A DNA stretch of 64,000 nucleotides from Chondrosia reniformis. Taxonomy: Eukaryota > Porifera > Demospongiae > Chondrillida > Chondrillidae. Below the pieces are notes generated by a model that searched no databases, was not told the origin of the DNA, and was given only the letters and a program-made list of their open reading frames with translations. Shown here piece after piece: positions 1 to 64,000 of this stretch (the stretch's first letter is position 1; every line of letters begins with the position of its first letter). Made by a program: the position numbers and the translations under genes. The stretch lies in assembly GCA_947172415.1 (NCBI GenBank), contig OX359193.1:2598501-2662500 (forward strand), given 5' to 3'.

Positions 1-1444
1 TGGATATACTAGAAGTAGGGATCGATGCGCCAAAACATAGTGATGTGTATAGTTAAGTTTCAGTATGCCACTTCTGCAATGTTAGCCTTACCATATGATC
101 ACTTTCTTGTTTCGTTACTTTTTCTAGATGTGATAGGTACTGTTGCAGGGACTGGGCCATCCCTACTTCTCATTTCATTTTTTAAATGTTTTTATTTACT
201 TGTATAATTAATGTCTAATACAATCGTGAAAACGGCTTTTCAGGGGCTCTAGTAATACATTGCATAGTAGTTATAACATGATTCACTTCTCTAGCTATCG
301 TCGACTACTTAGTTTCACGCACCTTTTGTTAACGAATAAATCGTATGCAGCAACTCTTGCAAAGCCACAGTTGAACTTCAGAGCAATCTGATTAGCGATT
401 GATATTCCTCTTGGTCTTTTTTGGGGGGCATAATCTTCTCATTAATTACTATTGTAGATAAACATTTGCGACCCTTAGTGTGAATAACACCTTACGACGA
501 TCCTCGACCACTTGCGTCAACGTATAGTATCCAAGTATATAATATCCCAGTTACACAACTTAGGATTTGCACAATATTAACATCCGGGTATAAAATTTCA
601 CTGTTTGTGTTACAAATGTGTAAATCATCCCAGGAATATACTTATTTGCTAATGAATATGATTTAAATGTTAAGAAATGGCGTCTATTGCAGAAGTGAGG
701 GAAAATTGCCTATGTGCATAAGTTAGAAGATCCTCACAGTCAAGTAGTCAGCTTCAATGGATTCAGTGAGTGTCATTTAGTAAGAATTAAGAAGTCTGTT
801 GGCGTCTGATCTTTATTTCCCAAGATAGGAAAGATTAAATAACATTTACTAATCTATTAAAAGTGTATTTTCACAGTTTTCTTCTCAACAGATGGACGAA
901 TCGAAACGGACTTCTTAATTTTGTTAGAATACATTGTAACCTTTTAAATGAAGTATAGAACGCAGTTCTAGCTTTTTCCTAGACTAAGTGCATAGTGTCT
1001 GAGAGTTTTAAAATCGGCCCTTTTTAACACTTTATATCTTCGATATTGGTTGTTCAATCTCGCTCAAATTTTAGACTTCGCTGACATTTAAATAAGCGCT
1101 TCGATGTATATCATTTTAAGGTAGCAAATGGTTTCTGTTAGAACGAAACTTTCTTTTAAAAGTGATTATGAAAAAACGTGAAAACACGCAAATCAGTCAT
1201 ATGGCACCTATGTAAGGACAGATTTGACCAACCAGGTTACGCTGTGTACCACAACCTTGAGGAGCTGTACTCAACACAATTGCTTCCTTTTGGCCTGCAT
1301 TACTTTATGTTACTGTTAGTTTTTATTCAATCTATGGCCAGTGACTTGCATGAAGTACCACAATTAGGTTTATTGTGGACAGTAACGTTTAATGTGCAAT
1401 CAAACAATAGACAAGACAGTACAGAGTGCTATAGCTGTTACAGT
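1..1444. other. No recognisable gene
   Basis: AT-rich sequence with short, uninformative reading frames on both strands. I recognise no protein motif, RNA gene or repeat structure here. Confidence 0.6.
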
Positions 1445-1900
1445 AATGATCATGCAGAATTCATATTCTCCCGCGATGCAGCCATTCTTTGCAACAAATT
1501 CTGGCAGCAATTTATGGGTATGTCTGATATACCTCATGCACTTGGTGAAACTCATCTTCTGTGACCAGAACCGCAGAATTCCATTGACCAGATCAGCTTT
1601 GGTCAAAAAGGACTTTATTTCTTCTGGCCAAGTAGTGCTTCAGCTCAGCCCACACACACTCAACAGGATTGATGTCAGCGCTACTGGCAGGTATACACCA
1701 CTAGTTCACATTCTGTCCCTTAATGTAGGCCTTTGCAAGTCAACTTGTATGTTTAGGGTCATTGTCTTACATGAACCTGCGACCATCTGGAATTTTTCTT
1801 TCAGGAAGGGCATACGACAGTCCTTCAGAATGCCCATATAGAACATTTCATCCATTATCTGATCAAAGATGCATATTTTGGTCGCTCCTCACTTGAAGAT
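1445..1900 (-). mobile_element. Tc1/mariner transposase, C-terminal fragment
   Basis: Read on the minus strand this matches the end of a Tc1-type transposase: an FLKEKF block, then traces of the QDNDPKHTS block, then SADINPVECVWAELKHYL with the third catalytic acid, then a tail like LVNGILRFWSQKMSFTKCMRYI. The blocks fall in different reading frames, so the copy carries frameshifts and is dead. The N-terminal DNA-binding half and the first catalytic Asp are absent. A LINE fragment of opposite orientation adjoins it near 1900. The family call rests on the recognisable block order; the exact ends are estimates. Confidence 0.75.
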
Positions 1901-2725
1901 ATCGGCCCAGACAGGAACCTTGACAGCATTGGGTCCTTTCCTCTGCCCTCTCCAAATGTAATGTCTGGCTCTCTGCCAACAAACTCTCTCTTACTGTTCA
2001 AAAGACAAAATGTATGCTCATCCATTCTTCACGTAGGCATGTTTCCCCTCTCTCAATTTCTCTAAATGGTTCGATCATCGAGCAGGTTTCCACTTACACC
2101 TATTTTGGATGTGTCATCAACTACCATCTTACCTGGTATCATCATACTGTTCATATTACCTCCAAGGTTACTCAGAATATCAATATCCTAAGGAGAATGT
2201 ACCGAGAAAGGTCACGCTTCTCTTCTATACATCATTTATCTTACCATCTTTTGACTACACTGATGTAGTCGGGAATATATGCACCCTTGATCAGGCCGCT
2301 AGACTGGAAAAGCTTCAGAATTATGTTGGTCACATTATTCTGAAGGAATCTAGGATGACCTCAGCTACGATTAAAAGGAAGAACCTATGATGGACCACCC
2401 TGCATGAGCGTCGGCAGCTACATCTAGCAAGATGGGTTCTTTTCCTGTATTAATAACCTCAGTCCTGAATTATCAGCCCACTTTTCTTCTAACACTGACA
2501 GCCATCCCTATGAAACCAGATCCAAATCAAATGTAATCCTCTTCCTCCCTAAAGTTTGTACGTAGCAACTTTGGCAAGAAATCCTCTTGTTTTCAAGGCC
2601 CCTCAATTTGGAACTCACTCCCTACCATAACCAAATCAAATCTAAAGAACTACTCCTAAAGTCTGTAAATCATTTTTATTCCCATTCAATTAAACCTGAT
2701 CCAAGTACATTATTATCCTGATATT
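1900..2725 (+). mobile_element. LINE 3' fragment (CR1/L2-like reverse transcriptase end)
   Basis: This is the C-terminal part of a non-LTR retrotransposon reverse transcriptase. The stretch KLSLTVQKTKCMLIHSS, then SIIEQVSTYTYFGCVINYHLTW, then LPSFDYTDVV and a REN-like tail correspond block by block to the better copy on the minus strand at 40.3-41.5 kb (KLNADKTKCMLIRSS, SEIEQVSSFKLLGVLVNDTLTW, LPLVDYCDVVW). The reading frame changes at least twice and the catalytic palm (xADD) is missing, so it is a 5'-truncated, dead copy. It ends just before the Tigger-type MITE. Confidence 0.75.
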
Positions 2726-2737
2726 CTATTTTATGTA

Positions 2738-3190
2738 CAGTCGACTCCTGATATAACCAACACCAAAATCCTAGCATAATTGTCCTTCATAACCAAATGT
2801 ATTTTATTTGTATATAGCTATACAAATAAACTACTCATTAGTGCAGTATGAATACAGTAGAATGCTTACAAAATAAAATTACCTAAAATAGTATATTGAT
2901 GGTACTCAGGGTGGACTTTTCAACTGAAAATTTGTCACAAATACCCTTCTCCTTCCTCCCTTTATCCACTTTGTCCAGTAACTTCGGTTTAAGAATAATA
3001 AATACAGCCGTTTTTGGCTTCACACATACATAATCATAAGTTAACACGTTTGTTATAATAGAAGTTTGTTTAGGGTTGTTTGTTATAAACAGAAGGAATT
3101 GAATGAATGGACAGGAAATTGTTTTTTGACAGTCGTTCGTTATAACCCAAAATTTGTTATGAGGGAGTTCGTTATAAGTGGAGTCGACTG
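2738..3190. mobile_element. Non-autonomous Tigger/pogo-type MITE (453 bp)
   Basis: The ends are inverted repeats: CAGTCGACTCC at the left and GGAGTCGACTG at the right, each flanked by TA (2736-2737 and 3191-3192), the usual target duplication of the Tc1/mariner/pogo superfamily. The repeat goes on inward as a looser GATATAACCAAC versus GTTCGTTATAAG match. TIRs beginning CAGTCGACTCC followed by TATAACGAAC are characteristic of Tigger/pogo elements. There is no transposase; the 116-codon minus-strand frame inside it has no recognisable motif and I treat it as chance. Confidence 0.8.
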
Positions 3191-3895
3191 TATACGTACT
3201 TACATTGGGTGCCTTAGTAGTAGTATATGACATTTTATACTCAAAGTTTGACTTTTGTTTACAGAGTTAGGGAACCCACATTATTAAATTATTACACTTA
3301 AAATTTCCCTTAAGACATTTTGCATATAGCAACTTCCATGGTTCATACAGTAGGATGCAAAAACGTTCCTGTTTTGCCTACGTACAACAACTGTTCAATG
3401 AATGACTGTTTTTTTAAAGACCGCATTTACCCGCATGTTTACACAACTGTAAGTAACATAACGATCAAAGGTTCAGCTATTGTGTATACGCATAAAAACG
3501 TTAAAAGAGATTTATGAACTCAAATGCCATATTAAAGGCTAGACATCCTACAATGCAAGAATATAGCACTTGGTAGATTGCACTTGGTAGATTACAGTGA
3601 CACTTTCTAGCGTGTCTTTATTTCACAACTAACTATTAGGTATTCCAGAATATGTAGTGACCCTCTCCAGTTTTCAGGCTAAAAGTTTGCAGTTATGCAG
3701 TAGGATTATTAAGCAGGGTTACAAATACTTTAAGCTAAAATCAACCTTTAGAACTTTCCTATCCTGGCAGCCTCTAGCTAGAATCAAGCATAAGCAAAAT
3801 GTAGCTAGTATGCTAGGAATGTCTTGTCTATGAAGTGTTATCAGTGCCAAAATTAGGCGATTACATTTAATAATGGGTGCCATAATGTTGCCATT
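3191..3895. other. No recognisable gene
   Basis: Between the MITE and the minisatellite I see only short frames and AT-rich sequence, including a duplicated 14-bp phrase (CACTTGGTAGATTG) near 3570-3590. Confidence 0.5.
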
Positions 3896-4035
3896 CAGCT
3901 GGCGGTTTCGATCATCCCGAAGGTGGTTCGATCATTTGGCAGACGGTAGTAATTTTTAGATCATTCGGAAGGCGGTTTCCATCATTCGAAAGGCAATTTC
4001 GATTTTGATCATATGGGAGTTGGGTTTTTATCATT
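3896..4035. repeat. Degenerate minisatellite, about 22-bp unit
   Basis: Roughly six imperfect tandem copies of a unit close to GGCGGTTTCGATCATTCGGAA, diverging progressively. No coding sense is evident. It lies just upstream of the integrase-like fragment at 4.15 kb. Confidence 0.65.
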
Positions 4036-4139
4036 TTTCCGGTTTAACTGTAAAATAAAGACCACTTCGAGCATATGCATGGGCGTTGCCAGAGCAGTGG
4101 AGAAATTTGACGAAGAATAAACACTTTCTTTACTGGATG

Positions 4140-4434
4140 TTCTATTGTTGCATAGTAACTAGTTGTACAGGTTACTTCTGTTGCACTGTGACGATGTGAT
4201 ATATCCTGAAAATGTTGGAAGAAGTATTGCTCTTCTGACAGAAACTGAGGAGAGCATGGATGGAAACGGGTGTCCTGGAAATTTACTGCCTATCCAAGCC
4301 ATGGGCTGTAGGGGTCGTCCCAAATTCAATATCCATAGAGAGCAGTTAGAGCATCTGCTACAACTACACGTCAGTTGCCCAAAGATAGCATCTTTCCTTA
4401 TTACACTATTACTGAGGTTGTGAAGCCTATACAC
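4140..4434 (+). pseudogene. N-terminal fragment of an integrase-core (rva_4-like) gene
   Basis: The plus strand encodes about 86 residues, including GCRGRPKFNIHREQLEHLLQL and then CPKIASFL. I recognise this as the predicted helix-turn-helix stretch (GRPxFxIxxExLxxLLxLxFSxxxIAxxL) that precedes the DDE integrase core in a family of integrase-like genes known from fish, corals and sponges. The core of what seems the same family lies at 57.6-58.4 kb. Here the reading frame stops before any catalytic residue and a LINE tail follows, so it is an isolated 5' piece. The family match is from memory and moderately secure. Confidence 0.5.
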
Positions 4435-4446
4435 TGCATCAGGGTA

Positions 4447-4472
4447 GTTAGATAGATAGATAGATAGATAAA
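4447..4472. repeat. (GATA)n microsatellite
   Basis: About six tandem copies of the tetranucleotide GATA. Confidence 0.9.
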
Positions 4473-5370
4473 TTTTGATTTTTAACAGGAAAATACCCCT
4501 TCAACAATGCTGGTCTTCCAGGGGGTCCTGCAAGGTGTAGACACACCAATACATACATGGGAAATTACAAATGTTGATGAGAGTAAAGCCAAAACGGGAT
4601 TGAGTTCAGAGTTTCAATTAACAGGTATGACAAAATGGCTAAAAATTGTGACTAATAGAGTAACTAATAATAAAAGTGATTGGTTGAGTTAAAAATTTAA
4701 AAATTTAAAATCTAAAGTCAACATTTCTAACTTTTCTCTTGAATTCACAAGGATCATCCAGGTGTCCTCTTGGCAGTCTATTCCAGTCCTGGCTTGCTCT
4801 GAAGGTAAATGATTTTCGATACAGTTCAGTTTTTACTTTAGGGAGAATCAGGTTGTCCTTGCCACGTGTTCTAACATTACCAAACTGAGCATTTGTCTTT
4901 ACAAGTTGACTGATGCTAGTGGGAGCTCGGCCCGTAATACATCTGTGCACTAGTGCCATCCTCATAAATTGCCTCCTCCTCTCTAGTGTCTTCCATCCCA
5001 AGACCTGCCGTAGTCCCTCACTAGGAGGTTTGGGTGGCTTAGAGAGAAGTATACAAACACCATAATTCTGAATTTTCTCTAGCTCCTGGCACAGCTTCTT
5101 TGAGCAATCTAACCATACAACCGAGCAGTAATCCAGATGTGGCAAGACAATGGCATTATAAACATTCTTCTTGATAGTAGTGGGTAGCACATGTTGGAGT
5201 CGTCTCAAACTTGCCAAACCAGCACAAGCCTTTCTTTTCACCATTTTTACTTGTTCCTTCCATTCTAGCTTATCATCTAACATGACCCCAAGACATTAAA
5301 CCACCCTACTCCTCCGCAGTCTCTTCCCATCAATCTCCACTAGCACCTCCATAGTCTCCTGCTCCCTCCT

Positions 5371-5847
5371 TCACCTTGACAGCACAAGTAGTTGTGTCTT
5401 CTGTACGTTCAGGTTTAGCCTGTTTGCTTTCACCCAGGTATGTACTGCCTTTAAGTCATTTTCTAGACGTTGCTCTAGGTCTCTCCTATGTGCCCTCACT
5501 ACTGTTACAGTAGTGTCATCAGCATACTGCCTGACAATACTAGATGGAATAGCCAGTGGGAGATCATTTACGTATAGGATGAACAAAAGTGGGCCAAGGA
5601 TTGACCCCTGTGGGACTCCCCTTTGGATTGTAGTCCATTTTGATTCAGTTTTACCAACACATACTCTTTGTTTCCTATCCCATAGGTACCCTAGGAACCA
5701 TCTCATCTCCTCACCATCAATTTCGTTTTTGGCTAACTTATGAAATAGAATAGAATGGTCTGCAATGTCAAATGCTTTACTTAGATCCATGAAAATGGCA
5801 CCGACTAACTTATCATCATCCAGAACCTCCCTCCATTCATCAACCAA
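5371..5847 (-). pseudogene. Reverse transcriptase palm of the LINE
   Basis: A 158-codon open stretch with the standard RT motifs: FMDLSKAFD (first catalytic Asp), the GVPQGSILGP loop, and YADDTT with the catalytic Asp pair. It is the best preserved part of the 4.7-7.2 kb LINE and shows no internal stop. The open frame begins at an internal Met, not a true start. Confidence 0.9.
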
Positions 5848-5889
5848 GCTCAGTAGAACATCTTGGGCAGAATGACCAGGTCTAAATCC

Positions 5890-6120
5890 AAACCAAATCC
5901 AAGTGAGTGCAATGTAACAGGTTGTTTTCGTATAAGTGTAACCTTAGTGTCTGACTATTAGATTATTTAGTTTATCATAGCACTGTTTACTATGTGGTAT
6001 TATGTTTACCATACCACTGAACTAATGTTTAGGTATTATCACCTATTGTACTATTTAAGCTGCTGTAGTTGTAGCTGAGATTGATTCATTTTGTCAGTGT
6101 GGTTAACCGTTCAGTGATCA
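5890..6120. other. About 230-bp non-coding insertion within the LINE
   Basis: The LINE protein match stops inside the conserved F-GFRPGHS region and resumes about 230 bp away. The intervening AT-rich segment has no protein match. It could be a short interspersed element or a solo repeat; the ends are not sharp enough to say, and no convincing target duplication was seen. Confidence 0.5.
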
Positions 6121-7499
6121 CTCGTGCTAGCGTTCTGTGAGCTATCTTGGCAAAGTGCAGGGATTAGCTCTGATATTTCATACCTGGGCTTACATAAGTA
6201 AGCATACAACTGCCTGTGCACAAGTCTTTCTAACACCTTCACAACTACTGAAAGAACTGAAATTGGTCTGTAGTTCCCCACAAGGTCACCCGATCCATTT
6301 TTGGGGACAGGAGTAACTAGTGCAGCCTTATATCCACTTGGCAAATCTCCACACTTCAAACTAGAGTTAAACAGTGAGGTCAGGCTCCAACTAATTCCAC
6401 ATGCAGTCATGTGGAGGAGTTACCACCTATGTTATCAGCACCTATTGCCTTGTTTGGGTCTAATGCCATTAGTAACTTTAAAACATCAGCCTCCTCAATC
6501 AGGCCAAACCTAAAGTTTTAATCACATATATTCATCAACCCACACACATCATTCCCCCCATCAACACAATCTCCAGCATATGTCATCCCCACCACAGTTG
6601 ATAAGTAATCACCAAATTTCTCTGCAATGGCTTGTTTGTAAGTACCTCTCCATGTGTATCCGATCTCAATGACTGAACACCACATCTGTTCTTTCTCCCA
6701 AGCAGTCTATTTATTTATTTCCAGATCTTCTTGGTGTTGTTGGATGGCTGTTCGGAGAGAGCTTGGAAGTACTGCAACTTTTCTTTCTTAAGTTCCTGCG
6801 TCACCTGTTTCACTCTTTATAATGCTTCCAGTCTTCTTCACTTCCACGTTTCTTAGCTTTGTTACAATGATAATTTCTAGCCCATGCAATTCCCGCATTA
6901 TCCATGGTAGTGTTTTGGTCCTCACTCTTGCTTTCTTCAAGGGTGCATGGGAATCCACAATTTTCCAAAATAGCATTTTCCAATAGTCCCATTTACTGAC
7001 CATATCATCAAATGTATCCATTACCTGCCACGGTGCTGCTTCTAGGTCTGTTACCAAGTTCTCCAGATTGCACCTACCAAAACACCGAACCATTCTCAGA
7101 GTATTTACCTGATTAAAAGCACTGTTATTTGAAAATGAAGTACCGGTGGCCAAAAATATGTACTGGTGCTTGCGTTGCAGCAACAATTAAGGTAATATCG
7201 GGGTAAATAGTATTACGTTTAAGGTAGGAACTGGGTAGTTTGAGACAGCCTCAGAAGGCTATTAAATACCAATTTATTAACAGCTTGCTAAGTGTCATTG
7301 AGCCACCTAAAGCCGGTAGGGTAGGAAACTAGCGAGGTAAAATTGGGTACTTTTTGGGTAGTATTAGGGAATATTCCATTGGTAAATAAAGTGCATATGA
7401 TACAAACTAAGTCTTATAACGATTTTGTCCATTTCATTGTGAAAGGTATTTCTTGTGAATGTACTATAATACAAACAAGTAAGCCAAGTCGAGGTACCC

Positions 7500-8510
7500 A
7501 AAATCCACCGAATACAAGCGTTTGAGAATAGTAGCACTATCAGAAGAAGGACACAAGGTGCCTACAACTGAAAGAATATTAGGCGTAGAAGGCCTGAAAA
7601 CAACAAGACAAGGATCACGTATATTTTGAAACAATTTCAGGACACGGGTTCAATTGGTATAAGAGAGGGAACTGAAAGGATATCTAAAATAACCACACCA
7701 GTGAAAAAATTAATTTATGGAAAGATGCGGAAAGATGATGAGACAATTCTCAAAGAACTGCAGAAGTTTTAAAAAGAGAAAAACATATGCCTTGGACAAA
7801 CAACTATTGCTAAGTGTAGGCGTGGCCTAGGATGGAGCTACAGAGGCAGTGTATACTTTCAGATGATCCGTGATCAGAATAAAATCAAGCGGTTTCAATG
7901 GGCTAAAGAAAATTTAGGTGACAGCTTCTTATATTACCTTTACTTGGACGAAACAGCTGTACATTTGGAGACACATAGAAGATTCTGCAGCACAAAAACG
8001 GGCTACAAGCCAAGGTGCAAACCCAGACCGAAGCACCCTACTAAAGTTCATGTCTGGGCTGCCATAAGTAAAAGGGGGCGGGGCATTCAGGAATATGAAT
8101 CGAGGGTTGCATGGATGCCATAGGATATTGTTGGCATCTTGGAAAAGACTCAGTTGCCAATGATTGCCAAACTCTATCCAGATGGCCACAGGTTTGTTCA
8201 AGACAACGATCCCAAACATACATCTTTGTCGGCAAGAAAATGTTATGAGGACAGCAATATTAATTGGTGGCGCACACCGGCTGAATCCCTTGATGCAAAC
8301 GCTATCGAAAACATGTGGCATGAATTGAAGGAATATTTACGTCGAGCTATTAAGCCCACGAAGAAGGAAGAACTTATTAGTGGAATACAGCAATTTTGGG
8401 AAACTGTTGACATTGTCAAAGGTACCAAATAAATAAATCATCTGAACAAGGTCATTCCTAGAATTATTGAGTGTTATGGTGGACCAACAGGGTATTAACT
8501 TAGCTGTTGT
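7500..8510 (+). mobile_element. Tc1-like transposon copy, nearly full-length transposase
   Basis: From about 7520 the plus strand reads as a Tc1-type transposase: helix-turn-helix remnants (LRIVALSEEGHKV, then NNFRTRGS-like), then the catalytic domain. First acid in FLYYLYLDETAVH (about 7920-7960), the R-P-KHPTKVHVWAAISKRG block, second acid in DGHRFVQDNDPKHTS (about 8180-8230), third acid in DANAIENMWHELKEYLR (about 8290-8340), and the FW-T-D---------HLNKVIPRIIE tail ending with GGPTGY near 8490. At least one in-frame stop (after VAWMP, about 8121) and several frame changes in the first 350 bp show it is inactive. I could not place the terminal inverted repeats. Confidence 0.85.
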
Positions 8511-8728
8511 ACTATCCTCGTTTTATTAATTTAACCTCTTGGCTATTGTATATACCTAGTCTACATACAGAGTTAAAACTTCAATTCAAGTTAATGTTAC
8601 GTATTGAAAATATATAAAAATTTCAATATTTAATAATACAGTTAGAAGATAAATATATAACTTTAATATTATATATGTACAGTAAGGGAAAAAAATGGTG
8701 AGACCAGTTATGATTCCTTATTGACTCT

Positions 8729-9830
8729 TCACAGGGCCTGGCAGGCCTTTAAAATAGCAGTCAGACATTTTTTCCAGATCAGCTCAAACTCAAGGCGACT
8801 GCTGAAATTGTAAACCTGCCAAATCTTTTCTTTGATGGCCTTTATCTTCTCCTTATCCAAGGCTGAAAGAGTCTTAACTCTCATAACTACATTCCCAAAG
8901 TAGCACTTTCTGGCCAATTTTACAGCCAACCGTCCTGCCTTGGTAGAATCTCTCAGCAGTTTCCTGGTTAACAGATCTAGAATTGCTGATGTCACTCAGA
9001 CTGTTCTTATGAAACTTCCCCACGGTGAGTTGTAGGTGTGAAAGAAATTTGGTTAGGCTCGAGTTCTGGAATATATTGAGTTGAAGCTTCAAGCACTGAC
9101 GAGCCCTCAAGTATGGCAGCCTGATTGATAACTTGGTGTTGTGACCCTGTTGTATTACTGCACTACAAAAGCTGATACATTAGGTTTGACTTGTGAATAT
9201 CCCTAAGTCTAGTAACCACTGTTGCCTGATTAGAGCAATTAGAGATTGTGACTCTTGCAAAGTTGTCCTAGAGTCTTGATTAGGAGGAGATATGGAAGGT
9301 TGACTTGAAGATAGCAAATGATCACCTGATAGAGAATTTACAGGTGGGTTCAGACCCTTTTCTGGTATAGAATATGTTGGGGCCAGATCTAGAGTTGAAG
9401 ACCTCAATGGCAAATGTGATTGGTTAAACGTGCTGGTGGTGATGTGACTGTCAATATTTTCAAGATTTCTTGCCCCGACTGTTCAATGATCTTTTTACCA
9501 TTTTCCCTTTCTTCTTGTTGCTGCATGCCTTCTCTTCATTGGTTACTAGTTTCTTGTGATATTCCGCCTGTCTTTCTTTCAACTTTGCCTTGCTTCCTAA
9601 GTCTAGAACAGTCACTGGCAGAACCTTTCGTCCTCATTTGATTTTGGCTTTGGTCCCACCTTCTACATTGTGCAGTTCAACCAACTGTGAAGCTTTAATT
9701 ATTGAGGTAAATCCTTCCTTGTCCCAGGAAACAAGTAATTGCTTAATCGCTGTCATTTCAAATCATCTTCACAACTTAGAATGCCTTAATCGAATCGACA
9801 ATTGGTGGGAAATTGAATTCATGTGAAAGC
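8729..9830 (-). pseudogene. BEN-domain protein gene, broken
   Basis: Minus strand. The 3' part (9060-8729) reads as a BEN domain: LTVGKFHKNSLSDIS, then (one frame over) ILDLLTRKLLRDSTKAG, KTLSALDKEKIKAIKEKIW and a final WKKCLTAILKACQ, matching the BEN pattern (aLd---l-aI---v-----W--ci-ai--aC). Upstream at about 9780-9600 lies a stretch like the small Tudor-like module often found N-terminal to BEN domains (QLLVSWDKEG, VEGGTKAKIK, GRKVLPVTVLDLGSKA). There a TGA stands where a Trp is expected (near 9641), and a frameshift splits the BEN domain, so I call it a pseudogene. BEN proteins bind DNA or chromatin; many invertebrates carry large BEN families, some linked to mobile elements. Confidence 0.6.
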
Positions 9831-10674
9831 TATTAACACATTGTGCTTGGTTAATACCGATCAAAAATACAGGTACTTTTTACAATCGTACAATTGAGGT
9901 ACTCTTGAGGTACTTATCGGTTGAAAAGGTAGTTTTATTTTAGTACTGGTACTTTTCAATTACCCTCACGAAAATACCTAAGTCCTACCAGGTAGTACCT
10001 TACTGAATGCAAAGATAATTTCCGTGCATGCCGTACATAAAGTTAGATGGCAGTCGATGTGGTGACAACCAGATACAGCTGTACAAAGGATCTAGAGACA
10101 AGATTTCTTATGATGATGGGCTTTGTTACTGGTATTTCTACATGCAGGGAAGTAGAAAGTTGAACTACAAAATGAGCACATGCACTGAGGTTTATAGCCA
10201 CTTTGAAATAGTTTGAGTCTACATAAACTGCACATGGTACTCCAGATGCTACCCATTTATCTTTCTCCGATGCCGTTACAGTACCGACTGCAGTCACCCA
10301 GTGTTTAAAACAAGGTCTCCATCAACATACCATTAACTTGGTTCGAAGGAGGGCCTCCTATCACTAGCCTTCCTTTTCCTGTCCCTGACAAATCTTGTCC
10401 ATGAGGAAGTACTACTTGGAAGGACGGCAAAGGCTTCATCAGTGGACACTAGCTATCTACTGATCAACTTTTAGCAGTAAAAGACGAGAACCATCTTGAT
10501 CCACCAACATGGATAGGGCAAACAGGCATCTGCTATCACCATAGAAGCACAAAGAGTCCACCTTCCACTAGAATAAGTGCAGTTTTGGCTTTGGCATTTG
10601 ACAACAGTTGCAGAGAAACAAAAACATGGAGCTGAAAAGGCAGCTGCTACAAGTCCTGAAACCGTGATATATAC
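9831..10674. other. No recognisable gene; AGGTAC-rich stretch
   Basis: 9850-10010 is dense in GGTAC/GTACC words in both orientations, like a decayed palindromic MITE, but I could not define its ends. The rest has only short frames without motifs. Confidence 0.4.
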
Positions 10675-10824
10675 TGTAGTGTGTGTGGCCAGGTGTTTCT
10701 GGAAGAAACTGAAGAACCAGAACTGTGGATTTAGTGTAAAAAGTGTAATGCCTGGCTACACTATGACTGTGCAGGCATCAAAGAGCCTGAACAATTTCCT
10801 TGCTATTCATGTGTTGCTGAATAA
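10675..10824 (+). pseudogene. PHD-type zinc finger fragment
   Basis: About 49 codons ending in a stop spell CSVCGQVFLEETEEPELWI, a stop codon, CKKCNAWLHYDCAG and FPCYSCVAE. The Cys-x2-Cys, Cys-x2-Cys, His-x2-(Asp)Cys and Cys-x2-Cys spacing with the W before the second pair is that of a PHD finger. Such a finger commonly closes pogo-type and Ginger-type transposase genes. The in-frame TAG just before the second Cys pair and the lack of a convincing upstream domain mark it as a remnant. Confidence 0.6.
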
Positions 10825-11292
10825 TATTTTTTTAAAATACTGTACATGGCTTTCATATTTCATTATGTAATATCACAGAATTTAAGTGCAGCTATGGTAT
10901 AAAGTACACTAACTACAATAATTCTATAGACTGAAGCCTATATAAAGCATGTACATTGAGTATAACAATTACATGACAAATCTCTGCCTCATTCCCACAG
11001 AGGTGAGTACTGTCATACTTGAGATGTACATTCCCCCACCACTAGGGCTCAACCATATTGCAAATCCCCACACAAAAAGGTGACCAGGGACACCTCAGAT
11101 GGAGGGTGGGAACAACAATTGATAGGTGCATTAGTGACATATGGGGAATGAAGGAGACACAAAATAGCGTTTTTATTGGTTTTAAACCTAGGTTACGTAT
11201 AGTCTATATAATCTATGGTTTTAAATGTCGTGTTCAACTTTCACACAGACGCAAACTACACAGAATGACTACTTTAAACCATATATATTATG
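10825..11292. other. No recognisable gene
   Basis: Short frames only; nothing recognised. Confidence 0.5.
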
Positions 11293-11780
11293 CCAAACAT
11301 TGTATAATAGCAGTACTATCAGGGAGTACGGTAGTACTCCCTATGTAGGGATGACACGGTTTTTTTCTTTTCCCCATACATCGGTATAGGAGCAAAATCC
11401 CGAAATAGGCCGAAAATCGACAAAACAAGGCTATGTATGGCTAAATATACACTATACATACTCTAAATAGTCATTAAAGGCAAGCGAATATGTCCCGCTG
11501 GCGAAATAACAAACTTTAAAAATTCCCATTTTCGTCTTCTTCATATTCTTCTTATTCTTCGTCAGCCATAACTAAAAAACTATACAAGCTTTTGGACTAA
11601 TTGTTAATAATGAGGCACTCGCTTGCCACTCGCTCCTACAAGCAAGGGTGTTGTATGATTCATGTATATAGCTAATGCTTCACTGTGTAACATCCCTTTC
11701 TTGTTTCTGTGCTTTTTGTGCCATCCCTACATCTTCACTATTTTTGTAGAAAATTTTTATTTTTCTCTATCATAAAAAAA
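11293..11780. repeat. Dispersed repeat family B, copy 1
   Basis: Starts with the near-palindrome GGGAGTACGGTAGTACTCCC and continues with about 200 bp that recur at 24.33 kb at high identity (for example CATACATCGGTATAGGAG and CGAAATAGGCCGAAAATC). Its 3' part (about 11640-11770) corresponds to the right arm of the hairpin in copy 2. It is non-coding and probably a non-autonomous DNA element. It is interrupted by the inverted-repeat element at 11605-11912. Confidence 0.75.
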
Positions 11781-11912
11781 CTAGAATAAATACTGATAAC
11801 GACAACTAAAAGCATAACCAGTTTCCACTGTAAACCGCCTTTGCTAAATGTCATTAAATGCTCGTAAATGTTAGGTCTATTGCGTGAGAAACAAGCGAGT
11901 GCCTCATTATTA
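11605..11912. mobile_element. 308-bp element with perfect 21-bp inverted ends
   Basis: 11605-11625 and 11892-11912 are perfect inverted repeats of 21 bp (TAATAATGAGGCACTCGCTT plus one base). Sequence identity with copy 2 of family B breaks at about 11605. The inverted-repeat unit contains the family B right arm, so it may be a nested or rearranged MITE. Confidence 0.6.
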
Positions 11913-13897
11913 ATGCTCAAACCACACGTATTCATTTAACCACGTAACCAGAGACATTCTACGGTAAAACTTCTTGACGATAGTCAAAGGTATAGACTAG
12001 TAGACTAATCTCAAGTAAACGGCGTGTCCTATCTAAAATATAAACTCACTGTATGATGAACTTGTTCGAAAGTTAGACTGTGATAACACCATCCGCAACA
12101 AGACTGACTTTCCATAAACTTGACCTCGCGTCACAGCAGCCATGATTGCATGTGGTCTCGTTCCCGGCCTGAAAATGGGAATTAAAGTGGAAACGACATT
12201 TGTCGTGACTTCTTCTGCGAGGCTTGTTGAAATGTTTGTTTATCTGTACAACAAAGCATCCCCACAAAAAACGGAGGTAGTTCAAGGGAAAAAACAAACA
12301 GCGTCCACCATACCTAGCACAAAGGATTTATTGACAAATTTTGGCGTGAAGCGTTTCAAGTTCAAGTTGGGATTATTAGGCACTTGGCAATCGTTGGTGC
12401 TTTTCTTAAAATTTCCGAATTAAATTGTACCCTTCTTTCTACTGAGTTGGTTTTTGCGATATGTGAAATGACAATTCCTTTGTAGAGTCCTTCGGCCTCT
12501 GCTATACATCAGCAGCTACATAACTCAATGTAAGCAGTATATAGTGGTTTTAGTTTGGCTTGTAGATCTATTTGATTGTTAGATTAGTTCCAGTTGTATT
12601 GGCGGTCGTCATAGCGGGGCATAACGGGATCTCTGTCCAGGTACTCCTGCTTGCTGTACAATAAACTGAACTCGATATTAACTTTGCCTTTCCTAAATCT
12701 TCCTTCCAATAAACCTAACATCTTACATAACTAGTTGTTAATCCCAACTGTAAGAGATCTGTATCCTCATACATATGTGGCCTGAGGTGCTACTGTGTGT
12801 GAGCGTACATATTGTGGTAAACTGGAAATCCTGGGAATGTGTACATTGACGAACTCACCTGTTGATGCTGGAATTGTACATACAACATTAGCTGATGTTT
12901 TTAATTTCAATAACTTTATCTTTCCCATAGTTTATTTCATTAAGTATGTGACTTTTAATGTAAGATGTACATACAAACACTTCACATGTAGCATTTGTTT
13001 AATCATGCTTTAGGCTTACACCATATATATATGATCTTAATGTTGCATACTTGCTTGCTTTAGGGTAGGGTTAACTTGCAAACATAACTAAGACTCCTTT
13101 GCTACTATCGCCTAAGACCTCGCTAGTTTTGCTTGTATTGTAGAGAGTTCGGAATTAAAAATAATTTTCAAAATCCAACTATAGCTGTATTGCAAGCTTA
13201 ATTTCTGCCTTTATGAATAATGGGTGGTGAGTAATCAGCTTCTGCATGTCGTTGAAGCATTAAACTAGCACACAAAACACTATGAGAAGTACAAAGTGTG
13301 CAATCAAACTGTTTGTAGGCTATTATTAGGTAATTCGTGCACATATATATATATATAAATAGTTTATAACTTCATTATCTTGAAACACTTGTAACTAAAG
13401 CAAGACATTTAACTGACCATAGCAGATTTTTACACATGATATGCAGATTGAGGTAATGTTTGGGTGCAACTACATTAGTATTATCAGGTCACGCTCTTTC
13501 AACAAGCAACTAAAACATTTTTCTTTAGTTAAATCCTAAATTCTAAAGGACAGTCATAACACTTTCGCAATTAGGATAATAAAGAGAAGCAAGGATATGA
13601 ATGAGAGGATTGATAAAATTAATCATAAAATCAATCCAATCTCAGGCAAGCACAACCTATAAAGGAATTAAATCTATATAGCTATTAAATACAAGAAGAC
13701 ACACTGCCCCACGAAGCACTGTAAGTTGGCAGACAAGTAGCTATCTATTTATGAGTCAAGAATCAAAGCATTTTAATACAATGAGCAGGTAGCAGTTTCC
13801 TTTTTCATCTCTGGTTAGGTAGAAAAAGACACTCAAAACAAAAGCACACAAAACTTTGTAATATTAATGAATTAACAATTACGATTGTGTAATGTAT
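11913..13897. other. No recognisable gene; region downstream of COQ5
   Basis: A few frames up to 93 codons, none with a motif. There is a short (TA)n run near 13345. 12480-12730 carries a polyadenylation-like AATAAA context but no supported element. Confidence 0.5.
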
Positions 13898-14002
13898 TTA
13901 CCATGCTTTAAATGCGGAGTGTATTGTTACAATGCCTCCTAAAATGTTGGAGTAAGTTACTCTTGAAAATCCTGCCTCTTCAACAATACATTTGAATTTT
14001 TC
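13898..14002 (-). CDS. COQ5: COQ5 terminal coding exon
   Basis: Begins after a CACATAG acceptor in phase 0 and encodes 34 residues ([20 protein letters not shown] and a [13 protein letters not shown] end), then TAA at 13898-13900. This matches the family C-terminus, which reads EEFKDMIEDAGF...GIVAIHSGFKL in animals. Confidence 0.9.
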   Translation of the reverse strand, partial: EKFKCIVEEAGFSRVTYSNILGGIVTIHSAFKAW

Positions 14003-17000
14003 CTATGTGTAAAAATATGTAAGCTATATATATTCAGGCATGTTCTTTGATTTTTCTGTAGTAGGACTTATGTTTCTAAATATTCCATATGAAACTTACC
14101 TGGTTGGGAAAACGTCTAATGCTATCAACCAAATACTGATAGGAAGATCTGTCACCAGCAACAACTTCTCCAATTGCTGGGATAACTTGAAATGAATATT
14201 CATCATACAATCTATAGGCATAAAAAGAAGGTCCTGTAGGCCATCCATCTTATATACACATGCAGCAGTATGATGAGGGATATGGTTCAAAAGGATAACA
14301 TCAACGAGTACAGAAGTACTCACTAATTAGGAATAGCCAAAAAATATGGCTGCCCTATCCAATGTCTTATCAATCAACACCTCATAAATCACCAACGGAG
14401 TGATTTTCGCTAGTATTTGGTTATTTGCAGCCATTTATGTACACTTTTCTAAATAGCAAAACATATTTCAACATTCAACAGTATTCAAAATAAGTTAGCT
14501 AGAATAAGCCTATCATGAAACTTTTGGTCTGTTGAAAAATTTGGTCTGCCTGAACCACAGTTTTGGGACACTTTGGTCCTACCTTGAAAATAGTGGTCCT
14601 GTGTCATTATTTGCTTTTAAAAGAACTTTAAAGGTATTCGGACGGATAAATTAAACATGAAAATGTTATTCTACCCTAAGAACTTTAATCGTACCCTTCT
14701 TTTCTAATAGTATTGTCACAGAAGCACTTTCCACAACTACATATGAGACAATAACTTAAACAGTGTTCACAATAATTGATCTGAGGCTGAAATTGGGATA
14801 CGAGCTTGCAAGTGACATATAAAAGGAGCGCCAAGATGGCCTATATAAAGGCTAGCAAATTTTTATTGCCAAAATATTTAAGATGAAGTCGACTACACAA
14901 TCAGAAGCGAGATACCAAGTGCCAATGCCAAATGTTAACAGTGGCAAGGAAGGTGGGCCTGTATATCCACCTGCATTTACCTGCATGACAGAAAGGAACA
15001 AAGAAGCGGACCACCAGCTATTAGAGATGAGGAGAATAAGGAAGAAGCTGATCAGAAGCTTTTGCAAGAAGCATTTATTTAGGCTCTGAGAAGAGGTATC
15101 CAGCAGGAGTTGGATAAAACAGAAAGAAAATCTTAAGGAAGAAGGCTACCAAGTTTGTAGTGCAGAATGGAGAATTGAGATACACTATTTAGAAGAAAGG
15201 TAAAGTTTGTATTGCCTCATATATACTTTTTTGGAGGAAAATAAATATATAATTCAGTTATTTCCCGACTAGTGTGATATATTGATTTATATAGACATGT
15301 ATATATATCCAGTTTATTATTGCCTGTTGTTTACGACCCTATGTAGGAGGTGTTGTCACGCTACATTAACAGCAAAGAGGAAAGAAAGAAGATTTTATCA
15401 AGTTGTCATGTTGATAAAAACAGTAGGACAAAAAGTAAAAACAAGAACAATAAACAGGATCAAAGAGCATTTTATGTGGAAAGGGATGGTAAAGGATGGA
15501 CAGCGTACTCCTTATCATCCACAGGCAAACACTCAACAATAATAGATACATATCTATTTGAATCTGTTACATACACTCTGTTTTCTCTATATACAGTGCA
15601 ATGGTCTAGATGAAAGATTTAACCCAACCCTCCAATCAATGTTGGCAAAATTCGCATATGATAAGGAGGAGGTATGGAGCAGTTTCTTGGATACCTGTGT
15701 TTTTGCCTACAACATGTCCACACATGTTCCCCCAAGTTTACCCCCTTTCAGCTTATGTTTAATCAAACAGCAACTATACCAATCAATATTGAATTAAGGA
15801 AAAAGAATGGTGAGTATTTGGCTGTTGCATACCACCAGTTATCAAAAGTTGACAATGTAAAAAGGGGTAGCAGAGGAAAAAAAAACTTTAGAAGAGGCAA
15901 AAGAGAACATTTTACATACACAGCAGAAACAAAAAGATCAGTATGACAGGAAGTATGCAAAGTCTTGTCTATTTGAGAAAGTGCAGATGGTCTTGAAGAA
16001 GGATTTCACTCACCGCAAGAGGAAGGGAAGTTAGACCCCAGGTTTTCGGGTCCTTTTACCATCATTAGACAACTGGGCAAGGGAACATACCTTCTTTCAC
16101 GACCTGGAAACCCAGATGATACAGTCCAAGTGACTGGTGCCCATCTCAAGTCCTACATACACCACTCCTCCAGATAATCAAGTAGAGAGTGGGTTATCAG
16201 ATGAACAGGAAGTTGAGGAATGTTCAAATTCACATGAAGAATCACTTGTAGACCCTCAACCAGTTATAGACTCTCATGATCAACCAGTTGTAGATCCTCG
16301 ACCAGTTGTACCAGTGGGAGAGCCTGTAAAACCAGTGAATGTGGTGGCAAAGAAATTACTTTAATTATGATGTTGGGATAAGGCTATCAGGATTTAGAAG
16401 AAGACTTGGCATGAAGTAATGGAATTAGAAGAGCCAGAACTAATTCCAAGTAAGAGAAGAAGGGCGCAACAAGAGTCAGCATTGAACCAGGTTTGGACTG
16501 GACAGCTTACTAATGTAGACAAAGGTATCATTTTGAGCACCACTGGGTGGCTCAATGAAGGTATTACCTCTATAATGCAGAAACTATTGAAAGAAGTGGC
16601 CCCAAGTAATCTAGGTGGCTTACAAGACACCTTTCATTGTATATATTGTGGCTATGAAATTGAGACCTCAGCTGTTGTTCAAATTGTCCACCATGGCACT
16701 AACCACTGGCTCAATGTTAGCACAATTGGTGCCAAAGAGGCTGAGGTTTTTATCTATGATAGCCTCTAATGCAGTGTGCCTGATGCTGTTAAGAATCAGA
16801 TTGCAGCTTTATTATCAACTCCATCAAAGCAGGTTAGTGTTTTCCACTGCCTTAGTCACTGGACAGAATCTAGGAGGCACTTGTACAGTTGCTTAAATAA
16901 AGGAAGTTTGAAAATATTCCCATTACTAGAATAAGGATTTCTTCTAACTGTGTCAAACTTATCTTTCGGATGGTTCATCTTTTAATAATTTTGAGCATCT

Positions 17001-17044
17001 ACGGTACACGTCACAAATAACTTACTATTTTCCGCGGCTCTGCC

Positions 17045-17075
<31 letters not shown>

Positions 17076-20000
17076 TGTTTATTAGTGTGACATGCCATAC
17101 AAAGATTAATAAAGATGGCCCAACCAGTTCAGGTTTACAAGTCACATTACAAAGAAACGTCATGATAAATAGTACTTGAAAGTTCATTGCTCTTCTGGAA
17201 TTGACAGCTAGGTATATCTATGTGTATAGGGTGGGGGGTGTGAGGTGGGGATGCATGCTCTATAAAAATCCATGATAAATAATTAGCTAAGGGATTTGTG
17301 CTTTAAATACATATCATAAATAAGATCAGTGATTTGTTTACTAGGATATGACAGAGTAAAAAGGCACTTTTGCAAAGGTGTTAAAGAAAAGAAGTGGGGG
17401 TGATAGTTAGTGCATTCATTAAATAACTTACATCGAAGATTGTTAAAAGTGGGACATGTGATCAAAAAGTGTGTGGTATCCTCAATCTCACCAAGGTTAC
17501 ACAGTCTACAGACCCGGTCCTCCAGTGGCACCTTAGGATGTCGGATTCTGCCAAGTTCTATTTGGAGTGGAAGGCATCCACACCTCAGAGATGCCAGAAC
17601 TCTCCTTTTGTCAACCTCTCCCATCACCACATAGTCCTCCACAGAAGGGCACCCTTTCAAGAGTCTGTAGAGAGCCAACCTACCACCAGACTGACTATTA
17701 ACTTCTATCCTATTTACATCCTTTTTCCATTCCTTTAATGCCGAATTATTGATTTTCTGTAGTGTATATTTGATAAAGGCCTGTTTATTACTAAAGGGGA
17801 CATCAATGTTAGAGTAGGAATAATTATGATTCTGTACTGATAAATCTTGGAGTACACTATGGAGGTTTGAGTACCACCTGTCCTTTAAGTTTAGTTTAGA
17901 CAGATGTAGTAGTATTTGTTTAGGTAATCGTGTATTTGGTAGATTATTAATATGATACCAATATTTAAAGACAATCGATTTAGTGTGCCAGTGCAAAGGT
18001 CTCCAGTTCATCTCCCCACTAAGACCTGCAATAGGTGCAGTCTTACCCAAACCAAGGAATGCTCTCATTAGGTTGTTCTGGACAAGTTATAGGTAATCCG
18101 CAGATTCCCGTGCGGCGAAGTGCAGTCATCCGAGAAGCATCCGTAGACACTTTACAATGGTTCCGCGGACACCTCACGAATTGTCTGCGGACACCTCATG
18201 AATTTTCTGCAGATACCTCACAAATCGTCTACAGACACCTCACGACGTGTCCATGGAATCGCCGAGAAGGATCCACGCTATTCTGTGGATCCAAGTTTCA
18301 CAATTCCTTGACATCATTTCCTTTCGAATGTGATAGAACGAGGGTGCGATATTGTGGGTGCAGTGTTTGTATAATGAGGTGCAATGTTTATTTAATGAGG
18401 TGCAATGTTTGTTTAGAGTCGAAATGTCCAATTAAGTACCTGCCTACTCGAATTCAAGCGACTATGATTAGCGTCTTGGGAATCATTGGGTATCCCCCCT
18501 GCGTACGTTTCGCAAGATCCACAAATCGCTTTGTGGGTAGGCTGCAAAGCACACACACACGTTCCGCAGAGCACTTACATACGTACAATCCGCAGACAGA
18601 GCACAGACGTTCCGCGGACATGGCACGGATGATATGCGGCTGCCTGCACAGCAATTCACGGGAATCCGCAACAGAATTCCTCGGAATTTGTCGGATTTCC
18701 ATAAGTTATTTGTGACGTGTACCGTAAAGACGTAGTTTTCAGTTCTCTGTTCAGTCAGATGTTTCGACCCTGGGGGTCTTCTTCAGTGAATGAAGATGGT
18801 AAGGTGTCTCCTTTTTAGGGAAACCCGTTCCTGCCATTATTGTTGACCTCATCAGTTACATCATTTCCGGTGAAAAAGGGGAAACAGAGGCATTGGTAAT
18901 AAAGAATTTCCAGTCACTTCATAAGATGATGCCTTGGTTTAGGTTCATTCCCACCTGACACTGTTGGATTGCCAGTGCTTCCTTGATTCACCTTCTGTAC
19001 CAGTGTGTCAATGCCCCCAAAGAGTTTTTTTCAGATTCAATTTTACCATGGTTTTGTCCTCTTTGTTCCTAGTTTGTTCTTGCTTATAAACACAAACAGA
19101 CAGATGCATGAACTAACTTCCTTTTTTGCATTTATTGTAATTATAACAATATATTTATATTGTAACATAATTCAAATCTCAGAATTCATTATCAAAAATT
19201 TGAATTAGATGAACATTTGAATTGTCAGTATTTTACCAAAATCAAATATTATGTGTTAAACACAATTTCTACTGAAAGAAAATTAGTTACAATAATCAAT
19301 TATAAGTACTGTTGGCATTAGTAGTTACTGTCTAGTAAAGTACCGTTATCGGGTATAAACATTGTGGTTAAAAGAATGCAGGAAGATTGCGCATACAATC
19401 AAAGATATGTGGCTTCAACTAGTCTCATGTAGTCCAGACATTTTCTTGATGATGTCATACGGTAGGCGAAATTATGCGAAACAGCAGTCTGGGCTATGCG
19501 AGACTAAGCTTCAATATGGTCAACTACTTCAAGCCTTTTCCAAATGGATAAAGATTGGTAGCTGCCTCTTTTCATTCTAGAACTTAAGGTGAAACAGAAG
19601 CTATTTTTCGACCTAAAAGAAATTGTCTGTTCGAATTTTTTTGTGTTACTGAAATACAGGGAATATACAGATTCTTCTAAGTAGGCAAAATATCGAATGA
19701 ATCGGATACGAATTATGTGGACTACACTGTAATTGCTAGCTAAAGTATTTGACCATAATTCTCAGCTTTCTTCTTGAAAATTTTGGTACCACTAGTTACA
19801 AGACCTACGACCAAAATTCTAGTGACAGGCCCATTTACATAATTTATTTCTTTATTTTCTTTTTTCAAATGGACTAGTGCTAACATGTGACCTTATGTGG
19901 GCATGTACAACTTATAAATCGTAATAAAGGTTCCTAACTAGGAAATAGACAGCCCTAAGTCCAAATGCACTCTACATAAAGCATGTTAATTGTAAATAAC

Positions 20001-23000
20001 GAAATTATGCAGCCACCATTTTTAGAGATCATAATTTCAGCTTATTTCTCTTTGTCTGAGACTTTATTTCGATTTTCGTAAAAACTTTCGAAACATAATA
20101 AGTAATTTTAATAGGAAAGGGGGAATACAAGTAAATTAAAGAAAACATTTAAAAAAGATGTAAGAGGTACGTATATAGGAGTGGCAGTGTTCACCAGTGA
20201 CTAGTACATCTGAAAAAAGTAACGAAATAAGACAATGATTATGTGATAAGGGCTAATCATACAAGCACTGTCTTGTTTCATTACCTTTTTCAGACGTACT
20301 CGTCACTGGTGAACACTACCATTCCTACTTCTAACATCTTTTTGGAAATGATTTTTTTATTTTGCTTGTTACTATAATAGTATCCTAAGCCAAAACTATC
20401 ATTATGTTGGCAACACTTGCATAGTTACTGATCATTCAAAGTAGCCTTTTAATTTACACCGCACCTTCAATCCTATATCCTAAGAGCACAGGTTGTATTG
20501 GTGATACCTTATAATACATAATAATGTTACAGTAAAAGAGAGGAGAGCAGAAAAGCTGGAGCTCAAAAATTGCATGGGTCCCAAATGTGTAACTGATGTC
20601 CCCTAAGGAGCGCAATATCCAGATTTCAATGATGATGATATCGATGCTTTAGGATCAGCTTTAAATATGAAAGTTCCCCTATTTATTAAGATTATGTAAG
20701 CCTTGAATTTTTAAAGCAAGAAGACGTAACTTTTGAAGAGTATATCAGCTGTGACAGTGAGATTACAGTCTGCTCCTATGTTAAGACAGGATCAATTAAT
20801 CAGAGTGTTGCAAGTGAAAATGAAACAGAGGATTTCGATGATCAGCTTCCCAAAATTTCTGTTCTACAGGCTAATTTAACCTTTAAGGATATTCAAGCTC
20901 TTTTAATTTCAAAATCACTATGTGAAATAAACGGCAACCGTCTTGACATCTTTCAGTGGTGTAGCAGGAGTCATGCTGGCTGAGTTTCAGCCTGCGTGGA
21001 CACCATAGTTAAGGGGGACTTGCTTCATATCCTTTAAGAAAAGACGGAGAGAATGCAGGCGGTTGAAACCTGGACTCAGATCAAGTAGGATAGAGGGGGA
21101 GCAGCAAACCTCTACATCAAGGAGCCAAGCGGCAGTGATGATTGCTGGTCCTAAGATAGCCAACTGTACAGGAAAGAAATTTGTTACCGGAGATATGAAG
21201 ATTGGTTATTGAAATATGAAGGGACTAGCTACCAGCAGGAAATTAAAGATGGTGACTTGGTAGACGAAGAGGCATGGTTTAGATGTGCTGGTGATCCAGG
21301 AGACCCATCTGAGATGGGCAAAACGGTTCAGAACAGAGAATGGCAGGATGGAAGTGGTGCTACTGGCAAATCTATCAACAGCAACTGAGGACACTGAGGA
21401 CAGGGGTATGCAGCTGGGGTTGGGATGATACTCTCTGATAGAGCACGAAGGGCATTAATTGGATATAACAGTGTCTGACAGAGTAATAACTGCCCAATTT
21501 CATCTTAAGAGTCGGAAGTATAGTTGCAGCTAGATAAGGAGATTAAGAGAGAAGTGAGGAGGGAAAAGGAAGTGTTCTGCAAGAAGCTAGCAATGAAAGG
21601 ATGGAAGGATGCTAAGAGATTAAGACTTGGGTTCTGCACAAAACCAGCAGGCCTTGAAGGTCCATCTGAGAAGGCTCATGCATCTTTCCTGGTCAAATTG
21701 TGGTCAGCAGAGCCAGTGCAAGGTCCAGAAATAGCTCCACTCTACAGTAAAGTAGCAGACATAGAGACAGGTCCAATCACTCTAGAAAAGGTGGAATCAG
21801 TCTTGATTGGACAGAAGAGATGGAGAGCAAGTGGAATGTATGCCATCCCAATGGAACTCTAGTAGACTCTTATGAGCACCTTGAAGCCATACTGCAGCTG
21901 CACTTACTAAAAGCTAAAGTTAGGAGGAGTAGTCAATTCTTTCTGAATGATCCCCAATCTCAGTTGTCAGCATTCAAGAAAGTTCCATCAACTTAGGAAG
22001 CCAACTACAAGCCAATTAACCTGTTGTCAATTGCATACAAGGTGTATGCCACCATTCCTATAGCAAAGACTTGTCAGTGGGCCAGAGAGAAGGTTTATGG
22101 ACTACACAATATGGTTTCTGCAAGGGTCACTCAACTACACATGCCATCACTCCTCTCAGGTGGATCATGGAAGGTACTGAACTGCACATAGCCTTTCTGG
22201 ACTGGAGGAAGGCTTTCGACAAGGTGAATAGATGTGGCCTGCTATCTGCGGTGGGACTGCGTCAGAGTGCCAGAGTGTCAGGTGTGAGGTCAACGACTGT
22301 GAAACAGCATCAATACAGCACACCAGTACTTCTGGCATACAACAAGATTGCCCACTGAGCCCTTCCTCTTCATCATCCTGACAGCAGTTGCGATGGCAGA
22401 TTCAGTTGTATCAAGTGATGACCTGCCCTGCCATGACATAGCCTTTACAACAGATAAACCAACCTAATCAGTCGATCGACCTCACTGCGTTGCTCCATTC
22501 ACCTGAGAGCAGCACAGCAGAAGACGGCTTGAAGTTGCAGCACCGAAGTGTGGACACATGATGGTAAATTGCAGTAGTGGGACAATGGCCGAAGGCCCTG
22601 AACGGAGAGTTTGTGCTGGTGGTCACTTCCCAGGTACATTTGGGGTCACTTGTGATAATCAGCAAGTAAGTAAAAAGAACTGGAGAGTATGTTGAGTGCT
22701 ACAGATGCTACCATGAAAAAGCTACAGGACTTCTGGAAACGGGGACTGCAGTTATTTAATCTCTCAAGTTAGCTAACAATATATAAACTATTGAAACACG
22801 TACTGACAGTTTAATGAGTATATCTAAAGGACTTCAAAGAGTAGTATTAAAACCAAAAACTGATTCATTGTTGATTTATGAGGTGATCCTTAATTATAAA
22901 TATAATTCTGTGGCAATACATGGGGTCCATCACAATTTAAAGAGTTTTAACAACCTCTCTGATAAATTGTTTACAGGATACTGTAATCCTTATGGATTTT

Positions 23001-26000
23001 ATTCTTCATTACAACATGGACCATTTTGCAAATGATTTAACGATACAGTAAAAGGATGACAATATGTTAACTACCTAGCTAGATATCACCCCACTGGCTA
23101 CTACTGGGGCAAGGATTTTATTTTCAGGAGTCTTGGCTTTTATAAAACACAGTTAAATAATTACTAAACTTGTTTTGCTTTCAGTAAAGATACGTAATAA
23201 TCACCCTAATCTACTTGCATGGTGTTTTAAACAGCTGAATCTTAAAATTAATTCAAATTTTATATTCATTGCTTTCTGTAGATGTAATTCATTTCCAGTG
23301 ACATACCTTTCTAGTAATTGTATGACTGGTTTGCTAAATTCCATGCAAAGGAACCTTCCTCCAGGTTTCAGGATTCTATAAGCCTCCAATAATGGTTTGT
23401 CAACTTCTTCCATATTACGAATACCAAAGGTTATTGTGTAAGCATCATATGAATTATCTTTAAATGGCAAATCACTGGCATCTGCTAAAATCCAACTGAT
23501 ATGATCACCTAGGCCTTGTTCTTTAGCTCTTCTTTTCCCTTCATCTAACATGTTCTTGTTTATATCACATGCTGAAACTGTAAAAGAAACATTTCCTTTA
23601 CTTTGCTTAGACTGGACATGCTTTACACATAACTGCGGTATATCACCTAAAAGAAGAGACAAATTGAGATTTGAAAAATCTTTCAAGTTGTTAAATTACC
23701 TCACTCAAAGAGTTTGCATTCAATATAACATTTCATTCCTTAGTTTTTCACATGGTATAGTGTAGTGTGTTTTAATTATGGTATGGTTTTCTAAAAAAAT
23801 AAACTTAAATTAAAATAGTGCTGATTTAAAACAAAAAATAAAATTAGCCAATTTAATGGGGTTGCTAGGATGCAAACTAAGGACTACATCATTATTATAT
23901 TATAAATAATTAAAAAAATCCTAAAATGGGCTGATTTTACGATGCATGGGTGTCAGCTACACATACAAGGGTAGCAGAAATCACTCGCACTCTCTGTGGC
24001 GTCTTCTGCTTGATACGACTGAAGAAGACACCTTCCAACAGGTTTGGTACTTATCTACCTTTTAAAGACACACAGGGATGTACAACATTTCTCAACTGGT
24101 CTACAGGTTTGGTATTCATCCACCTTATGAATACCCTGCATGTAGTTCGTGAACTTTCACACTTGGTATTGATAGGTGACATGGGTTGGCAATAGTTTCC
24201 TTCTCTTCCGGCTGCACAAAAGATTAAAGTGTGTGAACTTATCTCCCTGTGGGAGGTGTACAGTCACCTGGGAGACTCTAATTGAAGCATTGCATGATGC
24301 TGAAGTATCTCAGGTTGTTCTTTATCAGGGAGTACGGTAGTACTCTCAATGTAGGGAAGATGCGTTTTTTTCGTTTTTCCCATACATCGGTATAGGAGAA
24401 AATTCCCGAAATAGGCCGAAAATCAACAAAACAAGGCTATGTATAGCTAAATATACAATATACATACTCTAAATAGACCTTACAGGCAAGTGAATATGTC
24501 CTGCTGGCGAAATAATTCCCATTTTTGTCTTCTTCGCCAGCCATAACTAAAAAACTATATAAGCTTTTGGACTAATTGTTAAACGAAACTATTGCAAATT
24601 TTCGGAGCTGTATTCTTTGTAGAAGTGAGAGCGATAACGCTATTATTGAGTATGACAGTTTTCATGATCCCAGAGCTGAGTTCTCAATAAATTCGCCATT
24701 TTAATGACGTCATATCAGTTGAAGATTGCAAAACCAAAATGGGTTTAAAATACAATCAAATTCCTAGCTTATGCTCCATAAAAAGTATAACAAAAATTTT
24801 CTACAAAAATAGTGAAGATGTAGGGATGGCACAAAAAGCACAGAAGCAAGAAAGGGATGTTACACAGTGAAGCATTAGCTATATATGCATGAATCCTACA
24901 AGCAAGGGTGTTGTATGATTCAATGCATATATAGCTAATGCTTCACTGTGTAACATCCCTTTCTTGCTTCTGTGCTTTTTGTGCCATCCCTACATCTTCA
25001 CTATTTTTGTAGAAAATTTTTATTGTTCTCTAGTATCTATGGAATGAAGGCGAAAGATGTTTCAGTCAACTGGATGATGAAAGATTATACTTGGCCAAGG
25101 TTTCCTGAAGCACCTTGCAGGTGGGACATAGGAGTAACTGCAGCTATTAAAGGTAATAGGATTCCCTTATTCACCATAGAGAAGAATGTCGTTTCTGATA
25201 AAGTGTACCCCATGCTGTTTCAAGAAGGAGGGTCAGTAGAAGTGCATGTTCCTGAAGGAAGGGTTATAGTTTACCACTGTCCAGCATCTCCTTCACCACC
25301 TAAAGGCATCTACAACTGTGCAGCATCAGATATCATAATCATTGAGGTCACTTAGGGTTAAGGTGGAGTCCTTAAAGAATCTGCTGAATCTCATGTCATC
25401 AGATTTAACACACCTAAATGAGGAATTGAGCCTAAAAGGACACCTAACGTATACTGAAGCACTAAATTACAGTAGCAGAAAAGTATATCCCTGCAGACCA
25501 GTTGCCAAAATGAGTGATTTTAAAAAAGCAGTCAAGGTCAGCAGATATATCAGAAGATAGAGGACCTGATACAGTGTATACATTTCCTGTGCCTTCTTTT
25601 CCAGAGGCAGCCATCCTCCAATTCTCATAGGCCAGCAGATTGTACGGCCTTTGAAGATATTGAGAAGGGGAATATGTTCAAAAGGAGAAATGAGAGCCAT
25701 CTTACTGCCAAGCAGAAACACCAACTAGTTCAGCTATTACACAGCTTCAGCTTTACTCTAGGTGGAAGGATACACCATCTAAAAGAGCCAATGCATGATG
25801 AACAACTGCAAATATCCGGAGAAGTACATATTAACCAGCCAACAGTTTTCAGGTTTTTCCAACGAAAGAAACAAGAACTTTCCAAAGTGTTCCGAGCATC
25901 CTTGGGCCTTGGATGATGACATCTTCAGGGTTGCCATTGGCATCCATCTTGGAGCTCCTTCATACCAACCCCACAGTTGTCAGCACTGTGGAATGAAGGT

Positions 26001-29000
26001 AGACCAGGGTGGTCTTCATGGCCTTAGTTGCAAAATGAGTAAAGGCCGCCACTCCACAATGTGACCATTAACAATATAACAAAAACGATCTTCTATAAGA
26101 TGATGAAACACAAGAAACGTATTTCAAGGAAAACACTGCTTTATTACAACTGCCATGATCAGTCAATTGCAACTTATCAGTAGCTTTGTAATCGGAAAAT
26201 TTCAAAGTAATCCAAATAAGTATATAAGAAGACAACACTAAGACTCCACAGAAGAAGAAAAACTACCATTTTCGTGCAAAATACTGAGCAATCATGTACA
26301 TGCCAGTATACGCATATACGTACATCAATCAGAATATTCGATATAGTCACGATACAAAAAAATGTCTGCCAAGATGGACATCAATATGGCTGTTCGTTTG
26401 AGTGTCCCACAGTGAAATTATTAGTCCCCACTTTTCCAATAAATAAATTGAAAACATTTTCCATAGGGAAGTTTAAACCAGTTGAAATCTCTGGATGATG
26501 GACGTTGTCCTAAGGCCTAAACTCAAACTCGGGGCCCACGACAAAGAAAAACATTCCATTTTCAGACATCCAGAAGTTTCCTAAATTGAAATGCCAACCT
26601 TCGTTTGATGCCTCAATGTTGCCCTTTTAGGATGTACAGTATGATAGCCTCGTAGCCCTTTTGCAACTTTAGCTATACTTGACACAATATTTGAAAATGG
26701 GCCTCAAAAATGTCTTGTTGACACCTTGATCTCTCAATTCGATACCTACTGGTGTATCGAGTAAAAAAGAGTTCATAAAATATATTATTTACAAAATTAT
26801 TGATATCAAACTTGATATTCAGTACTTGATCTAGATCTAGTCTTTGTTAGACGCACTGACCAATCCTTTTCCTTCAAGCGAGGCTACAAGTTCGTTGAGC
26901 TTGTCTATATAGGGCTTGGGGCCATTGAGTGAATACTCGCATGGTATCTCCAGTCCATATCCAGCACCTCAATTTACTTTATCACCAATGACCTTGGCAA
27001 ATCCACTATTTGTGTCGCGCCTGAGAAATACTGAAATACAAGGAGCTAAGTTGAAGGGCACATGCCCCACTATTACATCTTCTCTCTTAACAGCAACTGC
27101 GTGGCTATCTCTGTCGTTGGTAGGCTCTCTCTTTAGGATGAGCTCCTCGTTCAGCATTGGTGTCCACAAGTCCATATAAGCATGATATCCCCTGATGTAG
27201 GAGTTAATATGGAACACTTGTAGAACTTCAGAACTAAGTTCACTTGCCATTTCAGCTAGAGACGAAGTATGTCACTTGCAAATCAAACGGCCACGTGCCA
27301 AGGTCTGTAATTAGGCTTGCCACAGCTGTCACGATGTCTGCTGCCAAAGAACCTCAGAGAAGTAATTGTCTATCATTAAAAAAGAAAGTAGAAGTCATTC
27401 ATTTTCACCAAAAGAATCCTTCAACCCCGATCAGAACTCTTGGTGAGAAATTCGAATGCGGGAAAACACAAATAGCCTACATTTTGAAGCATTCAATAGT
27501 GATACTGTCCTTGTTTCAAAATAATGTTTCTGATAGTCGGCATATTACTGGAAAATGCCATACATCTGAGTATGCTGACGTGAATGAAGCACTCTAGAAA
27601 TGGTTCTGTATCACCTGCTCCAAAAACATCTTTCCAGGTGGTCCAGAACTGATGGAGAAAGCAAAAGAGATTGCTATCAAGCTTGGTAAGCCCAATTTCA
27701 AGGGATCCAGGGGTTGGCTTGACAAATGGAAAAAGCGCTTCAACATCAAGGAATTGAAGATTTGTGGTGAATCTGGTGATGTTGAAGGTGCAACTGTTGA
27801 GTCATGGAAGGAGCGTTTGCCAGAAATTGTCCAAGGCTATGAGAAAGATGACATCTGGAACATGGATGAGACAGGATTGCTTTGGCGAGCATTGCCAGAT
27901 AAAGGTTTTGGTCAAAATCCAAGCAGTGCAAAGGAGGGAAAAAATGAAACAGCGGCTAACCGTTGCATTTTTGTGACAGCATCTGGAAGGAAGGAAAAGC
28001 CAATTGTGATATGGAAGTCTGAAAACCCCAAATGTCTACACTGACGTGATAAATCACTACTTCCAGTCACATATTTTAGCCAGGCAAAAGCTTGGATGAC
28101 AGGAAACATACTAGAATCCATTCTGTCCAAGCTGAACAGGCAGATGGTCAGAAAGAATCGTAGGATTTTGCTTTTAATGGACAATGTAGGTTGTCACCTA
28201 GAGGAACTGAGCGCAAAATGTCAAACATTCAGATTTGTTTTTTGCCTCCCAACACCACCTCTACTCTGCAACCCTTGGACTTGGGTATCATCAGTAATTT
28301 CAAGATTCATTATCAGCAATTATTTCTGCAATACGTCATCTCAAAAATTGATGAAGTAACAAAGCTTCTGACGTAGTCAAATCAGTGGATCTGTTGGTGG
28401 CCATTAGATGGGTTGCTTTAGCTTGGTCTCAAGTTACTGTGGATACTATCTCAAAGTGCTTCCGAAAGGCTGGTATTCTTGACACAGACCTTGATGTGAT
28501 TTGTCGTGATGCAGATGACACCGATCCCTTTTTACAAGCTGATAACCTTTTGGAATTAGGTAAGTTGATTGAGGAGACAGGCGACAGTGGCTGTTCCTCC
28601 AACGAATTTGCCTGTGGTGATGATAATCTCCCATGGATGGTGACAACTGGCAATCTGTATTTCTTGATGAACTCACAAATGATCCAGAGAAAGAGGAAGG
28701 CGAAGAAGACAGTGATCATGAAATTGAGGATGACAGCACTGAACAGGAGGTCTTGCCTCGCACTAAATCATACAAAGAAGTTATCGTGGGTCTAGAAGAC
28801 ATTGTACTCTTTTTACAGCAGAATGGCAACACCCAAGAAGCTCTGAGCCTTGGCTGAATGATTGATTTTATCTGCAAATGCAGAAATGACTCTACAGTTC
28901 AAACTACTTTAGACAGATATTTTGGTCAGCCTTAGTGTTATAATGATGTTATTATTATATTCAATTATAAGTTATGTAATCTTTCACTGATTACAAAAAT

Positions 29001-32000
29001 ATTAATTTGATTCTGGCTATAATAAAACACTTTTTATCAATGTATATGTACGATCAAGAAGTATATATGCTGGATAGTAGATGACATGTTTTATGCTTTT
29101 ATACATGTTTGGTATAGATATTCGAGTGTTTGATGTGGCTAGAAATTGCAAATTGATGCGAACCTCCCACCAGAGGACAACCTCTGAATAAAGGACAAAA
29201 GCCCCGCTCCGAAAGTGTCCTTTATTCAGAGGTTCCACTGAATTATGATTGAGATAGCTGTAAAACCACGTGGTTGCTAATTTGAGCTTAAGTATGGCTT
29301 CAAGAGCAAGCACTAGTGGCTCACAGTAGAGGAAGTATTTATCATTAGAGAAGAAGGTAGAAGTTATCAAGCATTTACAGAAGAATCATGGAACATCTAT
29401 CAGAACTATTAAGGAAATCTTTGGATGTGGAAAGACACAGATTGCCTATATCCTTAAGAACAAAGAATTATTTAAAAATTCTTTACCAGGCTAATACTTC
29501 AGGCAGTAATAGAGCAAACTGATTGTGAAGGCTGTACTGTAGATCAGTTTTTGACTGGTGATAGTGATCTTCCTGTGCGCATGGAAATGGACAATGACAA
29601 TTGGGAAGCAGCATTCCTTGAAGAGCTTGGGGAACATCAGCAGTAGAAGATTGGGGACAAGTAGATGGAGATAGTGATGATGAGGATGACTTTACTGCTA
29701 ACACAGAAGAGCCCCTTCCCAAGTTGAAGACATACAAGGAAGTCATAACTTCTTTGGAGGAAGTGTCCCTATTTGTGGAATATAAAGGACATGGACATGA
29801 AGCCTTATCTATTGGTTCCACAACTGAGAGAATTGTGAACCTAAAGCACACATTTGCAAGACAGGCAACACTACATGACTATTTCACTCAACAATGATCA
29901 TGACGGGTAAAACTGTAACAATCCAATATATTTTTGGATTCATGCATCCATGGCACTCACAACACTTAAATCACCTATGTCTATGATTCAAAATCACTGT
30001 TTTTCAATTTTCACTACTCAAAACCATGCATTTTATTAAATTGTCTACCATATCTAAACATTTTAGAGGATGATACAATCAAAATTTGATTACCCTCTGA
30101 GATAGGGACAACCTCCAAACAAAGGACAAAAGGCCCAGTCCTAAAGTGTCCTTTCTTCAGAGGTTCAACTGTACTATGTAACGTAAAGCCTTCACAAAGG
30201 TTTGTACATGGAATTGACAGCATTCAAGAAACGGCCGGAATCAGTGAACCGGACATCTAATGACCAGCAAGTTACTTAGTAACTAAGTAGTTCAAGTATT
30301 TTAAACTAGATATCACATGTATACATAAAGTAAAAAGAAGATTAAAGAAGCCATGTACATCCAAACTACCCCCTTCATAAACATGGATCAAGGGATGACC
30401 CTTGACCCTATTTGAAAGGACATTTATTCAACCCATTAACACATGTTTTAATAAAATATATTTCTATCCTCATTAATTATTCACTGCCCTTTTTACAATA
30501 CATCATCACTCAACTCATGTCTTAAATGGATGCAAGTGACTCCCAAGATAATCACACTGAGGTATATAATATAATACGGATGCAAATGACTCCCAAAATA
30601 ATCACAATCAGGTATATTAAACGCTACAAGACTTTAGCCACACTGAAATTCTCAACTGCTGCATACAGAGTAGTAGTCTGTACAGATCATATAAGGTTAA
30701 ACGCATGGCCTTCCAATTACCTTTTCACACCTTAGTATAGACTGAAGATGATGCATCTGCATGCCATTATCAGCAAAAATTCCAGTCTCAGGCAGGGGGT
30801 CTCAGCCAATAATCACCGCAGATTTGACTTGCCTTGAGTGTGAGCTAGGAGTACCGTTGGTTGCTTGCATGCATTCACATAAACAACAGGGTGAGAGACA
30901 ATTTGGTAACTTGCACACAAGGGACATAAAGGCTGGGGCCTTTAATTTATTTCATGAACAATGTCCCTTGTGTGCAAGTTACCAAATTGTCTCTCACCCT
31001 GTTGTTTATGTGAATGCATGCAAGCAACCAACGGTACTCCTAGCTCACACTCAAGGCAAGTCAAATCTGCGGTGATTATTGGCTGAGACCCCCTGCCTGA
31101 GACTGGAATTTTTGCTGATAATGGCATGCAGATGCATCATCTTCAGTCTATACTAAGGTGTGAAAAGGTAATTGGAAGGCCATGCGTTTAACCTTATATG
31201 ATCTGTACAGACTACTACTCTGTATGCAGCAGTTGAGAATTTCAGTGTGGCTAAAGTCTTGTAGCGTTTAATATACCTGATTGTGATTATTTTGGGAGTC
31301 ATTTGCATCCGTATTATATTATATACCTCAGTGTGATTATCTTGGGAGTCACTTGCATCCATGTAAATTTTTGTAACTTGCACTGTGTAGTACTTGATTG
31401 TATTTAAACATGCTTAATATAGCACTCCTTATTCCTACACATGGACAATTAATATATATATATATATATGAATGTGTACATGAATTTACTTGCACTGTAT
31501 ATAGAGTGGAATCTCATTATAGTGAAACTCATTATCTCAACTCATCTCAACTCAACTCATGAGCTTGCACGCACGCATATTTATCCAAATCCACCCCTAC
31601 GTATCCAATTACACTCCTGCACACGTACACACATGGATAAGTAATAGAAAACATAAGAAGAGATGACGGAGCTTAAAGTACCACAGTTTTACTATGGTCG
31701 TCTAAACGAATTTCTTTTATTTCTTTACATCAATATATATAGCAACACTTTTGGCTTAAACTTAGCATGAACGTATACAAATACGCTTTATCTAACCTTC
31801 GCTACAACTCTCTTATTCGGTAGCTCCTTCTCGTAGGAGAGCGTCGACTTGTCATAGCCGTTCTCGAAAGGATGATCTTCTTTAGCAACGAGGCGGTGAC
31901 GTTTTCGCAACGTCACAAGATTCTCAAAATGTGTGTACCGAGCGACATACGAAGGTGTTGGTGACGCAATAGAAGAACATCACAATACATCACCAGCTTG

Positions 32001-35000
32001 CGCAATCGTAACTTTGAATTCTTCATTGTATCTTGATTATTTTACTCATTTAATTAAGCAAAACTTCGCCAGACATTTCTTATACACATGTACCATGATA
32101 TATGTTGATTTCACAGTTATATGACAAATTGATAATTTTTATTAATATAACACATTGTTTCAATATAAATTTCCCATATGTTTTCTATAGTCCTATGGCC
32201 TTTTATATGCAGACTTTGTCCTCTGTTTTCTAACAAACGGAGGCCTAAATCAAAAATCCCTTAATTTAAAATGAGTTTTATACCCTAAACTTTATGATGA
32301 TATGCCCATTTTGTTTTTAGGTTCTTTCTTGGAGCCATATGAATTAATTATATTATATTATATTATTTATTTATTTATATTATATATATTATATTAGATT
32401 ACCTTAGTATATTGTAACTTGCACTGTATATATATATATATATCTATATATATAATACGGGTTGATACGCAACTATTATAACACTTTATTTATACGTCGC
32501 TATATAATTAATACAGGTTCATATATACGCAACTATTATAATACTTTATAATACTTAATTTATACATCAATACATCGTTTTGCAAATGGCGGCGTTCAGG
32601 AAGCTTTTCTGTCGCTATTTATAGTGTTCAGGACACTTAAGCGTCCTCAATCGTTAGTATTATGAATATATATATTAAATGCCAACGATACGGCCAAGTA
32701 GTTCGAGTTGATTCGGGGGGCAGCAGCCCCACGAGTTTTTAAACTCGATATACTTGTTTTTCTATTTACATGGCTTGTAATCCCCTCTTCCTGATGAAGA
32801 CCTCCGGATTTGAAACGTTCAGTTGCTTTAATTGCATTTGCTGAGTCTCAATAAATTAGGATACTTATAAAGTAATACATAGCTCCAGTGCTTAAAATAA
32901 GAATTAGGATTTGCTTGGACATTTGTCCAAGCAAATCAATTTTTGATTGGACATTTGCTTTTTTGGTAAGACATTATTGTCAGCCTATCATCTAGTTTAC
33001 CGGTGCTTAAAATAGCTATTATTAAGACTACAACCAAGTTTTCTACCTAATATGTCACTGACTTCAAATCTCATCCACCTATTATTACCAGGGCTCTTTT
33101 TGTATAGCTCTCTCTATTTGCAGGAAGAGTTGTTAAACTTTGTTGATGTATTTGCTAGACAAAGCTATATTCATAAGTCTATTAACACATTGCCCTATTT
33201 ATGCAAATGTTGTAACTTGCGTTATTTAAAGGTTGGACTAAAATCAATTTTGGTTAGAAGGAAAGGTTATTTTATTGTTACTTAATAGGTGATAATGGAA
33301 GGCTGGACAAAATGACACTTTGATCAGGACCAAAAATTACTTTATAGCTACAGTACGCGCTAAAAGAAACGCTCGATCGAGATTGTCGAGGCTATCACTT
33401 GCCGACACTCGTCAAAACCTTGCTAGAAGTCTCGACAAAATCTCGACCTTGTAAATCGCCAATCGAGTGAAACGGCAAGTGGTATGAATGAATACCACAC
33501 GTTAGCACTCTTCTCACCGAGTGCCTCGTTCAAAAATCTCAATCGAGTAGGCGTTTCTTAAATCTACGTAGTGCGTACCGTACTTCCTAATAATACAAAA
33601 AGTGTCCGGACCCAATGACCGACTGAAGGTCTATTTGACCGCACCTAGCATGATTTTAATCGGACATTGTCCGATGTCCGCCTGTTATTTTTAGCACTGT
33701 AGCTCACAGAATATATAGTACACTGCATGACATATCAATTACATTTTCACACCTAGTATTCTGTAGGTCCTATTTGTTCCTGGTGCTATGAAAATAGAAG
33801 GTTTTCTGGATATTTAACACTTTACATTCCATATTTTGAGTCAGCCGGGCAGTCACCATTTTATAACTCCATAACGAAAATCAAAATAATATCTTTGACT
33901 GGTTCAGAGATACATGCTCATTAATTTCTTGGTGACTAGAATAACAATAACACACAACTTATTTTAATAACTTCCAATAATTTTGGGCCAACTAATTACG
34001 TCAGGTTGAAGTTCGAATCTCAAAATAGTGTCTAAATTTCTAAAAGTGAATAGCTTAACGGCCAAGTTTTCAGTGTGCTTGAATCTGCAAAACAGTCTTA
34101 TTTATATTATGCACTATGATACAGAAATAGGAATGTTATTAATCTTAAAAACTATATATGTTGCCCTATCTCTCTAAGCAGGAATGGACGAAAAACTATG
34201 GTGGCCTTATCCAATGTATTACCAATCAACACCTCATAAATCACCAACGGAGCGATTTTTGGTTATATTCGGTCATTTGCAGCCATTAATGAACGTTTTT
34301 CTAAAGGCCAAACATGTTTCGACACTCTACACGTTCTACAGCTTAAAAAAGCGGCTAACCAGGAATAGGCCAATTTCCAAAATTCAAATAGACTAGCGCT
34401 AATATGCGAACTTCTGCGGGCACATACAAGTTATAAACCGTCATAAATATTTCCAAACTAGTGAATAGACAGCCCTAAATCTGAATGCGCTCTACACGAA
34501 GCACGTTAATTGTGAAAAGCAAAAAGGTGGTCTTCTCGGACACCATTTTTAAATAAGAGATCATGGTTTTTGGCATATTTCTCTTGTCTGAGACATTATT
34601 TCAAACTTTTCACTAAGAAAAATTTCAAAACTAATTACAGTAAGTAACTTTAACAAGAAAAGGGGAAATACAAGTAAATAAAAAACATTTACAAAAATGA
34701 TGTTCAAAGTAGGAATGGCAGTGTTCATTAATACATCCGCAAAAAGTATCGAAACAAGACAGTGACTATAATATGATAAGGCTAATCACACAGAAGTTGC
34801 TTACATACTGAAATTTAAGTAACTCACTCTACACTTCTGTGTTTGGGCACACAAAGCTGAAGTAGGAATGGTGCACCCAAACACGGAACATCATTTTTGT
34901 AAATGTTTTTTATTTACTTGTCTATTTGTGAGTCCAGGGACAAAGCCCTGAAACACAAGACAAAGTTCTTTATGAAGTATTCCATCCAGTTTTCTAATCA

Positions 35001-35251
35001 TTGCCCAGGCCGATCAATGCATACCTTAGTGTATATCTCTACTTAAAGTTATCCCTCCCTTGCCTACCTGTGCCAGTTGCAACGTCTAATATTTTACAAT
35101 ATGGCGACGGGTCTAATTCTAGGAGAAATTTCCTTTTCCAGATCCTGTGCATCCAAAATGACATTATATCATTCATCAAATCGTACTTCCTAGTGACCTT
35201 GCTAAATACCTCATTTACTTCCCTACATAAAGAAACATAGCCAGTGCATCG
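13898..35251 (-). CDS. COQ5: COQ5, ubiquinone biosynthesis C-methyltransferase (multi-exon, first exon not found)
   Basis: Four minus-strand exons together encode about 246 residues of 2-methoxy-6-polyprenyl-1,4-benzoquinol methylase, the SAM-dependent C-methyltransferase of coenzyme Q synthesis in the mitochondrial matrix. Seen: [21 protein letters not shown] motif [12 protein letters not shown] spanning a splice site, [57 protein letters not shown] and a terminal HSAFKAW. Every junction has GT-AG ends and compatible phases (phase 1, then 2, then 0), and no stop lies inside. The family is about 290-330 residues, so the N-terminal targeting peptide and the THFGF-like segment are missing; they should lie above 35.25 kb. 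The introns, about 9.1 and 11.4 kb, are packed with transposable elements. The gene is head to head with the UBE2A-like gene. Confidence 0.92.
14100..14211 (-). CDS. COQ5: COQ5 internal exon (LYDxYSFQVIP block)
   Basis: 112 nt. One base completes an Arg codon split across the intron (AG|A), followed by 37 codons ([20 protein letters not shown] and [16 protein letters not shown]), ending CAG|GTAAGT. Acceptor CTATAG. Strongly conserved block of the family. Confidence 0.93.
14310..14540. repeat. Dispersed repeat family A, 5' part
   Basis: Matches the beginning of the fuller copy at 34.18 kb (shared phrases CAATCAACACCTCATAAATC and CACCAACGGAG). It lies in the COQ5 intron, is non-coding, and begins with a GTAC palindrome resembling the start of family B. 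Confidence 0.7.
14541..15281. other. No firm gene; possible 5' leader of the Ginger-like remnant
   Basis: A 68-codon plus-strand frame (14883-15089) rich in Lys, Arg and Glu lies just before the integrase remnant and could belong to it. I recognise no domain. Confidence 0.35.
15282..16900 (+). mobile_element. Ginger-like integrase plus Ulp1-type protease remnant
   Basis: Plus-strand fossil of an element with a gypsy-type integrase. Parts in order: a zinc-binding integrase N-terminal region (15.35-15.48 kb), the end of the integrase core (TPYHPQ, then [20 protein letters not shown], to about 15.8 kb), a GPY/F-like module (16.02-16.15 kb, [15 protein letters not shown], then VTGAHLKSY), an acidic/proline-rich spacer, and a Ulp1/C48 protease-like domain (16.42-16.9 kb, [14 protein letters not shown], then [18 protein letters not shown] and VFIYDSL, which would carry the catalytic His and Asp). 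Integrase, GPY/F and Ulp1 together are known from Ginger1 DNA transposons. It is broken. It sits inside the COQ5 intron on the opposite strand. Confidence 0.7.
17040..18075 (-). mobile_element. 5'-truncated LINE with (ATT)n tail
   Basis: A 261-codon open minus-strand frame (18068-17283) is the C-terminal domain that follows the reverse transcriptase in a family of invertebrate LINEs: [20 protein letters not shown], then [20 protein letters not shown], a Cys-x2-Cys...His-x4-Cys zinc knuckle, then [10 protein letters not shown]. The RT itself is missing; truncation falls at about 18075. The 3' end runs into an (ATT)n simple repeat on the minus strand (17047-17077), the usual tail of target-primed insertion. 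The frame has no stop, so the insertion may be fairly young. Confidence 0.8.
17047..17077. repeat. (AAT)n microsatellite, LINE tail
   Basis: About ten copies of AAT on the plus strand at the 3' end of the minus-strand LINE. Confidence 0.85.
18165..18252. repeat. Four tandem 22-bp units
   Basis: Units start at 18165, 18187, 18209 and 18231 with the core GCGGACACCTCACGAATTGT and a few differences each. They lie inside the TIR element; subterminal repeats of this kind often bind transposase. Confidence 0.75.
18727..19839. other. No recognisable gene
   Basis: 18735-18790 resembles the hairpin seen near the 3' ends of some LINEs (GACCC...GGGTC stem beside a GTTTCGA word). The remainder has short frames only. 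Confidence 0.45.
19840..20360. repeat. Dispersed repeat family A, 3' part with hairpin
   Basis: Matches 34.38-34.93 kb (shared phrase AATAGACAGCCCTAA, later GGAATACAAGTAAAT). At 20187-20327 it carries an inverted pair around GTGTTCACCAGTGAC and GTCACTGGTGAACAC, so the end folds into a long hairpin. Non-coding; in the COQ5 intron. Confidence 0.75.
20702..20944 (+). pseudogene. Probable C-terminal tail of a Tigger/pogo transposase
   Basis: About 80 codons without stops: an [16 protein letters not shown] block, an acidic stretch ([15 protein letters not shown]) and an [17 protein letters not shown] end. This resembles the acidic tail after the DDE domain in Tigger-like transposases, which ends with a short helix. 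No catalytic domain is visible upstream. The family call is tentative. Confidence 0.35.
20945..22500 (+). mobile_element. Degenerate LINE with endonuclease and RT traces
   Basis: At 21.19-21.32 kb the start of an APE-type endonuclease can be read: [20 protein letters not shown], then [14 protein letters not shown]. At 21.52-21.86 kb comes the segment between endonuclease and RT ([20 protein letters not shown]). At 21.99-22.36 kb come the RT fingers and palm ([16 protein letters not shown], then [16 protein letters not shown], then [14 protein letters not shown], with the first catalytic Asp). Frames shift and stops occur throughout; the xADD box was not found. Dead copy in the COQ5 intron. 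Confidence 0.7.
22501..23306. other. COQ5 intron, nothing further recognised
   Basis: Short frames without motifs up to the splice donor at 23306. Confidence 0.5.
23307..23646 (-). CDS. COQ5: COQ5 internal exon carrying the SAM-binding core
   Basis: 340 nt. Acceptor TCTTCTTTTAG; the first two bases complete the Gly of ATGTGDI, then 112 codons, then AG of a split Arg codon before GTATGT. Contains [51 protein letters not shown] and [12 protein letters not shown], the class I methyltransferase and COQ5/UbiE signature blocks. The variable insert before CDIN is short compared with vertebrate COQ5. Confidence 0.95.
23647..24324. other. COQ5 intron, nothing recognised
   Basis: AT-rich; an 81-codon frame at 23950-24195 has no motif. 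Confidence 0.5.
24325..25040. repeat. Dispersed repeat family B, copy 2 with 100-bp-arm hairpin
   Basis: Begins with GGGAGTACGGTAGTACTCTC and follows copy 1 (11.29 kb) for about 230 bp. Its second half is a long inverted repeat: about 24797-24896 pairs with about 24915-25025 (for example AGTGAAGATGTAGGGATGGC against GCCATCCCTACATCTTCACT). This gives a stem of about 100 bp with a short loop near 24900. Non-coding, probably a non-autonomous element. Confidence 0.8.
25041..25560 (+). other. Unrecognised open frames
   Basis: Two overlapping plus-strand frames (to 25355 and to 25560) look protein-like in composition ([20 protein letters not shown], then [19 protein letters not shown]). I do not recognise a domain. 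They lie between repeat B and a LINE fragment and may belong to a mobile element. The first 70 codons of the longer open frame run through the repeat B arm and are certainly not part of a gene. Confidence 0.3.
25850..26090 (+). mobile_element. LINE C-terminal fragment
   Basis: Plus strand spells [20 protein letters not shown], then [20 protein letters not shown] and SKGRHSTM. A Cys-x2-Cys-G-x-x-V-D-x-x-G-x-HGLSC block followed by GRH is the tail domain after the reverse transcriptase in a LINE family of sponges and cnidarians. Only this end is preserved, and the frame shifts just upstream. Confidence 0.65.
26091..26470. other. COQ5 intron, nothing recognised
   Basis: Short frames only. Confidence 0.5.
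26837..27250 (-). pseudogene. HIRAN-domain-like protein frame
   Basis: From ATG at 27250 the minus strand encodes about 137 codons: [78 protein letters not shown], then one TGA near 26970, then [16 protein letters not shown] and a charged end. The order (G-x-x-Y--W-P--nEeL-L-rEp-N--D-hAVaV-----vGHvP---------fl, later LEiPC-Y---G) is that of the HIRAN fold, a DNA-end-binding module known from HLTF/Rad5. Apart from the single stop it is open throughout. It faces away from the transposase with a gap of about 80 bp, as if sharing a promoter inside the transposon. Confidence 0.6.
27334..28935 (+). pseudogene. Tigger/pogo (DDE_1) transposase
   Basis: Domains in order: CENP-B-type helix-turn-helix from Met at 27334 ([20 protein letters not shown], then [17 protein letters not shown]); second CENP-B DNA-binding half ([16 protein letters not shown], then [15 protein letters not shown]); DDE catalytic core with the first Asp in [17 protein letters not shown] (about 27853-27900), the second in [18 protein letters not shown] (about 28160-28210) and the third in [15 protein letters not shown] (about 28270-28310); acidic tail, then DRYFGQP near 28935. 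The blocks alternate between frames and a stop separates the first two, so the copy is inactive. Family length (about 500 residues) is otherwise kept. Confidence 0.88.
29280..30180 (+). mobile_element. Internally deleted second Tigger copy
   Basis: Starts with the same helix-turn-helix ([20 protein letters not shown], then [16 protein letters not shown], about 29340-29465). It then jumps directly to the acidic tail and C-terminus ([20 protein letters not shown], then [16 protein letters not shown] to 29897). The DDE core is missing. The right end at about 30104-30172 has the same design as the first copy (GGACAACCTCC, then CAGAGGTTCAACTG). It is related to, but clearly diverged from, the adjoining element; the two insertions are neighbours or nested. 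Confidence 0.75.
30185..30525. other. COQ5 intron, nothing recognised
   Basis: AT-rich spacer before the palindrome. Confidence 0.5.
30526..31362. repeat. 837-bp palindrome, two identical 402-bp arms
   Basis: 30526-30927 and 30961-31362 are inverted copies about the axis where coordinates sum to 61888. I see no mismatch in the arms; the 69-residue frame at 30526 recurs unchanged on the other strand. The spacer is 33 bp and itself holds AAAGGC...GCCTTT. Pairing stops abruptly at both outer ends. I recognise no protein and no clear target duplication. It may be a foldback element, a recent inverted duplication, or a cloning/assembly artefact. Confidence 0.95.
31363..32885. other. COQ5 intron: simple repeats and LINE-tail-like sequence
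   Basis: Contains (TA)n runs near 31452-31470 and 32340-32455. A GTGACGTT/AACGTCAC hairpin with a 5-base loop lies at 31895-31915. Two CAACTATTATA(A) phrases occur near 32469 and 32530. A LINE-3'-end-like stretch runs at 32765-32870 (CTGATGAAGACC, later GAAACGTTC and AATAAATTAGG). No gene recognised. Confidence 0.5.
32886..33699. mobile_element. hAT-like non-autonomous element (814 bp)
   Basis: The ends are inverted: CAGTGCTTAAAATAA on the left and TTATTTTTAGCACTG on the right. They are flanked on both sides by TAGCTC (32880-32885 and 33700-33705), a 6-bp part of what may be an 8-bp duplication. CAGTG ends are typical of hAT elements. Subterminal GGACA/TGTCC words occur in both orientations. 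No transposase; a second inverted-repeat element is nested inside. Confidence 0.75.
33352..33584. mobile_element. Nested MITE with AGTACG(CG) ends
   Basis: Left end AGTACGCGCTAAAAGAAACG pairs loosely with the right end, whose complement reads AGTACGGTACGCAC and then AAGAAACGCCTACTCGAT. GCTCGATCGAG/CTCAATCGAG follow inward. About 233 bp, non-coding, relatively GC-rich, inside the hAT-like element. Confidence 0.6.
34176..34935. repeat. Dispersed repeat family A, fullest copy
   Basis: Contains both segments seen separately at 14.31 kb and 19.84 kb in the same order. A perfect inverted repeat of about 35 bp closes its 3' half (34671-34706 against 34886-34921, centred on TTTACAAAAATGATGTT). Non-coding; near the 5' end of the large COQ5 intron. 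Confidence 0.8.
35068..35251 (-). CDS. COQ5: COQ5 exon with SAM motif I
   Basis: Encodes [40 protein letters not shown] and [11 protein letters not shown], ending ACAG|GTAGGC in phase 1. That fits the next exon's GTGATATACC (Gly-Asp-Ile). The acceptor is either GATTGCAG (exon start 35251) or TTTATGTAG (35222). The second gives better agreement with the family, where an EEEK-like segment precedes the V--VF block. No in-frame ATG lies between the upstream stop and the exon, so a further 5' exon is required. Confidence 0.9.
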
Positions 35252-36190
35252 CTGCAATCGCCGGTATAGGACGTGTATTTGCCTCACTTTTGCTTAGTTC
35301 CTATTTTTCTAGCATTTAGGAACGTCATCAGTGATCGTTTCCCGATCCTGATATGTCTGGATACTATCGCTGAGGATGAAATAAGGCATCGTAGTTCCAT
35401 CTCCCGATTCCTGAGAGCGAAATGTCCTGCAATCCGAAAAGAACTATAGGACAGTCCTTCCGGAATTCGTATGGTGCACGTGAGCAGGAGGCGACAAAAT
35501 GAGGCGTCAGCATGAGGTGTGGGTGTTACTAAAACTTGGAATGGAATGGGACGCGCTGGAACGGAAGTCACGTGTTCTGGAACGGTTTTCACGTGGAGTC
35601 ACGTTCGCAGCGAACGTCCTGGAATGGCAAAGGAAAATGTTCTGTTCTCTCTGCTCGTGTAGGATAGTGAAGTCTGCAAACATTCTCGCAATGAATTATT
35701 CGAGGAAGGTTAGCCTAGTTATTATCTAATAAGTATTCAGATAATACCCGGAACTTTTAATAATCCTTGGGCATATTTAAGATTAAGAACACGTAAAATG
35801 TATTCCTCTGTTTCAGCGATTTAGCTAGGGTTTAAGCCTGTCACGGTATATATATTTTCCCTAAATTTTATCCCAGCATGGTTAATGATAGGCACATCCT
35901 CCTGTGAACAAGTAAATCTCTCCCTTAAAAAAGTTAATTGCAATATTAACATTGTACATATACGGTTGGATTTGTTGTTAGAAACAGCTCTTGTGTTTGG
36001 TTTTTAATATTTATCTAATATTAAACAACTCTCCGTAGCTACTGATTTTACAAAAAAACAAATACTTCATTAATGGTAAACGTTTTTTAAACTACTGTAA
36101 ATTTCAATTGATATTTATTAAATCCTTTGTAAGTATGTATGAGTATTATTAACAAAGTGTTTCCTTTATCCATGATTTCTCTTTGTTTAG
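35252..36190. other. Region between the two divergent genes
   Basis: Should hold the missing first exons and promoters of COQ5 (minus) and the UBE2A-like gene (plus). A minus-strand stretch at about 35292-35405 encodes MELRCLISSSAIVSRHIRIG and more, with the basic, Ser-rich, acid-poor look of a mitochondrial presequence. However, its phase does not fit the known COQ5 exon, so I do not assign it. 35530-35640 is a copy of a module found in the inverted repeats at 37.8 and 47.9 kb. Confidence 0.4.
35530..35640. repeat. Shared module of the Ginger-like inverted repeats
   Basis: About 110 bp (GGAATGGAATGGGACGCGCT, then GGAAGTCACGTGTTCTGGAA) recurs at 37.82-37.93 kb on the opposite strand and at 47.91-48.02 kb on the same strand, with few differences. 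A truncated version lies at 61.74 kb. It includes two CACGTG/ACGTG E-box-like words. Confidence 0.85.
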
Positions 36191-36926
36191 GTTACAAGAA
36201 GACCCACCGCCAGGATTTAGTAGGTCGTTTATCTGGCTAGTTTGATAGGCACTATGACCCAGGGATCACATGATTGGGTTCAACTGACAACTCTTTCCCT
36301 CCCCCTAGACCCAAAGACATGCCTTTTGAGGATGGTGAGTCAGCTTGATAATGTGTGCATCTTAATACCCAATATCTTGTTGATTATGTCAAATTGTAAT
36401 ACCACTCATTTGCTGTAAGGCAGTATGGACATGTTTTGTCACATGACTGGCAATAGTAGTACTTTAATGAGTAATTCTGTCATAGAATAAAATTTGAGAT
36501 TATATTAGTAAATATGTAAAGTATGTAGATATCGGACTCCATTATGCATAGGTACCTTTCGGTTAAAAATGGAATTTTCTGAAGAGTACGCAAATAAGGC
36601 ACCGTCAGTCAAATTTATATCAAAAATGTTTCACCCCAATGGTAAGTCAAGGTAACCATGTATTGAATTGTACATGCTTCAAGTACAGTGTACAACTTCA
36701 TCACACATAAACTAGCATGTGTTGACAGTCTCCAATAATTAGGTTTCATTGATTTGTTACCATAAAGTGTGGAATGTGGTTTGAGTAATGCTATACAAAG
36801 GTCTACCGAGGTTGTGATATATGCCATTCTCATTCTGTAATCTATGCAGATGGAAGTATATGTTTGGATATATTACAGAATAGATGCAGTTCAACTAATG
36901 TGTCGGCCATTTTAACATCAATTCTG
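36191..36926 (+). pseudogene. UBE2A-like: UBE2A/RAD6-like ubiquitin-conjugating enzyme, damaged
   Basis: Four plus-strand exon blocks: LQEDPPPGFS (36191-about 36226), PKDMPFEDG (36309-36334), [20 protein letters not shown] plus FISKMFHPN (36552-36641), and DGSICLDILQNRCSSTNVSA plus ILTSIL (36850-36926). They follow RAD6/UBE2A, including the active-site Cys in SICLDIL. GT-AG ends and phases fit between the last three blocks. Oddities: the exon for GAPSENNIMVWNAVIFG is absent; the Val-Tyr-Ala before DGS is lost because the acceptor now falls in old coding sequence; WSPTYD has become CSSTN by an in-frame loss; no start exon was found. The last coding exon (SLLDEPNPNSPAN...) is not seen before the Ginger-like element begins 160 bp downstream. 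Probably a pseudogene or strongly altered paralog. Confidence 0.8.
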
Positions 36927-37087
36927 GTGAGTCAGTGCAGTTATGCATACCGAGCATTTGACAGTACAACCTTTTAATTGTTTATGATTTTAGTTTCTTG
37001 GCCTTTGTGAACACACAAATGTATAATTAAGGGATGCGCACCATTTTCACTGAAATGTCAATTTGGAATGAAACTTTTCCACCATGA

Positions 37088-38030
37088 TAGTGAGACACGT
37101 TTTTGCGTGTGAAATATAGGGGTTATAGACGACTAATAATTACCGTATCTTAACATTAATAGTGTTACCCTGTATATCATTAGATGTAGAGATTGTAGTT
37201 GTAGTAGAGTTGCTAGGTTGTTGTTTGATGACCAATCCCTTTCGAAAGTCTGGGTATTTGGTAACTTAGCGACTCCAGAATACTACCCAGTGCTACTGAT
37301 GAGGAGTGGTATTCTCCGAAAAGGCCTTCTAGCACATTGGTATAGTTGTGAATACGTATAGTCTGTTGTTCTAAGACTTTCTTTCAGTACATATATAATT
37401 TGTAATGAAGTTAATATTATTTTTCTACAGATGCAGTATACTCAGCAGTTTATGTATGTAAAGCAAGAAACTTTTTTTATGACCTTAATTTATCAATTTC
37501 ATTTGTAAGGAAATTTTGTAAAATCCTTGTTACTTATTTTTTATAGAAAATGAAGTTACCCAACCTGCTTTAGTGCAATCTTCACTAGAGCAGAAAAAAT
37601 ACACTTCTTCCCCTTTGGGAATTGTTGGTGGTGATAGAGTGGCCTCAGTGTTACTGAGAGGAGCCTTTCCACTTCTGTAATATTCAACGTTTTCTTGCCA
37701 TTGTGAAGGAGAGACATGTCTTAGCTGCTATCTCATGCTAAATACGCTTGCTTTTCTTCTGCTAGATAGTAATCTTGGAAACTATTTAATTAATTATTTT
37801 ACTAAATTGATAATAGACGTTTTCCTTTGCCATTCCAGGAAACGTTTGGTACGAACATGTGACTCCACGTGAAAACTGTTCCAGAACACGTGACTTCCGT
37901 TCCAGCGCGTCCCATTCTATTGCAGGTTTTAGTAACACCAAGGGGTGTTACTGTTACGCGCAAAGTGCTAACCTGCACAAAGCTGCAACTTGAAGATCAT
38001 GTGACCGGAAAGAAACAGGTTTCTTGCGCA
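37088..38030. repeat. Left long inverted repeat
   Basis: Pairs with 47815-48742 over about 0.93 kb, roughly 93-95% by eye (shared phrase AAGGCCTTCTAGCACATTGG on this strand). It includes the E-box-bearing module and, at the inner end, GATCATGTGACCGGAAAG. Confidence 0.9.
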
Positions 38031-38557
38031 AGTGCTGATGCTGAGTATTTGCTTGAAACCTTTCCATTTGACAGTGTAATGTAACGATTATACTGTAACG
38101 CGAGTGGAAAGGGTTAAAACTCATTGGGCATGCAATGCTGACACCAAGTTTTTGTCCTATTATTACAGAGAGTACTTTAAGATAATGTATAAAACAGAAG
38201 TAAAATATCATATCAAGAGTTAAAACAATTAGTCTAAGAATGTAAATAGCTATGTATCCTCATTGGGCAGTGATGGCTGGTAATATTAATTTTTGCCTGC
38301 AACAAAAGTTTGGTAAATGTACCACACCATCCGTCTCCTTATGTCATCCATGTGGCTCTGTATGAGTGAGAAGAGAATGTGAGATGGGTTTGGACTATAT
38401 GGTTCAAGTACAATCCTGGTGTTTATACCTGATTAAAAGTGTATGCCGAAGACTGAAAGGCCTTGTACAATGCATACTGCAAGGAAGAATGTACCAATCC
38501 AATCACATTAATGCAATAGTGTAACACCCACAACATGATTACAATGTGGCAGCTGCA

Positions 38558-39331
38558 CTAATTGCATAGTGTACACTGACATACCACACAGACAAATGCT
38601 CCACAGTTGTAGCCATTTTCTTGCAATGGCATGGCACTGGGTTGGTTTGTCAATTGCCACTCTGTCATGGTGGACTTCATCCTGTGTGTGATCAAAGTGA
38701 TCACTGCCGGTTGGGGTATGTTTGGACTGTGTGCCATCAAAGGGTCTAGGACTTCAATTGTCTTGTTCTTAAGATACAATACCTATAGTGCGCCCCACTT
38801 AATCACATAACACTTAAGGAAATTCTGGTTATGTATTATGCATTGTAAATGGAACTCATTCATGATTAACATTTACATACACACCACAAGTCTCCAGTGA
38901 CTGTTGCTGCACACTGGAAGTAGTACAGTATCATATATAGAGGTCGAGGTTAATCTGTGATGGTATTAAGGATTATCTGTTTCATGCTTATGTCTCAGTC
39001 TGCAGAGTCACATGTTAGGATTCTGAATTAGTATGATATACCTCTGCTTTGATTAGTTTGTACCAAGCTGCCTCTTTCTTTCCATCTTTGCATCTCTCAA
39101 TTGCTTGCACAAAGATTAACATGACTGATAAGACGTTTGATGTGCCCTATGTATGGATGAATCTGCTGTGAGCCCATAACTGCATGTTTCACCGGAGTAT
39201 AGGATTCTGCAACTTATTGTCACACATGCCCAAGTGGTGGCCAAAACTAAAAAAGCATCTACAACCTGTGAACAGATAATAGTATGTACTGACATTTTTA
39301 TGTTCACAGTGTGTTTGAAAATGTACTCCAT
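38558..39331 (-). pseudogene. Ulp1/C48-type SUMO-like protease domain of the Ginger-like element
   Basis: Minus-strand blocks in family order: SQVVDAFLVLATTW (about 39.27 kb, the usual xxVIxAFLxLI helix); LLPVCSNSHWRLVV (about 38.93 kb, with the catalytic His of HW); YLKNKTIEVLDPLMAHSP (38.78 kb, catalytic Asp); and MPLQENGYNCGAFVCVVCQ (38.6 kb, oxyanion Gln and catalytic Cys in NGxxCGxFVC). The blocks lie in separate exon-like stretches, as is usual for the family. The second copy at 62.6 kb keeps the same motifs. Ulp1 enzymes cleave SUMO or related tails; the role in Ginger elements is not established. Confidence 0.75.
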
Positions 39332-39839
39332 ATAGTTTCAACCTTTAACCATGTGACAGCAGTAAGTGTACTATCAAAGACTTAGCATGACATACAACAA
39401 TCTATATTATATTTTACCTGACTCTTTTGTGCATCACTGAGCTCTCACCACTTGTGCTGTTGCAGCATCACAGGAGACACAAGTGCCAGGAATGGGACTG
39501 GATGTTTCACCTGAAAAGATTTCATTGCAGAAGCTGGGTGATCTACACATTCATCAGGCATGCAGCCATGTATACTGTAGTTTAAAACCACTCACATGGA
39601 CCCTATCTTCACTAGCTGCAACCACTGTTGTTGCCTGTGTTGGTAGTAGCAACATTTGGCATTTTCTTTTTAGGCACTTTTGCCATAGGGTACCATGGCC
39701 CCCAAACTTAGGTTTCTCTAGGATGAACTTGCATGTACCTCAGTCTACAGTTCGTGTACACCCAATACATTTGTTACAACGTGGATTTCCTAAAGGAAAT
39801 GGGACTATAGGATGTCATGCACACTCCAAGAGTTAAGGA

Positions 39840-40010
39840 TATTTTGGCCATACAACATTTACCTTTGCCCAATTGTTTTTTACCTATTACAGTTGAGGTG
39901 GAAGCTGCCTTTGTTGTTCTGTTGATGGTAGATGTCCGAATGTTAGTTATGTTACTCAGTTCATGTGTACTGCTCCACATACATACCTGACATGGGTTGC
40001 ATTTGAAGAT
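39840..40010 (-). other. Cys-rich piece of the Ginger-like protein
   Basis: Minus strand reads TGIFKCNPCQ before a GTATGT donor-like site, then a Lys/Cys stretch (KKQLGKGKCCMAK). This resembles the Cys-rich module between integrase and protease in Ginger1 proteins, but only short pieces are visible. Confidence 0.35.
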
Positions 40011-40141
40011 TCCCGTTTTCCAGGCCCATTATAGGGTGTATAAGCCCTTGTACCTGTTTGAATGAGGGAGAATGCAAATATAGGCTGAGTGAAATGCTAC
40101 AGGCCTGCTATTCCTGGAGATACGTGTAGACTAACGGTTTT

Positions 40142-41475
40142 TGTCCTGCTGGCTTGGTTTGGTTTGGTTTGGTAAGCTTATTTAAACAGGGAAAGCCTTT
40201 AGCCAGTGGCTACTATTCTAGGCACCCTGTAAAATACAGTAATACAAAAGGACAAAAACATAACAGTTCTGAGATTCAAATAAGTAAGAGTCATGCAGAT
40301 TTAATAAATATAAAAGGAAAGGATCATGTGTGTGAGTCAAAATAATCGTGTGCAGTCCTTGAGAAATTCTTTAGTGATCCAGAATCACGTAGTGAGGCAG
40401 GTAGAGACCGCCACAGGGATGCACCTCGAAATGAAACTGCATGCTGTCCAAATGTCGTCCTGACCGCGGGAAGGTTGATGAGGTTATTCCTTCGTGTGTT
40501 GTGGTGGTGGGAGGGGAGACGGAAGAGGGATGAGAGATAGGGAGGAGCAAGTGAATTGAGACACTTGTAAGTTAGCTCCGCAAGATGAAGTCTCCTACGG
40601 TTGTGCAGTGAAGTAAGACCGAGTTCCTTCCAGAGGGCAGAGGAAGATGAGAGACGAGGGCGATGGAGGGCAAGACAGCAAGCATAGTTGAAAAGGGACT
40701 GGAGATGATGAGAGTCATGTTGGGTACAGTTGTCCCATACCACATCGCAGTAGTCAACCAAAGGCAAGATATAGGACTTGAGGTAGAGGACCAGGAGGGA
40801 TTGGGGAAGAAACCAGGATAAACGCCTGAGGAGGTTCACACCACGTCCCATCCTAGAAGCAACGTGGTTGATGTGGTCAGTCCAGGTCAGAGTGTCGTTA
40901 ACAAGGACTCCAAGAAGCTTGAAACTGGAGACCTGCTCAATTTCAGAGCCAGAGAGGTGGATGTGGAGGGGTGGTGGATCAACTCTGGTTCTTGAGGAAC
41001 GAATGAGCATGCACTTGGTCTTATCAGCATTCAGCTTCAGCCCGTTATTGGTCATCCAGCTACTGGCAATGTCAAGACATGATTGAAGTGAGGAGCTCAG
41101 GAGGCTGCAGTTGTTGCCGACAAGAGAGATTGTAGTGTCGTCAGCAAAGAGGACAGTAGAGTCAGGAGGGAGAACACTAGGCAAGTCATTAATAAAAAGC
41201 GAGAACAGAGTGGGGCCAAGAATTGAGCCCTGCGGAACACCAGAGGTTGTAGAGCCTGGAGAAGATGTGGAGTTAGACACACGAGTAACTTGGGAGCGAC
41301 CAGAGAGGTAGGATTTGAACCAGGTGACACTGGAAGGATCAAAACCAAGGCAGTGGAGCTTGGAGAGCAAAAGTGGATGATTCACGGTGTCAAAAGCCTT
41401 CGAAACATCAAGAAAGAGGACTGCGACATACTGCTTCTGGTCAAGTGCTAGATACTTGTTGTGGGCCACTGTTCT
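40142..41475 (-). mobile_element. LINE (CR1/L2-like), 5'-truncated, open reading frame intact
   Basis: A 381-codon uninterrupted minus-strand frame (41469-40324) covers the RT from its palm to the C-terminus: LFLDVSKAFDTVNHPLLLSK (first Asp), SGVPQGSILGPTLFSLFIND, VLFADDTTISL (catalytic FADD), LKLNADKTKCMLIRSS, LPLVDYCDVVWDN, and the tail FRGASLWRSLPASLRDS. Endonuclease and fingers are missing through 5' truncation near 41475. The 3' end on the minus strand ends in (CCAAA)n (40157-40172), the microsatellite tail typical of CR1/L2-like elements. It is inserted in the Ginger-like gene region. The intact frame suggests a recent insertion. Confidence 0.92.
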
Positions 41476-42689
41476 AAACTGTAGATGTTTTGATGAGTTC
41501 CCTAGATAGGAAACTGTTCAGGCAGGTGGCATCACAAGTATGTGTACCTTGTCAGGTGCACTCCCTAAACTGAAGTGGATGCAGTGTTAACCTTCAGTGT
41601 TTGAGTCCATATCAGTTAAGTCCTTGACAGAATCCACCACTGACTCATCATTACAGCTGTTGTCTACCTCTGGAACAGAGTCAGGTGTCATTTGCTCTAC
41701 CCTGGGATCTAGATACATATCAGGTGTCCATCAAACATTACAACTGGTGTCCATGTATGGCTTAAGTGCTTAAGTACTGTGCTTCTGTCGTTCAGCATCA
41801 GTGTGACACAGTGTAGAAGCCAGAGACTCTTCAGAGGCAGCTGGTGAGGGAGGTTCTTCTGCATCTAAATGAATTATTTGTTAAGATATTGGTTTCATCT
41901 GTGAAATTATACTATTATACCTACCTGAGTTGGCTTCTATGATGTCTTGCACATCCTCTTCATTAATTGTACCAGCACTAGACTGGATGTTCTGGCTGTT
42001 TCGGGGTGCTTGTCCATAGACTAGTTCATTAGGGGTGGCACCTGTTGTTTCCTGGATTGAAGTGTTGAGCTGATCCGTTGAAATGATAATATAATATACA
42101 GTTATATTACCTGATTTACAATAGTAATGACACTAGTTAATGAATGACAAGTATACTTATTACTAACATTGAATGCTTGGTAGCCATTCTGACCATGTAC
42201 CCGTCTCAGAAAATTTACATGCTAGCTTTGCCTCAACTGTTCTGTTCCCCCTCTCCACTAGTCCTTGGGATTGAGGATGCCGTGGTCTCCCATGCACTAT
42301 CACTGCTTTTCCTGGCAGTCCTTTATTAAGGAAGTAACGAGTTCGTTATCAAATTCTCGTCCATTGTCAGATTGCAGCACCTTTGGGATACCAAAGTATC
42401 CCAGCACCCTAGTCTTCAGCCCACAGGCAACCTCCACTGCACTTTTGTGTGCCATTGGAAAGAGTACATGGTACTTTGACCAGTGATCCATGTAGTGGGC
42501 TATCCACTTGTAATTTCCATCTGCGCATGTGGAACATGTCCGTTATAGTTCCGATTTTTTGAAGCCGCTTTTAGGTGTGAAATATTTGAACATTTACAGG
42601 AAGTAGCGTGAATGTCATGTGACTCGCACATGAAGTTTTTATTATTATAATACAATGTCATGATGACGCAGCAGAATGAAAAAACGTAA

Positions 42690-43110
42690 TCGATTGATTA
42701 GTCACTTGTTCGGTGAGGGTCGGCGAAGGACTAGAAGTCGAAATTCCTCAGTGGAAGAACGAGAAGGTACGGCGTGGGTCGGCGAAGGACTAGGATTCGA
42801 AAATCCTCAGTGAAAGAACGAGAAGGTTAGATGTTTTATGTAACGTAGTATTTCCTTTTAGACTTTTAGATGATTTGTGTAACGTATCATTTTAGACTTT
42901 CTAGTTGACGTTACACAAATCATCTAGAAAGTCTGAAATGCTACGTTACACAAATCAACTAGAAAGTCTGAAATGCTACGTTGTAACGTAGCATTTCAGA
43001 CTTTTGTATAACGTATCATTTTAGACTTTTGTGTAATGTATCATTTTAGACTTTCTAGTTGATTTGTGTAACGTAGTTTTTTAATATAGACTATTTACAT
43101 GATTTGTGTA
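42690..43110. repeat. Direct and inverted repeat cluster in the integrase intron
   Basis: Two direct copies of about 68 bp (GGTCGGCGAAGGACTAG, then CCTCAGTG, AACGAGAAGG) at 42719-42765 and 42778-42826. They are followed by at least six copies of ACGTA(G/T)CATTT(C/T)AGACTTT(CTAG) in both orientations between 42843 and 43075, making nested hairpins. Confidence 0.8.
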
Positions 43111-43272
43111 ATGTAGCGTTTCATTTTAGTTTGTTTAGATTGTTGAAATCTTTTGACATGTGGTGGCTTTGAAAAAAGCCGTTTGTTAGTTCTTTTTATT
43201 TATTTTTATTGTTTTCTCTTTTTTGAGCCGATGACCCATGTCAATTAGGTCAATCTATACAATATCATATAC

Positions 43273-43289
43273 AGTAAAATAACAGTCTG
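43273..43289. repeat. 17-bp target site duplication, left
   Basis: AGTAAAATAACAGTCTG, identical to 46353-46369; flanks the LINE insertion. Confidence 0.92.
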
Positions 43290-46200
43290 GTCGTGGGAAT
43301 TGGAGGCTGTGGTTCTGAGCTGACAAGAGAATGGGTATTGTCCAGTTCAACCCCCCGACGGAGCAGGGTGCTTAGCCCCTCTTGTGGCATCCTGTGGCTA
43401 AATTAGCCTCCCTGTCAGCATGGGCACACCCTGTCTGGCAGGTTCACTGGGTTACATTGCGCCATTAGAATGACAATTTTCAAGACAGGCTGTGGCCTAG
43501 GTGCACCAGTGGTGAAGAAAACCCTGGGTCAACCAGAATAGGTGATTCCACTGGTGCCTCACAGGTGGATGTACCTGAATGTAATAACCCTTCTTCGGTC
43601 CCCATGAGGGTCCAACCAGCCCTCTGGACCAAGGAAATGGTTAGGGCACTAATTGATTGCTATGAGCGATCTGAACCCAAAAGAGGTGGCTATCAGAAGC
43701 ATTTAGAGGGGGAATGGCTGAACAAATACCCACATTTACTTCAGACCGGTCGAACCCTTGCCTTCCAAGCCAAAAGAAACTTGGTAGGAGATGGAGTACT
43801 GCAAGTATCGGGTAGCCGAGATTTAGATTTGGTTAATGATGTACTGCAAGGTGCCTCTAGAAGGAGAAGGATCCAAGGGGTGATCTGTAACCTTCAGAGG
43901 GATAATATCCTCATGGAGCTCTACCGAGAAAGTAAGCCCATGGAAAAGGGGTATGCCGAGCAGTTGTACCAGGCTTAGAATGCTGCAATGCCAGACCATA
44001 AAACCACAAAGGTAGCGCTAACTACAAGAATTATATGAATCCAAAGAGGTCAAGGTCTTTCGAGACTAAACCTTGTGGAACCTGACTCTTGTGGTGTAGC
44101 CACCCTAACTTGGACTGTGGAGGAAGGTGTGGGAGCCCAGGGACAGGAGGAGCTTCACCAAGTTCAGGCTGGGACTGAACAAAATGGTGAGCTGTCTGCA
44201 GCCCCTGTTGAAACTCCTCCAAATGATCATCCCAGTCCAAGGACAAGTGGCAATGATCATCTGATGCAACTTTTAGGCAAAGCAAAAGATGCCTGTCTCC
44301 AAAAGAAACCTGGAGATTTCTCTGGTAGAAAACTCTATGTGGCGGTGCAGTTCAACCATGTTGATACGGCACTGCTTCAGGAGGCCAATGATTGGGTGGA
44401 AAAAGAGCGGCAGGAAGGACCTAGGTCGGCCTGGCACCTGAACTGCCTGGTCTACTCTGTTGCTATGGCTGTGAGGGGAAAAACAACCTACGAATCGCAG
44501 CCATGCAACCAGGGAAGGAAATCAGACAATCAGAAGGGAAGTAAGAGACAGGAAGGTCACATAAGTGACAGGAAGGCCAAGGGCCTTAGGTTTAGAAGAC
44601 TGCTTGCCTGGTTGGATGTGGAAATAGCGTGTCAACAGAATAATAATCCTATGACCAAACGCAAGAAAGTACTCTGAAGAAAAAGAAAGCTTAGGAGGGA
44701 GTTTCATTCATTAAACCTGAATGTGCTCAATCAGAGCTCGGGAACAGACACTGGGGAAACTCAGGGTCTGGACCCTACAAGAGCGAAGATCGGCTGAACG
44801 CAGGAAATTCCAGGAACAAAACCACCTTTGGAATAACCAAAGGAAGTTCCGGATGAATGGCAATGTTCCAACCTCCAATGAAGCTCCCTCAATTGAGGTA
44901 GTAAGAGACTTTTGGACAAAGATTGTAGGTACTGTTGGTAAGGTCAACAAAGACGACCCAGGGGTGAAAGAATGGCTAAAGGAAACCAAAAAGAGGGTGG
45001 GTAGAACCTCCTCTGAAGGTCCTGATAGCATTGATGAGACCAAACTGAGGAAAGCCTTGAAAAAGGCAAAAAGCTGGTCTGGCCCTGGGCAGGATGGCAT
45101 CCACACTTTTTGGTGGAAAGCACTCCCCTCTGCACAGTCTGCCTTGGCAGATGTACTATGGAGGGTGGTGAGCGGAGATCTGTCAGTCCCAGACTGGCTT
45201 ACAAGGGGTCGCATCTGATCCGAAAAGTGGGCCAACTACCGACCTATTGCGTGTCTCAACACAATGTACAAGGCTGTCACAGCATACATTGCATCAGAAC
45301 TACTCACTTACACCTACACAAATGATCTTTTGCCTATGGCCCAAAGGGCCATGAGGAATGGGAGGTGGGGCTGTGTGGACTGTCTACTGCTGGATCAAAC
45401 AATCGGTCTAGATGCCAAGTTGATGTGCTGCACACTAGGTGGTACCAAAATAGGATTCTGAGGAATTCTAGCCTCCTAATGTGCAGAGAATGTGGCAAGG
45501 CTATGGAAACGGTCAAACACATACTAAACATGTGTGAGCCCAAAGGAGTTTCTCTCTACAAAGAGAGGCATGACCGGGCAATATTGATAAGTGTTGTGGA
45601 GATTGTTGAAAGAATATGGATTCAAGCAGGAAGAGCCCTGGTACAAACTAGATGCAAAACCAGTCTATGCAAATAGGTCTGTCAAAATGTTGTGGGATCC
45701 TAGTATCCCTACAGATGAAGAAATGACAGAAAGAAGGCCAAACTTAGTGGTTGAGGATCGACTATGTAAGTCCATCTTCATTATTGAGATGTCAGTTCCT
45801 ACTGACAGCAAGCTTAATGGAAGATGGCAAGAGAAGTTCCAAAAGTACCAGAAGCTGGCGGCTGATATGAGGAAACAATTTAGGGGCTACCGAATTAAGG
45901 TAGCCCCAATGATAATTGGTGCTTTGGGGACAGTGGACACGCTCCTGGAAGACCTAAGGGGAATTCCAAAGCTGTCAAAAGGTGCAGTAGAAGTGATGAG
46001 AGCCATGCAGAGAAGTGTTCTCTGTTTGGCTGTAAGGATATTGAGGCGACATCTATCTGTTGAGGGATTGGGGCCTGGACGATAAGTAGTCCTGTCCCAG
46101 TCCTTGCCTGTCGACCTCTAGAAAGTAGTGGTGATTGGTGTATGGAGGTACTCCCTCCTATTATGACGGTCAACTTTGGCCCGACGTGCACCTGTCGGCT

Positions 46201-46352
46201 GCTGCCGGAAGGAGGCAAAGCCAAGGGTTCTGGCTAAAAACCCAAAGAAGGGAAAATATAACTGACTGAGGGTTGTCCAAGCTAGATACTCCTTGCCTTA
46301 ATAAACTAAGGCAAGAAGTGACAAGGTTCTCTGTTAAGGCTTTTGTTTCTAA
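43290..46352 (+). mobile_element. LINE with restriction-like endonuclease tail (R2/R4/NeSL-like), RT palm deleted
   Basis: Bounded by a perfect 17-bp target duplication. Plus-strand frames: N-terminal domain (43565-43978); middle (44075-44677); pre-RT and RT start (44721-45218, KKAKSWSGPGQDGIHTFWWK, then WANYRPIACLNTMYK), followed by AMRNGRWGCVDCLLLDQTIG and an abrupt jump to HTRWYQNRILRNSSL, so the catalytic palm is missing by internal deletion. Then a CRECGKAMETVKHILNMCEP zinc knuckle. The C-terminal domain (45591-46085) reads RRPNLVVEDRLCKSIFIIEM, then GALGTVDTLLEDL, which I take as the PD-(D/E)xK restriction-like endonuclease. It sits in an intron of the Ginger-type integrase gene, opposite strand. 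Confidence 0.85.
45591..46085 (+). pseudogene. LINE C-terminal restriction-like endonuclease domain
   Basis: About 164 codons. KSIFIIEMSVPTDSK fits the (I/V)IEVSVPxD strand bearing the catalytic acid and is preceded by RPNLVVED where the family has RPD. It is followed by YQKLAADMRKQFRGYRIKVA and an IIGALG loop, then a helical tail (VEVMRAMQRSVLCLAVRILR). Domain order after the CCHC knuckle fits site-specific R2/R4-like LINEs. Confidence 0.65.
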
Positions 46353-46369
46353 AGTAAAATAACAGTCTG
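46353..46369. repeat. 17-bp target site duplication, right
   Basis: AGTAAAATAACAGTCTG, identical to 43273-43289. Confidence 0.92.
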
Positions 46370-47072
46370 CTATGTTAGAGGATTTTGCTTTATAGTTATG
46401 TTTCTTTCCTAATTTATCACAAACCTGCCCTCTTTGCATGAAACCTTTGGCAATGATTGGTTTCAATGGCTCTCTGTGGCTCTGTGGTACCATCCGTTGG
46501 CAAATGGGACAGAGGCTTAACAAACGTGTCCACAGCTGCCCGTGGTAAGCAAGAGTACAAAGCCTGAACCTGCAAAATGTACAATTAATTGGCATCATAT
46601 AGTTGTATGTACATGGAATGCTACTGTCAATTACTTTAGCCAGCTTTAGTGTCTTTGTAGTGGGCTTGATGAATGATATCAAAGAATTTTTCCACTATAG
46701 CTACTTGATGATATTTCCCCAATGGTGTAGTGTCGTGTTGCCCCTTACAAAAAGTGTAATAAAGGTTATAGTGGATTAACAGTGGTACATGTAAAAGTAG
46801 CATACACCTTGTACCTTCTTAGTGACTGGAGTGCAGAGAATGTTGACTAGGCCAAGACCAGGGTAATTGAGAAGTTGAAAGCCCCTTTGTTTCACCCAGT
46901 GAGTGAATGTCTTGCTATCTCTTTCCCACTTTCCTTGCAGGAACAGTTTCACCTCATCTGTCTTTGCCTCTGTCACCACGGAGCTACCACGTACTACTCC
47001 CTGCAGATACCTCTCAGAGGTAAACTTTTCAAATTCCTGCTTGTGGACAGCTGCCATGTAATCTGAACACAT

Positions 47073-47640
47073 TTAGGAAGTAACATCATGGCATTGTTTT
47101 AAAGTCACAATATCATCAATTAAGTTTAATGGCATAATATACCATGCAGTCTGTTATGAACATTAAGTTATATTGATTTACCTTAAGTCAATTAAACCTC
47201 AATTAACTTGTTGGAATGAAAGTTACAAAACTAATGGATATTTATAGAAAATGGGGAGGAAATGATTACATCTTGTGGGTTGATGTGAAATAAGATGTGG
47301 CTTACATGATATAAATGTGGTTTACATGATATAAATGTGGTTTCAGTGAAGGAAACCCAACAGATGGAACTCAAAAGTGTGGTATGCTAATTAAATATAT
47401 GAAAGAAATGGGTTAATTAAACACTATATATACAGGCTTAATATTCAACGGCACACCATATGCTTGATGGAAGTCAATTTGAATTTTTCTCATGCAGTCA
47501 TAATCATGCATATACATGCATGTCAATTCTACTTGCATGACAGTTCGACTGACTTAAACTTATAGTCAGTCGTGGTTACAGTGGTATTATCTTATATGTT
47601 TCTATGAATATCTATCTATATTCTACCAAATGCAAACTGG
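47073..47640. other. 5' region of the Ginger-like gene
   Basis: No gene. Contains three tandem copies of a 20-bp unit near 47290-47345 (GATATAAATGTGGTTTACAT). Confidence 0.6.
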
Positions 47641-47654
47641 GTCTAAAGAGGGTT

Positions 47655-47780
47655 TAAATCGCTTCTAAATGCGCCATCTATTAGGGTCGAAACCGATCAG
47701 TAGAACCACTTCTAAATGGGCCGTCTATTAGGGTCGAAACTAATCAGTAGAATCGCTTCTAAATGGGCCGTTTATTAAGC
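47655..47780. repeat. Tandem repeat, about 48-bp unit, 2.5 copies
   Basis: The unit CTTCTAAATG(C/G)GCC(A/G)TCTATT, then AGGGTCGAAAC..ATCAGTAGAA, recurs from about 47660, 47708 and 47756. It lies just inside the right long inverted repeat. Confidence 0.85.
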
Positions 47781-47814
47781 CGTTCTGTGTTGCATGTGAC
47801 CGAAAGCGTCAGCG

Positions 47815-48742
47815 TTGCGCAAAGCTCGACATAACCTGTTCCTTTCCGGTCACATGATCTTCAGGTTAGAACTTTGCGCAGGTTGGAGCCTTGCGTATAA
47901 CATTACTAAAACCTGGAATGGAATGGGACGCGCTGGAACGGAAGTCACGTGTTCTGGAACAGTTTTCACGTGGAGTCACATGTTCGTACCGAAAGTTTCC
48001 TGGAATGGCAACGGAAAACATCTATTATTTAGTAAAATAATTAATTAAATAGTCTCCAAGATTACTATCTGGCAGAAGAAAAGCACACGTATTGAGCATG
48101 AGATAGCAGCTAAGACATGTCTCTCCTTCACAATGGCAAGAAAACGTTGAATATTACAGAAGATGTGGAAGGCTCCTCTCAGTAACACTAAGGCCACTCT
48201 ATCACCACCAACAATTCCGAAAGGAGAAGTGTATTTTTTCTGCTCTAGTGCACTAAAGCAGGTTAGGTAACTTCATTTTCTATAAAAAATAAGTAACAAT
48301 GACTTTATAAAATTTCCTAACAAATGAAATTAATAAATTAAAGTCATACAAAAGGTTTCTTGCTTTACATACATCAACTGCTGAGTATACTGCATCTGTA
48401 GAAAAAAGATATTAACTTCACTACAAATTATATATGTACTGAAAGAAAAGTCTTAGAACAAGAGACTATATGTATTCACAACTATACCAATGTGCTAGAA
48501 GGCCTTTTCGGAGAATACCACTCCTCATCAGTAGCACTGGGTAGTATTCTGGAGTCGCTAAGTTACCAAATACCCAGACTTTCGAAAGGGATTGGTCATC
48601 AAACAACAACCTAGCAACTCTACTACAACTACAATCTCTACATCTAATGATATACAGGGTAACACTATTAATGTTAAGATACGGTAATTATTAGTCGTCT
48701 ATAACCCCTGTATTTCACACGCAAAAACGTGCCTCACTATAC
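47815..48742. repeat. Right long inverted repeat
   Basis: Complement of 37088-38030. It ends at CCTCACTATA, immediately followed by the first satellite monomer. Confidence 0.9.
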
Positions 48743-51700
48743 CTCCAAGCATGTTTCATGGTATATAGCCCTCAGACGGTGCTTATGGTAAATTTACACA
48801 GTTAAGTACCTCAAAGCACATTTCATGGTATATAGCCATCAGAAGGTGCTTATGATAAATTTACGCAGGTAACCACCTCCAAGCACGTTTCATCGTATAT
48901 GGCCATCAGTAGGTGCTTATGATATCGTTTGGGCAGCTAGGCACCTCCGCGCACATTTCATAGTGTATAGCCGTCAGAAGGTGCTTATCGTGAAGTTTAG
49001 GCAACTAAGCACCTCAAAGCAAGTTTCATGGTATATAGCTGTCAACAGGTGCTTATAGTAAAGCTTAGGCAGCTAAGTACCTCCAAGCATATTTCATGGT
49101 ATATGGCCCCTTTAGAATGTTCTCATGATAAGTTTACGCAGCTAAGCACATCTGAGCATGTTTCATGATATATAGCCCTCAGAAGGTGCTTATTATAAAA
49201 TTTAGACAGCTAGGTACCTCCACGCACATTTCATAGTATATAGCCGTCAGAAGGTGTTTATCGTGAAGTTTAGGCAACTAAGCACCTCCAAGCATATTTC
49301 ATGGTATATGGCCCTCAGAAGATTCTTATCATAAGTTTAGGCAGCTAAGCACCTTCAAGCAAATTTCATGGTATATGGCCGTCAGAAGGTGCTATGGTAA
49401 AGTTTGGGCAGCTAAGCACCTCCAAACACATTTCATGATATATAGCTGTCAGAAGGTGCTTATGGTAAAGTTTACGCAGCTAAGCACCTCCAAGCCCATT
49501 TCCTGGTATATGGTCCTCAGAAGGTTCTTATGATAAGTTCACGCAGCTAAGCACCTCTGAGGACATTTCATCGTATATAGCCCTCAGAAAGTGCTTATGA
49601 TAAGTTTATGCAGCTAAGCACCTTTGAGCATGTTTCATAGTATATAGCTTCTGGCGAAGGTTCTTATCATGAAGTTTAGGCAACTAACCACTTCCAAGCA
49701 TGTTTCTTGGTATATAACTGTCAAAAGATGGTTATGATAACTTTACGCAGCTAAGCACCTTAAAGCACATTTCATGGTATATAGTCATCAGAAGGTGCTT
49801 ATGGTAAAGATTTGGCAGCTAGGCACCACTGCGCACATTTCATAGTATATAGCCGTCAGAAGGTGCTTATCGTGAAGTTTAGGCAACTAAGCACTTCCAA
49901 GTATGTTTCATAGTATATAGCTGGCAGGATGTGCAAGCACCTCTGGGCATGTTTTATGGTATATAGCCCTCAGAAGGTGCTTATGATAACTTTACGCAGC
50001 TAGGAACCTCCGCGCACGTTTCGAGGTATATAGTCTTCAGAAGGTGCATATGATAAGTTTACGCAGCTAAGCACTTCCGACCATGTTTCATGGTATATAG
50101 CCGTTAGACGGTGCCTATGGAAAATTTACGGAGTTAAGCACCTCAAAGCACATTTCATGGTGTATAGCCCTCAGAAGGTGCTTATGATAACTTTACGCAG
50201 CTAGGAACCTCCGCGCACGTTTCGAGGTATATAGTCTTCAGAAGGTGCATATGATAAGTTTACACAGCTAAGCACTTCCGACCATGTTTCATGGTATATA
50301 GCCGTTAGACGGTGCTTATGGAAAGTTTACGGAGTTAAGCACCTCAAAGCACATTTCAAGGTGTATAGCCCTCAGAAGGTGCTTACGAAAAATTTACGCA
50401 GCTAAGCACCTCAAAGAACGTTTCATCATATATGGCCGTCAGAAAGTGCTTATAGTAAAGTTTGGGCAGCTAGGCACCTCCGCGTGCATTTTATAGTATA
50501 TAGCTGTCAGAAGGTGCTTCTCGTAAAGTTTAGGAAGCTAAGCACCTCCAAGCATGCTTCATGGTATATAGCCCTCAGAAGGTTCTTATGTTAAGTTTAT
50601 ACAGCTAAGCACCTACGAGCATGTTTCATGGTATATAGCTCTCAGAAGGTGATTATCGTAAAGTTTAGACAGCTAAGAACCTCCAAGCATGTTTTATAGT
50701 AATTGATCGTCATAAGGCGCTTATGATAAGTTTAAGCAGCTAAGCACCTCTCAACATGTTTCATGATATATATCCGTCAGACGGTGTTTATGGTAAATTT
50801 ACCAAGTTAAACACCTCAAAGCACATTTCAAGGTATATAGCCATCAGAAGGTGCTTATGATAAATTTTCAGAGCTAAGGACCTCTGAGCAAGTTACATGG
50901 TATATATATAGCCGTCAGAAGGTGCTTATGGTAAAGTTTAGGCAGCTAAGCACCTTCAAGAACTCTTCATCTTATATGGTCGTCAGAAGGTGCTTATGGT
51001 TAAGTTTGGGCAGCTAGGCACCTCTGTGCACATTTCATAGTATATAGCCGTCAGAAGGTCCTAATCATGAGGTTTAGGCAACTAAGCACTTCCAAGCATG
51101 TTTCATAGTATATAGCTGTCAGAAGGTGCAAGTACCTCTGAGAATGTTTCATGGAATATAACCCTCAGAAGGTGCTTATGGTAAAATTTACAAAGCTTAG
51201 CACCTCCGAGCACATCTCATTGTATATGGCCCTCAGAAGGTGCTTCTCATAAAGTTCAGGAAGCTAAGCACCTCCAAGCACGTTTCATGGTAAAGAGCCC
51301 TCAGAAGGTGCTTATGTTAAGTTTATGCAGCTTAGCACCTTCGAGCATATTTCATGGTATATAGCTCTCAGAAGGGGCTTAACGTAAAGTTTAGACAGCT
51401 AAGCACCTCCAAGCATGTTTCATGGTATATGGCCGTCACAAGGTGTTTATGATAAGTTTACGCAGCTAAGCACCTCCGCGCACATTTCATAGTATATAGC
51501 CGTCAGAAGGTACTTATGGTAAAGTTTAGGCTGCTAAGTACCTCAGAGCATGTTTCATGGTATATAACCGTCAGAAAATACTTATGGTAAACTTTAGATA
51601 GCTTAGCACCTCCGAGCACATCTCATGGTATATGGCCCTCAGAAAGTGCTTATGTTAAGTTTACGCAGCTTAGCACCTTCGAGCATGTTATATGGTATAT

Positions 51701-54700
51701 AGATCTCAGAAGGTGCTTATCGTAAAGTTTAGGCAGCTAAGCACCTCCAAGCACATCTCATGGTATATAGTCCTCAGAAAGTGCTTATCGTGAAGTTTAG
51801 GCAACTAAGTACCTCCAAGCACGTTTCATGGTATATAGCTGTGAGAAGGTGCTTATAGTAAAGTTTAGGCCTAAGCACCTCCAAGCACATTTCATGGTAT
51901 ATTGCCCTCAGAAGGTTCTTATGATAAGTTTCCTCAGCTATTCACATCTGAGCATGTTTCATGATATATAGCTGTCAGAAGGTGCTTATGGTAAAATTTA
52001 GACAATTGAGCACCTCCAAGCACGTATCATGGTATATAGTCCTCAGAAGGTGCTTATCGTAAAGTTTAGACAGCTAAGCACCTCCAAGTGCATTTCATGG
52101 TATATATATTGCTGTCAGAAGGTACTTATAGTAAAGCTTAGGCGGCTAAATACCTCCAAGAATATTTCATGGTAAATGGCCCTCAAGTTTAGGCAGCTAA
52201 GCACCTCCGAGCACATCTCATGGTATATAGTCCTCAGAAGGTGCTTATCGTGAAGTTTAGGCAACTAAGTACCTCCAACCACGTTTCATGGTAAATAGCT
52301 GTGAGAAGGTGCTTATAGTAAAGTTTAGGCATTTCATTGGTAAATGGCCCTCAAAAAGTTCTTATGATAACTTTACGCAGCTAAGCACTTCTCAACATAT
52401 TTCATGATATACATCTGTCAAACGGTGTTTATGGTAAATTTACGGAGTTAAACACCTCCGTGCACATTTCATAGTATATACCCATCAGAAGATGCTTATC
52501 GTGAAGGTTAGCAACTAAGCACCTCCAAGTGCGTTTCATGGTATGTATATTGCTGTATGAAGGTGCTTATAGTAAAGCTTAGGCGGCTAAATACCTCCAA
52601 AAATATTTCATGGTAAATGGCCCTCAGAAATTTATTATGATAAGTTTACACAGCTAAGCACCTCCAAGCACATTTCATGGTATATTGCCATCAGAAGGTG
52701 CTATGGTAAAGTTTGGGCAACTAAGCACCTCCAAACACATTTCATGATATATAACTGTCAGAAGGTGCTTATGGTAAAATTTAGACAGCTAAGCACCTCC
52801 GAGCACATTTCTTGGTATATAGCCCTCAGAAGGTGCTTATGATAACTTTACGCAGCTAAGCATGTTTCATGATATATAGCCCTCAGAAGGTGCTTATGGC
52901 AAACTTTAGACAGCTAAGCACCTCCCAGCACATTTCTTGGTATATAGCCTCAGAAGGTGCTTATGATAAGTTTAGGAAGCTTAGCACCTCTAAGCATGTT
53001 TCATGGTATATAGCCCTCAGAAGGTTCTTATGATAAGTTTATTCAGCTAAGGACCTCCGAGCATGTTACAGGGTATATAGCCGTCGGAAGGTGCTTATAA
53101 TAAGTTTAGGCAGCTAAGCAACTCCAAGCACATTTCATTGGTATATGGCCCTCAGAAGGTTCTTATGATAAGTTTCCTCAGCTATTCACATCTGAGCATG
53201 TTTCATGATATATAGCTGTCAGAAGGTGCTTATGGTAAAATTTAGACAGTTGAGCACCTCCGAGCACGTATCATGGTATATAGTCCTCAGAAGGTGCTTA
53301 TCGTAAAGTTTAGACAGCTAAGCACCTCCAAGTACGTTTCATGGTATATGGCCGTCATAAGGTGCTTATGATAAGTTTACGCACCTAAGCACCTCCGAGC
53401 ACGTTTCATGGTATATAGCTGTCAAAAGGTGCTTTTGGTAAAGTTTGGGCAGCTAGGTACCTCCGCGCACATTTCATGGTATATTGCCCTCAGAAGGTTC
53501 TTATCTTGAAGTTTAGGCAACTAAGTACCTCCAAGAACGTTTCATGGTATATTGCTGTGAGAAGGTGCTTATAGTAAAGTTTAGGCCGTTAAGCACCTCC
53601 AAGCACATTTCATGGTATATGGCCTTCAGAAGGTTCTTATGATAACCATCCGCAGCTAAGCACATCTGAGCATGGTTCATGATATATAGCCGTCAGAAGG
53701 TGCTTATGGTAAAATTTAGACAGGTGAGCACCTTCGAGCACGTTTCATTGTTAATAGCCCTCAGAAGATGCTTATAATAAAATTTAGACAGCTAGGTACC
53801 TCCGCGCACATTTCATAGTATATACCCATCAGAAGATGCTTATCGTGAAGTTTAGCAACTAAGCACCTCCAAGTACGTTTCATGGTATATATATTGCTGT
53901 ATGAAGGTGCTTATAGTAAAGCTTAGGCGCTAAATACCTCCAAGAATATTTCATGGTAAATGGCCCTCAGAAGGTTCTTATGATAAGTTTACACAGCTAA
54001 GCACCTCCATGCACGTTCCATGGTATATTGCCATCAGAAGGTGCATATGGTAAAGTTTAGGCAGCTAAGCACCTCCAAGAACCTTGCATCGTATATGGTG
54101 GTCAGAAGGTGCTTATGGTTAAGTTTGGGCAGCTAGGCACCTCTGTGCACATTTCAGAGTATATAGCCGTCAGAAGGTCCTAATCATTAGGTTTAGGCAA
54201 CTAAGCACCTCCAAGAACATTTCATGATATATAGCTGTCAGAAGATGCTTATGGTAAAGTTTAGGCAGCTAAGAACCTCAGAGCATGTTTCATAGTATAT
54301 ACCTGTCAGAAGGTGCAAGTACCTCTGAGCATATTTCATGGTATACAGCTGTCAAAAGATGCTTATGGTAAAGTTTGGGCAACTAAGCACCTCCAAGAAC
54401 ATTTCATGATATATAGCTGTCAGAAGATGCTTATGGTAAAGTTTAGGCAGCTAAGAACCTCAGAGCATGTTTCATGGTATATAGCCCTCAGAAGGTGCTT
54501 ATGGTAAAATTTAGACAGCTAAGCACCTCCAAGCACATCTCATGGTATATGGCCCTCAGAAGGTGCTTCTCGTATAGTTTAGGAAGCTAAGCACCTTCGA
54601 GCATATTTCATGGTATATAGCTCTCAGAAGGTGCTTATGGTAAAGTTTGGGCAGCTAAGCACCTCCAAACACATTTCATAGTATATAACTGTCAGAAGGT

Positions 54701-56424
54701 GCTTATGGTAAAGTTTAGGCAGCTCAGTACCTCACAGCATGTTTCATGGTATATAGCCGTCAGAAAATGCTTATGGTAAACTTTAGATAGCTTAGCACCT
54801 CCAAGCACGTTTCATGATATAAAGCTGTAAGAAGGTGCTTAGAGTAAAGCTTAGGCAGCCAAGTACTCCAAGCATATTTCATGGCATATGGCCCTTAGAA
54901 GGTTCTAATGATAAGTTTACGCAGCTAAGCACCTCCAAGCACATCTAATGGTATATAGCCCTCATAAGGCGCTAATGTCAAGTTTACACAGCTAAGCACC
55001 TGCGGGCATGTTTCATGGTATATAGCTGTCAAAAGGTGCTTATGGTAAAGTTTAGGCAGCTAGGTACCTCCGCGCACATTTCATAGTATATAGCCGTCAG
55101 AAGGTGCTTATCGTGAAGTTTAGGCAAATAAGTACCTCAAAGCACGTTTCATAGTATATAGCTGTGAGAAGGTGCTTATAGTGAAGTTTAGGCAGCTAAG
55201 CACCTCCAAGCACATTTCATGGTATATGGCCCTCAGAAGGTTCTTATGATAAGTTTCCTCAGCTTAGCCCATCTGAGCATGTTTCATGGTATATAGCCCT
55301 CAGAAGGTGCTTATAATAAAATTTAGACAGCTAGGTACCTTTGTGCACATTTCATAGTATATAGCCATCAGAAGGTGCTTATCGTGAAGTTAATGCAACT
55401 AAGCACCTCCAAGCACGTTTCATGGTGTATATATCTGTCAGAAGGTGCTTATAGTAAAGGTTAGGACACTAAGCACTCCCAAGCATGTTTCATGGTATAT
55501 AGCCCTCAGAAGGTGCTTATCATAAAGTTTAGGCAGCTAAGCACCTTCAAGCAAGTCTCCTGGTATGTTTCTGTCAGAACGTGCTTATAGTAAAGCTTAG
55601 GCAGCTAAGTACCTCCAAACATATTTCATGGTATATAGCCCTCAGAAGGTGCTTATCATAAAGTTTAGGCAGCTAAGCACCTTCAAGCAAGTCTCCTGGT
55701 ATGTTTCTGTCAGAACATGCTTATAGTAAAGCTTAGGCAGCTAAGTACCTCCAAACATATTTCATGGTATATGGCCCTCAGAAGGTTCTTATGTAAAATT
55801 TACTTAGCTAAGCACCTCCTAGCATGTTTCATGGATATAGCTCTCAGAAGGTGCTTATGTTAAGTTTACGCAGCTAAGCACCTTCGAGCATGTTTCATGG
55901 TATATAGCTCTCAGAAGGTGCTTAACATAAAGTTTAGACCGCTAAGCACCTCCAAGCACATTTCATGGTATATGGCTGTCACAAGGTTCTTATGATAAGT
56001 TTTACGCAGCTAAGCACCTCCAGGCACGTTTCATGGTATATAGCACTCAGAAGGTGCTTATTGTCAAGTTTAGGCAGCTAAGCACCTTCAAGAAGGTTTC
56101 ATGGTATATGGCCATCAGAAGGTGCTATGGTAAAGTTTTCGCAGCTAAGCACCTCCAAGCACATTTCATGGTAGTATATGGCCCTGAGAAGGTTCTTATG
56201 ATAAGTTTACGCAGCTAAGCATCTCTGAGCATGTTTCATGATATATAGCCGTCAGAAGGTGCTTATGGTAAAGTTTAGGCAGCTAAGCACCTCCAAGAAC
56301 GTTTCACCATTTATGGCCGTTAGAAGGTGCTTATGGTAAAGTTTGGGCAGCTAGGCACCTCTGCGCGCATTTCATAGTATATAGCCGTCAGAAGGTGCTT
56401 ATCGTGAAGTTCAGGCAACTAAGC
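48743..56424. repeat. Satellite array, about 113 monomers of 68 bp
   Basis: Tandem array of 7.68 kb. An approximate monomer, in three parts: TCAGAAGGTGCTTATGGTAA, AGTTTAGGCAGCTAAGCACC, TCCAAGCACATTTCATGGTA followed by TATAGCCG. Each monomer contains AGGTGCTTA and, 18 bp on, its exact complement TAAGCACCT, so each can fold into a hairpin. Monomers differ by roughly 5-20%. Higher-order duplication is visible: a three-monomer unit of 201 bp repeats at about 49960 and 50161; a dimer of 137 bp repeats at about 55502 and 55639; and longer blocks recur about 1.24 kb apart (51911 and 53151). A few units are truncated. Open frames inside are by-products of the period. Confidence 0.97.
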
Positions 56425-57030
56425 ATGAGAAAACTTAGGTAAGTCTTGGCATTATCAGTCTAAATGTATAGTATTTTAAGCCCTCCTGCATGGGTATCCG
56501 AAACACTATATACTACAGAGAGTCTTATTCTAACCCTGAATAGATTCTAATGTACATTTTGTAGCTACGGCACGCTAAATGCTAAATATCTTGACTCTTT
56601 GCTACTTTGTTCGCAATGTCGTTCAGACTGTTGTCCTTTTGCTTAAAATTCTTTGAAAATCTTCAAAGCTATATATACTTTGAAACAATTTTTGCATATT
56701 GGTAACAAAGTAATATACGATTATTGAATCTTCTCATTACCGCTTCAACTTTTTACTAATTTAATTAGTTTGCTACTACAAAAGCAACTTCCTAACTGAA
56801 AGGATCAAGATTTTTTTCATGTGTATACCATATATTGGATGACTTGGCAATTGGCTTAAAGGCTGCACGTTGCCCCCATGAACTGCATATATAAAAAATC
56901 TTATACATGCACCATTAAGTTCCTACATGCTATATGCCTATTCTCTAAAAAGTAAACCTAAAGAGAGCTTTGGATGAAGATACATGACTGTATGAATGCC
57001 TAGGAATTCATAATTTCATGCTACTGTTTT
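56425..57030. other. Flank between satellite and integrase gene
   Basis: No gene recognised. 56929-56983 recurs at 57353-57428 as an imperfect direct repeat. Confidence 0.5.
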
Positions 57031-57428
57031 GCAGCACCCGTGCAATGGCCAAAAAGTATGTTCTAGATGCACTAATAGTGGATTTCCAAGGGAGATGGCG
57101 AATAATCAATGAAGTATGTTGGGTGCAGCCAAGAGTGCTTTTGCTGACCTTTTAAGTGAAAAAGATGAATATTTCCTGCAAGTGCAATATCCAAAGTATG
57201 GTATGATTAAGCTTATGGAAGAAGAGATAATTGGAGCTGCTGAGATTCAAGGTATAGTTTTTTATTTCCCTGGGAAAAGAAATCAGTATGTGAAAATAAT
57301 GTAAGAGTCATGCATAATAATTTAATCTATGAAAAATCTAAGATACCATTTTCCTACATGCTATATGCCTATTCTGTAAAAAGAGCCTATAGGGGAACTA
57401 AACCTAAAGAGAGCTTTAGATGAAGATA
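56929..57428. repeat. Imperfect direct repeats flanking the N-terminal exon
   Basis: 56929-56983 and 57353-57428 share CCTACATGCTATATGCCTAT and AACCTAAAGAGAGCTTT plus GATGAAGATACA; the second has a 20-bp insertion. They bracket the exon that encodes the N-terminal domain. Confidence 0.8.
57035..57304 (+). pseudogene. N-terminal PB1/ubiquitin-like domain of the integrase-like gene
   Basis: After a TTTTGCAG acceptor-like site the plus strand reads AMAKKYVLDALIVDFQGRWR and IINE. One frame over it continues LGAAKSAFADLLSEKDEYFL, QVQYPKYGMIKLMEEEIIGA AEIQ. The pattern (strand, long helix AAKSAFADLL, strand FLQVQ, M-KL-EEE-I) resembles small PB1/ubiquitin-like domains. It aligns with the first exon of the HECT gene on the other strand (61.2-61.5 kb: VLCDFDGRTRPEL, then SAIKSTLIDLLSGK, FVEIEGSKHDGLIAL). 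The frame change indicates damage. Confidence 0.5.
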
Positions 57429-57626
57429 CAGTTGTCTTTTCTTCCTTCTTTCATCTTCTTCTCCACTGGGTCAGACAGCCGTTTCTGGGAATTCCACCCT
57501 TCATCCGTGATCCTGGGAGTCTTTGTCTTTTTCTTTATCTTGATCTTCTGTGAATCCTTGGCTATGTACATCATCATAACAGATATCTATGAATATACCT
57601 GTAAATTGTTGATCTGCTAAGAGAGC

Positions 57627-58390
57627 ATGATATGTTGGAGAATTGTTACACATGGGGCTATTGATGGATACAGCAGGTTGATTGTCTATTTACATGCTTC
57701 AACAAACAATAAATCTAGAAGAGTATATGAGTTATTTCCGTCTGCTGTTGAAAAACACCAACTGCCATCCCGTGTTCGTTCTGATCAAGGAACAGAGAAT
57801 GTATTAGTTGCACAACACATGCCAGAAGGGCGTAGTGCTGAGAAGCACAGCATGATAATAGGCTGTAGTGTGCATAATCATCACATTGAAAGACTGTGGA
57901 GGGATATGCACAAAAGTGTTACCATACTATTTTACAAAGTGTTTTACTTTCTTGAACACTATAGCCTGCTTGATCATCTCAATGAACTCCATTTATGGGC
58001 TTACATTACATATTTATTCCACTGATTAACCAGTGTTTCAAAGAATTTATTAATAGCTGGAACAATCATCCCATAGTACAGCAGGTCACAAGTCACCACA
58101 GGAATTGTTTACTGCAGGGTGTTTACTTCTGCAAAAACTCTCAAATTCCTGGCCTAGACTTCTTTCATTTAGTTGATGAAACATATGGCATTGATGCTGT
58201 TGGGCCAATTTCACTGTCAGAAGATCTGCAGAGTGTATCAATCCCACAAAGTCCACTAAGATTCTCAGACACAGATATACAGTCATTGAGGGGACTTATT
58301 GATAGATGTGCAGTTTCTGAAAATTATGGAATAGACCTTTATGAAGAGACTCTTCAATTTATTTCAACCCTAACTCTTGTTGCAAACTAG
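57627..58390 (+). pseudogene. Integrase-core (rva_4-like) gene
   Basis: DDE core: GAIDGYSRLIVYLHASTNNK (first Asp), LPSRVRSDQGTENVLVAQHM (second Asp), IIGCSVHNHHIERLWRDMHK (Glu), then FYFLEHYSLLDHLNELHLWA; one frame over, IFIPLINQCFKEFINSWNNH P, and a C-terminal segment to 58390 ending FISTLTLVAN. HGxIDGYSRxIVYLxxSxNN and SVHNxxIERLWRDxxxxVT are hallmarks of an integrase-like family abundant in fish, corals and sponges. A single frame change near 58.0 kb separates the core from the C-terminal part; otherwise it is open. It is convergent with the HECT gene, end to end with 330 bp between. Confidence 0.75.
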
Positions 58391-58717
58391 CTAGTCGTGA
58401 TCAATAACTTTGAAAATCCTAACTCAACTGAGCCTTTTCATCATGTATAAGTATTTATTATTTTGAAGTAGTATATAATATAGTATTGATCATGCGTGAT
58501 ATGATTATAATAAGCACTTGACATAATACAGTCAGCACATGCAAAGTATATAGATAAGAAAAATGTTGGAGCTATATAGTTCTGCAGTAAATATTGGATA
58601 CAGATAAGATAAACATGGCTAGGCTGCAGGACATATAAATGCAATGTTCCATATGTACCCTCACAGAAACTGTCTATATGGCATCCATTTGCCACAAAAA
58701 GGTCTCATTTGTCATGT
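58391..58717. other. Spacer between convergent genes
   Basis: AT-rich, no motif. Confidence 0.5.
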
Positions 58718-61499
58718 CTAATATGGCCATAAATTCCATACAAAATTCTTCATAGTTTGTGTAAGAAGTTGGCAACTCCAGAAAGCTGTCACAGGTATGA
58801 ATTCAACTCTGATCTCAGGAACAATGCAAATACTGGCACCTGTTACGAAGCGTAAGAATAGGCTCAGTTCACCCACTTGCATGTTTCCTATCATTGTTGT
58901 AAGGTAGGATGACACTAAATCATCTTTTACTACTCCATATTCCAGTATTGAAAGAACCTTTGCAGGTGTAATTGTCATCCTGTAGCATAGCATATGCAGA
59001 TCAGAGGCACTCTTCTTCTCCCAGAAAATTTTATGCAGATGTGGGATACTAGAGTGGATTAGTGCTATAGCAGCTGCAGGCTTAACACAGAACTCATATT
59101 GTGCAATTTGTTCCATTAGCATCTGAAGATTTTAAGAAGTTGGAATTTGTCTGCACCCAAACCTTGATAGTATGTTAACAAGATCAGCCGTAACTGCAAT
59201 GGTAAAAGGTACAGAGGAACCAAGTGCTGCCTTCAGTGTAAGTCGCCTAAAATCACTCACAGAATCTGCAAAGGAATCAACAATGATACAGGTTAGAATA
59301 TATAGTAACATTGGGACCAAGAATCATCATATGCTTACAGGCAAGAAGCCACAAGCCAATTATCCTTCCTGGTATAGGAAAGCCATATAAATTCAAACCA
59401 GGCTGAACCATTGGTGTTAGGGTCTTAGCCCCTTCAAAGAGATGTTGGTAGACATTAGCCCAAGATGCAGAAACATATCTTTCTGAACACCTCCTAAATC
59501 AATGGCTTCTTCATCCCTGTATTCAACAAAGAGTGAATACTCGGCTACAATACCACACATGCTGATAACATTTTCAAATATATTGGCTTGTTTCACAATG
59601 TGTTCTGACCCAGGATGAAAGTTTGCTGTCTTAAGGCATAACTCTCTCTCATTATCATCTATATAAATATCGAAATAATTGTTTATAAAAGAACTAAACG
59701 AAAAATGAACTTTTACACCTGTGATGTATAAACTTGCCTTCATGTCCTTCTACAGAGCTGTTTTCCAAGATTTGGTCATTGCTTATTTCTTCCTCCTTCT
59801 ATTAGTTTTAAAAGATTAACATGCAATTATTATGGTGCTTCCTCGTTTAGCTCAATAATCTGGGAAACTAAAATGTACTCAGATAAGTGATTTTTCCAGA
59901 TAATGGGATTGATTTCCTAAATATCGTCATAACATATAGATGCAGTATTACATCACAATTAAAAAAGCCAAAAATGATGCAATAACAAAATGGCTCATTG
60001 TATTACTCATGCTCAATCAATATACAGTAAAGCCATACTATCATGCATGCAAAATAACAACATTTTGCATACCTTAGTATCAAATAACTCATCTAGCACA
60101 TTCTGATCATATGACTGGTTTTCAGCCTAAACAATAACAAGAGCATCATTATAAGTGACAACACTGTCGTTACTGAAGACCAATAGAGAACGGGGATGAG
60201 GCAGATACAATGAAAAAGGAGGCATTACTTCCTTGCTCAGTATGAATTGATACATATCCTGGATCAAAGGAAAATATGCTTTACTATAATCCAGCAGCAG
60301 TATGTGGCTACATAATGTTTACCCCATATATTTGGTCATTCTATATAATTAGATAGCTTTAAATTAGAACTATAGGTGGTGATGGGCTAAACTATGAGCT
60401 ATGGTTGGAAAACACATGATATATTTTGTTGCCATCAGGAAACTTAAAAGCTATCTTTACTCCTGAAGCTGCCCATTGTTCTTCATAATTCTTTGTATAT
60501 GTGCCAAACTCTATATAAAGATGAGTTAATAAACATGCAAGCATGTAGAAGTATATCTTATACTGGTCATCGCTAACTTGAAGCCACTGATCCTGTTTGG
60601 CCTCTTCAGCTTTTCGTTTTCCTTTTTCTTCCTCCTATATGAAGATTATATTTGGTAGGATGTATACAGCATGCAATTTTATTTACTGTAAAAGATGCAA
60701 AATCACTTTAGCAATGTCAGCTTACAAGGATGCCTTTTGATTTTGAACTTTACTGATCATGCTACTTCTACTTAAATACTGGATATTCGCATAAACTGTA
60801 AACATATCTTCTCTCCCGTCAAACACCCAAATCTTGCTTCATTTGAACGCACCATTTACGCTCTAGTTACTGACGCGGCGTTTTTTTGCCGTATTCCTTT
60901 AAAACATACATAAACAGCCTGATATTGCCTCATCTAGCACAAAAAGTTTACACATTTTATCACGTTTTTAAATGACGCTTTGTATTTTCGGCTGTGGAAT
61001 ATTAATTATTTTTCGGAATGGACTCGGTGAACTCGAACAGGGATAGTGAAAAGACCTACAAGAAGGAGTCTAAAGAGAAAAGGTTGACATAAAAAATCAA
61101 AAACTTATGCAGAGTGAGTTGAACCTCCTTCTTCTATATGACGTCACCGACCACATGATTACATTACCAATTACAACATTTACGTCATAGAAAGTTGCAG
61201 TCTTTTAGCCTCTGACTTGTGGTTACCTGCGAGTTTTCGTCTTCTGGATGCTTCCAGTATTGCAGGCATACCTTTTGGCCTTCAATAATGGGTGTTACCC
61301 TGCCCATTAAAGCTATTAGCCCATCATGTTTACTGCCTTCGATTTCAACAAAAGAATCATCTGATACTTTACCAGAAAGAAGGTCTATAAGGGTGGATTT
61401 AATAGCAGAAAGATTGCTATTCTCTTCCTTGATATGATCAGAGGAGGCAAACAACTCGGGTCTCGTTCTACCATCAAAATCACACAAAACTTCCCGCAT
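58718..61499 (-). pseudogene. HECT-type E3 ligase (G2E3-like) gene, broken
   Basis: Minus strand with exon-like blocks. 61499-61227: ATG, then 91 codons (MREVLCDFDGRTRPEL, SAIKSTLIDLLSGK) ending CAG|GTAACC. About 60637-60560: charged EEEKGKRKAEEAKQDQWLQV. 59640-59335: HECT N-lobe FVEYRDEEAIDLGGVQKDMF, then VYQHLFEGAKTLTPMVQP and GRIIGLWL. 59320-59132: SVSDFRRLTLKAAL, then SRFGCRQIPTS. 59122-58718: EFCVKPAAAIALIHSSIPHL, GELSLFLRFVTGASICIVPE, and (in another frame) HTCDSFLELPTSYTNYEEF, where HTC carries the catalytic Cys. HECT ligases pass ubiquitin from E2 to substrate through that Cys. Damage: a TAA after RQIPTS, frame changes, and loss of the NSLSGLARRPIA segment before HTC. Confidence 0.78.
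59744..60555 (-). other. Introns of the HECT gene, no clear coding
   Basis: Between the N-lobe block and the charged exon I find no certain exon. Family members carry a variable spacer here. Confidence 0.4.
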
Positions 61500-61732
61500 T
61501 TAACATTGGGCCCTTCCTCGTCCATTCTTTACAAAAACAAATGCTAGATTACCACTGTGCATGCGCACAAGAGCATGCAGCTTGCTGTCAGATTACTGCT
61601 GCAACCAAATCAACCATTAACCATTCGAACGTACATCTGAGTTTTAAAACTTACGTTTGTAACGTTCAGACATACATTTGAGGTTTGAAATGTATGTCGA
61701 ATTTTTGTTACATTTAGCTTGCCATACGGATG

Positions 61733-64000
61733 TTTCTAAAACCTGGAATGGAATGGGAGTTGTTAAGCGCAAAGTTCTAACAGTTACCTGCGCAAAGCTG
61801 TGAAGTTTGCGGAAAGGTGTGGAGACAACATGGACCAGCTTAAACCATTACTTGCAGCTTGTATGCTGTGAAAGCGTCAATGTTCTCGTAGAAAAGGCAA
61901 CATGGATCAGTATATTGATAGTAAGTGACAAAATGCATAGTAGCAGTTTCAATGCTCATATCTACCTATATATACATATGTGATATACTATACCAAATTA
62001 GTGGTTACTGTAATGAAACATATCTGTGCAAAATATGTAAAAAGTTCGAAATTTCTAAAACTCATTAGGAATGCTCTCTAGTTCTCAGTAAATGCTCAAA
62101 CCAAGTATTTGCTTGAAACCTTTGCATTTGACAGAGTTACAGCCCTAAATGTCATAAAATTCTACTACGTATACCAACTTAATGTATGGTGAGAGATAGG
62201 ACAAAAATTGACAATTACTCCAAAACTTTTAAAACTCATTGGGCATGCAATGCCGACACCAAGTATTTATCATATGATAATGATATTTATTATATTATTA
62301 CAGAGAGTAATGTATAAAACGGAAATTAAATATCATATAATATCCAGAGGTAAAATAATCAGTCTAAGAATATAAATAGCTATGTACCCTCATTAGGCAG
62401 TGATGGCTGGTAACATTAATTTTTGCCTGCAACAAAAGTTTGATAAATGTGCCACACCATCCATCTCCTTATGTCATCCATGTGGCTCTGTATGAGTGAG
62501 AAGTGAATGTGAGGTGAGTTTGGACAATATGGTTAAAGTACAATCTTGGTGTTTATACCTGATCAAAAGTGTATATATGCCCAAGACTGGAAGGCCTTGT
62601 ACAATGAATACTGCAAGGAAGAATGTACCAATCCATTCACATTAATGCAATAGTGTAACACCAACAACATGAATAAAATGTGGCAGCTGCAGTAATTGCA
62701 GAGTGTACACTGACATACCACACTGACATACCACACAGACAAATGCTCCACAGTCGTAGCCATTTTCATGCAATGGCATGGCACAGGGTTGGTTTGTCAA
62801 TCGCCACTCTGTCATGGTGGACTTCATTCTGTGTGTGATCAAACTGATCACTGCCTGTGAGAGTATGTTTGGACTGTGTGCCATCAAGTGGTCTAGGACC
62901 TCAATTGTCTTGTTCTTAAGATACAATACCTATGGTGGGCTCCACTTAATCGCATAACACTTAAAGAAATTCTGGTTATGTAATATGCATTGTAAATGGA
63001 ACTCATGCATGATTAACATTTATACACACACCATAAGTCTGCAGTGACTGTTGCTGCACACTGGAAGTAGTACAGTATCGTAGAGGTCCAGGTTAATCTG
63101 TGATGGTGTTAATGATTATATGTATCATGCTTATGTCTCAGTCTGCAGAGTCACATGTTAGGATTTTGAATTTGTATTTTATCATATACTTCTGGTTTGA
63201 TTAGTTTGTACCAAGCTGCCTCTTTCTCTACATCTTTGCATCTCTCAATTGCTTGCACAAAGATTGACGTAACTGATAAGAGGTTTGATGTGCCCTATGT
63301 ATGGATGAATCTGCTGTGAGCCCATAAGTGCATGTTTCACCAGAGTACAAGGTTATACAACTTACTGTTGCACATGCCCAAGTAGTGGCCAAAACTAAAA
63401 AAGCATCTACAACCTGTGAACAGATAATAGTATTAACTGACATTATTATGTTCACAGTCTAATTACGTACAAGATGTTACTGTATGACGCACACTTCCAT
63501 TCAGCCAATGTTTTGGACGCAGTGTGAGTAGGTGGTCCTCGTATGTTTGAGAAGTGTTTGAAAATGTACTCCATATAGTTTCAACCTTTAACCATGTGAT
63601 AGCAGTAAGTGTACTATCAAAGACTTAGCATGACATACAACAATCTATATTATATTTTACCTGACTCTTTTGTGCATCACTGAGCTCTCACCACTTGTGC
63701 TGTTGCAGCATCACAGGAGACACAAGTGCCAGGAATGGGACTGGATGTTTCACCAGAAAAGATTTCATTGCAGAAGCTGGGTGATCTACACATTCATCAG
63801 GCATGCAGCCATGTATACTGTAGTTTAAAACCACTCACATGGACCCTATCTTCACTAGCTGCAACCACTTTTGTTGCCTGTGTTGGTAGTAGCAACATTT
63901 GGCATTTTCTTTTTTAGGCACTTTTGCCGTAGGGTACCATGGCCCCCAAGCTTAGGTTTGTCTACGCAGAACTTGCATGTACCTCAGTCTACAGTTCGTG
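61733..64000 (-). mobile_element. Second Ginger-like copy, left part, runs off the window
   Basis: Direct repeat of about 37.9-39.99 kb with 90-95% agreement by eye (for example TGATGGCTGGTAA(C/T)ATTAATTTT at 62400 and 38271). Keeps the Ulp1 motifs: YLKNKTIEVLDHLMAHSP and MPLHENGYDCGAFVCVVCQ (62.6-62.9 kb) and the SQVVDAFLVLATTW helix (63.4 kb). A 100-bp segment at about 63465-63550 is extra relative to the first copy. It starts abruptly at TTTCTAAAACCTGGAATGGA, so the long outer repeat is absent or truncated here. Confidence 0.85.

Follow-up and report, generated by a model that had tools for sequence, protein, structure and literature searches.

A decayed DNA transposon in the sponge Chondrosia reniformis with convergent transposase and HECT-type genes

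Introduction

On chromosome 5 of the sponge Chondrosia reniformis, within the 64,000-nucleotide stretch analysed here (the window), an integrase-like gene on the plus strand and a HECT gene on the minus strand were described as meeting tail to tail and as opening with the same small domain. Do these genes belong to one mobile unit, do they represent a nest of two related elements, or are they neighbours by chance? The tail-to-tail arrangement was borne out, with a transposase open reading frame (ORF; Pfam rva_4) faced by a HECT-like gene reading towards it, both of them disrupted (Table 1). The window copy is a relic of a cut-and-paste DNA transposon. We put at about 0.82 the probability that it derives from an IS3EU/GingerRoot-type transposon, whose family often carries convergent transposase and HECT genes between terminal inverted repeats (TIRs).

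Results

Remains of the two genes and the right terminus in the window

Table 1. Features of the decayed element, in window coordinates
Feature	Position	Strand	Remarks
Dispersed repeat, abundant	56888-56987		left of the plus-strand remnant
Remnant similar to HECT first exon	57045-57304	+	two frames: 57045-57155 and 57113-57304
Dispersed repeat, second copy	57329-57559		between remnant and transposase; 92% identity with L042 across 235 bases
Transposase integrase-core ORF	57621-58025	+	Pfam PF24764 rva_4, E 3.9e-45
Transposase remainder, other frame	57986-58390	+	frameshift near 58000
HECT C-lobe piece, presumed catalytic Thr-Cys (IHTCDSFLELP)	58674-58802	-	frameshifted against 58718-59131
HECT C-terminal ORF (..LSLFLRFVTG..)	58718-59131	-	Pfam HECT E 0.072, below cut-off
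HECT-like stretch with GFPIPGRIIGLWL	59277-59498	-	motif by eye
HECT N-lobe stretch with DEEAIDLGGVQKDMF	59417-59749	-	motif read by eye; cf. DDGGPRREYF in element C5:4411098
HECT internal stretch	60392-60634	-	conserved in copy L040 (DNA 60308-60762, 74% identical)
HECT first exon, N-terminal module (MREVLCDFDGRTR...)	61185-61499	-	open frame; partial copies L040, L041, L042
Right terminus TATGGCAAGC...GTAACAAAAAT	61701-61726	-	best window match to termini of related elements

In a motif scan of the integrase-core ORF, the second D was present (LPSRVRSDQGTEN), as was the E motif (SVHNHHIERLW), but the first-D segment WHxDGxHKL is missing, so this transposase copy could not work. Its out-of-frame remainder covers rva_4 positions 142-171 at E 2.8e-4, under the Pfam cut-off, and matches loci L010/L011 in tblastn at E about 1e-16.

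The opposing gene is tentatively assigned as HECT-like from motifs and a profile. Its Pfam match is weak (13.2 bits against a cut-off of 23.9), and a C-lobe profile built from nine loci elsewhere matches positions 58677-58802 (L009:2551-2676) at E 0.014. By eye, against HECT patterns, we take DEEAIDLGGVQKDMF, GFPIPGRIIG, VTG... and TCDSFLELP to be HECT motifs.

A search for terminal repeats had been suggested near both outer edges of the pair, and a terminus was located on the right, at 61726. When the window was searched on both strands with the ends of other elements, this was the best-scoring place for the ends of L010/L011 (20 of 26 bases, next place 16), L019 (20, next 17) and L015 (19, next 18), and it ranked 2, 3 and 7 for those of L012, L018 and L027. 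The perfect match of an earlier terminus pattern is by construction, because its letters came partly from the window itself. Similar termini occur at L040, L042 and L063. On the left, at 56.4-57.0 kb, no terminal repeat was found, nor could a left terminus or a TIR pair of this copy be located in the window. A candidate at 56566 (TACGGCACGCTAAATG), with 15 of 20 bases matching the right end and 17 of 26 the L015 end, was discarded, since a stretch homologous to C1 (L067), 56432-56817, runs across it and the alignment of the two 90-bp ends does not stand out from shuffled sequences (197 of 2000 score as high).

Relatives with both genes inside bounded elements

The suggestion that the pair is one mobile unit finds support in relatives of the window copy. 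Elements C5:4411098-4416282 and C6:3531176-3537407 each hold both genes, convergent, between TIRs and within perfect 6-bp target-site duplications (TSDs; TTGATC and ATCACC, respectively). At the C4 locus (L014), TIR arms of 97% identity surround both genes, and C7:3090326-3092705 (TSD CTTTTG) carries the transposase with the HECT N-terminus only. Across seven bounded elements, 13 of the 14 ends read TATGG and one L019 end reads TATAG, in a tally of ends already read, exclusive of those of L014. The 6-bp TSD is perfect in six of the seven and matches at 5 of 6 bases in L015, the tally having taken only end pairs with at least 5/6 matching bases. TIR lengths are 50-55 bp in L010 and L011, 78 bp in L019, 146 bp in L015, and 350-413 bp in L018, L012 and L027.

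No intact two-gene copy was present among the copies read: the L027 transposase is frame-broken and the HECT gene of that copy has one TAG and a Tyr at the expected catalytic Cys, and the L019 transposase contains two TGA codons and a Gly replacing the first Asp. The transposase-only copies L010 and L011 share 99.8% identity and are flanked by TSDs, so the HECT gene is not needed for movement.

Recurrent convergent pairing across the genome

After clustering, Pfam models identified 55 integrase loci (PF24764) and 36 HECT loci. All nine HECT/transposase pairs closer than 3 kb by these models are convergent, with a spacing of 0.4-1.8 kb, against 0.025 expected; six of their HECT matches lie above the Pfam cut-off and three below. 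Two more HECT neighbours occur within 10 kb, one divergent (4.8 kb) and one on the same strand (7.9 kb). The C-lobe profile from the nine training loci, in addition to the window, matches L026 (E 1.7e-23), L013 (3.4e-10) and L031 (1.7e-5), and all four matches are downstream of and antisense to an integrase; its same-strand matches comprise one in L026 at the site of the antisense match (E 0.0017) and two at E 0.35 and 0.85. Among 24 HECT N-terminal loci, 10 are convergent with an integrase, two are divergent and 12 have no integrase within 8 kb, with 0.18 adjacent expected.

Overall, convergent HECT C-lobe or N-terminal sequence lies within 8 kb at 17 of the 55 integrase loci, and at the remaining 38 HECT was not detected here. 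The proposition that no other locus has the two genes adjacent is false, because the bounded C5 and C6 elements and these 17 loci show the pairing. On a transposase tree, which left out the C6:3765643 locus, HECT-labelled copies are scattered over many branches and do not cluster (430 of 500 shuffles were as low, with 9 of 26 rows labelled); unlabelled rows may hold undetected HECT sequence, because L013, L026, L031, L030 and L018 later proved positive. In viral contigs, 40 pattern matches yielded no confirmed relative.

Domains and selection in the HECT protein of the elements

The HECT domain exceeds the Pfam cut-off of 23.9 bits in L027 (30.9), L014 (30.1) and L019 (26.7), and the presumed catalytic site reads Thr-Cys in seven of nine integrase-linked C-lobes and Thr-Tyr in L027 and L029. 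A structure model of the L014 N-terminus, built from four aligned rows (pLDDT 76.1, pTM 0.64), has the beta-grasp order of strands and helix. Its best Foldseek matches, the strongest at E 2.7e-3 and none at or below E 1e-3, are the USP7 UBL, FERM, Ras-binding and TBK1 ubiquitin-like domains. Neither a PDB sequence search with the N-termini of four element HECTs nor Pfam on three of them gave a match. In L014 we also assume, by eye, a UBZ-like finger, CLSCGKSIPLHLLPLHVDKC.

The HECT coding sequence is under selective constraint in one copy pair (C1/C5), in which w is 0.31 for the C-terminal piece and 0.46 for the mid piece (Fisher p 0.005 for the two together), and 0.37 for the transposase. In other comparisons, a 71-codon HECT piece of L014-L026 gave w = 0.92, the L027-L056 HECT pair has a dN of 0.42 with dS saturated, and two transposase pairs gave w = 0.87 and 1.84. 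Over nine pairs, transposase and HECT C-lobe distances give r 0.30 (p 0.054). When a single representative of the near-duplicate pair is kept, leaving eight pairs, r falls to -0.16 and -0.01 and no correlation remains, so the distances do not demonstrate long co-inheritance.

The plus-strand module upstream of the transposase

The claim that both genes open with the same small domain stands in part. The stretches themselves are, by sequence similarity, homologous: 57113-57301 (+) aligns to the HECT first exon, 61188-61499 (-), with a score of 58, which 0 of 5000 shuffles reach, and ranks first against the other 647 of the 648 window ORFs of at least 40 amino acids (runner-up, 38). The VDFQGR half, in a different frame, is weak by itself (143 of 5000 shuffles reach its score). 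That the integrase starts with the plus-strand stretch was not confirmed. The module is frameshifted, has a single match in the genome and is flanked by dispersed repeats: that at 57329-57559 separates it from the integrase, and that at 56888-56987 has at least 40 further matching stretches, including the window's second copy (40 scored out of 1192 candidates). Where 5′ parts were read, integrase copies (L010-L015, L018, L020, L022, L027 and L029) start with a helix-turn-helix segment, a call made by eye and by alignment of four copies, with Pfam run on L015 alone; four queries found no remnant of such a segment upstream of the window transposase.

For these reasons, together with the failed fold prediction of the window module (61188-61499; mean pLDDT 46.9), the further proposal that a shared dimerising or ubiquitin-like module joins integrase and ligase is unsupported. 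Compared with N-termini from four further element HECTs, the module shows no significant similarity (best, 113 of 2000 shuffles). A further option, that the module forms one arm of a long TIR, was rejected: blastn of 56000-62500 against the window-covering loci gave no inverted match between the copies at E 1e-4, nor was there one among the 25 listed of 46 inverted pairs. The best explanation of the plus-strand copy is a stray remnant of the HECT first-exon module, not a transposase domain.

Discussion

Convergent pairing of a transposase with a HECT-type gene recurs in the C. reniformis genome, and both genes lie inside units bounded by TIRs and TSDs. The least credible alternative, which can practically be discounted, is that the window holds two unrelated decayed genes in a chance neighbourhood; the weak Pfam score of its HECT gene and the missing left terminus would agree with this, but the arrangement is common to 17 of 55 loci, and no place in the window matches the TIR ends of the transposase's closest relatives better than the HECT-side terminus. 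It is very unlikely that this transposase lineage has the plus-strand module as a genuine N-terminal exon, through which integrase and ligase would share a dimerising domain. Although it lies on the same strand directly upstream of the transposase, is significantly similar to the HECT first exon and has, by eye, a possible splice donor after ATTCAAG, the other transposases read, including the closest relatives L010/L011, start with a helix-turn-helix, no second copy of the module was found, and a transposase missing its first-D segment could not be a working one. A nest of two related elements, as the preliminary description had it, survives for this module only, as a tentative account: the module would be the first exon of a second, oppositely oriented HECT-type element that landed next to or within the transposase and was afterwards truncated. 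Its homology to the HECT first exon, the existence of exon-1-only copies elsewhere (L041, L042) and the end of the C1 homology at 56817, which leaves 228 bp to the module, close to the 227 bp that separate the terminus from exon 1 of the HECT gene, speak for such an insertion, whereas a TAYGG terminus was not seen around 56817, the plus strand yielded no other recognisable HECT exons, and the module has no close copy.

A different question is whether the HECT gene does anything for the element or is a passive passenger, host HECT genes having been captured by chance. The recent movement of transposase-only elements, the decay of many HECT copies, the 12 of 24 N-terminal loci that have no nearby integrase and the loss of the distance correlation after duplicate removal would all suit a passenger. 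Against this, convergent order is found again and again on different branches of the transposase tree, the HECT constraint in the C1/C5 pair resembles that of the transposase, and most integrase-linked C-lobes keep Thr-Cys at the presumed catalytic site; we thus regard a functionless passenger as improbable. In the element reading that we prefer, one gene would encode a helix-turn-helix and DDE transposase and the other a HECT-type E3 ubiquitin ligase whose N-terminal domain is, by prediction, ubiquitin-like. The ligase would ubiquitinate something that restricts the element; the likeliest candidate, if at less than even odds, is a host silencing or repair factor, and a less favoured one is the transposase or transpososome itself. 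It would act as an accessory factor, because close transposase-only relatives also moved.

In their TATGG..CCATA ends and 6-bp duplications, the elements fit the described features of the IS3EU/GingerRoot superfamily. The sponge family shows an integrase-type DDE transposase (rva_4), TAYGG..CCRTA ends, 6-bp TSDs and TIRs longer than 30 bp; its D, D and E motifs are invariant in four aligned transposases, and the full first-D motif occurs in 17 of 30 loci scanned. In PMC10045372 and PMC12730594, IS3EU/GingerRoot elements are likewise described with 6-bp TSDs, TIRs and a DDD/E transposase without an HHCC zinc finger, and the TAYGG..CCRTA ends are common to the sponge elements and the fungal families. 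A second gene opposite to the transposase is also shared, being an alpha-kinase in fungal TET+ IS3EU families, according to PMC12730594, and a HECT-type ligase in the sponge. The main text of these two papers contains neither the word HECT nor ubiquitin, and among the matches listed we found no paper naming both IS3EU and HECT. As PMC12730594 reports, fungal DNA transposons encode a TET/JBP dioxygenase, proposed to aid escape from host silencing. These are enzyme-carrying DNA transposons like the sponge element, which differs in its presumed chemistry (protein ubiquitination versus DNA demethylation), its animal host and the one superfamily seen. KDZ (Zisupton) elements, as characterised in the same source, similarly have an accessory enzyme beside the transposase, but they have 8-bp TSDs and belong to a different transposase group (PMC12730594).

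If the sponge transposon does carry its own ubiquitin ligase, a eukaryotic mobile element would have a direct route to edit host protein levels, as the HECT ligase could let it mark proteins for destruction, and it would stand beside the reported transposon-borne TET/JBP enzymes. Animal HECT genes annotated as 'G2/M phase-specific E3 ubiquitin-protein ligase-like' are multi-copy in fish and cnidarians and have an N-terminal ubiquitin-like region, a UBZ-like finger and a short HECT domain; we presume that these G2E3-like genes may be linked to rva_4 transposases. The element reading offers a testable account of such multi-copy animal HECT genes. More speculatively, animal IS3EU-type transposons may encode their own HECT for counter-defence, and the numerous animal HECT genes of this kind may be transposon cargo and not host gene-family expansions.

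Results

Mobile units holding both genes

The 5185-bp element at C5:4411098-4416282, bounded by terminal inverted repeats (TIRs) and the target-site duplication (TSD) TTGATC, contains both the integrase-type transposase gene and the gene for the HECT-type ubiquitin ligase; its TIRs are roughly 400 bp long, contain tandem subrepeats of 20 bp and end in TATGGGGTGCC. Its inner part recurs at C1:5647560-5650904 with 93-96% identity. Both genes also lie within C6:3531176-3537407 (TSD ATCACC), and at the chromosome 4 locus (L014) they are enclosed by 65-bp arms that are 97% identical, the outer ends of this locus not being delimited. The C5 and C6 elements, each with both genes inside a TSD, support the suggestion of the preliminary description that the pair forms one mobile unit: the transposase and antisense HECT order is shown within one TIR unit, and the pair moves as a single unit. 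C7:3090326-3092705 (TSD CTTTTG) carries the transposase with the HECT N-terminus only, and HECT was not found in four other bounded elements (L012, L015, L010 and L011). The transposase-only elements L010 (C12:4179426-4182582) and L011 (C7:7903081-7906102) are 99.8% identical over 2639 bp and have perfect TSDs (CGGACG and CGTACG); the transposase alone is therefore enough for recent movement, and these two copies reflect recent transposition in this sponge. Short tandem repeats occur in the TIRs of L012, L015, L018 and L027 (as a 20-bp unit of the right arm in L027, judged by eye in the remaining three), so that these element ends resemble open reading frames.

Convergent pairing across the genome

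The window covers 2598501-2662500 of chromosome 5 of the kidney sponge Chondrosia reniformis. Pfam model searches (integrase E <= 0.01, HECT E <= 10) of the 117,379,552 bases in 15 contigs of odChoReni1.1 yielded, after clustering, at least 55 integrase and at least 36 HECT loci, the genome-search counts being lower bounds. Nine integrase/HECT pairs lay 0.4-1.8 kb apart, all nine convergent (0.025 expected), with HECT matches above the Pfam cut-off in six and under it in three; two more neighbours within 10 kb were divergent (4.8 kb) and on the same strand (7.9 kb). A C-lobe profile trained on these nine pairs, run over 30 loci, added L026, L013, L031 and the window, each with HECT downstream and antisense; its same-strand matches were one in L026 at the site of the antisense match (E 0.0017) and two weak ones (E 0.35 and 0.85). 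Two N-terminal HECT queries led to 24 loci, where an integrase within 8 kb was convergent at 10, divergent at 2 and lacking at 12 (0.18 adjacent expected). All queries combined, convergent HECT-type sequence accompanies 17 of the 55 integrase loci; the co-occurrence and orientation noticed in the window thus hold elsewhere, and the pairing is a genome-wide pattern.

L056 (C1:5643151-5646998) represents another HECT gene, which has an N-terminus of its own, points away from the L022 transposase and has no convergent transposase among the listed loci. At L057 (C2:4597145-4601721), a 929-bp inverted repeat, 99% identical, adjoins a transposase/HECT locus.

The window copy

Both genes of the window copy are broken. 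A scan of 30 loci, the window included, found the first-aspartate segment WHxDGxHKL in full in 17, shortened or altered in 8 and not in 5; it was not found in the window transposase, which retains both the second-D motif and the E motif. By Pfam alone the window HECT is weak (E 0.072); its identity is accepted because motifs recognised by eye are joined by a match of the C-lobe profile, built from the nine other loci, at 58677-58802 (E 0.014).

Transposase and HECT features of the window copy
Feature	Position	Strand	Basis
Integrase core (rva_4)	57621-58025	+	Pfam E 3.9e-45
Rest of transposase, different frame	57986-58390	+	Continuation of integrase protein
HECT-like gene in pieces	61499 down to 58674	-	Motifs by eye and C-lobe profile

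A terminus was located on one side only. Position 61726, at a distance of 227 bp beyond the HECT start, marks the right terminus, TATGGCAAGCTAAATGTAACAAAAAT; no left terminus was found for the window copy, and a candidate at 56566 was rejected. When ends of other elements were scored over the entire window on both strands, 61726 was the top site for those of L010/L011 (20/26 bases, runner-up 16), L019 (20, runner-up 17) and L015 (19, runner-up 18), ranking second for L012, third for L018 and seventh for L027. The same terminus recurs, each time with one change, at L040, L042 and L063. L041 (C10:2137466) and L042 (C10:2148223) hold the HECT first exon and upstream terminus region, the remaining gene not being recognised, and look like short deletion derivatives.

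A 68-bp minisatellite array (35 copies of its 45-nt core) occupies 54000-56430, possibly starting earlier since the search began at 54000, and stops just before a block in common with C1:5352838. About 165 bp of repeat at 62046-62247 is common to transposase loci L035, L014, L010, L011, L021 and L026, in tandem in some.

N-terminal regions

The preliminary description suggested that both genes open with one small module. Similarity between the plus-strand stretch 57113-57301 and 61188-61499, the first exon of the HECT gene, does exceed chance (0/5000 shuffles; score 58, next-best window ORF 38), the DFQGR part lying in another frame and being weak by itself (143/5000 shuffles). The plus-strand module, however, is not assigned to the transposase, because it had one match in the genome search, sits between two dispersed-repeat copies (56888-56987 and 57329-57559), and the other transposases with 5′ parts read begin with a helix-turn-helix segment. 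That segment opens L010-L015, L018, L020, L022, L027 and L029 (5′ parts read by eye, four aligned), among them the closest relatives of the window transposase, L010 and L011 (62% identity); in L015, the one locus submitted to Pfam, it matches HTH_23 (E 1.2e-5). Structure prediction of the window module gave a pLDDT of 46.9.

For the L014 HECT N-terminus (pLDDT 76.1), a beta-grasp domain is predicted; the hairpin and helix predicted after it look, by eye, like a putative ubiquitin-binding finger. No structural match of the element HECT N-terminus reached E <= 1e-3; the best were to ubiquitin-like domains of USP7 and TBK1 and to FERM and Ras-binding domains. The HECT C-lobe exceeded the Pfam cut-off in all three pieces tested, and integrase-linked C-lobes carry Thr-Cys in 7/9 and Thr-Tyr in 2/9.

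Discussion

IS3EU/GingerRoot transposons are flanked by 6-bp TSDs and mostly end in TA..TA (PMC10045372); fungal members show TAYGG..CCRTA ends, and in the fungal TET+ families a gene for an alpha-kinase runs opposite the transposase (PMC12730594). The sponge elements match these features in TSD, ends and a gene opposite the transposase. In the openly accessible literature searched, no paper named both IS3EU and HECT, and among the matches listed none was recognised as describing such a pairing.

On the transposase tree, HECT-labelled copies are scattered (9 labelled among 26 rows, 8 changes, 430/500 shuffles as low), a distribution that fits an old association with repeated loss. The correlation between transposase and HECT distances was lost when a near-duplicate pair was counted once, and HECT may therefore have been captured repeatedly into the same slot beside the transposase.

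Comparison of the C1 copy with the C5 copy gave w values of 0.31 (HECT C-terminus), 0.46 (HECT mid piece) and 0.37 (transposase; Fisher tests: p 0.014 for the C-terminus, 0.005 for C-terminal and mid piece together, 0.006 for the transposase). Since HECT is retained and, in this one copy pair, constrained, the ligase probably helps the element. Between L014 and L026, HECT gave a w of 0.92 (71 codons), a value that lends constraint no support; the transposase gave 0.87 and 1.84 in two of its pairs. That the ligase has no function for the element we consider improbable. If the ligase does serve the element, it might control or remove the transposase complex, our second choice and a rather doubtful one. 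Our first choice, with a probability of about 0.4, is that the HECT ligase would degrade a host restriction or silencing factor.
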